A stretch of DNA of 47,906 nucleotides from Nanobdellota archaeon (GTDB taxonomy: Archaea; Nanobdellota; Nanobdellia; Pacearchaeales; GW2011-AR1): contig DAHWUG010000004.1 of assembly GCA_027334715.1 (NCBI GenBank), forward strand, positions 1-47,906. Direction: 5' to 3'. The notes under the pieces are model-generated. The model was not told the origin of the DNA, did not search any database, and saw only the letters and a program-made list of their open reading frames with translations. Below are positions 1 to 47,906 of this stretch, piece by piece; position 1 is the stretch's first letter, and each line of letters begins with the position of its first letter. The translations under genes and the position numbers were made by a program.

Positions 1-200
1 AGACCAGAAATGGGGAAAAAGAAGTTTACATTATAGAATATAAGGGTAATGGGAATGGTGAACTTTTAGAAAGAGCAAAAAAACAGCTTGAAACAGCTGT
101 ATGGTGGTATGGGAAATACAGGTCAGATGTTGAATCTAGGAATATACACACCCTGATAATCTCAGGGGATGACCCCAAATATAAAGAAGTTCTAAAATAA
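1..200 (+). CDS. C-terminal fragment of a possible PD-(D/E)xK nuclease-like protein
   Basis: The open frame enters from the left edge and stops at TAA 198-200, giving about 65 residues. A beta-strand-like stretch ending in IIEYKG is followed by a charged helix and a predicted strand HTLIISG. An E-x-K on a strand followed by a helix is the usual end of a PD-(D/E)xK nuclease core, but the preceding acidic motif would lie outside the window, so this is only a hint. It converges on the uS9 gene with 5 bases between the stops. It is not part of the ribosomal operon. I do not recognise the family with certainty. Confidence 0.5.
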   Translation, partial: TRNGEKEVYIIEYKGNGNGELLERAKKQLETAVWWYGKYRSDVESRNIHTLIISGDDPKYKEVLK

Positions 201-205
201 ATTAC

Positions 206-610
206 TTATCTGTAAGAAGTCTGTCTCTTACGTCTTGCTTTGCTGTCACCAGGTTTATAAGCTTCCTTTCTTCTTACATCTGCGACAAGAAGTGTTCGGT
301 CATAATCTAAAAATGCTTTTTCAAGCTCCTTGCTTCCTGTAGCAGCCACTAATGCCCTTGAGATTGCAATTCTTGAAGATTCTATCTGACCTTTTTCTCC
401 ACCACCTCTCGCATTGACCTTTATATCAAAATTTATTTTTCCCAAGATATTTTTTGCTATTCTTACAGGTTCTTCAATTTTAAGCCTGTCGAAAATCTGC
501 AGGATTTCATAGGGTTTTCCATTTATTGTTATTTTTCCGTTTCCCTCCTGTGTTACGGCTCTTGCAACAGAAGTTTTTCTTTTTCCGGATGTGATTATTT
601 TTGTGTTCAT
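206..610 (-). CDS. rps9: 30S ribosomal protein uS9 (S9)
   Basis: 134 residues, normal archaeal length. The N-terminal SGKRKTSVARA block, the central NARGGGEKGQ loop and the basic tail ending KARRKRQTSYR are diagnostic of uS9. In known ribosomes this tail reaches the P-site tRNA in the small-subunit head. The gene is last in the conserved archaeal order eL18-uL13-uS9, starting one base after the uL13 stop. In many archaea rpoN (Rpo10) follows directly. Here rpoN lies about 10 kb away on the other strand. Confidence 0.97.
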   Translation of the reverse strand: MNTKIITSGKRKTSVARAVTQEGNGKITINGKPYEILQIFDRLKIEEPVRIAKNILGKINFDIKVNARGGGEKGQIESSRIAISRALVAATGSKELEKAFLDYDRTLLVADVRRKEAYKPGDSKARRKRQTSYR

Positions 611-611
611 T

Positions 612-1007
612 TTATTTTCCCTTTCTTAATTCCTCAACTTCTATGAATTTTCCTTTTTTTTCTTTGCTGCTTACTATCTTTTTTGCATCTTTATACATTT
701 CAGGAACATTTTCATAGCATTTTATTCTTTGGAATGCGGCCTTGCCTCTTCCCTGCCTGTGGGAAAGCATTCCTCTTATCGCCCTTTTGACAATCATATA
801 TGGAATCCTTGAATGTTTTGGACCTTTTTGCCCGCTTCCTATTTTTGTCCTCTGGAAATTAAATTCTTCAAGTATATTTTTTCTGTTGCCGGTTATTATC
901 ACCTTTTCGCAGTTTAAAATCACGACATCTTCCCCAAGAAGTGCTTGTTTTGCTGCATAGCTCGCAAGTCTTCCCATTACGGCATTTGTTCCATCAATTA
1001 TTTTCAT
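612..1007 (-). CDS. rpl13: 50S ribosomal protein uL13 (L13)
   Basis: 131 residues. MKIIDGTNAVMGRLASYAAKQ at the N-terminus and the HSRIPYMIVKRAIRGMLSH segment match uL13, an early-assembling large-subunit protein that binds 23S rRNA. The ATG lies inside the end of eL18 (14-base overlap, different frame), so the two are probably translationally coupled. uS9 follows after one base. Confidence 0.97.
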   Translation of the reverse strand: MKIIDGTNAVMGRLASYAAKQALLGEDVVILNCEKVIITGNRKNILEEFNFQRTKIGSGQKGPKHSRIPYMIVKRAIRGMLSHRQGRGKAAFQRIKCYENVPEMYKDAKKIVSSKEKKGKFIEVEELRKGK

Positions 1008-1386
1008 TTTTTCCCCCTAAAAATTTAAGTCCTTTTGCTTCCGGATTTTTCTTTATTTCCTCAGCCATGTTTACAGATTGTGATTTTGTTTTTAATAGCT
1101 TTTCTCTTGTTTTTTCGGAAAAGCTGAATGCTATTACTGCTATTTTCTTGCTGATTTCCCCCTGTGAAAGTACTTTTCCTGGAATAACTATAGAATCCCC
1201 TTCTTTTGTGTTTTTTTCTATTTCATCAAGATTTACGGAAATATGATTTCTTCTTGGCCCAGAGAGAATTCCTGCAACGCGTAGCCAAAAATCAGAATTT
1301 GTTTTCTTTGCAAGCCTTATTGTTTCAATTAACAGGGGGTTGCCTTTCTTTTCCGACTGCTTGTCTATTTTTGTTTTTGATTTCAT
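994..1386 (-). CDS. rpl18e: 50S ribosomal protein eL18 (L18e)
   Basis: 130 residues from ATG 1386. An in-frame TTG at 1401 would add five residues, but ATG is preferred. LLIETIRLAKKTNSDFWLRVA and the VLSQGEISKKIAVIAFSFSE region are typical of eL18, an archaeal/eukaryotic large-subunit protein of the uL15 fold. The gene opens the eL18-uL13-uS9 unit. Unlike many genes here it seems to have its own leader of about 50 bases with a hairpin, downstream of a TATA-like box near 1459-1467. Confidence 0.95.
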   Translation of the reverse strand: MKSKTKIDKQSEKKGNPLLIETIRLAKKTNSDFWLRVAGILSGPRRNHISVNLDEIEKNTKEGDSIVIPGKVLSQGEISKKIAVIAFSFSEKTREKLLKTKSQSVNMAEEIKKNPEAKGLKFLGGKNENN

Positions 1387-1413
1387 TTTAACATTTAGCA
1401 AGAAGTATTAACT

Positions 1414-1438
1414 CCTGCTAACGCGAGCAACTCGCAGG
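1414..1438 (-). promoter_or_regulatory. Alternative hairpins in the eL18 mRNA leader
   Basis: On the minus strand the leader holds CCTGCGAGTTGCTCGCG followed by TTAGCAGG. Two mutually exclusive stems are possible. One is GCGAG/CTCGC (1431-1435 with 1423-1427) closing a 3-base loop. The other is CCTGC/GCAGG (1434-1438 with 1414-1418). It sits about 28-50 bases before ATG 1386 and roughly where transcription from the TATA-like box would begin. Function is inferred only; autoregulation by a ribosomal protein is one possibility. Confidence 0.4.
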
Positions 1439-1458
1439 TAAAAATGTGAGTTTTATGT

Positions 1459-1467
1459 CGTTTATAA
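1459..1467 (-). promoter_or_regulatory. TATA-like box of the eL18 unit
   Basis: TTTATAAAG on the + strand (CTTTATAAA on the coding strand) is centred about 25 bases upstream of position 1438, where the structured leader begins. This would give eL18 a leader of about 50 bases. It overlaps the 5' side of the end of the DHH gene. Confidence 0.45.
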
Positions 1468-1470
1468 AGT

Positions 1471-2475
1471 TTATGCGGACTGGATTCCAACCCTTTTTAT
1501 TGCTTCTAAAACTTTTTTTATTGCTTCCCTAATAGGCATTTTCTTTATATAAAATGCTGATGCTTCTTTATGCCCCCCGCCCCCAAACTCTTTTGAGAAT
1601 AAGGTTGTGTCTACTCCTCTAGATCTGAAAGATCCTTTAATATCCTTCTCCATTTCACTTAAGGTGAATATTACATCAACGTCTTTGATATCTTTTAAAA
1701 AATTAATACCCAGTCTTATTTCTGCAGAATTCAATTTTAATTTTTTGATATCACTTGCAAGAATATAACTGTAAGCAACATTTTTCCCAAATATCTTTTC
1801 TTTTTTCATATTATTTGTCAATTCTCCAACCAGTTTTTTTACCTTCCAAGAAAGGTTCATTATCGGCCCATAAAACTCTTTTTGATAATCTATTTCTCCC
1901 GTTTCAATTAAAAATGCTGCTTTTTTGATTGAGTCAGGAGTATGATCATTAAGAAAAAAACCGGAATCCGTTAAAATTCCTAAAAGTAATCGTCTTGTTA
2001 ATTCCCTATCAAAATTAATCTTTGCTTTTCCGAAAAAATCTGTCAATATTGAACAGGAAGACACAACTCTAGAGTCTACATAGTTCAAATTTCCATAATA
2101 TTTATTAGTATGGTGATGGTCTATATTAATAACATTCAAATTTTTTGGAAAATTCATAAATACAATCTCTTGAGGATGTTTCTCTAATGTTCCATGATCA
2201 ATGAAGATTAACAAATCAAAATTATTAAGATTGTAATCTGTTAATTTTTTACCAAACTTAACTTCTTTTGAGAAACTAAAATCCATTAAATTTTCATCCA
2301 ACTCATCTTGGCTAATTAAAGTAACACTTTTCCCCCGTCTTTCTAATACATATTTCAATGCAGTACAAGAGCCAAGACTATCTCCATCTGGCTTCGGATG
2401 AAGGCTCAAAAGTATTTTTTTTGATTTTTTTAATGCATTCCAAATTTCTTCAAATGTGTTGTTTTTGTTTTCCAT
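1471..2475 (-). CDS. DHH-family phosphoesterase (NrnA/oligoribonuclease-like)
   Basis: 334 residues. The N-terminal DHH domain shows HPKPDGDSLGS (residues 26-36), FIDHG with Asp93, and IDHHHTN with the DHH triad near residues 119-121. The C-terminal DHHA1 domain carries the GGGGHKEASAF substrate-binding motif near residue 298. Together these are metal ligands and phosphate-binding motifs of bifunctional oligoribonuclease/pAp-phosphatase relatives. It probably degrades short RNA or a nucleotide, but the substrate is not shown by the sequence. It starts 19 bases after the 3' end of tRNA-Leu with no room for its own promoter, so transcription probably reads through from the tRNA. It splits the tRNA-Leu/eL18 adjacency seen in many euryarchaea. 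Confidence 0.88.
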   Translation of the reverse strand: MENKNNTFEEIWNALKKSKKILLSLHPKPDGDSLGSCTALKYVLERRGKSVTLISQDELDENLMDFSFSKEVKFGKKLTDYNLNNFDLLIFIDHGTLEKHPQEIVFMNFPKNLNVINIDHHHTNKYYGNLNYVDSRVVSSCSILTDFFGKAKINFDRELTRRLLLGILTDSGFFLNDHTPDSIKKAAFLIETGEIDYQKEFYGPIMNLSWKVKKLVGELTNNMKKEKIFGKNVAYSYILASDIKKLKLNSAEIRLGINFLKDIKDVDVIFTLSEMEKDIKGSFRSRGVDTTLFSKEFGGGGHKEASAFYIKKMPIREAIKKVLEAIKRVGIQSA

Positions 2476-2494
2476 ATTTTATTAAATCCTTCGA

Positions 2495-2578
2495 TGCGGG
2501 AAGAAGGATTCGAACCTTCGCAGGCACTAAGCCACAACGTCCTTAGCGTTGCCCGTTTGACCGCTCCGGCATTCCCGC
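2495..2578 (-). tRNA. tRNA-Leu, anticodon AAG
   Basis: A class II cloverleaf can be drawn. Acceptor GCGGGAA/TTCCCGC with discriminator A, D stem CCG/CGG, anticodon stem CAACG/CGTTG around loop CTAAGGA, long variable arm TGGCTTAGTGCCTGC, and T arm GAAGG-TTCGAAT-CCTTC. The loop gives U33 then AAG, a Leu anticodon for CUU. A73 and the variable arm, almost the same as in the tRNA-Leu at 11914, support leucine. The position between rpoD and rpl18e is one where euryarchaea often keep a tRNA-Leu. A34 is unusual because archaea normally use GAG for this box. No intron or encoded CCA is seen. Confidence 0.9.
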
Positions 2579-2672
2579 AATATTTTATTTTGCAAAATGG
2601 AGCTGACAAAACCAGTAAGATTTTAGTCTGCAACCACGATTTTACTAAGAATTCTTGTTTTAAAATATATCC

Positions 2673-3389
2673 CTAAGCTTCTTTTCCGACAATTTTTTCA
2701 ACACTAGCAAGATCTTTTCTGAGCATGTCAACAGATTCATTGAAAATATCTTTTGGTTCAATCTGCCCGAATGACTCTACAGTTATTATCAATTCTTTTC
2801 CCGTTGTAACCTCTGCCCGCTTTTTTTTCTTTATTGCAATGCCTTCAATCACATCAGTGACTTCTTTTTTCTTGTTGTCTATTACTGTAATCTTGCTTCC
2901 TTTTTCTTTTATTTCTGATTCAGGAGCAAATTTTTTTATTTCTTCAAGGAAATCTTTGTCCATTGTTATCTCTGTCTCATTTCTGTAAAACATTAATCCC
3001 GGTGAGAACTTTGAATGCTCTGCACCTTTTCCCAGTTTTACAGTTGCCGTAAACTCAAGTTCCTGCCCCTTGTCCAGAGTTGTTATTGGTATTTCTTTAT
3101 AAACAATCTCCGGATGTCCCTTTATATCTCCGGAGTAAACTGTCCCCTCCCTTTTTACGCTAAGTTTAAGTTTACCTTTTTCTGCTGACTTGTCCATTTT
3201 TAAGGGAATAAGACCAACCCTGTGCGCAACAGTTTCATCATAAAGAGGAGAATCATTTTTCGAAATCTCAAGCTCATCAATTGCAATTACAGGAACCTGT
3301 TTTACATACCTTCTTATTGCATTTGCAATGCTTTCATCCATTTCTGCAGTAAAAATAATCTGATCCTTTGTTTTTTCTATGAGTTTCAT
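2673..3389 (-). CDS. rpoD: DNA-directed RNA polymerase subunit D (Rpo3)
   Basis: 238 residues. The family of Rpo3/Rpb3/alpha dimerisation domains is shown by FTAEMDESIANAIRRYVKQVPVIAIDELEI at the N-terminus and DETVAHRVGLIPL around residue 50. Rpo3 pairs with Rpo11 to nucleate RNA polymerase assembly. The inserted domain around residues 165-205 is Lys-rich and lacks the cysteines that hold an Fe-S cluster in some archaeal Rpo3 proteins. It follows uS11 in the conserved uS13-uS4-uS11-Rpo3 order, with tRNA-Leu next. Confidence 0.96.
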   Translation of the reverse strand: MKLIEKTKDQIIFTAEMDESIANAIRRYVKQVPVIAIDELEISKNDSPLYDETVAHRVGLIPLKMDKSAEKGKLKLSVKREGTVYSGDIKGHPEIVYKEIPITTLDKGQELEFTATVKLGKGAEHSKFSPGLMFYRNETEITMDKDFLEEIKKFAPESEIKEKGSKITVIDNKKKEVTDVIEGIAIKKKKRAEVTTGKELIITVESFGQIEPKDIFNESVDMLRKDLASVEKIVGKEA

Positions 3390-3427
3390 TTTAAGACTTT
3401 ATTATTTTCGTATTTAAATTTATTGAA

Positions 3428-3922
3428 TTACGGCCTTCTTCCCCTTCTTCCCCCCTTCTTCTTTGGCCCTCCGCGTGGGAATCTTGTAGTGTCAAGGATA
3501 TTAAGTATCTTAAAACCTTCCCTTGAAAGGCTCTTTATTATCGCATTTGCTCCAGGTCCAGGTGCGGGATTTCTCGTCTTGGCTCTTATTCTGAAATAAA
3601 GATTTCCAACTCCCAGTTCCTTTAACTGTTCACCAACCCTTTTTGCGATAAACATCGCAATTGTAGGATTTGCCTTAAGCCTTCCGTGCTTTGTTACCAT
3701 TCCACCAGTTACCTTTGAAAGTGTCTTTCCTGACATATCTGTGACATGAACAATAGTGTTATTAAATGAAGTATAAATATTGACAACTGCTTCTGCCTTT
3801 CCTTTCTCCCTCTTTTTTTCTTCATTTTCTTCTTTTCCCCGTTCATCTTCTTTTTCTCCCACCTCTTGTTTTTCCGTTTTTTTTTCTAATTCATCTTTTT
3901 TTTCTTTTTCTTCTTCACTCAT
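3428..3922 (-). CDS. rps11: 30S ribosomal protein uS11 (S11) with charged N-terminal extension
   Basis: 164 residues from ATG 3922, which overlaps the uS4 end by 8 bases; an ATG at 3943 would reach further into uS4. The core runs from about residue 43 (VVNIYTSFNNTIVHVTDMSG) through RNPAPGPGANAIIKSL to the GGRRGRRP tail. uS11 sits on the platform and contacts mRNA near the exit site. The first ~42 residues are almost entirely Glu and Lys, longer and more charged than in most archaea, and probably disordered. Confidence 0.96.
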   Translation of the reverse strand: MSEEEKEKKDELEKKTEKQEVGEKEDERGKEENEEKKREKGKAEAVVNIYTSFNNTIVHVTDMSGKTLSKVTGGMVTKHGRLKANPTIAMFIAKRVGEQLKELGVGNLYFRIRAKTRNPAPGPGANAIIKSLSREGFKILNILDTTRFPRGGPKKKGGRRGRRP

Positions 3923-4406
3923 TTTTTTCTCCCGCATTCTCATTTAAATTAGGCATTTTATTTACTTTTTTTAAAGATATCTTTTCTTCAAGCTCAATAG
4001 GGACAGTATAGGAAGGACTGTTTATAGCCCTGCCATTAACAAGAACTTTTTTATGGACAATAAGTTGCCTTGCATGTTTTGGGCTTTTTGCAAGCCTTTT
4101 CTTGAAAACAATTGTCTGAAGTCTTCTGTTAAGATAATCTTTTTTATCTAGAGAAAGAACATCTGTTAAAGTATCTGATTTAAGTCCCATCTTTTTCAGC
4201 CTATCAAAAAGGACTTTTTGTTTTTCCGGTCCTGCAGGAATTAATTTTTTCGCTTTTTCCCTTATTGATGTTATCTGGGAATCAGCTTTCCATATCTCTA
4301 TCTTATTTTTCAGCCCATAGTCTTCCTTTATCTGAGCTTCCTCTTCTATCCTTGCCTTGTCAAAAGGCCTTTTTGGTCTTGAATATGTTTTATGCTTTCT
4401 TTTCAT
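3915..4406 (-). CDS. rps4: 30S ribosomal protein uS4 (S4)
   Basis: 163 residues. The archaeal-type N-terminus KRKHKTYSRPKRPFDKARIEEE and the S4 RNA-binding domain (RRLQTIVFKKRLAKSPKHAR, then HKKVLVNGRAI) identify it. uS4 binds the 16S 5' domain and helps decoding fidelity. The start overlaps the uS13 stop by 4 bases (ATGA), and its own end overlaps the uS11 start, suggesting coupled translation of uS13-uS4-uS11. Confidence 0.97.
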   Translation of the reverse strand: MKRKHKTYSRPKRPFDKARIEEEAQIKEDYGLKNKIEIWKADSQITSIREKAKKLIPAGPEKQKVLFDRLKKMGLKSDTLTDVLSLDKKDYLNRRLQTIVFKKRLAKSPKHARQLIVHKKVLVNGRAINSPSYTVPIELEEKISLKKVNKMPNLNENAGEKNE

Positions 4407-4951
4407 TTTTCATATGGTTTTGCAGGCCTCTCCTTTTTTTCTCCTTTCTTTTTTATTCCAGCTCCCTTTGATTTATTTTTTCTGAAATGAGCCTTTGTCC
4501 TCTGACCCCGAACAGGAAGCCCTGCCCCATGCCTTATCCCCCTGTAACTTTTTATTTTTTTCAGTCTTTTAATGTCAAATTCTCTTTGCAATTCCAGCTC
4601 TGTTCCTGAAACATGCTTGTCTACCCCTGTTTCAAAATCTTTCCTTCTGTTTAAAAGATAAGCTGGAATTTTTGGATTTTTTATAAATTCAGAAATTTTC
4701 TTTATTTCTTCAGGAGTAAGGGATCCTATTTTTTTTCTTTTGTCGACCCCGAGAGTGTTGCATATCGCATTTGCAATTCCCCAGGAAACCCCCTTTATTT
4801 TTGTCAGTCCAGCATAAACAGCCATTTCTCCCTCTATATCTTCAGAAACAATTCTTACAAGCCTGCCTTCATATTTCTTTTCATTAGGATTTTTATATGC
4901 TGGTTTCTGAATTTGCCTTTTTTCTTCTTTTATTTCTGTCTTCGCTTCCAT
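4403..4951 (-). CDS. rps13: 30S ribosomal protein uS13 (S13)
   Basis: 182 residues. The LVRIVSEDIEGEMAVYAGLTKIKGVSWGIANAIC region and the SYRGIRHGAGLPVRGQRTKAHFRK motif are typical of uS13, which sits in the small-subunit head and forms the bridge to the large subunit. Both ends carry charged tails: about 26 residues at the N-terminus and a Lys-rich C-terminus. It is the first gene of uS13-uS4-uS11-Rpo3 and lies 12 bases after DUF655. Confidence 0.97.
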   Translation of the reverse strand: MEAKTEIKEEKRQIQKPAYKNPNEKKYEGRLVRIVSEDIEGEMAVYAGLTKIKGVSWGIANAICNTLGVDKRKKIGSLTPEEIKKISEFIKNPKIPAYLLNRRKDFETGVDKHVSGTELELQREFDIKRLKKIKSYRGIRHGAGLPVRGQRTKAHFRKNKSKGAGIKKKGEKKERPAKPYEK

Positions 4952-4963
4952 TTTGTTTTTATT

Positions 4964-5500
4964 TTAATTTACGAATAATTTATACCTTTCATCTCCTGTA
5001 AGCTCTTCCAATATTCTTTTTTCTATCGCCTTTTCAGGATCAGGAAGATTCTGAATCTTTTCTTTCATGTCTTCAAAGCTCTCAAAAGGTTTTTCCTTTC
5101 TTTTATTTAGTATTTCCTGAGTATGTTTTTTTCCGAATCCGGGGATTAATTCTATTTGGTGTATTCTCTTGTTTATTGCTTCTGACTTGTTGAAAAAGTC
5201 AATAAACCTTTTTTCTTTTTCCTTAACTATTTTACCTATGAATTCTTCAAGCTGATTTTTTGCAGATTCTGTAAGCTTTTCCTTGTTAAGTCTTCCAAGG
5301 ATGTAATAAACCTTGTCCCTTTTTCCTTCGCCTATGTAAACTCTTTCTCCGACTTCAAGTGAAATCCCTCTTCTAGGAACTAGTTCTAAAAGAGTCATAT
5401 TGACTTCTCCTATAGCCTGAGCTATAGGCATCATTTTTCTCTCTAAGGGGTACCCGTTCGGAAGGTACTCTAAGACTATTGCATATTCTTCCTTTTCCAT
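4964..5500 (-). CDS. DUF655 family protein (helix-hairpin-helix, probable RNA-binding)
   Basis: 178 residues. An N-terminal region with YAIVLEYLPNG and VGERVYIGEGKRDKVYYILGRL is followed by a helix-hairpin-helix segment (IHQIELIPGFGKKHTQEILNKR, about residues 115-136). This is the archaeal DUF655 family, usually found after eL21 and RpoF and before the 16S dimethyltransferase gene ksgA. A role in rRNA or nucleic-acid binding is inferred from the domain and context. Here uS13 follows instead of ksgA. Confidence 0.88.
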   Translation of the reverse strand: MEKEEYAIVLEYLPNGYPLERKMMPIAQAIGEVNMTLLELVPRRGISLEVGERVYIGEGKRDKVYYILGRLNKEKLTESAKNQLEEFIGKIVKEKEKRFIDFFNKSEAINKRIHQIELIPGFGKKHTQEILNKRKEKPFESFEDMKEKIQNLPDPEKAIEKRILEELTGDERYKLFVN

Positions 5501-5505
5501 TGTTT

Positions 5506-5829
5506 TTATCTAAATTCCTCAATTGTTTCAAGCACTTTTTTTGATTCATCTTCATCAAGGTTTACATCTGTGAAAATTTTGTTTAAGCTATCTGAATCCT
5601 CTGGCATAATGTCTATTATTTTTGAGATATACTCCTGTTTTAATTTAAGCAGATTCAATCCAGTTAATTTTTCCCTGAGTTTTTTTGCTTCCTCTGGTTT
5701 CAATTTAACAAATTTTTTTATGAATTTCTTTATATCCCCCTCTGATTCTTTTTCGCTTTCTTTGTCTTTGACATCATCTATGTATTCCAAAGATTCTGTC
5801 ATGCTTAATGGTTCTCTATATTTTATCAT
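5506..5829 (-). CDS. rpoF: DNA-directed RNA polymerase subunit F (Rpo4)
   Basis: 107 residues. EPLSMTESLEYIDDVKD at the start, the acidic-basic middle and the helical C-terminal half (LKLKQEYISKIIDIMPEDSDSLNKIF) fit Rpo4/Rpb4 of the HRDC-like fold. With Rpo7 it forms the polymerase stalk. The ATG overlaps the eL21 stop by 4 bases (ATGA), and DUF655 follows after 5 bases. The eL21-Rpo4-DUF655 order strengthens a call that sequence alone makes only moderately. Confidence 0.88.
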   Translation of the reverse strand: MIKYREPLSMTESLEYIDDVKDKESEKESEGDIKKFIKKFVKLKPEEAKKLREKLTGLNLLKLKQEYISKIIDIMPEDSDSLNKIFTDVNLDEDESKKVLETIEEFR

Positions 5830-6098
5830 TTTTTAGCTGTTTTTCCATTACTTATCTTCTTTAAGTGTATTGGTTCTATTATAAATCTTTTTTCCATGTC
5901 ATGGTCCATAAGTTCTATTACATAAGCCCTTCCGCGTTTTCCTTCAACAATTCCTGTTCTTCCCTGTATCCTTAATGGAAAGCTTGAGCTAACTGAAGGC
6001 TCTTTTATTACCGTCACATTGTCGCCTTCTTTAAATTTCTGGAAATACTTACTAAACTGTATTTTTCCCCGTGTTCTTATTGGTTTTCTTCTGACCAT
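5826..6098 (-). CDS. rpl21e: 50S ribosomal protein eL21 (L21e)
   Basis: 90 residues. RKPIRTRGKIQFSKYFQKF, the KEGDNVTVIKEPSV segment and FPLRIQGRTGIVEGKRGRAYVIEL match eL21, an archaeal/eukaryotic large-subunit protein. It is the first gene of a minus-strand run continuing through Rpo4, DUF655, uS13, uS4, uS11 and Rpo3. A TATA-like box about 25 bases before the ATG suggests a leaderless mRNA. Confidence 0.96.
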   Translation of the reverse strand: MVRRKPIRTRGKIQFSKYFQKFKEGDNVTVIKEPSVSSSFPLRIQGRTGIVEGKRGRAYVIELMDHDMEKRFIIEPIHLKKISNGKTAKK

Positions 6099-6117
6099 AA
6101 ATCATTCACAAATATTC

Positions 6118-6127
6118 TATTTAAAAA
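6118..6127 (-). promoter_or_regulatory. TATA-like promoter of the eL21-Rpo4-uS13 run
   Basis: TATTTAAAAA on the + strand (TTTTTAAATA on the coding strand) is centred about 25 bases before ATG 6098. It drives a long minus-strand run of ribosomal and RNA polymerase genes, probably as a leaderless transcript. Confidence 0.5.
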
Positions 6128-6151
6128 CCTTATCTATCATAAATTTAAGAA

Positions 6152-6367
6152 TTATCGCCTGAAATCCCTTGAATCTGGTTTTTCAAGTTTTGTAATACCG
6201 ATTGTATTAGTAGAAACCAAGTCTTGCTTGTCTCTTGCCTCTTCCATGTTTTTCAGTATTGTGTTGAACATTTTTCTTCCCCATACCCCAACACCGCATC
6301 TTTCACAGAAGTCAATAACACTCTCGTCTGGTATTTCTGCCTTGCAATAAATGCATTTTTTTGTCAT
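6152..6367 (-). CDS. Small zinc-ribbon protein of unknown function
   Basis: 71 residues. Cys5-x2-Cys8 and Cys21-x2-Cys24 form a plausible four-cysteine zinc site, followed by a helical region and a C-terminal tail ending DSRDFRR. Similar tiny zinc ribbons are common next to archaeal information-processing genes, but I do not know a role for this one. It lies upstream of eL21 on the same strand with 53 bases between them. A possible TATA-like box lies about 48 bases before its ATG. Confidence 0.72.
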   Translation of the reverse strand: MTKKCIYCKAEIPDESVIDFCERCGVGVWGRKMFNTILKNMEEARDKQDLVSTNTIGITKLEKPDSRDFRR

Positions 6368-6461
6368 TTTACTCTTTTTTATTCTAACTATCCCTAAAGA
6401 AAAGGGTAGTTTTTAAATTTTCTTATGGTTGAGTTCTATCTTTTTTGGATAAAAATAATGT

Positions 6462-7355
6462 TTATTTTATTTTATTCCTTCTTTCAGCAAGCAATCTCTT
6501 CTTTTTTTTCCTATTTCTGTAAATAAAATAACCTACTATAGCAGCAATAATTAAAAGAATAATTATTATTGTCCCTGAACTGCTGCCGGATGATGGAATA
6601 TTTGTGAAATAAATAGAATCATATGTTACATTCTGATCAATTGTTCTTCTCACACCAGCTTGATCACTGTATGAAACCTGAAGGGTAATGTTCCCATTTG
6701 ATGGTGTGCCTATAAAATCAGCGGAAGTGTATGAATTGGAATTAATATCGCCAACAATGTTTGTGTTTGCTCCTTTAACCTGCATTGTTCTTTGTTCAGG
6801 GATAGTTATCGTTACAGCCTTTACATCCACCTTTGCTGTATTCAAAATCTGGAATGTTATTGTTTTTGTTGTAGAATCATAATTACTTACAAAAATATCA
6901 AACTTTGCCCTTGAGTCTTGAACAGTAATATTAAATGTCTGGGAGAAACCGGATGCAGGGAAATTTATGACATTATTTCCTGGGGCATAATAAACAGTTA
7001 CCTGTGAATCCCCATCAGGTGCATCAGGGTTTACATTTAACACATAGGGAATAACCCAGTTGCTGTTAAAATTCTGGCTAAATGTGCTTCCCTGCAAAGT
7101 TTGTATGCTATTATTTTGTGTGAGAGAAAAGGCATAACCTGGATCAAGCTTAAACATTGCACCATTACAAGCAGCACTCTGAACTCCACTTACCTGAAAC
7201 AAGAGTTTTACAGTATCCCCCTGAACAGCGGGATAAGGGTCTTGATTTACAAGCGAGACCTGAAGATTGCATGATGAGGAATCTGCACGTGTAAAGCTAA
7301 GGCCGCTAAAAACAAAAAAAGCTACAAGAAATATAATTATAATCTCTTTTCCCAT
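6462..7355 (-). CDS. Surface-anchored protein of a MacB-type ABC transporter (COG1361-like)
   Basis: 297 residues. A signal peptide covers about residues 1-25, followed by beta-rich extracellular repeats with CARDB/NEW3-like character, for example the runs ending FNITVQDSRAKFDIFV and NITLQVSYSDQAGVRRTI. One C-terminal membrane helix (about 263-281) is followed by a strongly basic cytoplasmic tail. Several N-x-S/T sequons are present. The gene follows the two permeases on the same strand. Archaeal genomes often pair COG1361 S-layer-like proteins with MacB-type ABC genes, so a role as the extracytoplasmic partner is inferred. Confidence 0.72.
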   Translation of the reverse strand: MGKEIIIIFLVAFFVFSGLSFTRADSSSCNLQVSLVNQDPYPAVQGDTVKLLFQVSGVQSAACNGAMFKLDPGYAFSLTQNNSIQTLQGSTFSQNFNSNWVIPYVLNVNPDAPDGDSQVTVYYAPGNNVINFPASGFSQTFNITVQDSRAKFDIFVSNYDSTTKTITFQILNTAKVDVKAVTITIPEQRTMQVKGANTNIVGDINSNSYTSADFIGTPSNGNITLQVSYSDQAGVRRTIDQNVTYDSIYFTNIPSSGSSSGTIIIILLIIAAIVGYFIYRNRKKKKRLLAERRNKIK

Positions 7356-7410
7356 AAGTTTTTTTAGCTTATTTTAATTTTTAAATCTTTAGTAATTATA
7401 TCATTCCTTC

Positions 7411-8619
7411 CTATTCATATCTAAGGGCATCAACAGTATTTATTCTTGAAGCTTTTATTGCAGGAATAACCCCTGAAATAGCCCCTGTAAATGTAGCGAA
7501 AAGAATACATCCCACAAAAAGCCATATTGAATAATAAGGGGCTAAAAATGACAATCCCAAGTTTGCAAGAATGCTCCCAGCAATCGTTGTCATTACAAAT
7601 CCAAGTATCACCCCCAAAATTCCTGCCATCATGCCTAGGAAAGCAGATTCAAAGAGGAAAATACCAAGCACTTCTGAATTCCTTGCCCCCATTGACTTAA
7701 GAACCCCTATTTCCTTAAATCTCTCTAAAACAGAAGTAATCATTGTATTTGCAGTGTTTATACCAGATACAAGTACAGAAGTAAGTGCAATTAAAATTAC
7801 AAATCCGATTATAATATTCAGTACAGACATGTAAGATTTTAACAAATCCTGGAATGATTGCACAAAGAAATCTTCCTGTCCTTTTTTCTCGTTCCTTTCA
7901 TTTCTTAATGCCTGCTGTATGTTTGAAACAACTGTGTCAATATTTTTTATGTCAACTTTTGCTACAATTTCTGCATAAGAAGATGTTTCAGGATAAAGTG
8001 TTTTGAAATAATCGTTTGTTATGTAGATACTTGCATCATCCTGGGGATTGCCAAGAGCTTTTAGAAATCCAACAACCTGCAGTTTTGTTCCATTTATTTC
8101 AATCTGGCTTCCCAATGGCACAGCTTTCCTGAAAATTTTCCCATTAATTTTATAATTGTAGCCAAGAACAGCTTTTCTTGTATCGCTTGGCTGCAAAAAC
8201 CTTCCAGAGTCTAGTTCTGCATTAAAACTTTGAAGAACTATAGGAACGGATGGGTCATAAGAGATTAAAACAGCGTACTTATTTTCATTGTTCTCTGTCA
8301 CTTGTACAATCTTGTCATAGATTCCAGTTGCCTGATAAACTCCAGAAGCTCCCTTAACTGCCCTTATGTCTGAATTAGTGAATGTAACTCCCGTGTCCAA
8401 TCCTGTTGAACCGCTTAATCCCTTTGCCATTATCAAAACTTTGTCAGCAGAACCTCCCCGGACAAAGTTTTGAGTATAATTATATAGACCAAGACCAAAA
8501 CTTATGAAAATAAAAATCGTCGCTATTCCGATAAGTATGGAAAAAACAGTAAGAAAACTTCTTCCCTTTCTGTGTTTCAAATTTCTTATTGAATAGTTTA
8601 TCAGTTCTTTGTTCATCAT
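7411..8619 (-). CDS. ABC transporter permease, FtsX/MacB family (second of two)
   Basis: 402 residues. One N-terminal membrane helix (about 20-45) is followed by a large extracytoplasmic MacB periplasmic-core-like domain (about 50-270) and three C-terminal helices. The conserved NTMITSVLERFKEIGVLKSMGA cytoplasmic loop and the end PAIKASRINTVDALRYE are hallmarks of the FtsX/MacB family. This class usually acts in mechanotransmission or in export of lipoproteins, peptides or antibiotics rather than in classic import. It starts 2 bases after the first permease and is likely to form a heterodimer with it. Confidence 0.92.
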   Translation of the reverse strand: MMNKELINYSIRNLKHRKGRSFLTVFSILIGIATIFIFISFGLGLYNYTQNFVRGGSADKVLIMAKGLSGSTGLDTGVTFTNSDIRAVKGASGVYQATGIYDKIVQVTENNENKYAVLISYDPSVPIVLQSFNAELDSGRFLQPSDTRKAVLGYNYKINGKIFRKAVPLGSQIEINGTKLQVVGFLKALGNPQDDASIYITNDYFKTLYPETSSYAEIVAKVDIKNIDTVVSNIQQALRNERNEKKGQEDFFVQSFQDLLKSYMSVLNIIIGFVILIALTSVLVSGINTANTMITSVLERFKEIGVLKSMGARNSEVLGIFLFESAFLGMMAGILGVILGFVMTTIAGSILANLGLSFLAPYYSIWLFVGCILFATFTGAISGVIPAIKASRINTVDALRYE

Positions 8620-8621
8620 TT

Positions 8622-9836
8622 TTATTCTTCTCTCAATGTTTCGACAGGATTTTGTTTTGCAGCATTCAATGCAGGAACAATTCCCGCAATACCTCCGATT
8701 AAAAAACTCCCAATGAGTGCACTTAAGATCAATCCTAAGCTTATTGTTATTGGCAAATGTCTTCCGAGAAAGCTATTTATTCCAACTGTACCAAAAATTC
8801 CCACAAATTCTCCCAAAATTACCCCAATAATTCCCCCAACAAGCCCAAGAAGGCTTGACTCAATGAAAAACTGAAGAAATATTTGCTCATTTGTTGCCCC
8901 AATTGATTTCATAATCCCTATATCTTTTCTTCTTTCCAAAACAGATGTAAACATCGTGTTTACAATTCCTATTGCTCCTATAAAAATTGAAATTGATGCA
9001 ATAATGGCAATAAAAATCTGTACCCCATTAAGTATTTGTTTTACTTGATTCAGGGAAGCTTCTGGAGTTGAAATTTGGAAATTTTCAGCATCCTTCTTTA
9101 CATTCCTTAATTTAAGCAAAAGATTTTCAACATCACTGATTGTTCTGTTAACAAGATCTTTACTTGCGGGTTCAATTGCAATAATATCTATTCTGTTTCC
9201 GTAATTGCTTATTGAATCTAAGTCATTTTGGTTCATGTAAACAACATTATCAAAAACAAAACTACCTTGCCTTGACAAAATTCCGACAACCTGAAAACTT
9301 TTGTTTTGTATCATTATTGTGTTTCCAGGAATAACTGCTTTCCCGAATCCATTTGAATCAGTATAAAAATTATAACCAACTACAATTTTTCCAATATCAC
9401 CATCTTTTAGCAATCTCCCACTAATTGCCTGTGCATTTATCTGTGAATAAACAAATTGCCGGTCTGACCCGGAAGGGATATTTGTTGCATAACTAAAAAC
9501 AGCTTTTTGATTGAATATAACTTTTACAGGTACGATATCTCTTGCTACTGCTTTGACACTTGGCAGATTTTTAATCTGGGTTAAATCTTGGGTTGTAAGT
9601 GGAACAACAGCTCCTGAACCAGGCGGCCCATATTGAATTCCACTTGCTTGTACAGTTATTAAATCTGTTGAACTGACTCCAAACTGGCTTGCAACAGCTG
9701 TCTGCAATCCATTGCCAAGCGAAATCAATGCCACAACTGCAGTTACACCAATTACAATTCCTAAGAGAGTAAGCCATGAACGCAGCCCCCTATGCTTTAA
9801 ATTTTTTACAGACAGAACAAAATAATCTTTTATCAT
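8622..9836 (-). CDS. ABC transporter permease, FtsX/MacB family (first of two)
   Basis: 404 residues. The layout matches the next gene: an N-terminal helix (about 17-42, LTLLGIVIGVTAVVALISLGNG), an extracytoplasmic domain, the loop NTMFTSVLERRKDIGIMKSIGATNEQIF, three C-terminal helices, and the end PALNAAKQNPVETLREE. It lies between the ATPase gene and the second permease, so the three form one transporter operon. The substrate cannot be read from the sequence. Confidence 0.92.
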   Translation of the reverse strand: MIKDYFVLSVKNLKHRGLRSWLTLLGIVIGVTAVVALISLGNGLQTAVASQFGVSSTDLITVQASGIQYGPPGSGAVVPLTTQDLTQIKNLPSVKAVARDIVPVKVIFNQKAVFSYATNIPSGSDRQFVYSQINAQAISGRLLKDGDIGKIVVGYNFYTDSNGFGKAVIPGNTIMIQNKSFQVVGILSRQGSFVFDNVVYMNQNDLDSISNYGNRIDIIAIEPASKDLVNRTISDVENLLLKLRNVKKDAENFQISTPEASLNQVKQILNGVQIFIAIIASISIFIGAIGIVNTMFTSVLERRKDIGIMKSIGATNEQIFLQFFIESSLLGLVGGIIGVILGEFVGIFGTVGINSFLGRHLPITISLGLILSALIGSFLIGGIAGIVPALNAAKQNPVETLREE

Positions 9837-9879
9837 TTTAATCTAAAAAAACGAAATGAAATAGAAGTTATAAATTTGA

Positions 9880-10641
9880 TTACTTTCTTGCTTTAACTAA
9901 TCTCTTAATTTCGCCGTCGACATATCTTTTACCTTTTTTCTTTCTCGTAGTTCTCTCGAGCTTTCCATCACGAAGCCAGTAAACTATTTCAGCATGATAC
10001 TCTGCTAGTTCGGGTTCATGCGTAATCATTATTATTGTTTTTCCTTGCTTGTGCAATTTGTCTAAAAAATGCATCACAATGCTTCCTGTTTTAGTGTCAA
10101 GATTTCCTGTAGGTTCATCTGCAAGAATAACTTCAGGATCATTCGCAAGTGCTCTTGCAATGGCAACTCTCTGCTTTTGGCCTCCGGAAAGCTGGCTCGG
10201 ATAATGGTTCATCCTGTCTCCCAATTCAACCATTTCCAAAAGATCTTCAGATTTTATTTCCCTTTCTTCTTCAGGTATTCCCTGAAAAGTCATGGGAAGC
10301 ATCACATTTTCTTTTGCGGTCAAATTAGGGATTAAATTGAATGACTGAAAAATGAATCCAATCTTCTGGCCTCTTAACTGCGCAAGGTCTGATTCAGAAA
10401 AAGTAGAGATGTCCTCTCCGTCAAGGAAGATATGGCCTTTAGTTGGAACGTCAAGACTTCCCACAAGATTCATTGAAGTGCTTTTTCCAGAGCCAGACGG
10501 ACCCATTATAGCGATAAATTCACCCTCATTAACCTTAATAGAGATGCCATCAACTGCCTTTACAACGTTTTCCCCCATAAAATAATACTTGAAGACTTTT
10601 TTCAGTTCAATCAAAACAGATTTTTTCTTTTCTTTTTCCAT
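9880..10641 (-). CDS. ABC transporter ATP-binding protein (LolD/MacB-type)
   Basis: 253 residues. Walker [10 protein letters not shown] (47-55), Q-loop near Gln99, signature LSGGQKQR (151-158), Walker B VILADEP (171-177) and His208 of the H-loop are all intact, so the protein should be active. Sequence style and the two downstream FtsX-type permeases place it in the LolD/MacB class. It is the first gene of the operon. The Lys/Arg-rich C-terminal end (residues 232-253) is longer than usual. Confidence 0.95.
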
Positions 10642-10660
10642 TTTTTAAAAAAGTGTAAAG

Positions 10661-10671
10661 GTTATTTAAAT
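10661..10671 (-). promoter_or_regulatory. TATA-like promoter of the ABC operon
   Basis: GTTATTTAAAT on the + strand (ATTTAAATAAC on the coding strand) is centred about 25 bases before ATG 10641, consistent with a leaderless transcript. It lies in the 93-base divergent region shared with rpoN. Confidence 0.5.
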
Positions 10672-10703
10672 CTTAACCTGAAAAAATGAAGTGTTCATCA
10701 AAA

Positions 10704-10714
10704 CCTTTAAAAAT
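10704..10714 (+). promoter_or_regulatory. TATA-like promoter of rpoN
   Basis: CCTTTAAAAAT lies 25 bases before ATG 10735. The spacing favours the 10735 start over the in-frame ATG at 10720, because transcription would begin at or near 10735. Confidence 0.5.
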
Positions 10715-10734
10715 GTGATTTGAGGGTTAGTAAT

Positions 10735-10932
10735 ATGATAATCCCTGTAAGATGCTTCTCATGCGGAAAACCAATTGGTCATTTGTGGGAAGAATACAAA
10801 AAAAGAGTTGCTGCAGGAGAGAAATCAAAGAAAGTTCTTGACGACCTTGGTGTGGAAAGATTCTGTTGCAGGTCCGTTTTTCTTGGCCAGGCAGATTACA
10901 TAGACCTTGTTGCAAAATTCAAGAAGGCTTGA
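10735..10932 (+). CDS. rpoN: DNA-directed RNA polymerase subunit N (Rpo10)
   Basis: 65 residues. MIIPVRCFSCGKPIGHLWEEY with Cys7-x2-Cys10 and the later CC pair (Cys44-Cys45) is the zinc-bundle signature of Rpo10/Rpb10, which helps assemble the Rpo3/Rpo11 platform. The start at 10735 is chosen over an upstream ATG because the family begins MIIPVRCF and the TATA-like box fits. In many archaea the gene follows uS9; here it stands alone. Confidence 0.96.
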   Translation: MIIPVRCFSCGKPIGHLWEEYKKRVAAGEKSKKVLDDLGVERFCCRSVFLGQADYIDLVAKFKKA

Positions 10933-10936
10933 ATAA

Positions 10937-10960
10937 ATATTTTTAATAATTTTTTAATAT
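10937..10960 (+). terminator. T-rich termination region after rpoN
   Basis: TATTTTTAATAATTTTTTAA follows the rpoN stop by a few bases. Oligo-T tracts are the usual archaeal terminator. It lies between converging rpoN and 5S rRNA transcription units. Confidence 0.4.
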
Positions 10961-10987
10961 CATTTCTGTATAAAATTTAAAGAATAT

Positions 10988-11102
<115 letters not shown>

Positions 11103-11120
11103 AAAAAAACAACATTGGAT

Positions 11121-11132
11121 GCTTTTATAAAC
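11121..11132 (-). promoter_or_regulatory. TATA-like promoter of 5S rRNA
   Basis: GCTTTTATAAAC on the + strand (GTTTATAAAAGC on the coding strand) is centred about 25 bases before the 5S 5' end at 11102, the expected archaeal spacing. The endonuclease gene diverges from here. Confidence 0.6.
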
Positions 11133-11162
11133 CTTTTTATCCCTTTGAATCTTTAAAATAAA

Positions 11163-11861
11163 ATGGGTAAGACTCAAGATGAAAAAAAGGCAGAATTTTG
11201 TGGTGCCATGATTGGGGATGGATGGATCCAAAGTGATGAAAGATGTTTATTTCTTGCAGGAGACCCTTTAGAAGATAAAGAATATTATGATAAATGTATT
11301 TCTAAAATAGTGAGTGAGACAATAGTTCCTACTAAACCAAAAATTTTTCATTACTGGAAGGTTTATGGAATTTCTATATATAAAAAATCAATTATCAGAA
11401 GAATTTTATCTGAATTTGGCCTTCCTAAAGGAAAGAAGGTTGCCACTGCAAGAGTTCCTACTTGGATTATTAATTCAAATAAAAAAATAATTGAGCCTTT
11501 TATTAGGGGATTATTTGATACTGATGGAGGAATATTTTGTCAAAGAGATTATACTAAATATGCTGATGAATTTAATTTTAAGTATCACACTAAAATAAGG
11601 CTTAGGTTTACAACTATCTCAAAAAAACTTAATGATGAAATTTTTAAATTAATAAACAATTTAGGATACAAAGGTGTCAAGAGAACAATAAAAAAAGGAT
11701 TTGAAAATAACAGAAATAATCATGATGTTCAAATATTGGAAATAAATAGAATTAATTCAATAAAAAGATTTTTTAAAGAGATTAAACCCTCTAATCCAAA
11801 ACACATGACCAAATATTTAATCTGGGAAAAATTTGGTTTTTGCCCCAAAAAACTACAATAG
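11163..11861 (+). CDS. Free-standing LAGLIDADG homing endonuclease
   Basis: 232 residues. Two LAGLIDADG motifs are visible: FCGAMIGDGW (12-21) and FIRGLFDTDG (113-122), with the acidic residues Asp19 and Asp121 kept, and FTTISKKLNDEIFKLI typical of the second half. Two motifs in one chain imply a monomeric enzyme that cuts a long asymmetric site. It does not interrupt a gene: the 5S rRNA behind it and the tRNA-Leu ahead are both intact. It is therefore a free-standing, probably mobile gene. Codon use is richer in AAA/AAT than the ribosomal genes. Its target is unknown; a maturase-like role is possible. Confidence 0.88.
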   Translation: MGKTQDEKKAEFCGAMIGDGWIQSDERCLFLAGDPLEDKEYYDKCISKIVSETIVPTKPKIFHYWKVYGISIYKKSIIRRILSEFGLPKGKKVATARVPTWIINSNKKIIEPFIRGLFDTDGGIFCQRDYTKYADEFNFKYHTKIRLRFTTISKKLNDEIFKLINNLGYKGVKRTIKKGFENNRNNHDVQILEINRINSIKRFFKEIKPSNPKHMTKYLIWEKFGFCPKKLQ

Positions 11862-11913
11862 CAGAAAGAAAGGATATCCTTAAAAATATCATAAATCCAT
11901 ATGATTTATACAA

Positions 11914-11997
11914 GCAGGAGTAACGAAGTGGTCAAACGTGCGAGACTCAAAATCTCGTGGCTTAGTGCCTTCAGAGGTTCGAATCCTCTCTCCTGCA
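11914..11997 (+). tRNA. tRNA-Leu, anticodon CAA
   Basis: Class II cloverleaf. Acceptor GCAGGAG/CTCCTGC with A73, anticodon stem CGAGA/TCTCG around loop CTCAAAA, long variable arm TGGCTTAGTGCCTTC, and T arm AGAGG-TTCGAAT-CCTCT. Anticodon CAA reads UUG. No intron or encoded CCA. A TATA-like TTAAAAATAT lies about 25-35 bases upstream. It is the first of three tRNAs on this strand. Confidence 0.95.
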
Positions 11998-12010
11998 TCA
12001 AGATTGGCTT

Positions 12011-12085
12011 GCGCTCGTAGCTCAGCCTGGATAGAGCATCAGGTTCCTAACCTGGTTGTCGTAGGTTCAAATCCTACCGAGCGCG
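12011..12085 (+). tRNA. tRNA-Arg, anticodon CCT
   Basis: Acceptor GCGCTCG/CGAGCGC with discriminator G, D arm GCTC...GAGC, anticodon stem TCAGG/CCTGG around loop TTCCTAA, variable TTGTC, and T arm GTAGG-TTCAAAT-CCTAC. Anticodon CCT reads AGG. No intron. It follows tRNA-Leu after 13 bases and is probably cotranscribed with it. Confidence 0.95.
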
Positions 12086-12131
12086 TTTCTTACGCAAACC
12101 TTTAAAACAATTAATTTTTTATACTGTCAAC

Positions 12132-12221
12132 GCGCTGGTGGTTTAACGGTAGAATAATTGGCTTCCAGGTAACTTATTACGAAGAGACCAATTGACCCGG
12201 GTTCAATTCCCGGCCGGCGCA
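12132..12221 (+). tRNA. tRNA-Gly, anticodon TCC, with a 19-base intron
   Basis: Acceptor GCGCTGG/CCGGCGC with A73, anticodon stem ATTGG/CCAAT, T arm CCGGG-TTCAATT-CCCGG. Removing 12168-12186 restores the loop CTTCCAA, giving anticodon TCC with the intron at the canonical 37/38 site. A TATA-like CCTTTAAAAC lies near 12098-12107. secF starts only 8 bases after the discriminator base, so the transcript probably carries both. Confidence 0.95.
12168..12186 (+). other. tRNA-Gly intron with bulge-helix-bulge motif
   Basis: The junctions fold as a full BHB. Outer stem ATTGG/CCAAT, 4-bp central helix CTTC/GAAG, 3-base bulges CAG and AGA, and inner stem GTAA/TTAC closed by loop CTTA. Cutting after the second base of each bulge, as the archaeal splicing endonuclease does, frees exactly 19 bases. 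Confidence 0.93.
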
Positions 12222-12229
12222 TTTTAAAA

Positions 12230-13186
12230 ATGGAAGAAAAAAACGAAACAAAACAGGCAACAGAAAATCATTCACAAGAAATTCCTCACAAAGAAAGATT
12301 TGCATCAAAATTCTCAAGATTTCATGACAAGAATTACAAGGTGCTTCTTATTATACCTGCAATAATCCTTATTGCATCTTTCGCATACATGTTTTATTTT
12401 TATCATGTACACGGAGACTTTGTCCGAAAAGATATTTCCCTTACAGGTGGAACTTCTGTCACAATTTATGAAAACATTTCTGTTGACAAAATCCAGTCTG
12501 ATTTGTCAGGCAAACTTGCAAGTTTGGATGTAAGAGCAATCTCTGATTTGATTACAAACCAGCAAAAAGCAATTGTTATTGAAACAACATCTGATGCAAA
12601 CACAACCAGAACTGTCCTGGAAAATTATCTTGGATACCAACTAACAAGCCAAAACAGCAGTTTTGAATTCACTGGCTCAACTTTAAGCTCCAGCTTTTTC
12701 CAGCAGCTTGTGATAGCAGTTATCATCGCTTTTGTTCTAATGGCCCTTGTTGTTTTTATTATGTTTCGTACATTTGTTCCTTCATCTGCAGTTATCATAT
12801 CCGCGTTTGCAGATATTTTCATGACATTAACAGCATTTAACATGCTTGGATTCAAGCTGTCAAGCGCAGGAATTATTGCTTTCCTTATGCTTATTGGATA
12901 CAGTGTTGATACAGACATTCTTCTTACAAACAGAGTTCTTAGAAGACATGAAATGTCAGTTAACAGAAAAATATGGGGTGCATTCAAAACAGGAATGACA
13001 ATGGTTCTTACTTCTTTTGTTGCAGTAGGTCTTGCCCTGATACTTACAGGTTCTTATTCAAATGTCCTCACCCAGATTTTCACAATAATTCTTATTGGAA
13101 TAGGCTTTGATATTTTCAATACTTGGCTGACAAATGTCTCAATAATTAAATGGTATGCATTAAAAAAGGAAAAAAATGTCGCTTAA
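12230..13186 (+). CDS. secF: Protein-export membrane protein SecF
   Basis: 318 residues. An N-terminal helix (about 39-59), an extracytoplasmic domain with DISLTGGTSVTIYE, and five C-terminal helices (from about 158) with VDTDILLTNRVLRR and GIGFDIFNTWLTNVSII define SecF of the RND superfamily. With SecD it aids late steps of export through SecYEG/beta. The ATG lies 8 bases after tRNA-Gly with no room for its own promoter. Its end overlaps secD by 11 bases; the secF-secD order is usual in archaea. Confidence 0.96.
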   Translation: MEEKNETKQATENHSQEIPHKERFASKFSRFHDKNYKVLLIIPAIILIASFAYMFYFYHVHGDFVRKDISLTGGTSVTIYENISVDKIQSDLSGKLASLDVRAISDLITNQQKAIVIETTSDANTTRTVLENYLGYQLTSQNSSFEFTGSTLSSSFFQQLVIAVIIAFVLMALVVFIMFRTFVPSSAVIISAFADIFMTLTAFNMLGFKLSSAGIIAFLMLIGYSVDTDILLTNRVLRRHEMSVNRKIWGAFKTGMTMVLTSFVAVGLALILTGSYSNVLTQIFTIILIGIGFDIFNTWLTNVSIIKWYALKKEKNVA

Positions 13187-14708
13187 ATTAACTTTCAGAA
13201 TCTGGCTTTTGATAATAGTCCTTTTATTTTCAATATTGGCAATATTTAGTTTTCCCCCATCTTTTCTGAAAAGTGGTGTTTTAATTACAAGTGTGGGTTC
13301 AAATTCAACAGCTTCCCAGCAGGGATTACTTCAAGGGCAGATAATAAAATCAATAAATGGTAATCCAATAAATAACCTTGCGGATTTTTCAGCAGTAATT
13401 TCTTCAAAATTTCCTTCAAATCAAAGCCAGAAATTGGATATTGTTACAGATGGACCTGAAATTATTTACTACTCAAACCAGACTCCGGACATAACTGTAT
13501 CAAACATCCCAAAAACAAATATTAGGCTTGGGCTTGATTTGGTTGGCGGAGCCCGTGCATTGGTCCAGGCACAAGGCCTGAAATTATCATCATCGCAAGT
13601 TGCTGATCTTGTTTCTGTTACGCAAAATAGGCTTAATGAATTTGGCCTTACAGACCTTCAGGTTGCACCAGTTTCTGATTTATCCGGCAATAATTTTATG
13701 CTCATTGAAATTGCAGGAGCAACACCAAATGACTTACAGAGTTTAATTGCCCAGCAGGGAAAATTTGAAGCTAAAATAGGAAACCAGACTGTTTTTGAGG
13801 GTGGAAAAAATGATATTGCCTCTGTATGTAGGGGAGACCAGAGTTGTGCATATGTGAATGTTCCTCAGCAGTCATCAAACGGATATATTGCCCAATTCCA
13901 ATTCCAAATAACATTAAGCGGCGCAGCTGCACAAAGAGAAGCAGACATAACAAGAAATCTTGGTGTCAATTCAACTGCACAGGGAAGATATCTCAACGAA
14001 ACACTTGACCTTTATGTTGATGGTAAGCAATTGGACAGCCTTCTTATAAGCCAGGACTTGCAGGGAAGGGTCACAACACAGATTTCTATCCAGGGATCTG
14101 GTTCAGGAGCAACCAGTGATGATGCTGTTAAAAATGCAGAAGACCAAATGAAGAAGCTGCAGACAATATTGATAACAGGAAGCCTTCCGTATAAACTTGA
14201 GATTGTCCAGCTTGATACCATTTCCCCTCTTCTTGGAACAGCATTCACAAATGTAATAATCCTTGCAGGCATACTTGCCTTGTTTGGAGCTTCTCTTGTT
14301 GTTTTCATAAGATACAGAAAAATAAAAGCATCTCTGGCATTGATTTTGACAAGCTTCTCAGAAATAATAATTATTCTTGGCATAGCTGCACTTATACAAT
14401 GGAATCTTGATTTGCCAAGCATTGCTGGAATCCTCGCAACAATTGGTACTGGCTTTGATTCCCAGATAGTTATTCTTGATGAAGCAACCCATGAAAAAAC
14501 CCTCAGTCTCAAACAAAGGCTGAAAAGAGCATTTGTCATTATAATGGGTGCATATTTCACAGCAGGAGTTTCAATGATTCCTCTTTTCTGGGCAGGTGCA
14601 GGTTTGTTGAAGGGTTTCGCATTCACAACTCTTATAGGAATAACAGCAGGTGTTTTCATAACAAGGCCTGCTTTCTCAGATATAATCCAGAGAATAAATG
14701 GAGATTAG
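13176..14708 (+). CDS. secD: Protein-export membrane protein SecD with an N-terminal PDZ-like domain
   Basis: 510 residues. After the first helix (about 7-27) comes a PDZ-like segment (about 33-92) with ASQQGLLQGQIIKSINGNPI, then the SecD motif NIRLGLDLVGGARALVQ, the P1 region (from about 140, VTQNRLNEFGLTDLQV), and five C-terminal helices with IGTGFDSQIVILDEATHE. Function is as SecF's partner. The PDZ-like insertion is not in the bacterial model protein and could hold unfolded or terminal peptides outside the membrane. It overlaps secF, so coupled translation is likely. Confidence 0.95.
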   Translation: MSLKLTFRIWLLIIVLLFSILAIFSFPPSFLKSGVLITSVGSNSTASQQGLLQGQIIKSINGNPINNLADFSAVISSKFPSNQSQKLDIVTDGPEIIYYSNQTPDITVSNIPKTNIRLGLDLVGGARALVQAQGLKLSSSQVADLVSVTQNRLNEFGLTDLQVAPVSDLSGNNFMLIEIAGATPNDLQSLIAQQGKFEAKIGNQTVFEGGKNDIASVCRGDQSCAYVNVPQQSSNGYIAQFQFQITLSGAAAQREADITRNLGVNSTAQGRYLNETLDLYVDGKQLDSLLISQDLQGRVTTQISIQGSGSGATSDDAVKNAEDQMKKLQTILITGSLPYKLEIVQLDTISPLLGTAFTNVIILAGILALFGASLVVFIRYRKIKASLALILTSFSEIIIILGIAALIQWNLDLPSIAGILATIGTGFDSQIVILDEATHEKTLSLKQRLKRAFVIIMGAYFTAGVSMIPLFWAGAGLLKGFAFTTLIGITAGVFITRPAFSDIIQRINGD

Positions 14709-14734
14709 GAATCTGCTTAGCACATCATTGTTAT

Positions 14735-15307
14735 TTACTTTTTGCTGTTTTTTATTAGTATGATTAATAATACAATTAACTCAATAACTAAAAAAAACAT
14801 CAAGAATAACAAAAGAGGGTATGCCGTAAGCCCCTTATTTAAAGTATCAACATTTATTACATTACCTATAATTAGATTATGATATCTATACCCATTATCT
14901 CTTAAATTAAGATAAATCCATGCTCCTATCCCATAATTTGTATTTTCTATTCTATAAAACAATGCACCATAATACTCTCCAGACTCATTTCCCCTGATGC
15001 ATACCTTATATCTTCCAGGTCCTGTTTCCTGGGGATATGTGGCTTCAAGGCTAATTGTATTAGAATGAATTAAATAGTTTGGAATAATTTTTGTATTGTT
15101 TTCTGACCATAAGATAGTGCCATTAAAAATGAGCTCTTTACTTCCAATCAATGAGAAATTCCTGCAAATGTCCTCACCTATACTTCCTTCAAAATTCATT
15201 GTATCTGGAGATATGCCAAATTCAATGGCGGAAGAAAAATCAGCCAAAAAAATGACAAAAGACAAAATTATCAAGGAGGCTATATAAAAAACACTTGATT
15301 CTTTCAT
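14735..15307 (-). CDS. Secreted membrane-anchored protein, beta-rich, unknown function
   Basis: 190 residues. A signal peptide (about 1-27), an extracellular domain opening with IEFGISPDTMNFEGSIGEDICRNFS, and a C-terminal membrane helix (about 163-185) followed by a short basic tail. The two cysteines could form a disulfide. Sequons NFS, NGT, NNT and NES make it a possible AglB substrate. The overall design recalls DUF916-like surface proteins, but that is a resemblance only. It lies just downstream of another small secreted protein, with a TATA-like GTTTATAACT about 27 bases before its ATG. Confidence 0.68.
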   Translation of the reverse strand: MKESSVFYIASLIILSFVIFLADFSSAIEFGISPDTMNFEGSIGEDICRNFSLIGSKELIFNGTILWSENNTKIIPNYLIHSNTISLEATYPQETGPGRYKVCIRGNESGEYYGALFYRIENTNYGIGAWIYLNLRDNGYRYHNLIIGNVINVDTLNKGLTAYPLLLFLMFFLVIELIVLLIILIKNSKK

Positions 15308-15366
15308 TTAAAATAGGCTACGCAACCTGTTTATAACTATTTATGTTCTTATTTGAATAGAAAAAT

Positions 15367-15900
15367 TTATCCAGGCATTACCCAGATTGTAAGTTGTGTC
15401 GTTAGGCTCTCATTTCCGTTAATTGTCTGATTGTAATTTTTAAGATTTAGCCTTACACATGAATAATCGCTTTTGCTGCTACCATAACTGTCTGGTCTGT
15501 CAATGCTAAGACCTGTCCAACTTAGTATGCTATGCCAGGAAGTTGATGTTGATGAACAGCTTGCTGTATTAAACTCCAGATTTTTAAAAATAGGATTTAC
15601 GTTAGAGCTTAATGTCGGGGTTATACTTATTTTTAAGTCACCCTTATTGATAAAAGTTATATTTGCCGGATTATCGAGATTAAGCGCATCTGTTGCATAT
15701 CCCTTGGTTATTTTTCCAAGGTACACTGAAGAAGGAATTATCTCAATCTGCACTGTAGGCTCGATAATATCAACAGAAACATTAAGTGTTGAATTGCTAT
15801 AGACGTCCGCAGAAACATCATAGTCAAAACCATACAAAAACAAGAAAGCAATTAACAAAAAAATGACATTCATCCTCGGCATGCTTATATCAGCATCCAT
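15367..15900 (-). CDS. Small secreted protein, unknown function
   Basis: 177 residues from ATG 15900, which suits a TATA-like CTTTTAATAC about 25 bases upstream; starts at 15906, 15882 and 15873 are also possible. A hydrophobic signal sequence (MNVIFLLIAFLFLYGF) is followed by a beta-rich domain with Ser/Asn-rich strands, two cysteines, and no C-terminal membrane helix. Sequons NST, NVS, NIT, NQT and NES. It precedes a membrane-anchored secreted protein on the same strand, so the two may act together at the cell surface. Confidence 0.65.
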   Translation of the reverse strand: MDADISMPRMNVIFLLIAFLFLYGFDYDVSADVYSNSTLNVSVDIIEPTVQIEIIPSSVYLGKITKGYATDALNLDNPANITFINKGDLKISITPTLSSNVNPIFKNLEFNTASCSSTSTSWHSILSWTGLSIDRPDSYGSSKSDYSCVRLNLKNYNQTINGNESLTTQLTIWVMPG

Positions 15901-16004
15901 TACCATTCTTAGGCTTTGCTCTTTTAATACTTTTCCGTGTTATACATGATTAATCCAAACTTTCTATTCACAAAGAATAAAAACAATCTTTAATTCTTTT
16001 TTAA

Positions 16005-17372
16005 ATGCCTGAACAAAATATCATTAAGGAAGAATCAGACTTAAGCATGATATTGAGAAAGCTGAGAAAAAGAGATTTCTCAGGCAACAGTGGTATAGCA
16101 ATAAAGAATTCAATTTACCAGTTCTCAACACAGTTTACACAAAGGGCAGGCTCAATAATACTTACCATTATTCTCGCAAGGATTTTGATGCCAGAACTTT
16201 TTGGCTTATACAATCTTGCTTTAGCAACGATAATTGTATTCACAACAATCTCTGAGTTTGGCGTAGGTACAACCCTCATAACTTTTCTTTCAAAAAGCCT
16301 CGAAAGGAAAAATAAGAATCTTGCAAAGTCATTCTTTAATCATCTAAAAAAAATAAAGATAGTCCTTGTAGGGTTATCTGTTTTAATCCTTCTTGCATCT
16401 ACCCATTTTATAGCAGACATCTATTATCAAAAGCCGATATTCCTAGCTTTAATTGCTGGCTCTCTTTACATTATCTTTTTGGGAATAGTGTCATTTATTC
16501 AGTCAACTCTTCAAGCTTTTAATAACTTTAAAGGAATTTTTTACAATGAGATTGTCTTTGAAATTTCGAGAGTTATTTTGATCCCTCTTGCTGCGATACT
16601 TGCACTGAAATCTGCAATGTCAAATGAGAATATTCTTTTCTATATTTTTGTTGCTTTTGGATTATCTTACTTTATTGCTTCTATTTTCATAATCTACTTC
16701 CCATACAGAAAAACAAACATGCTGGCAAAATCAGGTCAAGAGTTGGATAAAAGGCATAAAAAAGAAGTCAACAAATTTTTTATAGGTGCTTCAACACTTA
16801 TTCTCTCAGGAATATTTTTTGGCTACATTGATAAAATAATACTTGGAAGATACGTCGCCGGGGAATTTATTGGTTATTACTCTGCCGCATTCAACCTTGT
16901 AGGGGCATTGTCTGCAGTTATCGGTTTCAGTTCTGTTTTGCTTCCTATTTTTAGCAGGCTAAAAAATGACCAGCTTGAAAGGGGAATGAAAAAAACAGTG
17001 AGACTAATCTTTTTAATCAGCGCAATCGCATTTTTATTCACTTTACTTCTTTCTTCATATATTATACTAATATTATACGGTTCTGCATACAATCCAGCTG
17101 TAGGCATGCTCATGGTTTATTCAATGCTTATTTTGATACTCCCATTAACAGGGGTTTACAGTGTCTATTTCATGTCTAGGGAAAAGCCACAGGTTCTTAC
17201 GATACTTTTGGTTGCTTCAACAGCGATAAATATAATCCTTAATTACTTTCTTGTGACTTACTTGTTGAGATTTGGGGATCTTATTGCTACTTATGGGGCA
17301 ATTATTGCGGTTGTCATAAGCAATCTGATTTATCTTTTAGGAATGATAGTCTGGAGAAAGAGAATTAAATAG
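16005..17372 (+). CDS. Lipid-linked oligosaccharide flippase (Wzx/MOP superfamily)
   Basis: 455 residues, 12 or more membrane helices, starting with a soluble N-terminus of ~30 residues then NSIYQFSTQFTQRAGSIILTIILARILMPELFGLYNLALA, the usual Wzx first-helix pattern. Cytoplasmic loops are basic. The family moves lipid-linked glycans across the membrane. As the first gene of the glycan island it is likely to flip the product of the neighbouring glycosyltransferases toward AglB. Converging with the small frameshifted gene at its 3' end (8-base overlap). Confidence 0.88.
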   Translation: MPEQNIIKEESDLSMILRKLRKRDFSGNSGIAIKNSIYQFSTQFTQRAGSIILTIILARILMPELFGLYNLALATIIVFTTISEFGVGTTLITFLSKSLERKNKNLAKSFFNHLKKIKIVLVGLSVLILLASTHFIADIYYQKPIFLALIAGSLYIIFLGIVSFIQSTLQAFNNFKGIFYNEIVFEISRVILIPLAAILALKSAMSNENILFYIFVAFGLSYFIASIFIIYFPYRKTNMLAKSGQELDKRHKKEVNKFFIGASTLILSGIFFGYIDKIILGRYVAGEFIGYYSAAFNLVGALSAVIGFSSVLLPIFSRLKNDQLERGMKKTVRLIFLISAIAFLFTLLLSSYIILILYGSAYNPAVGMLMVYSMLILILPLTGVYSVYFMSREKPQVLTILLVASTAINIILNYFLVTYLLRFGDLIATYGAIIAVVISNLIYLLGMIVWRKRIK

Positions 17373-17579
17373 CAATGTAATTTTCTGAATCTATTTTCTT
17401 AATTTTGTATTTTAAAGGATCTAATATATTTCTGCATTTGTCAAGATATTTTTCATTCCATTGTTCACGAAAAGAACTTCCTACACAATTTTTCTCATGA
17501 ATCTTATTCTTGCAAGGATTGCTCCTATTATTAATGCAATTCCTCCAAGAAACCAAAGAAATCCTTCAATTATGCTCAT
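17365..17579 (-). pseudogene. Probable frameshifted small membrane-protein gene
   Basis: From ATG 17579 a 32-residue protein reads through one hydrophobic helix (FLWFLGGIALIIGAILA) and stops at 17481-17483. The ATG overlaps the stop of the preceding methyltransferase gene as ATGA, the usual coupling. A different frame over 17365-17500 reads on as NCVGSSFREQWNEKYLDKC and then ILDPLKYKIKKIDSEN. Adding one A to the A5 run near 17488-17492 would join both into about 71 residues: one helix plus a charged tail. This could be a real frameshift, a sequencing error, or two unrelated frames. Confidence 0.45.
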
Positions 17580-18118
17580 TTTTCCCCCTTTATTTGTATT
17601 TCGCTGAAACCCATCCTTCTTACGGGATAAAGAGATGTAAAAATGAAATTTATGACAAGAACTGCTTTTCCTTTCCATCCAAGATTTTTCCCTTTGGCAT
17701 TATCATAAGACTGCCTTATCTTTATATTCTTAAAACCAGCATCTTCAAAATAATTCTTTAAATGATGGTCAGTAAACAATCCAAAATGCCTGTCCTTGTC
17801 TCCATATTCAGATACAGATTCGTATCTTCCTGTATGCGTTTTATTGTCTAAAGCATAATACCAATAACCTGCATTGTCTGTCTTCAAATCCAATATCCCT
17901 CCTTTCTTCAAAACTCTAAATGCCTCCTTCAATGCATGTTCATGATTTTTAAGATGTTCAAAGACAAAATACATTCTTACTTCATCAAAGGCATTATCAG
18001 GATAAGGAAACTTTTCTGAATCTATCAAGCATTTCTTGACTTCCTTTCTTTGCGGATAAAGGTCTATGAAGTCTGTTCCATAGGTGTCATTTCCACAGCC
18101 TACATTAAGTATTTTCAT
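17576..18118 (-). CDS. Class I SAM-dependent methyltransferase (type 11)
   Basis: 180 residues from ATG 18118, chosen because MKILNVGCGND is the natural start of the fold; earlier ATGs lie deep in the preceding gene. Motif I NVGCGND (residues 4-10), acidic FIDLYP, motif near FDEVRMYFVFEHL and the GGILDLKTDN strand are visible. It probably methylates a sugar or lipid-linked intermediate in glycan synthesis. It overlaps the upstream glycosyltransferase by 14 bases and the small membrane gene by ATGA. Confidence 0.85.
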   Translation of the reverse strand: MKILNVGCGNDTYGTDFIDLYPQRKEVKKCLIDSEKFPYPDNAFDEVRMYFVFEHLKNHEHALKEAFRVLKKGGILDLKTDNAGYWYYALDNKTHTGRYESVSEYGDKDRHFGLFTDHHLKNYFEDAGFKNIKIRQSYDNAKGKNLGWKGKAVLVINFIFTSLYPVRRMGFSEIQIKGEK

Positions 18119-18944
18119 TGAAAACCCCCTCCAGTTTATCCACATAAGCATTCCAGGAAAAATCTTTGCTGATTTTTTTATCTGCCATTATCTTTCCGTT
18201 TTTTAATGAGTCTTCTATGCTTTTAAAATCTTCCACGTGATTTATATCAAGATAAGGTCCGATGCCATTATTATTCCCAATTATCCTTTGAACTCCGCAT
18301 GACATGGCTTCAATCCATGTTATGTTGAATCCTGCAAAGGTTTCTGGCAGGCTTATGAAGGTTTCTATTTTATTATAAAACCTGACAAGCTCTTTCTGTG
18401 AAAGGGAAAGATTTGTATCCACCATCTTAAGCCCTGCTTTTTCAACTGCAATTTTTATCTTGTCATAATTATAGTTGTCATTGTGCCAGTTTGCAAAGCC
18501 AACTGTTCCTTTCTCCCTTTTTAGATTAAGATTCTTGAAAACATTTTTATCAACGCCCGCATAAACTAATGTTGATTTTGGAAATTGCTTTTTCTGCAAG
18601 GGATGAATTACAAACAAATGCTTTCCCATTATCCTGCCTACTACACCCTGCAGTAACTTTCCGATTTTATGGGTTTCAAATCCCTGGAAGCTGCAATAGT
18701 GATTCCTAAATCCAAGAAATGGCAAAGCACAACTCCAATCCTGGGTGTAAAGAATGTCGTAATCTCTTTTTTTGACTTCCCTTCTCAATTTAAAGAAAGA
18801 ATCTTTTAAAGAATAGGATTTCAAATCATCTTCTCTTGAAATTACTTCAACTTCATTTCCTGCTTTTTCAAGGAGAGGTTTTATTGATTCAATTATTCTT
18901 CCTACTCCCCCTTTCCAACGAATTAATACAATAAGTATTTTCAT
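18105..18944 (-). CDS. Glycosyltransferase, GT4-like (GT-B fold)
   Basis: 279 residues, shorter than a typical GT4 enzyme (about 350-400). The N-terminal Rossmann half has IRWKGGVGRIIESIKPLLEKAG. The C-terminal half has VGFANWHND and SLPETFAGFNITWIEAMSCGV, with the EAMSCG nucleotide-sugar motif. It probably transfers a sugar to a lipid-linked glycan. It lies 3 bases after the nucleotidyltransferase, forming a nucleotidyltransferase-GT-methyltransferase operon. Confidence 0.82.
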   Translation of the reverse strand: MKILIVLIRWKGGVGRIIESIKPLLEKAGNEVEVISREDDLKSYSLKDSFFKLRREVKKRDYDILYTQDWSCALPFLGFRNHYCSFQGFETHKIGKLLQGVVGRIMGKHLFVIHPLQKKQFPKSTLVYAGVDKNVFKNLNLKREKGTVGFANWHNDNYNYDKIKIAVEKAGLKMVDTNLSLSQKELVRFYNKIETFISLPETFAGFNITWIEAMSCGVQRIIGNNNGIGPYLDINHVEDFKSIEDSLKNGKIMADKKISKDFSWNAYVDKLEGVFNENT

Positions 18945-18947
18945 TTT

Positions 18948-19655
18948 TTAATTGCCTAGATCATACCTGCTTAAAAATTCTTCAGCTTTTTTTAGCTCTT
19001 TCTTGTCATTTACAGTCATCCATTCACCGTCATAATAAAAAGAATTAAGTTTCCTTTCTTCAGCCAGCCTTCTAAATGTGTTTTCCTCAATATTTCCTCC
19101 ATGAAGGTATCCTGTAATTTCACGATTAAAAACATAGATTCCAGAATTCATTAGAACATTTGGCACAGACCATTTTTCATGAATTTTTGTTATCTTATTC
19201 TGGATATCTGTTTCAATAATCCCAAAATTGGTTCTTAGTCTTATAGTAGTTAATGTAGCAATTGCTCCGCTTCGTAAATGGGAGTTTGTCAGCCCCTCAA
19301 GTTGCAAATCTGTTAATTGGTCACCATTCATCGCATAAAAGTTTTCATCTGGAATTTTTGACTGTTCTATTGCAGCTTTGAAAGCATCTTCTGTTCCTCC
19401 ATTTTCATCATGACATGTATATGAAATATTAACACCAAACCTATTGCCATTGCCAAGATAATCTATAATTTTCTCTTTTTTATAGGCAACACCAATAACC
19501 AGATTTTTAACTTCATTTTTCTTTAGCCATCTTACTACTCGCGCAATTAATGGAACTCCTCCAACAGAAACCATTGGCTTCGGTATATCTTCTGTTCTTT
19601 CTTCAAGTCTTGTTCCTTTCCCTCCTGCAATTATTATAGCAGTTTCTAACGCCAT
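18948..19655 (-). CDS. Sugar-1-phosphate nucleotidyltransferase
   Basis: 235 residues. IIAGGKGTRLEERTEDIPKP (residues 7-26) is the nucleotide-binding loop, GGTEDAF the base-binding region and MNGDQLTD the metal-binding acid pair. The family (COG1208, NTP_transferase) makes NDP-sugars such as GDP-mannose or dTDP-glucose; sugar and nucleotide cannot be told apart here. It supplies donors for the glycosyltransferases next to it. A TATA-like ATTTAAAAAT lies 25 bases before the ATG, divergent from the epimerase gene. Confidence 0.88.
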   Translation of the reverse strand: MALETAIIIAGGKGTRLEERTEDIPKPMVSVGGVPLIARVVRWLKKNEVKNLVIGVAYKKEKIIDYLGNGNRFGVNISYTCHDENGGTEDAFKAAIEQSKIPDENFYAMNGDQLTDLQLEGLTNSHLRSGAIATLTTIRLRTNFGIIETDIQNKITKIHEKWSVPNVLMNSGIYVFNREITGYLHGGNIEENTFRRLAEERKLNSFYYDGEWMTVNDKKELKKAEEFLSRYDLGN

Positions 19656-19675
19656 TTTTTCTTAAAAAATATGCA

Positions 19676-19685
19676 ATTTAAAAAT
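19676..19685 (-). promoter_or_regulatory. TATA-like promoter of the nucleotidyltransferase operon
   Basis: ATTTAAAAAT on the + strand is centred 25 bases before ATG 19655. Paired with an opposite-facing box at 19708-19717 in an 82-base divergent region. Confidence 0.5.
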
Positions 19686-19707
19686 ATATGTATAATACCT
19701 TAATAAA

Positions 19708-19717
19708 ACTTATAAAC
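19708..19717 (+). promoter_or_regulatory. TATA-like promoter of the epimerase-glycosyltransferase pair
   Basis: ACTTATAAAC is centred 25 bases before ATG 19738, fitting a leaderless transcript of the epimerase/dehydratase gene. Confidence 0.55.
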
Positions 19718-19737
19718 GATCTTTCTATTCAAAAATC

Positions 19738-20697
19738 ATGAGAACTCTTGTTACAGGAATAACTGGTTTTATCGGAAGCAATCTTGCGCGGAAATTGCTG
19801 GAAGATGAGCATGAAGTTACAGGTCTTATCCAGCCAGTAATAAGCAGGGATTTTAGGTCAATTGAGGGTATAAAACAGCATGTTAAGATTTTATACTGTG
19901 ACATTAAAGATTACTCCTCTGTAAGAGATTCTTTAAGAAGAGCAAATCCGGACGCTGTTTTTCACTTAGCATCTCTTTCACCTGTAAGGCTCAGCTTCGA
20001 ACACCCTTTGGAAGTCCAGAAAACAAATGTTCTAGGAACAGTTAATATTGCAGAAGCAGTCCGTGATTTATATGGTTCAGAGAATACAAGGCTTATCGCA
20101 GCTTCAACTGCAGAAGTTTATGGGATTCAACCTGCTGGAACTCCATTCACAGAAGACTTAAGGCTTGAGCCCTCAAGTCCTTATGCAGTAAGCAAGGCCC
20201 ATTTAGATATGTACCTTAGGATGTTGAACCAAGTTTATGGTTCAAATGTTGTTGTTATGAGAAATTCTAATACATTCGGAAGAAAACATGATGCAGGATT
20301 TTTCACAGAATATCTTATCACAGAAATGTTAAGTGGCAACGATATATACATAGGCGCTCCTGATTCTATAAGGGACTATATGTATGTTGATGATCATGTG
20401 CAAGGGTACATGCGTGCCATGCAAACTGATGAAGCTAAAGGCCAAGTTTTCAACGTTGGAGGAGAAGTAGGATACACCAATAGAGAATGGGCAATAAAAA
20501 TTGCTGGCTTGCTTAATTTTCCATTGAATAAGTTGCATCTTGGCGAATATCCTCCCGGATATCCAAAAAGACCGATAACCTCAGATCAGCCTTACCTTGT
20601 TCTTGACGCATCCAAGGCAAAAAGAGTTCTTGGCTGGAAACAGACAGTACCTCTTGAAGAAGGTTTAATAAGAACAATTAACTTTTGGAAAAAATGA
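19738..20697 (+). CDS. NAD-dependent sugar epimerase/dehydratase (extended SDR)
   Basis: 319 residues. Rossmann GITGFIGSNLAR (7-18), the STAEVYG strand with the catalytic Ser/Thr, SPYAVSKAHLD with Tyr-x3-Lys, then MRNSNTFGRKH and RDYMYVDDHVQGY. These are the features of UDP-glucose/GlcNAc 4-epimerases and GDP-mannose or dTDP-glucose 4,6-dehydratases. Sequence alone does not separate these. It makes a modified NDP-sugar for the island and overlaps the following glycosyltransferase by 4 bases. Confidence 0.9.
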   Translation: MRTLVTGITGFIGSNLARKLLEDEHEVTGLIQPVISRDFRSIEGIKQHVKILYCDIKDYSSVRDSLRRANPDAVFHLASLSPVRLSFEHPLEVQKTNVLGTVNIAEAVRDLYGSENTRLIAASTAEVYGIQPAGTPFTEDLRLEPSSPYAVSKAHLDMYLRMLNQVYGSNVVVMRNSNTFGRKHDAGFFTEYLITEMLSGNDIYIGAPDSIRDYMYVDDHVQGYMRAMQTDEAKGQVFNVGGEVGYTNREWAIKIAGLLNFPLNKLHLGEYPPGYPKRPITSDQPYLVLDASKAKRVLGWKQTVPLEEGLIRTINFWKK

Positions 20698-21794
20698 AAG
20701 TTGCAATGCTTTCTCCATCAAGGGAATCTGAAAAAGCTATTTCAGGATATTCTTCCTATCTTGTTAATTCACTAAATAACAACAATGCCAATGTAAAATA
20801 CATTCCTTATGATGCAGGCTCTCTAAAATCTTTTTTCAAGGTATTAAACAAAATTGAAAAATGTGATGCGGTTCATATACAGCATGAGTATAATCTATTT
20901 GGGTATTATGGCCTCCCCTTTTTCTTTATTCACCCTTTTCTTAAATTAATTAAGAAAAAGAAGATTGTGACAACCATGCATACTGTTCTTTCCCAGAAGG
21001 AGAAATTTAAGGATAATCCCTTAAAAACAGTATTAAGAAAAATTCTTTATTTTACCCAGAATAGAGTAATAAACTGGACTTCAGATAAGATCATTGTTCA
21101 TGCAGATTTTTTCAGAGACATCCTTGAAAAAGAGTATAATATCAAAAAAGAAAAAATAGTTGTGCTCCCCCAGGGCGTAATTGACAACATTAAAATAACT
21201 CCAAAAAGCAAAGCTAAAAAAGAGCTGAATCTGTCAGGAAAGGTATACTTAATTATTGGTAATCTTGTGCCCGATCATGGAGCAGATATTATCTTAAAAG
21301 AAGCAAATAAGATAGGCAAAACGATTCTTGTTGTTGCAAATCCCAATGCTGTAAATGACAGAAAACAAAAAAGGCTTGCAGATTACATAAATTACTGTAT
21401 GAGACATGTTAAAGAAAAGGGCTTTTCAAAATACGTGAGATTTGACATAAAACCTATCAGTGATGTAAGACCTAGATGGTGGCTTTATTTCTCAGCTGCA
21501 GATCTTGTATTGCAACCTTACAAAGGAGGAGTAGGAAGTGGGATTTTTACCCATGCAATGGCAACTAGAACTCCTGTAATAGCAAGTAATATCTCTTTCT
21601 TCAGAGAGATTTCAAAAAAATACGGGTGCATAAAAATATCAAAAACTGAAGAAGATTACCCAAAAGTGATAAAGGAAGCAATGAAAAAAGAAAACTACCA
21701 AAAAATGGTAAGTGAATGTGGCAAATACTCAAAAGAGAATAGCTGGAGCAACGTTTCTAAGAAGTACATTAAGATTTATTCAACCCTAAACTGA
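20694..21794 (+). CDS. Glycosyltransferase family 4
   Basis: 366 residues from ATG 20694, which overlaps the epimerase stop as ATGA and gives MKVAMLSPSRESEK, a normal GT-B start. The N-half has YSSYLVNSLN and VHIQHEYNLFGYYG. The C-half has VLPQGVIDNIKI, YLIIGNLVPDHGADII and LQPYKGGVGSGIFTHAMATRTPVIAS. Probably adds a sugar in surface-glycan synthesis. It converges with the methyltransferase gene, 19-base overlap of the 3' ends. Confidence 0.87.
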   Translation: MKVAMLSPSRESEKAISGYSSYLVNSLNNNNANVKYIPYDAGSLKSFFKVLNKIEKCDAVHIQHEYNLFGYYGLPFFFIHPFLKLIKKKKIVTTMHTVLSQKEKFKDNPLKTVLRKILYFTQNRVINWTSDKIIVHADFFRDILEKEYNIKKEKIVVLPQGVIDNIKITPKSKAKKELNLSGKVYLIIGNLVPDHGADIILKEANKIGKTILVVANPNAVNDRKQKRLADYINYCMRHVKEKGFSKYVRFDIKPISDVRPRWWLYFSAADLVLQPYKGGVGSGIFTHAMATRTPVIASNISFFREISKKYGCIKISKTEEDYPKVIKEAMKKENYQKMVSECGKYSKENSWSNVSKKYIKIYSTLN

Positions 21795-23017
21795 GGAAGA
21801 GCAACGACAAATTTTCCTCCTGATTCATGATAAGCTCTTTCCTGTTTTTTTATTTCATCAAAGAAATGCCAAGTATTAACAAGCAAGTAATCTGGATGAA
21901 TCCTCCTCATTTCTTCTGGTGATACAATAGGAATCATTGAACCAACAGTTTTTTTGCCCCACTTATCAGAATTTTTATCTGCTATTGCAATAATTAACTC
22001 AGGATTTAATCCAAAGTACTGCAGTGCAACATTCCCTCTTGTTGATGCACCGTAAATTCCTATTGTTTTTCCCGTTTCTCTTTCTCCATTTAGGAATTTA
22101 ACTAACTGATTTTTTATGCCAGCTATTCTGAGTGCAAATTCATTGTATGGTTTTAAGGTGTCTAATCCAAGCCCTTTTTCTTTCTCTAAAATATCAGCGA
22201 CTCTTTGCTCTGCATCATCGGAACCCCTTAAAGTGCTTCCAGAATGTTTAACATATGTCCTTATACTCCCTCCATTAATGTTGTTTTGTTCAACATCGAA
22301 GACTTCCAGCCCGTGCCTTTTTAATGTATTTACCAATGAGCCAAGTGAATAATACTCTCTGTGTTCGTGGCATATATTATCAAAAGCATTTTGTTGCAGC
22401 ATAGTTACCAAATAATTTTGTTGTATCATAAAAAGTCCATTTTTGTCAAGAGTTGTAGTTATATCTCTTAAAAATCTATTTGGGTCATCTAAGTCATAGA
22501 ACATTGATATTGCAGTGATTATCTTTGCTTTTTCATCTCCAAACTGGCTTCTAAATGCTTCATGATTAAAAAAATCACCAAATATAAAGTGGCCTTTCGA
22601 CCTTGCTTCTTCTGCCACATTCTTTGATGGCTCAAAACCAACCCCTAGTACATTCTTCCCGTATCTATCCAAAAGTGTGCCATCATTGCATCCAATATCA
22701 ACAACAATATCACTTCCCCCAACTCTTACCAAACTTTGCGCCTTTCCTACTACATCACTTAAATCAGCCCTAATTGTTGAACTAATTCCTGATTTGTACC
22801 AGTATTGGTCATTCCATGTTAAATGAGATGGAGTGTTATGCCTTAATTGTAGTAGATTGCAATCTCCGCATAAGGTAAGTTCTAATGGGATCCTTTGACC
22901 CTGCTCATTTTCAGAGTTTATAAAATTAGTAACATACTGATCACCAAGTGAAATTATTTCTGACAATCTTGGTGATTTACACACTCTGCATTCATCTACT
23001 CTTATACTGTCGGACAT
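21776..23017 (-). CDS. NDP-sugar C-methyltransferase (TylCIII-like)
   Basis: 413 residues with the three-part layout of this family. A zinc-binding N-terminus with CRVC (10-13) and CGDC (50-53), a SAM domain with VVDIGCNDGTLLDRYG near residue 106, and a C-terminal Methyltransf_14 domain with GKTIGIYGASTRGNVALQYFGL. The segment FDNICHEHREYYSLGSL contains the His-Glu-His-Arg catalytic region. Enzymes of this family put a methyl group on C3 of a 4-keto deoxysugar, so branched deoxysugars are probable in the surface glycan. Confidence 0.9.
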   Translation of the reverse strand: MSDSIRVDECRVCKSPRLSEIISLGDQYVTNFINSENEQGQRIPLELTLCGDCNLLQLRHNTPSHLTWNDQYWYKSGISSTIRADLSDVVGKAQSLVRVGGSDIVVDIGCNDGTLLDRYGKNVLGVGFEPSKNVAEEARSKGHFIFGDFFNHEAFRSQFGDEKAKIITAISMFYDLDDPNRFLRDITTTLDKNGLFMIQQNYLVTMLQQNAFDNICHEHREYYSLGSLVNTLKRHGLEVFDVEQNNINGGSIRTYVKHSGSTLRGSDDAEQRVADILEKEKGLGLDTLKPYNEFALRIAGIKNQLVKFLNGERETGKTIGIYGASTRGNVALQYFGLNPELIIAIADKNSDKWGKKTVGSMIPIVSPEEMRRIHPDYLLVNTWHFFDEIKKQERAYHESGGKFVVALPQFRVE

Positions 23018-23037
23018 GGGTATAAATTAAAAATATG

Positions 23038-23048
23038 GTTTATAAGTT
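23038..23048 (-). promoter_or_regulatory. TATA-like promoter of the C-methyltransferase gene
   Basis: GTTTATAAGTT on the + strand (AACTTATAAAC on the coding strand) is centred 26 bases before ATG 23017. Confidence 0.5.
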
Positions 23049-23073
23049 TTTATGTAGTTATTTTCAACTAAAC

Positions 23074-24159
23074 TTACTTTAATGCTTCTTCATATATCCT
23101 CTTAAGTTTTTTATTTCTTTCCTTTAGAGAAAACTTCCCGCTACTTATTTCTTTTATGCAATTTTTTGACATTTTATTTCTAAGTTTTTTATCTTCTATC
23201 AGTTTAGATAAACTTTTTACTAATTTATTTACAATTTCTTTTTCCGTTAATTTGTAATAATTAATTTGATGGGGTACATCAAATATTAATCCATTCTCAT
23301 TATTTTTAATGATTTCATTTCTTGTTTTGGTCTGATCAGTATTAATAGTAACTACCGGTAGTCCAAAAGACATAGCTTCCAACAGAGCAAAACCGAAAGT
23401 ATCTACTAGGCTAGGATAGAAGAAAATATCTGCTTTAGAGTAATAGTCAAACAATTCTTCCTGGGGCATTAAATTTAAGATTTCAATGTCCGCATATTTC
23501 ATTTTTATATTTTCAGGAACATCTGAAATGAATACAAGATTTACATCATATTTTTCTTTTATTTTTCTAAAGACCTCTAGTGCAACTATCCCCCCTTTAA
23601 TCCAGAAATATCTTGTTGCATACAATATGGTTATTTTTTTGCTATTTTTTTTGTTTAATTTTTGCAAGGGAACTGCAGGATAAACAACTTCAACTTTATC
23701 TTCAATTTCAGGGAATTCTTCAAGTATATCTTTTTTTGTCTTTTCAGTCCAAGGCATAATCTTTTTGCAATTATCACTATTTAGAATATTCTTAATTTTT
23801 TCTTTTGATTTTTTTGTTTTCTTCCCCACATACATTTGCCAAGCTCCCTCAAAATCTGCAACCCATGGCTTATCAACATTTTTAGACAAACAATGAGCAC
23901 AATGTATTAAGTCATAATTTTCTTTTGGGCTAAAATGAGAATTTGGGATAGATAATCTAAACAAGGTAATAAAGCGTCTTACATTCCTCTTCAAGAAATT
24001 TGATATCCAAAAAAGATTCTTATTCGTTATAACCCCCTCTCGCTTTTTTTTGTTAAGATATTCTATTCCTTTCGGGGGATTATCTATAATATATTTATAA
24101 TAGGGAGAATCCGGAAATTTCCAAGGATACTGTAGATAAACTTTTATTTTACTTTTCAT
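23074..24159 (-). CDS. Glycosyltransferase family 4
   Basis: 361 residues from ATG 24159. This start overlaps the previous methyltransferase's TGA as ATGA and gives MKSKIKVYLQYPWKF; starts further upstream would overlap more. The N-half reads HCAHCLSKNVDKPWVADFEGAWQMYVG. The C-half has ILYATRYFWIKGGIVALEVF, FYPSLVDTFGFALLEAMSFGLPVV with the EAMSFG nucleotide-sugar site. Function: sugar transfer in glycan synthesis. It is the last gene of a 2-epimerase-methyltransferase-GT operon. AT content is higher than in its neighbours. Confidence 0.88.
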   Translation of the reverse strand: MKSKIKVYLQYPWKFPDSPYYKYIIDNPPKGIEYLNKKKREGVITNKNLFWISNFLKRNVRRFITLFRLSIPNSHFSPKENYDLIHCAHCLSKNVDKPWVADFEGAWQMYVGKKTKKSKEKIKNILNSDNCKKIMPWTEKTKKDILEEFPEIEDKVEVVYPAVPLQKLNKKNSKKITILYATRYFWIKGGIVALEVFRKIKEKYDVNLVFISDVPENIKMKYADIEILNLMPQEELFDYYSKADIFFYPSLVDTFGFALLEAMSFGLPVVTINTDQTKTRNEIIKNNENGLIFDVPHQINYYKLTEKEIVNKLVKSLSKLIEDKKLRNKMSKNCIKEISSGKFSLKERNKKLKRIYEEALK

Positions 24160-24689
24160 TTTATGCATCGCAGCTGGAACTCTATTTCTGCCGCAGGAAA
24201 TTTCCAAGCAAAGAACCTGCAGTATAACCTGTGGTTAAGATTAAGAAAAGGGTCTATTAGCCAATTCATTATTTTTGACTGTCCTGCCCCAAAGTGCAGA
24301 CTCACAGATTCAACTTTGAAATTAACTTCCCTTTTTTTCTTTACCTGATGAGAATAATTATTTTTCCCTTCAAAATACCCAAAAGTAAATGGGCTGAAGA
24401 ACCTTACATGAGTTGGATCATTGAATTGCCCCCATGATGAATAAAACGGCGTTTTTACTTTTATTACTGCCCCATTTCTGCATACTCTGTGCAAGTCATG
24501 CATTAGGGGTATGAAATTGTGTACATTCTCTAGGACATGGAAGGCAAGCACTTCATCGACAGAGTTTTCCTTAAAAGGAAGGGGTGTTTTTTCCAGGTTC
24601 CAGACCTTGTCTTGCTTAACTTCGCTTGATGAGTCTATGTTTACATACCCTTTTTTGTAATCATTTCCGCAGCCCAGGTGAATCTTCAT
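24156..24689 (-). CDS. Class I SAM-dependent methyltransferase
   Basis: 177 residues. MKIHLGCGNDYKKGYVNIDSS carries motif I and the ribose-binding acid. VDEVLAFHVLENVHNFIPLMHDLHRVCRNGAVIKVKTPFY is the type 11 core. The C-terminal ~60 residues are specific to this protein. It probably modifies a glycan or sugar. The start overlaps the 2-epimerase stop by 4 bases, and its end couples to the GT4 gene. Confidence 0.85.
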   Translation of the reverse strand: MKIHLGCGNDYKKGYVNIDSSSEVKQDKVWNLEKTPLPFKENSVDEVLAFHVLENVHNFIPLMHDLHRVCRNGAVIKVKTPFYSSWGQFNDPTHVRFFSPFTFGYFEGKNNYSHQVKKKREVNFKVESVSLHFGAGQSKIMNWLIDPFLNLNHRLYCRFFAWKFPAAEIEFQLRCIK

Positions 24690-25795
24690 TTTAAATATTC
24701 AACAATTCTCTTGCTTACTCCTTTGTTTCCGTAAGGATTAACTAATTTTTTAATATTTATGCCCCCTTTTTCTATATCATCAATCATTTTTCTTGCGTAT
24801 CCTATTCTCAATCCAGTAAGAAAATTTATTCCTGTTAAAAGTCCCTCCTGTCTTTCAGTTCTTTTTCTTAGAATAATACAAGGTTTTCCAAAAATCAAGC
24901 TTTCTTCTTGTATGCTTCCCCCGTCTGTGATTAGATACTTGCAATTTGCGAGCATGAAGATAAATCTTTCATATTCTGTTAATGGAACAATCATTATATT
25001 CCTCATGCCTTCAACTTCTTTCATAAGTCCATACTCTTCAAGATATCTTTTTGTGTTGTCATGAATCGGCCATATTGCCTGAATTTTTACTGACTTTAAT
25101 ATAGCCACAACTTTTCTTAATCTTTTCTTATTTTTAAGATTTTCATGCCTGTGTATATTTATCAGGGCATATTCATGTCTTAGCTTTTTATTTCTTTGCT
25201 TTGACTTATTGTAAGTTATTGCAGCAGAGTCTACAATTGTATTTCCGACTTTTATCACTTTTTTATTTTTTTTGTATTTACTTAGATTTCTTTCGGAGCG
25301 GTCAGAGACCGCAAGCAAAATGTCAGAAAACCTATCGCTTATTTGTCTTGATATTTCTTCTGGAAATGGTTCCAAAAGACTGCCAGAGCGCAATCCTGCC
25401 TCAAGATGCACATTTTTCCATTTTTTGTTAAAGTTTAGTAATTTGCTTGAACCAATAGCAGCTGCTGAAGTACTCATTGTATCTCCATGATATACCACAT
25501 AATCAGGTTTTATCCGCTTTAATGTCTTTTTTACTTTGAAAATCATTTTTATGAACCATGTAAAGGAGTTTCTGTTTAATTTTGACCAGAATTTAGTGCT
25601 TATTTTTGGCTCTGCACTTAATGTAAAATCTGGTCTTTTCACTCCAAATTCTTCAGCTGCTTTTCCCAATGGGTGCTGCCCTGTATGAATAAACCAGTAG
25701 TTTTTCTTTTGTTTCTGCAATTCAAGCATTATTGGCATGCATTTTATTAGCTCTGCTTTTGTTCCTATAACTATTGCAATTCCTGTTTTTTTCAT
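24686..25795 (-). CDS. wecB: UDP-N-acetylglucosamine 2-epimerase
   Basis: 369 residues, full family length. GTKAELIKCMP (11-21), HTGQHPLG, YHGDTMSTSAA, HLEAGLRSGSLLEPFPEE and SDGG-like ITDGGSIQEESLIFGKPC contain the substrate- and catalytic residues of the WecB/NeuC GT-B fold. It makes UDP-ManNAc from UDP-GlcNAc, a common sugar in archaeal N-glycans. First gene of its operon; a TATA-like TATTTTAAAAG lies about 30 bases before the ATG. Confidence 0.92.
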   Translation of the reverse strand: MKKTGIAIVIGTKAELIKCMPIMLELQKQKKNYWFIHTGQHPLGKAAEEFGVKRPDFTLSAEPKISTKFWSKLNRNSFTWFIKMIFKVKKTLKRIKPDYVVYHGDTMSTSAAAIGSSKLLNFNKKWKNVHLEAGLRSGSLLEPFPEEISRQISDRFSDILLAVSDRSERNLSKYKKNKKVIKVGNTIVDSAAITYNKSKQRNKKLRHEYALINIHRHENLKNKKRLRKVVAILKSVKIQAIWPIHDNTKRYLEEYGLMKEVEGMRNIMIVPLTEYERFIFMLANCKYLITDGGSIQEESLIFGKPCIILRKRTERQEGLLTGINFLTGLRIGYARKMIDDIEKGGINIKKLVNPYGNKGVSKRIVEYLK

Positions 25796-25862
25796 TAAAA
25801 TACCACAAAATAGCTATTTTAAAAGATTGTGCAATATAATCACAGAAATCAAAATAGGTAAA

Positions 25863-28622
25863 TTAACTTGTAAATGTCAGATTATCAAATGCACCATATG
25901 CTCCAGAAGGGCTAAGGAATTCCGGTCTTGGGATTATATACTTTGGATAGCTAACTTTCCATATCTTTAAAGGAGCCCTTACCCCATTTGCATAGACAAA
26001 GCCGCTTATTGATGCTCCTTGTGCATTTAAACTGCTTACAATAGAGTCTTCCTGAATGTTTGCAACTTTCAATGTTGGATACCTATTGAATGGATCACCC
26101 ATAAGATAAAGCTGCGCAAACAAGCTATTGAACACTTTAGGGGAGAGATACATCAATGCGCCTAAATTATTTATCTGTATGCTTCCTGTGCTTGTCTGTC
26201 CTATTGAAGGTATCACATCAACTCCCGCATCTAAGCCACCCCTAAAATCAGCTATTTTGCCATTAAAGTAAGCATATCTTAAAGGAATATATACCTGCTG
26301 CTGGCTTTGCGTGTTTATGAAAACAGCCTGCGGTTGTTTTAAGGATAAAGAGGAACTGCTCGTATTCGTCACTGTGAGAATTATTCCTGCAAGCACTGTT
26401 GTTTCCTTAGGCAAGAATACCTGGCCACCTGCTGTCTGATTATAAATGATATCCCCATCTATTTGCATGCCTCCAGAATAAACAAGTATCTCTGAATCAT
26501 TTGTTTCTTGTGTCTGGCTTGGGTTCAGCACTAATGAAGGGATGTAAGATGCTCTGTCCTGACCAGATGCATCACTTCCTATTGTTGAAAATGCAGGATA
26601 CTTCCCTATGTCTGTAGGATCTATCAGGAGATAAGACACATTATGCGTTTTCATGAAGCTTAATGAAGCATTGGCATTTGGTTCTGTTAATAAATATCTT
26701 CCAACCATATGATCCCAATAAACATTTGCATTTCCTCCATCAACTACCGTAGCTCTCTCTCCAAGTGTCTGTATTTGGTATCCATAGTCCCACCAGCTTA
26801 CAAACACAGAATTTGCAGCTGTGTTATTCCTTACCCAGGCCATAGCATTCTGCCACTGCGTATCTGTTATTGGCCCGCTGTATTTTGCAGCATTTGAAAT
26901 TGATTGATAGTTGCCGGAAGTTCCTATTAAAGGATTACCAAAATTAAAAACAAATATTATTAACAAAGCAGTAATAAATATTAATAAAAAGAAATATTTC
27001 ATGGACTTATTGCCTGTTTTTTTGCCATATTCATAGGATTTTATTGTGAAATAGGCAATTGCTACAAAAGTGAAGGCAACTATGACAAACAAAACCCTTA
27101 TTGCAGACCTTGCAGACATAAGCATTACTACCATCCATGCAGATAAGAAGACAGTCTCGCTGTTAACTTTAAATTTGTCCTTGAGATACATCCAGATTAA
27201 ATAAAAACCAAAAACCATGAAAGATAATACATAAAATAGCTGGCTGATAAAATTTGTTCCATTTAATGTGCTGGAGCTTGATATCCTGCTAAATAACATT
27301 CCGCATATGGTAAAAATCCAAACAGCGTAAAAATAAAGTTTATATTTTTTTTGATTTATATTTTTACCAAACTCTAAACCAATAAAGACCATTCCCAGGA
27401 AGAAGATCCAGAAAAGATAAGTCCCTAGCTGGCTGATTAAATCGGTGGTGTAAGGTTGTGCATAATATGCAACAGTTAAGCCAACTCTTGTCTGTCCGAA
27501 AGGGTACAGCAACTGATTGTAAGCGCTCGATATAAGTCCAAATGGGCTTCTTCCAATAACAAATAGTCCAATAAATCCAATAAGTACTGTTCCAATCAAA
27601 GAATACAAAATTCTGTATTTGCTCTTTCCATATTTTATTCTTTCAGGATTGTATTCAAGAATGAAATCCAAAAACATGAAAACTAAAGAGAAAGGGACAA
27701 TAATTCCATAATTGCTGAAAAACCTCTCATACATACTTGAAAAAGTATAGCCAACTAAAGGCATGAATAAGATTGATGAGAAAACCCACAGCAGATTGAA
27801 TATGATAAATTTTTTCTTCTGCTCTTTTCCTTCAACATTAAGAAAATACAAGGCTATCGATGCTATTGGGAACATCATTATTGCAAAATTAGACCCCCCT
27901 CCCCATGAATAAAGGGAAAGCGACAAAGATATTCCAATAATTATCCCTAGAAGTGAAGTTATCTTCCAGCTCTTTTTGTAATTATTGACTGAAAATGCAT
28001 AGATTAAGAATGACAATAACATGAAAATCATCCCCAATGCTTCGTGGCTTGATATTCCTGCGCCTGTTCTCTGGAAAAAGGTAGGAGAATAAGCAAGCAT
28101 TGTAGATGCAATCAATGCAAGGAGTTTAGATTTTGATAAATACCAGCACAATACAAAAAAGATAATCAGGCTTAATGCAAATGCAACTATTGGATAAAGA
28201 ACATCAATGTAATCAAGAGTTATCGATGAATTCAGCCCATGAAAAAAGTTATATGAATATGCCAAAGCAAATGGAAGCATCTCTTTTGTATATGTAAGAT
28301 TCAATCCAGGATTTCTCATGGTATCTATTCCGTTTATATTGCCTGTATTAACTATTGTTTGCGCAACCCTAAACTCATAAAAAGCGTCAGGGTCTGCCAT
28401 GTCATAATGCCCTGTTGTAACATCCTTAAGATTAGGCAAGCCAGAAAGCCTTATAGAAACAGAAGTAAAAAGGATTAATGCAAATAAAACAAGAGTTATA
28501 GCAATCTGGACATTTCTCTTTTTAAGAAATTTGGTGGTCTTTTCCCATTTGTTCTTTATTTCTGTTGTATTTATCTCAATTGAATCGTTTTTTTTATGGC
28601 TCTCTGTCCCTTCTATTTCCAT
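25863..28622 (-). CDS. aglB: Oligosaccharyltransferase AglB (STT3 family)
   Basis: 919 residues. About 13 membrane helices cover residues ~40-560. The first loop has GHYDMADPDAFYEFRVAQ with the catalytic D-x-D-type acids, and the external domain starts with WVRNNTAANSVFVSWWDYGYQI, where WWDYG (around residue 610) recognises the N-x-S/T sequon. It moves a dolichol-linked glycan to Asn of exported proteins at the outer membrane face. It has its own TATA-like box and sits between the sugar genes and the AglH-like gene. Confidence 0.96.
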   Translation of the reverse strand: MEIEGTESHKKNDSIEINTTEIKNKWEKTTKFLKKRNVQIAITLVLFALILFTSVSIRLSGLPNLKDVTTGHYDMADPDAFYEFRVAQTIVNTGNINGIDTMRNPGLNLTYTKEMLPFALAYSYNFFHGLNSSITLDYIDVLYPIVAFALSLIIFFVLCWYLSKSKLLALIASTMLAYSPTFFQRTGAGISSHEALGMIFMLLSFLIYAFSVNNYKKSWKITSLLGIIIGISLSLSLYSWGGGSNFAIMMFPIASIALYFLNVEGKEQKKKFIIFNLLWVFSSILFMPLVGYTFSSMYERFFSNYGIIVPFSLVFMFLDFILEYNPERIKYGKSKYRILYSLIGTVLIGFIGLFVIGRSPFGLISSAYNQLLYPFGQTRVGLTVAYYAQPYTTDLISQLGTYLFWIFFLGMVFIGLEFGKNINQKKYKLYFYAVWIFTICGMLFSRISSSSTLNGTNFISQLFYVLSFMVFGFYLIWMYLKDKFKVNSETVFLSAWMVVMLMSARSAIRVLFVIVAFTFVAIAYFTIKSYEYGKKTGNKSMKYFFLLIFITALLIIFVFNFGNPLIGTSGNYQSISNAAKYSGPITDTQWQNAMAWVRNNTAANSVFVSWWDYGYQIQTLGERATVVDGGNANVYWDHMVGRYLLTEPNANASLSFMKTHNVSYLLIDPTDIGKYPAFSTIGSDASGQDRASYIPSLVLNPSQTQETNDSEILVYSGGMQIDGDIIYNQTAGGQVFLPKETTVLAGIILTVTNTSSSSLSLKQPQAVFINTQSQQQVYIPLRYAYFNGKIADFRGGLDAGVDVIPSIGQTSTGSIQINNLGALMYLSPKVFNSLFAQLYLMGDPFNRYPTLKVANIQEDSIVSSLNAQGASISGFVYANGVRAPLKIWKVSYPKYIIPRPEFLSPSGAYGAFDNLTFTS

Positions 28623-28643
28623 TACTAAAACCCACGAAAAATG

Positions 28644-28653
28644 GCTTTAAAAT
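28644..28653 (-). promoter_or_regulatory. TATA-like promoter of aglB
   Basis: GCTTTAAAAT on the + strand (ATTTTAAAGC on the coding strand) is centred about 26 bases before ATG 28622. Confidence 0.5.
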
Positions 28654-28669
28654 CTTTGTTAATCTAAAA

Positions 28670-29680
28670 TCATAAGAATAAAACCCAAGCCAGGATTATT
28701 ATGAATATTTGGAATGCATAGATTAAATATACCACATCTTTTTCATAAACTTTATGGCTTGGCTTTATTTTTTTAAGCAGGTAAACGGACAGATGCTCAA
28801 GTCCATAAATCTTTTTGAAGGGCATTTCAAGACTTCCATCTTTGTTCGGTTTGGCGAATGAATGTTTCTCAAGATTTCCCCTTGATTTGAGTATTGTCTC
28901 TAATATATATGGTATAAATACAAATATTGCAATTTTCTCAAAATTTCCCAAAATAGCCATACCTGCTATAAGAGCCCCTATTGTCCAGGTCAGGGAATCT
29001 CCCGGAAAAACTTTTGCAGGATACCAATTATAGTATAAAAATGCAATAAGTGCAGAAACCATTATCAAACCTACAAGAGACAGCCAGTGGAATCCTGTTA
29101 TATATGCAACATAAGACAAGAAGCTAAGAATTATTATTCCCTGCCCTGCTTCCAGTCCATTAAAACCGGCCAAAAAATTATAAGTTGTTGTTGCGCCCGC
29201 AATCCCAACAGGTATTATAATAAGGGGATAAATTAATCCAAGATTGATTACTCCAAAAATAGGAAGATCGACGCTTGAGCTTCCTGCATTTATTACAACC
29301 AATGGAATAGAAGATGCAAATGCCAGAAGGATTCTGGCTCTTTTTGATAATCCCTTCTTCTTCCAACCAAGAATATCATCAACTATTCCGACAAAAGTCA
29401 AAATCAAAACAACACTCAATAAAGAAAAAATACTCAAACTTATTCCATTCCCATCATTTTGAATGAATGTTCTCATAGCTATATAATAAAAAACACCTAT
29501 TACAAATGCCATGACAACAATTATGCCGCCTGAACCGGCAACGTTTCTTGGATATCCTGGCTTGTTCATATCTTCCCATACCAATCCAACGCCTTTGGCT
29601 TTTCTTATCCAGAATGGCATTGTGAAAAAAGTCAAAAGAAAGCTTATAACAAGAGATAACAGCAATAACAAATCTTCCAT
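28670..29680 (-). CDS. aglH: UDP-GlcNAc:dolichyl-phosphate GlcNAc-1-phosphate transferase-like (AglH/GPT, GT4-PNPT)
   Basis: 336 residues, about 10 membrane helices. GIVDDILGW holds the Mg-binding DD pair, TTTYNFLAGFNGLEAGQG the N-x5-N-G-L-E-x-G motif, and AKVFPGDSLTW the F-P-G-D-S motif, all diagnostic of polyprenyl-phosphate N-acetylhexosamine-1-P transferases. It probably starts the lipid-linked glycan later used by AglB. The acceptor as dolichyl phosphate is inferred from the archaeal setting. It has its own TATA-like box. Confidence 0.9.
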   Translation of the reverse strand: MEDLLLLLSLVISFLLTFFTMPFWIRKAKGVGLVWEDMNKPGYPRNVAGSGGIIVVMAFVIGVFYYIAMRTFIQNDGNGISLSIFSLLSVVLILTFVGIVDDILGWKKKGLSKRARILLAFASSIPLVVINAGSSSVDLPIFGVINLGLIYPLIIIPVGIAGATTTYNFLAGFNGLEAGQGIIILSFLSYVAYITGFHWLSLVGLIMVSALIAFLYYNWYPAKVFPGDSLTWTIGALIAGMAILGNFEKIAIFVFIPYILETILKSRGNLEKHSFAKPNKDGSLEMPFKKIYGLEHLSVYLLKKIKPSHKVYEKDVVYLIYAFQIFIIILAWVLFL

Positions 29681-29700
29681 TCCAAAAAAAAGGTTTTTTT

Positions 29701-29710
29701 GTTTTTAAAC
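29701..29710 (-). promoter_or_regulatory. TATA-like promoter of aglH
   Basis: GTTTTTAAAC is centred about 25 bases before ATG 29680. Confidence 0.5.
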
Positions 29711-29726
29711 TTTATAGAACATCATT

Positions 29727-30578
29727 CTATCCGAACAAAACAGGGGTTAGGTACACTTCTATTACTGCCGCGAAAATAAGGATTATCAATGCCAGGAAAA
29801 GAAGGATAACTGTATTCCCGATAATATGCGCGAACTTTTTTGTTTTGAAGCCGTTTCTTATTATTCCAACTCCAAAAATTCCGCCAGCTAGAGCTGTTAT
29901 GAAATATGCAGCTACTTCAGGAAAGCCATGAATCATGTATCTTGCAATTCCAAGGGGGATGTCAGAAATGCTGCGGCCAGCAAAAATCGACACAGCTGCA
30001 GAAATTACACTGGCATTCCATGCTAAAACAAAAATAGCTCCTGCACCAAAGATAAGCGAGAAAATAAGCGTGAAAATCATAACATAAACATTATTTTCTA
30101 TTATTGAAAAGAATCTTAATCCCTGCGTCGCAGCTCCCGTAGGGTTAGAAAAATCATACCTTTGAGCGCATGAATTGACATTTCCTGGGCTGTTTATCAT
30201 GCAGTATGTCTGCAGTTGTGCATTGAACAGCGTTGAATCGTGAAGAACTATATACCAAAAAGCAAAAGCAATTATAAAACCCAAAAACAGCCAGAGAAAA
30301 GAATAAATGGCATCTTTATGAATTCTCCACACGCTTAGGAAACCAAAACTTTCTTCGTCTTCATGCTCATCTTCCCTAATTATGAAATACATGAATGGTA
30401 TTGTGAACATTACACAAAAGGTTACTACGAGTATACCTGAATAATTTGCAAGTACTGCATCATTGGCAAAGAACCATTTCACAAGAATCAGAGAAAGAGA
30501 AGCATAAAGAATCCCTATGAAAAGCATTTTCCAAGGCCCTTTTTCCATCCTTTGCGGGTTGAACATACTTTCTAGCAT
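29727..30578 (-). CDS. SpoIIM-like (DUF95) membrane protein
   Basis: 283 residues, five to six membrane helices. The N-terminal helix pair is separated by the acidic loop REDEHEDEESFG. The C-terminal part IARYMIHGFPEVAAYFITALAGGIFGVGIIRNGF matches the SpoIIM/DUF95 family (H-G-x-x-E signature). Archaea do not sporulate. In archaea these proteins are of unknown function, and a role in membrane shape or cell-envelope growth is inferred only. Own TATA-like box at 30601-30608. Confidence 0.85.
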   Translation of the reverse strand: MLESMFNPQRMEKGPWKMLFIGILYASLSLILVKWFFANDAVLANYSGILVVTFCVMFTIPFMYFIIREDEHEDEESFGFLSVWRIHKDAIYSFLWLFLGFIIAFAFWYIVLHDSTLFNAQLQTYCMINSPGNVNSCAQRYDFSNPTGAATQGLRFFSIIENNVYVMIFTLIFSLIFGAGAIFVLAWNASVISAAVSIFAGRSISDIPLGIARYMIHGFPEVAAYFITALAGGIFGVGIIRNGFKTKKFAHIIGNTVILLFLALIILIFAAVIEVYLTPVLFG

Positions 30579-30600
30579 GATCTTTGGATGTAAAAGAAAT

Positions 30601-30608
30601 TTTTAAAT
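30601..30608 (-). promoter_or_regulatory. TATA-like promoter of the SpoIIM-like gene
   Basis: TTTTAAAT on the + strand lies about 26 bases before ATG 30578. Confidence 0.45.
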
Positions 30609-30710
30609 GTTAGTAAACAATAACTAAATTATACCTTAAGTCAGAGAAAAAGAAAAAATACTTTTAAACTTTTTTAAGGATTTTTTAAACAAAGCCCATA
30701 ATTCCCAAAA

Positions 30711-30720
30711 AATTATAAAG
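30711..30720 (+). promoter_or_regulatory. TATA-like promoter of the secreted 450-residue protein
   Basis: AATTATAAAG lies 26 bases before ATG 30741 and supports that start over an in-frame GTG at 30720. Confidence 0.45.
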
Positions 30721-30740
30721 TGTATTTAATACATGTTTTC

Positions 30741-32093
30741 ATGCAGAATAAAAATGGTTTCTCTAAAATTCTTGTTGTTTCTGTAATAATCCTGATTGTG
30801 TTTGCTGTCGCTTCTTTTTATTTTTTATCTCCGCGGCGTAAGGAAAATAATTTAAATGATTTAAATAATTCTAATAGCTACAATTATTCTTCAGAAAACA
30901 AAAATAATTCAAACAATCAGAATACTGCAACGTTTTATGACACACATTTTCCGGCTGATGTTTCATCTTGCGGAACAAACAATGAAATCTTTTCTGTGCC
31001 CCCTATTCCGTTGTCTTCCATATCTTATATTGAGCCCCTGGGGCATGTAAATCCGCCAGGTCATGTTTTTCCAATTAACCATTTATACTTTTATCTTCCT
31101 TTAGACTCCCAGAGAACCGCAATAAAAACTGATGTTTCTTCTCCTGGAAATGTTAATGTCTTCAAAATAGAGCGTTTTCAGTATTATACAGATTCAAGCT
31201 ACAAAACTTTGCTAAGAGAAGATTACACTCTGAGTTTTACCCCATGTTCCAATATTAGCGGATTTTTCTATCACTTGACTTCTTTGTCTGATAAATTACT
31301 GAACAGTTTTACTCCCCCCTTTGATTACTGCACTAATTTAACTGCAGGCGATGAAATCTTTGAATCCTGCGGGAAATATGTCGATGTTAAAATTAATGCT
31401 GGGGAAAAAATCGGAACTGCAGGAGGTCAACAAGAAGGTTCACAGGCGTTGGATTGGGTTTTAGAAGACTTTAGAAGCATTTTAGATTATGCAAACAATT
31501 CAAGATTTTCTCAAACTACTGGCCAGGATTATTCACGTTACATTGTCTGCCCTCTCGATTATTTTACCTCTAATTTGCACAATTCTCTTTATGGATTTCT
31601 TGGAGGATATCCTATTGATAACCCATTTACTGAAATCTCCAATAGAACAACAAGTCCCTTATGCGGAACTACTATGCAGGATATTCCCGGAACTGCGCAG
31701 GGGAACTGGTTTGCCAAAGATGCTTCTTCCTCAATGTTTAGCGAAGACCCAAATTTAGCTTTATTGCATGATGATATTAATACAAGCATTGCAGTATTTT
31801 CTGTCGGAACAACAATGTCTTCAAGTGGATTAAACAGCGGGGCTTATTATTTCACCCCTTCAAATTCTGGATCTGTAAATATAGATTTCAATAATATACA
31901 ATCAGACGGAAAGATTTATTGTTATAAAGCCATTCAAAAACTTTATTCAAATGTTAATTCCGAACCTGCATCTTTTGTTATCATCCTGCAGCTCCTTTCC
32001 CAAAATGAATTAAAAATAGAACACCTAAATATAAACAGCTGTGGCTCTGGCCCGTGGAATTTTACACAGGCAGCGCAAACTTATTACAGATAA
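30741..32093 (+). CDS. Secreted, N-terminally anchored protein with an M23-like motif
   Basis: 450 residues. One N-terminal helix (about 9-28) is followed by an Asn/Ser-rich linker and a long extracellular domain. The segment IEPLGHVNPPGHVFPINHLY recalls the His-rich motif of lysostaphin-like (M23) folds, and KINAGEKIGTAGGQQEGSQA the lipoyl-like strands that follow it. Whether the zinc site is complete is unclear, so it may be a degenerate peptidase. Eight or more cysteines suggest disulfides. Sequons such as NYS, NNS, NIS, NLT and NRT make it a likely AglB target. The GC content is a little lower than nearby. No recognised partner. Confidence 0.75.
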   Translation: MQNKNGFSKILVVSVIILIVFAVASFYFLSPRRKENNLNDLNNSNSYNYSSENKNNSNNQNTATFYDTHFPADVSSCGTNNEIFSVPPIPLSSISYIEPLGHVNPPGHVFPINHLYFYLPLDSQRTAIKTDVSSPGNVNVFKIERFQYYTDSSYKTLLREDYTLSFTPCSNISGFFYHLTSLSDKLLNSFTPPFDYCTNLTAGDEIFESCGKYVDVKINAGEKIGTAGGQQEGSQALDWVLEDFRSILDYANNSRFSQTTGQDYSRYIVCPLDYFTSNLHNSLYGFLGGYPIDNPFTEISNRTTSPLCGTTMQDIPGTAQGNWFAKDASSSMFSEDPNLALLHDDINTSIAVFSVGTTMSSSGLNSGAYYFTPSNSGSVNIDFNNIQSDGKIYCYKAIQKLYSNVNSEPASFVIILQLLSQNELKIEHLNINSCGSGPWNFTQAAQTYYR

Positions 32094-32209
32094 TTACAGA
32101 ACTGTTTCAGATTTTTTCATATTCATAATTTCCGCAATTTTTTTAGCAATTGAATTGGGAATAATTTATAACTTATACTTTTTGTGCAAAGCAGAACAAT
32201 AGCGAATGG

Positions 32210-32219
32210 TTTTTATATT
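32210..32219 (+). promoter_or_regulatory. TATA-like promoter of the eIF2B-fold gene
   Basis: TTTTTATATT lies about 24 bases before ATG 32239, as for a leaderless mRNA. Confidence 0.5.
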
Positions 32220-32238
32220 AATGCTACTTTGTTAAAAT

Positions 32239-33051
32239 ATGCCTTCAAAAAAAGAGAGGTTTGAAAAAATTGTTGCTGATATCAAAAGCATAAAAGTGCA
32301 GGGAGCAAACAACGTTGCAAAAGCAGCTCTTGCAGCATACTCCCTTATTCCTGATAAAAAATCAGAAAAAATTCTTCTTGATTCAAGGCCAACAGAACCG
32401 ATGATGCGCAAGGTTCTCCAGCTTGCTAAAAAAACGCCCAAACAGAAAATATTGAGACATTTTCAGGACAGTCAGGAAAAAATGAATAATACTGTCTTAA
32501 ACCTTGTAAAAAATGATAAAATTATTTTCACCCACTGCCATTCAACAAGCGTTTCAAAAGCTCTTATAAATGCACACAGAAAAGGAAGGAAATTTGAGGT
32601 TTATCTTACAGAAACGCGCCCATTGTATCAAGGCAGAAGAACAGCCAAGGAATTAAGGAAAACAGGGATAAAAGTCACAATGTTTGTAGATTCATCTCTT
32701 GGAATTGCCCTATCAGGCGAGCAAGGATTCAGAAAACCGGGCAAAATACTCATAGGCGCTGATGCAATTTTAAAAACAGGCGTGATAAACAAAGTTGGTT
32801 CAGAGCTTTTGGCCAGAATTGCAAATGAAGAAAAAATACCTTTTTATGTTGTTTCAGACTCATGGAAGTTTTCAAATAAAAAAATACCAATAGAACAAAG
32901 ATCATTGAACGAGGTCTGGAACAAAGCCCCTAAAAATATCAGAATAAAAAATCCTGCATTTGAATTCGTCCACAAAAAGTACATAACAGGAATTGTAAGC
33001 GAGTTAGGACTAATGAACTATGGAAAATTCTTAAGAAAAATCTCACTCTGA
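32239..33051 (+). CDS. Ribose-1,5-bisphosphate isomerase-like protein (eIF2B alpha/beta/delta family)
   Basis: 270 residues, about 50 shorter than typical isomerases. IKSIKVQGANNVAKAALAAY, FTHCHSTSVSKALINAHRKG with the cysteine of the active-site loop, VYLTETRPLYQGRRTAKEL and ILIGADAILKTGVINKVGSELLA with the catalytic aspartate are all present. In archaea this family includes the isomerase of the AMP-RuBisCO pathway and eIF2B-like regulators. Both catalytic residues favour an isomerase. No other pathway gene is in the window. The gene converges with prefoldin alpha, 9-base overlap. Confidence 0.82.
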   Translation: MPSKKERFEKIVADIKSIKVQGANNVAKAALAAYSLIPDKKSEKILLDSRPTEPMMRKVLQLAKKTPKQKILRHFQDSQEKMNNTVLNLVKNDKIIFTHCHSTSVSKALINAHRKGRKFEVYLTETRPLYQGRRTAKELRKTGIKVTMFVDSSLGIALSGEQGFRKPGKILIGADAILKTGVINKVGSELLARIANEEKIPFYVVSDSWKFSNKKIPIEQRSLNEVWNKAPKNIRIKNPAFEFVHKKYITGIVSELGLMNYGKFLRKISL

Positions 33052-33441
33052 AGCCTTTCTGAATTCTTCTAAAGTTCTCGTCATTTCTTTGCTTATTCTT
33101 TCAAGATTATCACCCATCTCTTTTTTGACAGAAATTAGTTTTTTCGTCTGCTCATTTATTATCTCTTTTGTTTCTGGTATGCTTTTTTTCACGAAATTTC
33201 CCTGCCCAATATCCACAGTTAAATCATCAGAAGCAAGTTTTGCCCTTACAAATATCCCCTTTCCCAAAGGGCTTAGAATTTCCCTCCCAACACCATTTTT
33301 TATGTCATCAAGCCCAAAACCAAGCGAGCTAAGGTCATTTATTCCTTTTTCTACAGCTTCCATCTGCTCTTGCATCTGATTCATCTGCTGTTCAAACATG
33401 CTTAATTTAAAAATAATTTCCTGCTGCTTTTCTTTTTCCAT
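33043..33441 (-). CDS. pfdA: Prefoldin subunit alpha
   Basis: 132 residues. Two long coiled-coil segments, MFEQQMNQMQEQMEAVEKGI (about 14-34) and the ETKEIINEQTKKLISVKKEM C-terminal half, flank beta strands with GREILSPLGKGIFVRAKL, the archaeal prefoldin alpha hairpin. Prefoldin captures unfolded proteins for the chaperonin. A TATA-like TTTTTATATT lies near 33468-33477. In archaea pfdA often lies near ribosomal and Sec genes, as here. Confidence 0.9.
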   Translation of the reverse strand: MEKEKQQEIIFKLSMFEQQMNQMQEQMEAVEKGINDLSSLGFGLDDIKNGVGREILSPLGKGIFVRAKLASDDLTVDIGQGNFVKKSIPETKEIINEQTKKLISVKKEMGDNLERISKEMTRTLEEFRKASE

Positions 33442-33534
33442 TTTTCTTGAATGGGAAAGCGTAGCAAATTTTTATATTTGCTCTTTTTCCATTTTTTTCT
33501 GATTTTAATATAGAATAATAGTTTTTAAGTTTTC

Positions 33535-34077
33535 TTAAACAACATTCATCATCTTTCTTAATATTGATGTGAAAATTATTGTTCCTATAAAATAAAACCA
33601 GAACCAGCTAAGGAATCCAAGGAAGCTGAAAGGAACCCTTGTAAAATAATCCACAAACCATCTGAATAAAAGGATAAGGGGTATTGCAGTGTAAATTATG
33701 GGCCTTAAGGTTAACTTGAACATAGGTCCCATTACCTTCATTAACTTCATGCTTAATTCAGTATGTTCCTTTGAGCCAGATTCCAATTTTTTAAGCTGTT
33801 CCTGCATTTCTTTCTGCTCTTTTTTCATTTGCTTAAGGGTTTCCTGGTCTGTCATGTATTTCTGTACAATTGTAGTAAACAAAGATAGGATTAATACAAT
33901 AATTGTCATTCCCAAAGTCAGATTCCAGTTAAGAAGTGCACCAGCTGTCGGATTTAGTACATATTCAACGGAATTTTTAATCAAAGAAACGCTGTTATAG
34001 AAAGAGGCTATAAGCACGGATATAAGAACTGCTATAAAAACGCCCCGAAAGCTTCCCTCTTTTCCTTTTGAATCCAT
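33535..34077 (-). CDS. EMC3/TMCO1-like membrane protein (DUF106, YidC/Oxa1 superfamily)
   Basis: 180 residues. Three membrane helices with a coiled coil between the first pair (QKYMTDQETLKQMKKEQKEM to about residue 105) and MKLMKVMGPMFKLTLRPIIY after it. This is the DUF106 layout, the archaeal member of the Oxa1 superfamily thought to insert membrane proteins. It lies after secY in the same direction, as in other archaea. adk, often between them, is absent. Confidence 0.9.
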   Translation of the reverse strand: MDSKGKEGSFRGVFIAVLISVLIASFYNSVSLIKNSVEYVLNPTAGALLNWNLTLGMTIIVLILSLFTTIVQKYMTDQETLKQMKKEQKEMQEQLKKLESGSKEHTELSMKLMKVMGPMFKLTLRPIIYTAIPLILLFRWFVDYFTRVPFSFLGFLSWFWFYFIGTIIFTSILRKMMNVV

Positions 34078-34098
34078 TTTTCAAAAAAGCATAGATTG

Positions 34099-34107
34099 TT
34101 TTTAAAC
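34099..34107 (-). promoter_or_regulatory. TATA-like promoter of the DUF106 gene
   Basis: GTTTTTAAAC-type element centred about 26 bases before ATG 34077. Confidence 0.45.
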
Positions 34108-34152
34108 CTTCACGAATTTCCCCTAAGTGAAATTTACCGAATATTTGAGAAA

Positions 34153-35589
34153 TTATTTAATAAATTTTCTCATCATAGGAGACATGTCCATCTGGTGTTG
34201 CTGCGCGATATTCTGATAAAATTGGAATAATATCATAATTACAAGAAGAATTGCTGTTCCTGAGACAAGAGCTCCAAGCAAATCAGTAAGAGCTGCCAAA
34301 AAACCTATTGCCAATCCTCCCATTATTGTAAGAGGCATGATATATCTGTCAAGAATGCTTTCAATTATTCTTTCATCTTGCCTGAACCCTGCAACTTGCA
34401 GTCCAGATGATGAAATATTATGTGCCTGACTCTTTGCATCCATATTGGATGTTTTTACCCAGAAAACAGCAAACAATGTAGAAAAGAACATGAAGAAAAT
34501 TATATGCGTTACCCCCTGCAACAAAAATATTGGTAAAAATCCACCTCTTATTATCAAATCAAGCAAGTTTGTAGAGCCCAACCAGAATGCAAGGCCTGCA
34601 ACAGGCTGTCCCTGTGAAAACTGTCCAAGGAATGTAAAATAAGATGCAAATTTTGCAATGCCCCCGCATGCTGCTCCTGAAGCACATGATGTAGCGGCAT
34701 TTTGTATGATTCCCGCAAACAACTGGAAGTTTGCAATCAAAGCAGCTGTGAAAATTACAGGTATAACAGATGAGTAAAAGAATGACAAAGGCCATTTCAT
34801 TGCATATCCCCTTATTCTTCCGAATGAAAGGGGGACTTCAACTTTCAAGGACTGTGCCCACACAATTAAAAGGAAAATTCCAACTGTTGCAATTATTGCA
34901 CCTGCTGCTGAGAAAAGTTCTGTTGGCAGTCTGTTTATAAGAGATTGTATAAGAACAAGAACTTTACCAGAACAGGGGACATCTTTAAAATTAAGAAGGC
35001 AATTTCTTCCCTGCTGGTCTATGAACTGGAATGCTCCTGTTATAAGCCTCCATGAAACACCTGCCGCAATGAAAAGACTTACACCAGAGCCAAAGCCCCA
35101 TTTCTGCACTAATTCATCCATATAGTATATTGCAACACCTCCCAGTATCAGCTGGATTATCAGCAATGATTCAAGTCCTGGAGCAGCCTGCAAACCCTTA
35201 AGCACGACATAGACAGCAGCCTCGAAAATTATAAAAAAGAACACAAGAAGTTTTTGTATACCTTGAAAGAGTTTTTTACCTTCATCAGTTGTCGTGTCTA
35301 TATTTATTATTCCTGCACCATTGAGAAGTTGAAGAATAATCGACGCAGTGACTATTGGTCCTATACCCAGTGAGATTATGCTTCCAAAATCAGTTCCAAG
35401 AATTATTGCAAGGTACTGAAATTGGGAAAGGGAATTTGAAGACAGCCCAAAAAGGGGAATATTTGCAAGAATGAAAAAAGCGCCAAGAACTATCAATGTC
35501 CACTTTAATTTTGTGTTAAACCCTACTTTTTTCTCTTCGGGTTTTCTTACTTCAGGAATCAATCCAAAAATCTTTCTTAAATCCACCAT
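34153..35589 (-). CDS. secY: Protein translocase subunit SecY
   Basis: 478 residues, ten membrane helices. Near the start PEVRKPEEKKVGFNTKLKWTL precedes helix 1. LGTDFGSIISLGIGPIVTASIILQLLNGAG is the plug/helix 2 signature. The cytoplasmic loop VPLSFGRIRGYAMKWPLSFFYSSVIPVI binds the ribosome and SecA-like partners. It is the central channel for export and insertion. Although it follows uL15, a TATA-like box and a 72-base gap suggest a separate promoter. SecD/SecF are encoded earlier in the window. Confidence 0.97.
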   Translation of the reverse strand: MVDLRKIFGLIPEVRKPEEKKVGFNTKLKWTLIVLGAFFILANIPLFGLSSNSLSQFQYLAIILGTDFGSIISLGIGPIVTASIILQLLNGAGIINIDTTTDEGKKLFQGIQKLLVFFFIIFEAAVYVVLKGLQAAPGLESLLIIQLILGGVAIYYMDELVQKWGFGSGVSLFIAAGVSWRLITGAFQFIDQQGRNCLLNFKDVPCSGKVLVLIQSLINRLPTELFSAAGAIIATVGIFLLIVWAQSLKVEVPLSFGRIRGYAMKWPLSFFYSSVIPVIFTAALIANFQLFAGIIQNAATSCASGAACGGIAKFASYFTFLGQFSQGQPVAGLAFWLGSTNLLDLIIRGGFLPIFLLQGVTHIIFFMFFSTLFAVFWVKTSNMDAKSQAHNISSSGLQVAGFRQDERIIESILDRYIMPLTIMGGLAIGFLAALTDLLGALVSGTAILLVIMILFQFYQNIAQQHQMDMSPMMRKFIK

Positions 35590-35611
35590 ATTAAATATAC
35601 TTATTTAACAT

Positions 35612-35620
35612 CGTTTAAAA
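35612..35620 (-). promoter_or_regulatory. TATA-like promoter of secY
   Basis: CGTTTAAAA on the + strand (TTTTAAACG on the coding strand) is centred about 27 bases before ATG 35589, inside the gap between uL15 and secY. Confidence 0.5.
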
Positions 35621-35661
35621 CCTTTATGATTAATTCAAATTTATTAAAATGAAATCGCATT

Positions 35662-36159
35662 TCAATTGGCTTTTTCTTCCCCAATCTTCTTATTTCTCAG
35701 TAAAATCTCTCCGCCCGCCTTCTTTATTTTTTCAATGGCAGATTCTGAAGCTCCAAGGGCTTTTATGAACATCTTGTTTCTGACCTTGTAATTTTCTGAG
35801 CTGTCAAGAATCTTATACTTCTCAAGATTTATCTCAAAACCATTTGGTGTTTTTTTTGCAATGCTTTTTTTTATAAAACTTTCAATATTGAACTCAATTG
35901 TTGCAAGATTAATTCTGAGCCTTTTGTCTCTTTCTGTTTTTCTGCTTGTAACTCCCTGTTTCCCGAAATAATTATGTCCGTAAAGTTTTGTTACAAGGGT
36001 TTTTTTCTGATCAGCTCTTTTGCCTGTTCCAGCCATTCCTTTTCCTCCGCGGTGTCCTGACTTCTTGTGCTTTTTTCTTGCTCCCCACCCATGTGTGCCG
36101 GCTCCTCTGCCCCTCATTCTGGAAACTCTTCTTCTTCTTTTTGTTCTTTTTAATGGCAT
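35662..36159 (-). CDS. rpl15: 50S ribosomal protein uL15 (L15)
   Basis: 165 residues. KRRRRVSRMRGRGAGTHGWGARKKHKKSGHRGGKGMAGTGKR is the basic glycine-rich N-terminal tail that threads into 23S rRNA; YFGKQGVTSRK follows. Last ribosomal gene of the superoperon, one base after uL30. Confidence 0.97.
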   Translation of the reverse strand: MPLKRTKRRRRVSRMRGRGAGTHGWGARKKHKKSGHRGGKGMAGTGKRADQKKTLVTKLYGHNYFGKQGVTSRKTERDKRLRINLATIEFNIESFIKKSIAKKTPNGFEINLEKYKILDSSENYKVRNKMFIKALGASESAIEKIKKAGGEILLRNKKIGEEKAN

Positions 36160-36160
36160 T

Positions 36161-36577
36161 TTATAGCATCCTCACGACAAGATCGTTTATTTTTTCTCCA
36201 TTGTCCCCCAAAACTCCCTTTGGAAAATGTAATTTGCTGTCTATTCCTCCTCTTGCGGGGTGCAACCTGAAAAAAGGCTTTAAATTTAATTCTTCATACT
36301 TTTTTCCTTTTTCAAGGCTTTCTATTACCTTTTTTGCATCAATTATTTTTTTCTTATCAATTCTCTTTCCTCTTTTTTCTATAAGCTTTTCAAAAACATT
36401 ATTTTCTATGATTCCAAACGCAATGAAATTTCTTATTTTGTTTATCATTCCAATTTCTTCTTTATTGGGATTTATAACAACACATGTATACTTTTTCCCA
36501 AGCCTAAGCCTGTTTAAAGTTTCCCTTACTCTATAATCAAGTTTTACATCTCCAGATATCCTTATTATGCAGATCAT
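36161..36577 (-). CDS. rpl30: 50S ribosomal protein uL30 (L30)
   Basis: 138 residues. IIRISGDVKLDYRVRETLNRLRLGKKYTCVVI and FRLHPARGGIDSKLHFPKGVLGDNGEKI are archaeal uL30 segments, longer than the ~60-residue bacterial form. Start overlaps the uS5 stop by 4 bases. Confidence 0.96.
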   Translation of the reverse strand: MICIIRISGDVKLDYRVRETLNRLRLGKKYTCVVINPNKEEIGMINKIRNFIAFGIIENNVFEKLIEKRGKRIDKKKIIDAKKVIESLEKGKKYEELNLKPFFRLHPARGGIDSKLHFPKGVLGDNGEKINDLVVRML

Positions 36578-37437
36578 TTTATTTTTTGGTTTGTTTTATT
36601 TAAAGCATCAATGCAGGCTTTTACCATGTTGAAAGTTGTCCTTCCGCTTCCAAATGTTTTGCTGTAAACATCCTTTATTCCCGCAAGCTTAATTATTTTT
36701 TTCAGTTCATTGGCAACAACAAGACCTGTTCCCTGCGGAGCAGGAATAAGTGTTACCCTAACGCTTCCAGATTGTCCCGTAACTTTGAATGGAACAGTAT
36801 GGGGCTCATTGCATGAGCAGTCAAAGCTTGAGCATTCTCTTCTTATTTTTATAATTCCGAGTTTTGCTTTTCTTATGGCCTTGTCTCTTGCAGGAAGAGT
36901 TTCCTTGGCCTTTCCTTCACCTATGCCAACATGCCCTGCTTCATCCCCCACTACAGCCATTGTTGAGAATGTAGGAATGTTTCCTTCCTGTGTTTTTTTC
37001 TGGGTCTGTCTCCATGCTCTTCTTTTTCCACCTCCAAATTTACCCTTTGCCTGTCCAATAAGAACAAGGTCTGTCTTCAAATTAAGGAGCTTGTCAACTA
37101 TCTGCTCTTCAAGAATTTTTCTTTTTGAATCAAGTATTTCATCAATGTTTTTGATTTTGTCATCTTTTACTTCTTTTCCCAGTTTTGTTTTAGGTTCCCA
37201 TTCAGACAAGATTTCCTCCCTGCTTTTCCCCTTGAATCTGTCCCTCCTTGCTACAATTACTTCTTCAGGCTCAACTGCCTTTATAATTTCCTCAGGTATT
37301 GTTTCATCTATCATTTTTTCAGTGACTTCTTCTGTTTTCTCCGCCTTTTCCTGGGCTTCTTCTTCGCTCATTGTTTTGTGGGCCTCTACTGTTTTTTTTG
37401 TATCCTCAAATTCCTGTTTTTTTGTCTTTTTTTCCAT
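36574..37437 (-). CDS. rps5: 30S ribosomal protein uS5 (S5) with acidic N-terminal extension
   Basis: 287 residues against about 200-240 in most archaea. The first ~70 residues are Glu/Lys-rich (for example TMSEEEAQEKAEKTEEVTEK). The core then shows LVLIGQAKGKFGGGKRRAWR and VGDEAGHVGIGEGKAKETLPA of the S5 RNA-binding domain and APQGTGLVVANELKKIIKLAGIKDVYSK. uS5 lies at the mRNA entry side. The extension is probably disordered. Confidence 0.96.
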   Translation of the reverse strand: MEKKTKKQEFEDTKKTVEAHKTMSEEEAQEKAEKTEEVTEKMIDETIPEEIIKAVEPEEVIVARRDRFKGKSREEILSEWEPKTKLGKEVKDDKIKNIDEILDSKRKILEEQIVDKLLNLKTDLVLIGQAKGKFGGGKRRAWRQTQKKTQEGNIPTFSTMAVVGDEAGHVGIGEGKAKETLPARDKAIRKAKLGIIKIRRECSSFDCSCNEPHTVPFKVTGQSGSVRVTLIPAPQGTGLVVANELKKIIKLAGIKDVYSKTFGSGRTTFNMVKACIDALNKTNQKIK

Positions 37438-37439
37438 TT

Positions 37440-37934
37440 TTATTTTCCTTCTATTTTTGATTTAATCTTGTCAAATGTTGCTGAAAAATCAGTTTTCATG
37501 TTTTTTCCCTTTATTCTTTCCTCGCTTGGAAAAACTTCTGTCCCTGATTTTATTTTTATTCCCGAGTCTACAATTCCCTTAACAAATGCAAAAACTCTCC
37601 CCTTTGGCACATTTCTTATCATCCCCATATCCAAGACAGGGACTTCAAGCTTTTTTTCACTTATTTTCTTTCCAAAAATGAAACCTGTGAGGTAAGAGGC
37701 GCTAAGAGACTTCAAACTTCCTTTCATGTCTTCTGGCCATCCGTGTTTTAGCAATAACTTTGATGTAATTCCAAAAACAACCTTGTCTTTTGCTTCATCG
37801 CTTTTGACATACGCAGCAATAATATACCTGTCAGTTTTTCTGAAAACAGCTCTAGGCACATCACTTTTCAAAAGCTTCATCCTTATATTGTAATCTGTCT
37901 TGTTTTCCTTTCTTCTGCGTCTTATTGTTTTCAT
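37440..37934 (-). CDS. rpl18: 50S ribosomal protein uL18 (L18)
   Basis: 164 residues. RRKENKTDYNIRMKLLKSDVPRAVFRKTDRYIIAAYV and FAFVKGIVDSGIKI match archaeal uL18, which binds 5S rRNA together with uL5. The start overlaps the eL19 stop by 4 bases. Confidence 0.96.
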   Translation of the reverse strand: MKTIRRRRKENKTDYNIRMKLLKSDVPRAVFRKTDRYIIAAYVKSDEAKDKVVFGITSKLLLKHGWPEDMKGSLKSLSASYLTGFIFGKKISEKKLEVPVLDMGMIRNVPKGRVFAFVKGIVDSGIKIKSGTEVFPSEERIKGKNMKTDFSATFDKIKSKIEGK

Positions 37935-38338
37935 TTTTTTACTCCTGCAAGATATTCTTTTACCTGTGATTTATTCCTGAAATCCTTGTTCCTTATTTTT
38001 TTCATTATCTCAGACAATTTTTCCCCAGAAATTTTTCCTTCTGATTCAAGGCCTCTTGAATAATTCCTTAAATTTCTTGTAAGGATTATGTAATTTCTTT
38101 TTCTGTTTCTTTTCTTTTTTCTTATATTGCCCATACTTCTGCTTTTTCCATTTTTACTTGCTTTTCTTCTCCCCTTTCCCTCTTTTATTAATATTGCCCC
38201 GTTTTTAACAAGCTCCTTAATGTCCTGTTTTGTTATTGCTTCCTTTATCTCATCAAGCCTGGATTCTAGGAAAACAATCCTGCTGCTTCCTACATTAAGG
38301 GTTCTCATTGCCAGTTTTTTCTTTTTACTTAGATTCAT
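37931..38338 (-). CDS. rpl19e: 50S ribosomal protein eL19 (L19e)
   Basis: 135 residues from ATG 38338; an earlier in-frame ATG at 38362 would reach further into eL32. MNLSKKKKLAMRTLNVGSSRI and GRRKASKNGKSRSMGN match eL19, a helical large-subunit protein near the tunnel exit. Overlaps eL32 by 14 bases. Confidence 0.94.
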   Translation of the reverse strand: MNLSKKKKLAMRTLNVGSSRIVFLESRLDEIKEAITKQDIKELVKNGAILIKEGKGRRKASKNGKSRSMGNIRKKKRNRKRNYIILTRNLRNYSRGLESEGKISGEKLSEIMKKIRNKDFRNKSQVKEYLAGVKK

Positions 38339-38672
38339 TTTTCTTAAGGAATTTTTCTGCATTTATATTCTGAAAATTTATCTTCATTTCTACAGCTTTT
38401 TTTAAAATTTCTTTTTTATTCTTTTTTCCTACGCTGCCCAGGATGATCACACTGTATTTTTCTGCATTTCCCAAATCCTTGACATTGTAAACAATAATTT
38501 TTGATTTTTCTTCTACTTTGTTTTTGTATCCAATGCTCACTATCGGAGCTCTGCCTTTTCTATTTTCTCTCATCTTATTGCTCCTTCCTTTAGGCTTTCT
38601 CCATTTTCTAATCTTTTTTCTTTTTTTTCCTATAAGAAGATGCGTTCCTGTTCCCCGCCTTAAAAATTTCAT
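38325..38672 (-). CDS. rpl32e: 50S ribosomal protein eL32 (L32e)
   Basis: 115 residues. KFLRRGTGTHLLIGKKRKKIRKWRKPKGRSNKMRENRKG is the basic N-terminal part of the family, and IVSIGYKNKV follows. Start overlaps the uL6 stop by 4 bases. Confidence 0.94.
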   Translation of the reverse strand: MKFLRRGTGTHLLIGKKRKKIRKWRKPKGRSNKMRENRKGRAPIVSIGYKNKVEEKSKIIVYNVKDLGNAEKYSVIILGSVGKKNKKEILKKAVEMKINFQNINAEKFLKKNESK

Positions 38673-39211
38673 ATTTCGCTCCCGACTTTTTTTGTCATGA
38701 AAATACCGTCTTGGAAAACTCTCCTGTCTCTTGATCTTATTTTTGTGGCAGTTTCAAGCTTTGCAGCTGCCTGCCCGGCAAGCTCCTTGTCTACAGACTT
38801 CACTTTTATCATATTTCCGTTTATTTCCACTTCAACATTTTCAGGAAGAACAGCTTTTCTTGGAGTTTTCTCGCCAAGGAAATTTTTTATTGAGATCTCT
38901 CTGCCCTTTACTTCAATTGTTACCGGAAAATGGCTGAATACCGACTTTAATTCGTATTCAAATTTTTCCTGAACTCCATGAACCATATTATTTACATGAG
39001 CAGCGATTGTATTCATCATTTTTTTCTCTTTTTTTGTTGAATTTTTGCTTCCTATTGATACTTTTCCATCTTTTTTCACGAATTCCAATGAGCCTGTTTT
39101 GAACATTCTCGAGCTTTCGCCTTCTTTTCCCCTGACTTTTATTACATTTCCATCTATTTCAACTTCAACTCCGCTTGGGATTTCTATTTCCTTAAAAAGC
39201 TCTTTTCTCAT
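38669..39211 (-). CDS. rpl6: 50S ribosomal protein uL6 (L6)
   Basis: 180 residues from ATG 39211. MRKELFKEIEIPSGVEVEIDG is the normal start; the earlier ATG at 39244 lies in uS8. NNMVHGVQEKFEYELKSVFSHFPVTI and FLGEKTPRKAVLPENVEVEI show the two repeated domains. uL6 lies at the factor-binding site. Confidence 0.96.
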   Translation of the reverse strand: MRKELFKEIEIPSGVEVEIDGNVIKVRGKEGESSRMFKTGSLEFVKKDGKVSIGSKNSTKKEKKMMNTIAAHVNNMVHGVQEKFEYELKSVFSHFPVTIEVKGREISIKNFLGEKTPRKAVLPENVEVEINGNMIKVKSVDKELAGQAAAKLETATKIRSRDRRVFQDGIFMTKKVGSEI

Positions 39212-39219
39212 TTTAATTC

Positions 39220-39600
39220 TCAGTAAAAGTATGCAACAAGACACCCTCCTGTGCCATTTTCTACGGCTTCATCATGAGTTACAAGCCCCTTGTTTGTTGA
39301 TACTATTATTGTTCCAATTCCTCTTGCAGGAAGGAATCTTCTCCTATACTTTTCAATATCTTCCTTCTTTACTGTGTACCTCGGCTTTATTGCCCTGCAT
39401 TCTACCATTGTTCCTATGTCAATCTCCACTGTTTTTTTCTTTGAATCTATCTTATACCTTTTTATTGCATTTTTCTGCTTCATTATTTTGAGTACTTCTA
39501 TAAGCAAGCCTGAAATTCTTTTTATTTCAAGAGTTTCTTTTCTTGCCTTTATAGTATTCCTTATCATGTTCAGTGCATCTGAAACAACATCTTGTGACAT
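39220..39600 (-). CDS. rps8: 30S ribosomal protein uS8 (S8)
   Basis: 126 residues. DVVSDALNMIRNTIKARKETL at the N-terminus and GIGTIIVSTNKGLVTHDEAVENGTGGCLVAYFY at the C-terminus define uS8, which binds helix 21 of 16S rRNA. Starts one base after uS14. Confidence 0.97.
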   Translation of the reverse strand: MSQDVVSDALNMIRNTIKARKETLEIKRISGLLIEVLKIMKQKNAIKRYKIDSKKKTVEIDIGTMVECRAIKPRYTVKKEDIEKYRRRFLPARGIGTIIVSTNKGLVTHDEAVENGTGGCLVAYFY

Positions 39601-39601
39601 T

Positions 39602-39832
39602 TTAACTGTATTTTTTAAATCCGATTTCCTGCGCTGTTTCTCTAAAACAGTGTCGGCATAAATTTAGTCCGTATGATTTTATATGCGCCCCGAAACGTCC
39701 GCATCTTTCGCATTTGTTTGCAGCAATTCCTATTTTCCTTTTCTTTGGCTCATTATGCTTTAGGAATTTCTGCTTTTTTTCAGGCTTGCTTTCAAGCTGC
39801 TTCAATATTTTCTTCCAATCACTTGCCGTCAT
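39602..39832 (-). CDS. rps14: 30S ribosomal protein uS14 (S14), zinc form
   Basis: 76 residues. Cys41-x2-Cys44 and Cys59-x2-Cys62 ([25 protein letters not shown]) form the zinc site. The archaeal protein is usually about 50-57 residues, so ~25 residues at the N-terminus are extra. The ATG overlaps the stop of the upstream 19-residue leader frame (ATGA), with AGGAG 8 bases before the ATG. Confidence 0.95.
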
Positions 39833-39888
39833 TTGAATTTGCTCCTTTTCTTAATTTGAATGAGTGAAAATCTCTGATTTGCTTTCAT
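39829..39888 (-). CDS. Short leader frame A1 before uS14 (19 residues)
   Basis: ATG 39888 starts 10 bases after the uL5 stop and reads [19 protein letters not shown], stopping at TGA 39831-39829 that overlaps the uS14 ATG. An almost identical frame precedes uL14. The peptide is basic and matches no family I know. The internal AAGAAAAGGAG supplies a Shine-Dalgarno sequence for uS14. Translation is not proven: selection may act on the DNA or RNA rather than the peptide. Confidence 0.5.
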
Positions 39889-39893
39889 TTTTT
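39834..39893 (-). repeat. 60-bp direct repeat A, copy 1
   Basis: Identical base for base to 41870-41929. It fills most of the gap between uL5 and uS14 and includes a leader frame, a small AAATC/GATTT hairpin (39868-39880) and the AGGAG element before uS14. Confidence 0.9.
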
Positions 39894-39898
39894 TGTAT

Positions 39899-40393
39899 TT
39901 AAACGAAACTGGTTTTAAACTTGTCCTCCATGAATTTTATTATTTCTTCCCTTGTAACATCATTTCTTTTAGGGACTTTTCCTTCCTTTATTTTTTTCAA
40001 CTTAATCCTTCTTCCTGCTCTTTGGAATGCAACAGAAACATCAAATCCCATTATTCCTATATCCCTTTGGTACTCAACTCCGGGTATTTCAATGTATTCC
40101 TTTACTCCGAATGAAAAACTGTTTTCCCTTATCTGGCTTTTTTTGAGTGTATTGTCTTTTGTTGCAAGCATTCTTCTGATAAGCTCCTCAAAATTTTCTC
40201 TTAAGGTAACCATTGCGCCAACTTCAAGCTTTGGCCTCACTCCAAAAGCAGGAATTCTCTTGTGTGACCTTCTTTTCGACGGTTTTCTTCCTGTTATGAG
40301 ACTTAGTAGCTTGACTCCTTTCTCGAGGTTTTCTCCAGTCCCGCCTATGCTAAGGACAACTTTCTCTATTTTTATTTCTCTCATCTTGTTCAT
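39899..40393 (-). CDS. rpl5: 50S ribosomal protein uL5 (L5)
   Basis: 164 residues. IEKVVLSIGGTGENLEKGVKLLSLITGRKPSKRRSHKRIPAFGVRPKLE and RDIGIMGFDVSVAFQRAGRRIKLKK identify uL5, which binds 5S rRNA and touches the P-site tRNA. It lies one base after eS4. ATGs at 40393 and 40384 are both possible. Confidence 0.96.
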   Translation of the reverse strand: MNKMREIKIEKVVLSIGGTGENLEKGVKLLSLITGRKPSKRRSHKRIPAFGVRPKLEVGAMVTLRENFEELIRRMLATKDNTLKKSQIRENSFSFGVKEYIEIPGVEYQRDIGIMGFDVSVAFQRAGRRIKLKKIKEGKVPKRNDVTREEIIKFMEDKFKTSFV

Positions 40394-40394
40394 T

Positions 40395-41045
40395 TTATTC
40401 TGTTATTATTATCTGCTTGAGCAGTACATTCAGCTTTTCCTTGCCTTTTGTTTCCATCTCAACGGATTTTTTGTTTAAATCAATTTTTTTTATTTCCCCT
40501 CTTTTTCCGGAATGTTTTCCAACAAAAACAACAGCCTTGGAGCCTTCATTCATTGGAAGGCATTTTTCTATTTTTTTATCCCTGAAATTTATCAGAACAG
40601 AGTCATTTACCTTGCATTTCATTTCTGAAATGAAATTCCTTCCATCCTGAAGATTAAGCTGTGTTTTCTTTCCTTTCAGCATTTTTTTATCCACAAGTTT
40701 TGCAACTTTTTTGTTTACTTCATTTTCATTTATTTCTTTCAGTTCAAACTTTCCTTTTTCAGAGAGGTCAATCCTGTAACTCTTTTTCATGCTTATGAGG
40801 GATATTGTGTCAAAAAGTCCGACAGCCTCTTTTTCATCCTTTGGAATTTTATTGTTCAAAAGGACATTCTTAAGGAAGATGAGCCTTCTTGCTTCTTTCC
40901 TGTTTGAAACCACTTTAGCCATGTCCCTCAATACTGTAAGCAAAGCAATTCCTGAATTAAGGTCAGAGCTTGGTCTTACTACATACCTTCTTCCTTTTCT
41001 GTATACTGGCCAGCTTTTTGGTGCTTTCTGAATCTTAAGGTGCAT
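40395..41045 (-). CDS. rps4e: 30S ribosomal protein eS4 (S4e)
   Basis: 216 residues. HLKIQKAPKSWPVYRKGRRYVVRPSSDLNSGIALLTVLRDM and VGKHSGKRGEIKKID (KOW-like) match eS4, an archaeal/eukaryotic small-subunit protein. It overlaps the uL24 end by 11 bases. Confidence 0.96.
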   Translation of the reverse strand: MHLKIQKAPKSWPVYRKGRRYVVRPSSDLNSGIALLTVLRDMAKVVSNRKEARRLIFLKNVLLNNKIPKDEKEAVGLFDTISLISMKKSYRIDLSEKGKFELKEINENEVNKKVAKLVDKKMLKGKKTQLNLQDGRNFISEMKCKVNDSVLINFRDKKIEKCLPMNEGSKAVVFVGKHSGKRGEIKKIDLNKKSVEMETKGKEKLNVLLKQIIITE

Positions 41046-41457
41046 TTTTCTTTTCTCCTTTTTGCGCTTCTATTTTTTTCTTTGAGCGGATTATGGACTC
41101 ATTTCTTTTCTTGTCTTCAATGTTTAATTCTGTTATCTGCAAAAATGCAGGGTTAAATTTTACATTGACTTTTGAACCATCCTGCTTTTTCATCTGTATT
41201 CCTTCTATTTCAGCTTTCATGTTTTTTGTGTCAACTTTGACTATTTTTCCTGTTTTTTTCTTGAAATTTCCCCTCATTATCTTTACAACATCCCCTTTTT
41301 TCAGCGTGAAACTTCTTCTTTCATACCTTTTTCTCAATTCTTTTGAAAGATTTGCGTTTAGGAAACTTCTTTTGATATGCAAAGGGGCTTTTGCAGCATA
41401 TTTCCTCTGTTTCTTTGGCTTTCTGCTTGATTTCCATGAAGTTGAAAATTTTTTCAT
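41035..41457 (-). CDS. rpl24: 50S ribosomal protein uL24 (L24)
   Basis: 140 residues. STSWKSSRKPKKQRKYAAKAPLHIKRSFLNANLSKELRKRY and the KOW motif KKGDVVKIMRGNFKKKTGKIVKVD fit archaeal uL24, an early assembly protein near the tunnel exit. A Lys-rich C-terminal tail extends the usual length. Confidence 0.96.
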   Translation of the reverse strand: MKKFSTSWKSSRKPKKQRKYAAKAPLHIKRSFLNANLSKELRKRYERRSFTLKKGDVVKIMRGNFKKKTGKIVKVDTKNMKAEIEGIQMKKQDGSKVNVKFNPAFLQITELNIEDKKRNESIIRSKKKIEAQKGEKKNAP

Positions 41458-41466
41458 TTTTATTTT

Positions 41467-41868
41467 TTAATGAACAAAAGACGCTATTTTAGCTACAGAT
41501 GGCCATCTTTCCAAAACCTCCCTTGCAACAGGTCCTTTAATTTGAGTTCCCTGAGGATTTCCTTTTTCATCTTTTAATATTGCTGCAGCATTATCTTCAA
41601 AGGCAATTCTTTCTCCGTTAAGCCTTCTATAAGCTTTCTTTTGTCTTACAATAACGGCATCATAAACTTTTCCCATCATGTCTGGAAGCCCTTTCCTTAC
41701 GCTGACCTTTACCATGTCTGCAACTCTTGCGTTTCCCTGCCTTCCTTTTGTTCCCTTGCCCCTTTTTATTGAAACAAGCCTTAAAAGTTTTGCTCCGCTA
41801 TTGTCGGCAGATACAAGGACTGCGCCAATGTTCAGTCCCGGCGTTATTTTTGCAGATACAGCTTTCAT
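41467..41868 (-). CDS. rpl14: 50S ribosomal protein uL14 (L14)
   Basis: 133 residues. KITPGLNIGAVLVSADNSGAKLLRLVSIKR, VADMVKVSVRKGLPDMMGKVYDAVIVRQKK and VAREVLERWPSVAKIASFVH are conserved uL14 elements at the intersubunit face. Its ATG overlaps the TGA of the upstream leader frame, with AGGAG 8 bases before it. Confidence 0.97.
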   Translation of the reverse strand: MKAVSAKITPGLNIGAVLVSADNSGAKLLRLVSIKRGKGTKGRQGNARVADMVKVSVRKGLPDMMGKVYDAVIVRQKKAYRRLNGERIAFEDNAAAILKDEKGNPQGTQIKGPVAREVLERWPSVAKIASFVH

Positions 41869-41924
41869 CTGAATTTGCTCCTTTTCTTAATTTGAATGAG
41901 TGAAAATCTCTGATTTGCTTTCAT
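41865..41924 (-). CDS. Short leader frame A2 before uL14 (19 residues)
   Basis: ATG 41924 starts 3 bases after the uS17 stop and reads [19 protein letters not shown], ending in TGA 41867-41865 that overlaps the uL14 ATG. It differs from the leader before uS14 only in the last codon (AGA for AAA). It carries the same AAATC/GATTT hairpin and the AGGAG element for uL14. Translation is inferred. Confidence 0.5.
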   Translation of the reverse strand: MKANQRFSLIQIKKRSKFR

Positions 41925-41929
41925 TTTTT
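41870..41929 (-). repeat. 60-bp direct repeat A, copy 2
   Basis: Identical to 39834-39893. Fills the uS17-uL14 gap. The two copies flank uL14-uL24-eS4-uL5 in the same orientation. Hairpin at 41904-41916. Confidence 0.9.
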
Positions 41930-42290
41930 ATTTTTCTCCTTTATCCTTTATTTTTTTAATTACGACAAAATGTATTATCTTGCTTAATGGTCTGCATTCC
42001 TGGATTCTTATCAAATCACCAAGGTTAATCTCCTTTTCCATACAGGAAGGAAGCCTTGCATGAAGTTTTGTCCTTGATTTTGAATATCTTTCATATTTCT
42101 GAACGCGAACCATTCTCTCAAACTCAATGGCCACTCTATTTGGAAATTTCCTTATGACTCTTCCTTCAAAAACCCTTCCCCTTGCTTTAAGATTCCCGTG
42201 AATAGGACAGTCTCTGTCATTTGTCCCGACTAAAACTGCTGTTTGCTTTCCTTCTGCTTTCTTTTCTTTGTTTTTTTCATCTTTTTTCAT
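41928..42290 (-). CDS. rps17: 30S ribosomal protein uS17 (S17)
   Basis: 120 residues. DRDCPIHGNLKARGRVFEGRV and RTKLHARLPSCMEKEINLGDLIRIQECRPLSKIIHFVVI match archaeal uS17, which binds the 5' domain of 16S rRNA. The rnp1 (RNase P p29) gene that often precedes it is missing, and it lies 7 bases after SUI1. Confidence 0.96.
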   Translation of the reverse strand: MKKDEKNKEKKAEGKQTAVLVGTNDRDCPIHGNLKARGRVFEGRVIRKFPNRVAIEFERMVRVQKYERYSKSRTKLHARLPSCMEKEINLGDLIRIQECRPLSKIIHFVVIKKIKDKGEK

Positions 42291-42297
42291 TTTGTTT

Positions 42298-42597
42298 TTA
42301 ATCCTCTATTAATTCTGCGTCAAAACCAAGTTTTATGAGCACTTCTTTTATTTTTTTTCTATGGTCCCCCTGTAATTCGACAGTATTTTCCCTGTATGTT
42401 CCTCCGCAAGCAAGTCCATTTTTCAGATTTTTTGCCATTTCTTTCATGTCTATTCCATTTTCAAATCCGGAAACAAGAGTAACAATTTTTCCGTATCTTT
42501 TCTTGTCTATTGAAACTTTGATTCTCTGCGAGCCTTTGGCTATCTGCTCGCACACGCATGCTTGCTTTGGTAATCCGCATTTTGGACAAATTTCCAT
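42298..42597 (-). CDS. sui1: Translation initiation factor aIF1 (SUI1 family)
   Basis: 99 residues. A zinc-knuckle N-terminus (Cys4, Cys7, Cys14, Cys16) precedes the SUI1 core: RIKVSIDKKRYGKIVTLVSGFENG, GLACGGTYRENTVELQGDHR, and KLGFDAELIED. aIF1 checks start-codon selection on the small subunit. Its ATG overlaps the TAA of a leader frame. Order uL29-SUI1-uS17 is archaeal. Confidence 0.95.
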   Translation of the reverse strand: MEICPKCGLPKQACVCEQIAKGSQRIKVSIDKKRYGKIVTLVSGFENGIDMKEMAKNLKNGLACGGTYRENTVELQGDHRKKIKEVLIKLGFDAELIED

Positions 42598-42651
42598 TAT
42601 GCAAAATCCCCTGATTTTGTATCTTTGAAAAATTTATTTTTCATTTTATTT
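42592..42651 (-). repeat. 60-bp direct repeat B, copy 1
   Basis: Identical to 43527-43586. Covers the end of uL29, the leader frame and the SUI1 start. Contains the 7-bp stem CAAAATC/GATTTTG with loop AGGG at 42602-42619. Confidence 0.9.
42597..42644 (-). CDS. Short leader frame B1 before SUI1 (15 residues)
   Basis: ATG 42644 lies one base after the uL29 stop and reads MKNKFFKDTKSGDFA, stopping with TAA that overlaps the SUI1 ATG (TAATG). The same frame precedes uS3. A hairpin with AGGG in its loop lies just before the SUI1 ATG and could cover the Shine-Dalgarno site until a ribosome passes. Translation is inferred. Confidence 0.5.
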   Translation of the reverse strand: MKNKFFKDTKSGDFA

Positions 42652-42822
42652 GTTAAGCGTTGTTATCCTGGCTATTAAGCGTTTAATTTCCTTGACTTTT
42701 GAATTTCCCGTTTTTGATGCGCTGACTCTTGATTTTATAAGTTCCATTTTTAACTCTTCCAATTTCTGGTTTCTTTCTTCTTTTGTCATTTTTTTTATCT
42801 CAGTTGCTTTTATTTTTGCCAT
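42646..42822 (-). CDS. rpl29: 50S ribosomal protein uL29 (L29)
   Basis: 58 residues, normal for the family. Reads MAKIKATEIKKMTKEERNQK then a helix with ELKMELIKSRVSAS and a second helix KVKEIKRLIARITTLNK, the two-helix hairpin of uL29 near the tunnel exit. ATG lies 2 bases after the uS3 stop. The order uS3-uL29-SUI1 confirms it. Confidence 0.93.
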   Translation of the reverse strand: MAKIKATEIKKMTKEERNQKLEELKMELIKSRVSASKTGNSKVKEIKRLIARITTLNK

Positions 42823-42824
42823 TT

Positions 42825-43532
42825 TTATTCCTTAATTTCCTTAACCTGCTTAATTTTTATCTTTGATTTTTTCTTTTTGTTTTCCATGGCAGGCATTTGA
42901 TTTCTTTGTTCAATATTTTCCTTTATTTTCTTCAAAAGATCTTCATTAATCACTATCTTGTCTGTAAGGACTGCTTCCGGAGACAAAATGCTGACTTTTA
43001 CGCCGACAGTTCCCGGCTTTGTCTGTGCAACAGCTTTGGCCCTATCAACAACTTTTGCGCTATCCCCTGTTTTTTTAAGATAACCCTGTGCAAATCTCCA
43101 CGGTTTTGCCCTTGAGCTTGGAAGCTTTCCGCTGAGCCTTATTTCTCCTCCAAGAGCACCTGCTTCGATTATGCTTTGTAATGCCCTGTACGCAATAACT
43201 TTGAATTTCAGAGGACCGAATCTTTCAAGGCTTAATGCAATATCATCTGCCATGAATTGCGCGTCAAGATGTGGCCTTCTTATTTCATCAATTTCTATGT
43301 TTGGGTTTTCAAGCTTGAATGTTCCCTTGAGCACTCTTGTCAGCTCTTTTATTTTTTCTCCGCCTTTTCCAATTATCATTCCGGGCCTGTTTGTCGAGAT
43401 AATTATTTTTTCTCCGACAGGGGTGTACTCAATTTTTACCCTGCTTACTTTGCCCTTTCCAAGTGATTGCCTTATATACTCCCTAATTGCAAATTCTTCC
43501 TTCTTGAACTTAACGACACTTTTTTCTTCCAT
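42825..43532 (-). CDS. rps3: 30S ribosomal protein uS3 (S3)
   Basis: 235 residues. The KH domain has RPGMIIGKGGEKIKELTRVLKG with the GKGG loop (55-58). GALGGEIRLSGKLPSSRAKPWRFAQGYLKKTGDSA is the C-terminal domain at the mRNA entry. The last ~20 residues are Lys-rich. The ATG overlaps the TAA of a leader frame. Confidence 0.97.
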   Translation of the reverse strand: MEEKSVVKFKKEEFAIREYIRQSLGKGKVSRVKIEYTPVGEKIIISTNRPGMIIGKGGEKIKELTRVLKGTFKLENPNIEIDEIRRPHLDAQFMADDIALSLERFGPLKFKVIAYRALQSIIEAGALGGEIRLSGKLPSSRAKPWRFAQGYLKKTGDSAKVVDRAKAVAQTKPGTVGVKVSILSPEAVLTDKIVINEDLLKKIKENIEQRNQMPAMENKKKKSKIKIKQVKEIKE

Positions 43533-43586
43533 TATGCAAAATCCCCTGATTTTGTATCTTTGAAAAATTTATTTTTCATTTTATTT
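43527..43586 (-). repeat. 60-bp direct repeat B, copy 2
   Basis: Identical to 42592-42651. Fills the uL22-uS3 gap. The two copies flank uS3-uL29 in the same orientation. Hairpin CAAAATC/GATTTTG at 43537-43554. Confidence 0.9.
43532..43579 (-). CDS. Short leader frame B2 before uS3 (15 residues)
   Basis: ATG 43579 lies 5 bases after the uL22 stop and reads MKNKFFKDTKSGDFA, identical to the leader before SUI1, with TAA overlapping the uS3 ATG (TAATG). It carries the same AGGG-loop hairpin. Translation is inferred; the DNA may be what is conserved. Confidence 0.5.
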   Translation of the reverse strand: MKNKFFKDTKSGDFA

Positions 43587-44187
43587 ATTTCTTACTCCCT
43601 GCTTTTTTATCTTCAGCGATAATTGTTATATTTGTTCTTTTTTTTCTTATCCCTCTTCTGCCAAAAGGCCTTGCTCCTAGATTGGGAACAGATTGTGTAA
43701 TTATTGGCTCTTCAAGTCCGTTGTAAATGGAGTTTGCCGCAAGGCTTTTTAATAAAATTATGAATTCTTTTGCGGCTTTTTGAGGGAAACGTCCCGACAT
43801 TATTTCCCCTTTTCTGTGGGGAATTTCTCCTTTCATTGGAACAGCTTTCTTCAATCTTGCAACATTCTCAAGGTCTCTTATTGCATCTTCAATTTTTTTT
43901 CTTTTTATGAATCTCGATATCGCCATTGATTGCTTTGTTGATATTGGAATTCCAATCCCATTGACAACAGCCTTTGTTTTCTTTGGCTTTTCCTTAACAG
44001 CTGGCTTTGAAACAGTTTCTTCCTTCTTTTCTTTGGCATTTGTTTCCATAATTTCAGTCTTTATTTCTTCTTTTTTTTCTAATTTTTCTGTCTTTGCTGC
44101 TGTTTGCTGCTGTATTTTCTGAGCTTTTTGCTGCTTGCTGATTGTCTTATTGTTCTTCTGCTCTGGGTTGTAATTTTTTTCAGTCAT
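43585..44187 (-). CDS. rpl22: 50S ribosomal protein uL22 (L22) with a long N-terminal extension
   Basis: 200 residues against about 150 in most archaea. The first ~75 residues are Lys/Glu/Gln-rich (for example EKLEKKEEIKTEIMETNAKE) and look disordered. The core begins near IPISTKQSMAISRFIKRKKIEDAIRDLENV and ends with PNLGARPFGRRGIRKKRTNITIIAED, the beta hairpin lining the exit tunnel. It starts 8 bases after uS19. Confidence 0.94.
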   Translation of the reverse strand: MTEKNYNPEQKNNKTISKQQKAQKIQQQTAAKTEKLEKKEEIKTEIMETNAKEKKEETVSKPAVKEKPKKTKAVVNGIGIPISTKQSMAISRFIKRKKIEDAIRDLENVARLKKAVPMKGEIPHRKGEIMSGRFPQKAAKEFIILLKSLAANSIYNGLEEPIITQSVPNLGARPFGRRGIRKKRTNITIIAEDKKAGSKK

Positions 44188-44195
44188 TTTTATTT

Positions 44196-44618
44196 TTACT
44201 TCTTAGCTTTGAATTTGCTTCCTTTTGTAGCACCTATACCTGATTTACCATGCTTGACCCTGCTCCTTGTCATTGCAAATTCGCCTAATCTATGACCAAG
44301 CATTTCTCCAGTGATTATTGTTGGAACGAAAGTTCTTCCATCATGGATGCTTATTTTCATTCCGACCATCTCGGGAACAATGATAATCTCTCTTTGGTGG
44401 GTTCTTATTTGCTTATTTCTTTCAGTCTTTATTTTTGCCCTGTTGATGAAATTCTCTATTTGCTGAAATTGCCTGAGAACAGATCTTCTTGGCTTTGACT
44501 TTATGTATTTTGAAAATTCCCTAACATCGAGTTTTTTCAGCTCGTCAATGGTTTTTCCCCTGTAAGTGAATTCCTTCTTTCTTATTTCAGATGTTTTTGC
44601 TTCTGTTTCTTTTTCCAT
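44196..44618 (-). CDS. rps19: 30S ribosomal protein uS19 (S19)
   Basis: 140 residues. KEFTYRGKTIDELKKLDVREFSKYIKSKPRRSVLRQF, MVGMKISIHDGRTFVPTIITGEMLGHRLGEFAMTRSRVKHGKSGIGATKGSKFKAKK match archaeal uS19 in the head. Starts one base after uL2. Confidence 0.97.
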   Translation of the reverse strand: MEKETEAKTSEIRKKEFTYRGKTIDELKKLDVREFSKYIKSKPRRSVLRQFQQIENFINRAKIKTERNKQIRTHQREIIIVPEMVGMKISIHDGRTFVPTIITGEMLGHRLGEFAMTRSRVKHGKSGIGATKGSKFKAKK

Positions 44619-44619
44619 T

Positions 44620-45321
44620 TTATTTCTTCTTTCCTGTTCTTCTTGGTCTTATCAAACCAACTTTTGCTCCAGGAGGCGCATTCCTCTTTGCAATTTTGCT
44701 CTTAATTCTCTTTCCCCTTCCAGAGCCGAATGGATGGTCTATGACATTCATTTTTATTGCAGATGTTCTTGGCCATACTCTTCCTCCTTTTGACTTCTTT
44801 ATGAAATATCTTTTCCCTGCTTTTATTATTGGTTTGTCAAGTCTTCCAGAACCAGCAATAACGCCGACAGTTGCCCTGTTGTTTGGATTGAATTCCTTTT
44901 CTTTCCTTGATGGCATTAAAATGAAAACACCTGTTTCAGAAACTCGATTTACAACTCCTGAACTTCCGCCTGTTCTTATGAAAACACCGCCGTCCCCAGG
45001 TCTTGATTCTATATTGTAAACAAAAGTTTTTACAGGAACATCTTTCAGTCTTAAAACGTTTCCCGAAGAAGCTTCAACAGTGTCAAACTTTATTTTCTGC
45101 CCTTCAAGCATACCCCTGAATGCGGGCATGAAGAAAAACCCGCTGTCATATTTTACCTTGGCCAAAGGCGCTGTATGGGCCAATGAATTGAATATTTTCA
45201 AAACAACTCCCTCTCCTGAAAGTTTTTGTGGATATCTTGGTCTTATTTTGTAAGATTTGCTTCTGACTCTGTATCTTGGTCCTCCCCTTCCTCTTGCCTG
45301 AACAATTATTCTTTTTCCCAT
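44620..45321 (-). CDS. rpl2: 50S ribosomal protein uL2 (L2)
   Basis: 233 residues. ESRPGDGGVFIRTGGSSGVVNRV and VWPRTSAIKMNVIDHPFGSGRGKR carry the conserved His near the peptidyl-transferase centre (DHPFG is the normal archaeal form), then RNAPPGAKVGLIRPRRTGKKK. It starts 4 bases after uL23. Confidence 0.97.
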   Translation of the reverse strand: MGKRIIVQARGRGGPRYRVRSKSYKIRPRYPQKLSGEGVVLKIFNSLAHTAPLAKVKYDSGFFFMPAFRGMLEGQKIKFDTVEASSGNVLRLKDVPVKTFVYNIESRPGDGGVFIRTGGSSGVVNRVSETGVFILMPSRKEKEFNPNNRATVGVIAGSGRLDKPIIKAGKRYFIKKSKGGRVWPRTSAIKMNVIDHPFGSGRGKRIKSKIAKRNAPPGAKVGLIRPRRTGKKK

Positions 45322-45325
45322 TTTA

Positions 45326-45574
45326 TTATATCATTCCGATTTTCGTCGCTACATCAATAGCTGGAAAATCCTTTTTTAATTTAACATAAAAATATTTTTG
45401 ATTTGCTTTTACTAAGACACGGATTTTTTCAACTTTAACCTTGAACAAGCTTTCTATTTCTTTCTTTATTTCCTGCTTGGTTGCTTTCTGATTTGTCCTG
45501 AATATCAAGGTATTCTGGGCTTCAATAAGCATTACTGCCTTTTCAGTTATAAGTGGTTTTAATTCATTTGTCAT
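45326..45574 (-). CDS. rpl23: 50S ribosomal protein uL23 (L23)
   Basis: 82 residues. [47 protein letters not shown] matches uL23, the tunnel-exit docking site for SRP and the SecY channel. One base after uL4. Confidence 0.95.
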
Positions 45575-45575
45575 T

Positions 45576-46385
45576 TTATTTTTTAATTTTACTTATTTTT
45601 TCCTCCAAGTCTTTAATTGCCTGTTCAGTGTAAACGGCGATTCTTCCTGAACCCCCTTCAGCTAAATCAACAATTCCCAAATTGTCTGCTTTTTTTGTAT
45701 CGAAAACATTTGATTTCATCTTCTCATTTTTTCCTGTAACAACCAAAATTCCCGCATTTGACTTGTATTTTCTTCCCCTGGCTTTTCCCTTGCCGCTTCT
45801 TACGGTTTTCTTGCTGATGGCAACCTGGAAAAGTTTTTCTCCGATTATTTTTTCAGTTGCATTCAAAAGCTGTTTTGTTTTTTCGCTGACTATTTTTGAT
45901 TCAACAACAATCGGAAGTTCTTTTATATCTTTTTCATTTATTCTTCCATATCTAAGAGCAACCTGTTTTTTGCTTGCTGTTGCACTGAGTGCTGATAAAA
46001 AAGCTTTTTCTTCTTCTTTTTTGTTTATTTTTAATTCCTTGGTCATAGAAGCTATTTTTGGAGGATGAGCTCTTCTTCCTCCGCGAGTTGATGCAATTTC
46101 TGCACCCACCCAATTAAACTGGCTTCCCTTTCTTGTCATGATTTTTCTGGGGATTCTTGATATTCCTCTTCCATACCCGCTTCTCCATACATGCCTTCTA
46201 TGAACTACTTTGCCTGAAGCAGCTGTCTGCTTTCCAGCCACGGGGCTTGGTGAATAAGGCTGCTTTGATTTTTTTGCTTCAAGAACTTTTGAGATTATGT
46301 CATCTCTTACAGGAATGGAGAAAAAACCTGGCAGTTCTATATCCTTGATTTTTTTGCCCTCTGAATCTAAAATTGCTGTTTTCAT
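45576..46385 (-). CDS. rpl4: 50S ribosomal protein uL4 (L4)
   Basis: 269 residues. [47 protein letters not shown] is the long extended loop that lines the exit tunnel. [26 protein letters not shown] follows. Overlaps the uL3 stop by 4 bases (ATGA). Confidence 0.96.
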
Positions 46386-47317
46386 CTTAATTCTATTAAA
46401 TTGTAAATTTTCTTTGCCTGTTTTTTAGTTGATCTTAGGGGATATGTTATAAGAACTTGCCTTTTTGCAGGTCCCTGAACAGAGCCTGTTACAATGACAT
46501 AATTTGTGTCAATGTTTCCATAATTCTTTATACTCTTGAATTTTTCTTCTGCTTTTCCTTCATCTATTATATTGCTGTTGTAAGTTATCCTGGAAAACAT
46601 TCCTAATTGCCCTGCCAACGGGGTTTTGTAAGTGACTCTTGCAGGATGCCATGGGCCAAGGCTTCCTGGCTTTCTTCTCCCTTTTTCAGATTTATGGGCT
46701 TTTAATGAAATTCCGAATCTTTTTACCGGTCCTGAAAATCCCATCCCCTTTGACAATCCCCTGACATCAATAATTTGCTTTTTTCCGAAAATGTCTGAGA
46801 AATTTATCTCTTTTCCGAAGTTTTCCTTTGCAAAATTAAGCTTTTCATTCAAGTCTCCGGATAATCCTATCTCGCTTATATCAGGTGTTTTTTTTATTCC
46901 TGTTTTTTTGACTTGTGAGTAGCATACGAGGCTGAGGTCATCAAAATCCTTCACATCATCAATTTTTCCTGACTTTTTCTTCGGCATCTTTACTATGCTT
47001 ACTAACTCTTTGTCAATGTTTTCAGCCAGAATTTCTGTTTTAACCTGCCCGTTCTTATAAAATCTAACAGAAAATATTCTCATTGAAGGACATTCAAGAA
47101 TTGTAACCGGAACAACAATATTTTTTCCCTTTGTCATGGAATTTGGAGTTTCATCCTTGACATAAGCAGAAGCCATGCCTGCTTTGTAACATATAAAACC
47201 CTTCAATTTTTTCCCAGAATTTATAGAACTCCAATTAACTCTAGGCAGAAACTTACTGGCTTTCTTCCTCGGCCAAATCTGCAAACTTCCCTTTCTCGGT
47301 CTTCGTATTGTCGCCAT
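46382..47317 (-). CDS. rpl3: 50S ribosomal protein uL3 (L3)
   Basis: 311 residues. RRPRKGSLQIWPRKKASKFLPRVNW at the start, then IICYKAGMASAYVKDE-like KGFICYKAGMAS and GMGFSGPVKRFGISLKAHKSEKGRRKPGSLGPWHPARVTYKTPLAGQLGMFSRI, the loop that reaches the peptidyl-transferase centre. First gene of the superoperon, with its own upstream region. Confidence 0.97.
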   Translation of the reverse strand: MATIRRPRKGSLQIWPRKKASKFLPRVNWSSINSGKKLKGFICYKAGMASAYVKDETPNSMTKGKNIVVPVTILECPSMRIFSVRFYKNGQVKTEILAENIDKELVSIVKMPKKKSGKIDDVKDFDDLSLVCYSQVKKTGIKKTPDISEIGLSGDLNEKLNFAKENFGKEINFSDIFGKKQIIDVRGLSKGMGFSGPVKRFGISLKAHKSEKGRRKPGSLGPWHPARVTYKTPLAGQLGMFSRITYNSNIIDEGKAEEKFKSIKNYGNIDTNYVIVTGSVQGPAKRQVLITYPLRSTKKQAKKIYNLIELR

Positions 47318-47446
47318 TTCTTACTATAGTTGCTTTTGCGGATAGCATTTTATTACCCTGGATGAAATATCAAGAAATTTTACCTTTAAAAAGCTTTGTG
47401 GAACAGTACTCTGGTGCATTAGAGGTTGGTGGAGAGATTAAAAAAA
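47318..47446 (-). promoter_or_regulatory. Upstream region of the ribosomal superoperon
   Basis: 129 bases between the Fic-like gene and uL3. CCTTTAAAAAG on the + strand (47383-47393) is the best TATA-like element and would start a transcript near 47364, giving a leader of roughly 45-50 bases. No clear Shine-Dalgarno sequence is seen before the ATG. Confidence 0.45.
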
Positions 47447-47906
47447 TTAGATTAAATCTTCTTCAAGTATTTCCAAAATTTGTGAAGCAAGATATATCTT
47501 ATTTCTTTTATATCTTGTATATAATTTTATAACATTACACTTCATTAAATAATTCAATCCCCTTTTTGTTTTTGGATAATTCTCATTTAAATTTTCTTGT
47601 AAAATAGTAATATAATAATATGGTCTTTCAAAAAATTTATCTAATAATGTAAATGAAATAGGTGTGGCTTTTACATCAACTAATCTCTTTTTATAATTAT
47701 TATACAAATTAACCAGTTTTCTTACTTTATTAGAAGTGTTATAAGATACTTCAGTTATTCCTGTCAAAAAGAATTTTAGCCATCTATTATAATCTCCAGT
47801 TTCTCTAACATTCATTAAAAGATTATAATAAACTTCTTTATGTCTTTTAAAATATGGGCTTAAATATAAAATAGGTTGATTTAATATTTTTGTTTGAATT
47901 AGGTAT
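47447..47906 (-). CDS. C-terminal part of a Fic-family protein (runs off the right edge)
   Basis: Codons in phase from 47905 give about 152 residues. QPILYLSPYFKRHKEVYYNLL and NVRETGDYNRWLKFFLTGI are the typical segment after the Fic core, followed by a winged-helix-like C-terminal domain (KRGLNYLMKCNVIKLY). The HPFxxGNGR AMPylation motif would lie beyond the window, so activity cannot be judged. Fic proteins often act as toxins or as modifiers of host or own proteins. The gene precedes the ribosomal superoperon promoter and is A/T-richer than the ribosomal genes. Confidence 0.78.
   Translation of the reverse strand, partial: YLIQTKILNQPILYLSPYFKRHKEVYYNLLMNVRETGDYNRWLKFFLTGITEVSYNTSNKVRKLVNLYNNYKKRLVDVKATPISFTLLDKFFERPYYYITILQENLNENYPKTKRGLNYLMKCNVIKLYTRYKRNKIYLASQILEILEEDLI

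Follow-up and report, generated by a model that had tools for sequence, protein, structure and literature searches.

The window (the whole stretch of 47,906 nucleotides analyzed) contains rpoD, genes for archaeal ribosomal proteins, and genes of the secY type, together with an 84-nt gene for tRNA-Leu(AAG) on the reverse strand (positions 2495 through 2578, -). ARAGORN calls a tRNA-Leu(aag) at 2493 through 2579 (-), the Rfam tRNA model RF00005 gives 54.1 bits for 2495 through 2578 (-) against a gathering score of 29, and the gene has orthologs in the same order. It has a class II variable arm, no intron, and no encoded CCA. The anticodon A34-A35-G36 is read at positions 2542 through 2544 (-; CTT on the + strand), with A34 at window position 2544 (T on the + strand); sequence and covariance-model alignment both place it in the loop CTAAGGA (2540 through 2546, -), closed by a CAACG/CGTTG stem. 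This anticodon, loop, and stem had been proposed in a first-pass annotation and are borne out by the sequence, ARAGORN, and Rfam. The cloverleaf, long variable arm, leucine-type body, and conserved leucine locus are those of a class II archaeal tRNA-Leu, and the gene product is predicted to be a leucine isoacceptor; it differs from the genome's own tRNA-Leu(UAA) at 15 of 84 positions.

The conserved upstream neighbor, in loci of both the A34 and the G34 type, is rpoD (RNA polymerase subunit D; 2673 through 3389, -), and the conserved downstream neighbor is eL18 (994 through 1401, -; ORF list and synteny), whose start codon is not settled. The first-pass annotation had placed the tRNA between rpoD and the eL18 unit; the conserved locus holds, but in this window a DHH-family gene (1471 through 2475) separates the tRNA from eL18, whereas in most relatives the tRNA lies directly between the two. 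Elsewhere in the window, a tRNA-Gly(UCC) gene with a 19-nt intron (12132 through 12221, +) is clustered with tRNA-Leu(CAA) and tRNA-Arg(CCU), and a 232-aa ORF beside the 5S rRNA and tRNA cluster (11163 through 11861, +) has the look of a putative homing endonuclease.

Leucine tRNA complements

The source assembly (G000; 588,343 bases in 10 contigs, 90% complete) contains 37 tRNA matches. Its leucine tRNAs are CAA, UAA, UAG, and AAG; neither GAG nor CAG is found among them, which answers the earlier call for a search for a separate tRNA-Leu(GAG). Since the assembly is incomplete, the tRNA sets of relatives were also read. All 38 tRNAs of G021 (95% complete) were read, with the same four leucine anticodons and no GAG or CAG, and the leucine-sized candidates examined in G006 and G036, each a single contig, give the same set. 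No tRNA-Leu(GAG), and thus no standard archaeal G34 decoding of CUY, was found in these four genomes. In G000 and G021, the Leu CUN box is the only one with A34.

Other anticodons were also noted in this survey. G036, which belongs to another family of the order than the source genome, has a second A34 tRNA, tRNA-Pro(AGG) (L342 1520 through 1594; G036:C1:238219-238293; Rfam 49.8 bits); two survey matches to tRNA-Pro(AGG) proved to be coding DNA, the pattern spacing not fitting the G036 gene. ARAGORN calls of Ser(AGA) and Phe(AAA) in several loci, and of Ala(TGC) in L037, are misread intron-containing tRNAs. An intron-bearing tRNA-Ile(UAU) occurs at L032 (G000:C2:206161-206281), L345, and L327, covering the source genome, G036, and, by reading, G021; this anticodon is rare in archaea (2 of 167 genomes, PMC6000648) and would stand in for the agmatidine-modified CAU that is usual there.

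Spread of A34 and switching at the locus

A pair of search patterns, distinguished from each other only around position 34, was applied to 200 genomes of the order. A34 was matched in 149, G34 in 14, and neither in 37; the two never occurred together in any of the 200, and a reversed-pattern control gave zero matches among the genomes listed. Of the 20 genomes with a completeness of 90% or more, A34 is present in 19 and G34 in one (G180). A hand calculation puts at about 1e-9 the probability that all 14 G34 genomes would fall among the 51 lacking A34; it assumes independence, which the genomes do not have. Of 276 genomes belonging to other orders of the class, 54 matched G34 and 22 matched A34, with no genome matching both; the pattern is tuned to the source order and missed 200 of the 276. 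A34 is therefore the dominant state in the order and is found again in other parts of the class. Among named genomes, the A34-specific pattern matched at least 108 stretches; because the titles among the matches listed are mostly Candidatus Pacearchaeota, with some Woesearchaeota, Nanoarchaeota, and other archaea and one labeled "bacterium," we refer to the clade as Pacearchaeota-type DPANN archaea.

These counts bear on whether the A34 could be an error of sequencing or assembly, whether the gene could be a pseudogene, and whether it could be a contaminating tRNA from a bacterium or eukaryote. The relatives are mostly metagenome assemblies and the source genome is itself 90% complete, but the same base is present in 149 separate genomes with intact structure, and at the same locus in most of those whose flanks could be compared. 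Some A34 genes also carry introns at canonical archaeal positions (e.g., L065, L077, and L080), a sequence feature that marks them as archaeal tRNA genes. An artefact is thereby refuted for the clade and has next to no probability for the present gene: the tRNA-Leu(AAG) at 2495 through 2578 (-) is genuine, being neither misassembled nor mutated in this genome alone.

In most loci whose flanks are long enough, A34 and G34 genes share one place, between rpoD and the eL18-uL13-uS9 genes. As tRNA-Leu(AAG) is thus the positional ortholog of the G34 genes, a G34-to-A change in an inherited gene is likely, in line with the earlier proposal. A tree of up to seven neighboring proteins from 79 loci (61 A34, 18 G34) requires at least eight changes of state, five of them forced by well-supported branches, compared with 16.5 for shuffled labels; the tree is a quick build from which gain and loss of A34 are not distinguishable. 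One genus (g98) has both A34 and G34 genomes. A34 is therefore no peculiarity of the source genome but the rule in its order, with several switches between the two states. The AAG and UAG tRNAs of G021 are identical except at position 34, so an A34 gene can also come from the UAG paralog or be homogenized with it, and the G34-to-A route, while likely, is not the sole one. Loci with A34 are lower in G+C than those with G34 (median 0.334 vs. 0.402). As a driver of A34, however, base composition was set aside: the raw difference is strong, yet it is nonsignificant in five independent tree pairs.

Search for an A34 deaminase

The main rival to an unmodified A34 is inosine, formed by an archaeal deaminase of unfamiliar type; the resulting IAG anticodon would, as it does in Lactobacillales and eukaryotes, read CUU, CUC, and CUA. 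A34 elsewhere is almost always I34 (PMC8072771, PMC11066159), the replacement of GAG by AAG in Lactobacillales accompanies TadA-made I34 (PMC13249217), and methylinosine at tRNA position 57 in archaea (PMC8072771) means that the domain is capable of some A-to-I conversion in tRNA. Of a TadA/ADAT inosine-34 system, the genome has the A34 tRNA and no recognized TadA/ADAT2-type deaminase. The NCBIfam TadA model, whose cut-off is stringent (exceeded in 5 of 14 control genomes) and whose subthreshold matches were also read, yields no TadA candidate in the 90% complete source assembly and no protein above cut-off in any of 180 genomes of the order, the outcome of a check that the first-pass annotation had suggested; given the incompleteness of the source assembly, the absence is inferred from these many relatives. 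The only deaminase match found in the source genome (C2:347136) was rejected as a TadA, as it groups with dCMP deaminases, and no ADAR/ADAT1-type domain exceeds cut-off in 56 genomes.

Proteins of the TadA superfamily scoring at least 50 bits occur in about 35 of the 180 genomes. Thirty were fetched and, from their motifs, are mostly guanine-deaminase-like or members of an ACPDPxGG group; one protein of the order is clearly TadA-like (G033, L202; best PDB match 1wwr, TadA), and for the others activity on tRNA is conceivable from their sequences. The group with HAEN and ACPDPxGG motifs (L219 through L229 and others) is patchy among relatives. Set against these carriers, 100 or more of the sampled A34 genomes have no TadA-superfamily protein at 50 bits or above, and 7 of the 35 carriers have no A34 match, about the share expected by chance. 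The presence of these proteins is thus patchy and does not track A34, and they were rejected as the A34 enzyme. We regard inosine at position 34 as unlikely, though a rival to be taken seriously.

Codon usage and decoding of CUY

CUU is the commonest leucine codon of the source genome (34.9 per 1000 over 41,669 codons). CUC is used at 4.9 per 1000 and occurs 26 times in the ribosomal-protein and rpoD genes of the window, so some tRNA must read it; possible readers are the AAG tRNA with A34, the same tRNA with I34, and tRNA-Leu(UAG) by superwobble. The C-share of CUY, 0.123, is the lowest among all boxes of the source genome, as expected for a poor CUC reader. Codon bias gave no significant signal as a test of A34 vs. 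I34: the shift of CUC relative to other NNC codons between samples of 81 A34 and 12 G34 genomes of the order is small (p = 0.28).

Were superwobble at work, AAG would read CUU alone and an unmodified U34 of tRNA-Leu(UAG) would read CUC. The UAG tRNA is present in all four genomes examined, and the reading of a whole box by U34 is known in reduced genomes and organelles (PMC3499367). G021, however, keeps a G34 tRNA for the C-ending codons of its Val, Ala, Thr, Ser, Gly, Arg, and Ile boxes, with UGG alone found for Pro, which indicates that superwobble is not a general strategy, and the 26 CUC codons in ribosomal-protein and rpoD genes also weigh against it. We consider this explanation very unlikely. 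It had also been suggested that the AAG tRNA might read CUU only, which is improbable because CUC is used at about 4.9 per 1000 codons and no GAG tRNA was found, or else all of CUN, a range that the presence of tRNA-Leu(UAG) makes unnecessary.

The reading that we judge probable is that the single AAG tRNA encoded at the rpoD-tRNA-eL18 locus reads both CUU and CUC, with A34 unmodified. As the single reader of these two codons in the source archaeon, tRNA-Leu(AAG) would retain adenosine at position 34, pairing Watson-Crick with CUU and reading CUC through an A·C wobble, and tRNA-Leu(UAG) would cover CUA and CUG. One possible cause for A34 being tolerated or favored is A+T mutational pressure, which in small genomes would push toward CUU. 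Unmodified A34 tRNAs are described as reading U-ending and also C-ending codons in the Mycoplasma Thr box (PMC11066159). In E. coli, an M. jannaschii tRNA given an AAG anticodon was about one third as effective on CUC as on CUU (PMC11066159); since that tRNA was itself partly inosine-modified (PMC11066159), the reading of CUC by pure A34 could be weaker still.

Discussion

A survey of 167 archaea in 2018 found A34 tRNAs nearly absent, with tRNA-Leu(AAG) in Ferroplasma acidarmanus only (PMC6000648), and later papers describe A34 as absent from archaea (PMC8072771, PMC11066159). We found no earlier report of A34 tRNAs in DPANN or Pacearchaeota in the open-access literature, and novelty is accordingly provisional. 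In F. acidarmanus fer1, as here, an archaeal tRNA-Leu(AAG) stands in place of tRNA-Leu(GAG) (PMC6000648) and was explained by a G-to-A change at position 34 (PMC6000648); that case concerns a single species of the 167 genomes, a "species-specific gain," whereas here A34 prevails in an order and recurs in other families of the class.

Two bacterial systems offer partial parallels. A 2026 paper reports that AAG replaces GAG in Lactobacillales, where TadA makes the inosine and growth benefits (PMC13249217); the replacement is likewise at family level, with tRNA-Leu(UAG) kept and A+T-rich genomes (PMC13249217), but those bacteria have a TadA that makes I34, and here none was found in nearly all genomes. 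Mycoplasma tRNA-Thr(AGU) (PMC11066159, citing Andachi 1987 and Inagaki 1995) is also an A34 tRNA of a small genome. Its A34 works without deamination and reads the C-ending codon too, as is proposed here from genes; in Mycoplasma this concerns the Thr box of a bacterium and was demonstrated by RNA analysis and a translation assay, as opposed to an archaeal leucine box approached through genes.

The analysis documents an archaeal A34 tRNA for Leu CUY that extends across a clade, in nearly all of whose genomes no recognizable deaminase was found. Reviews hold that A34 is absent from archaea and nearly always turned to inosine; here A34 is normal for one codon box in many archaeal genomes. We lean, with modest confidence, toward the broader view that a whole order keeps an unmodified A34 for CUU and CUC over long times, swapping it with G34 at one locus, and that A34·C pairing is routine on its archaeal ribosome. 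The alternation of G34 and A34 at one orthologous locus is a natural comparison for the cost of A34; it also bears on the decoding of CUC where both G34 and inosine are missing, and on the repeated appearance of A34 in the Leu CUN box of bacteria and archaea alike. Should the tRNA carry inosine after all, a new archaeal tRNA deaminase awaits discovery; if A34 is indeed unmodified across the order, a major DPANN lineage breaks the rule that archaea avoid A34.
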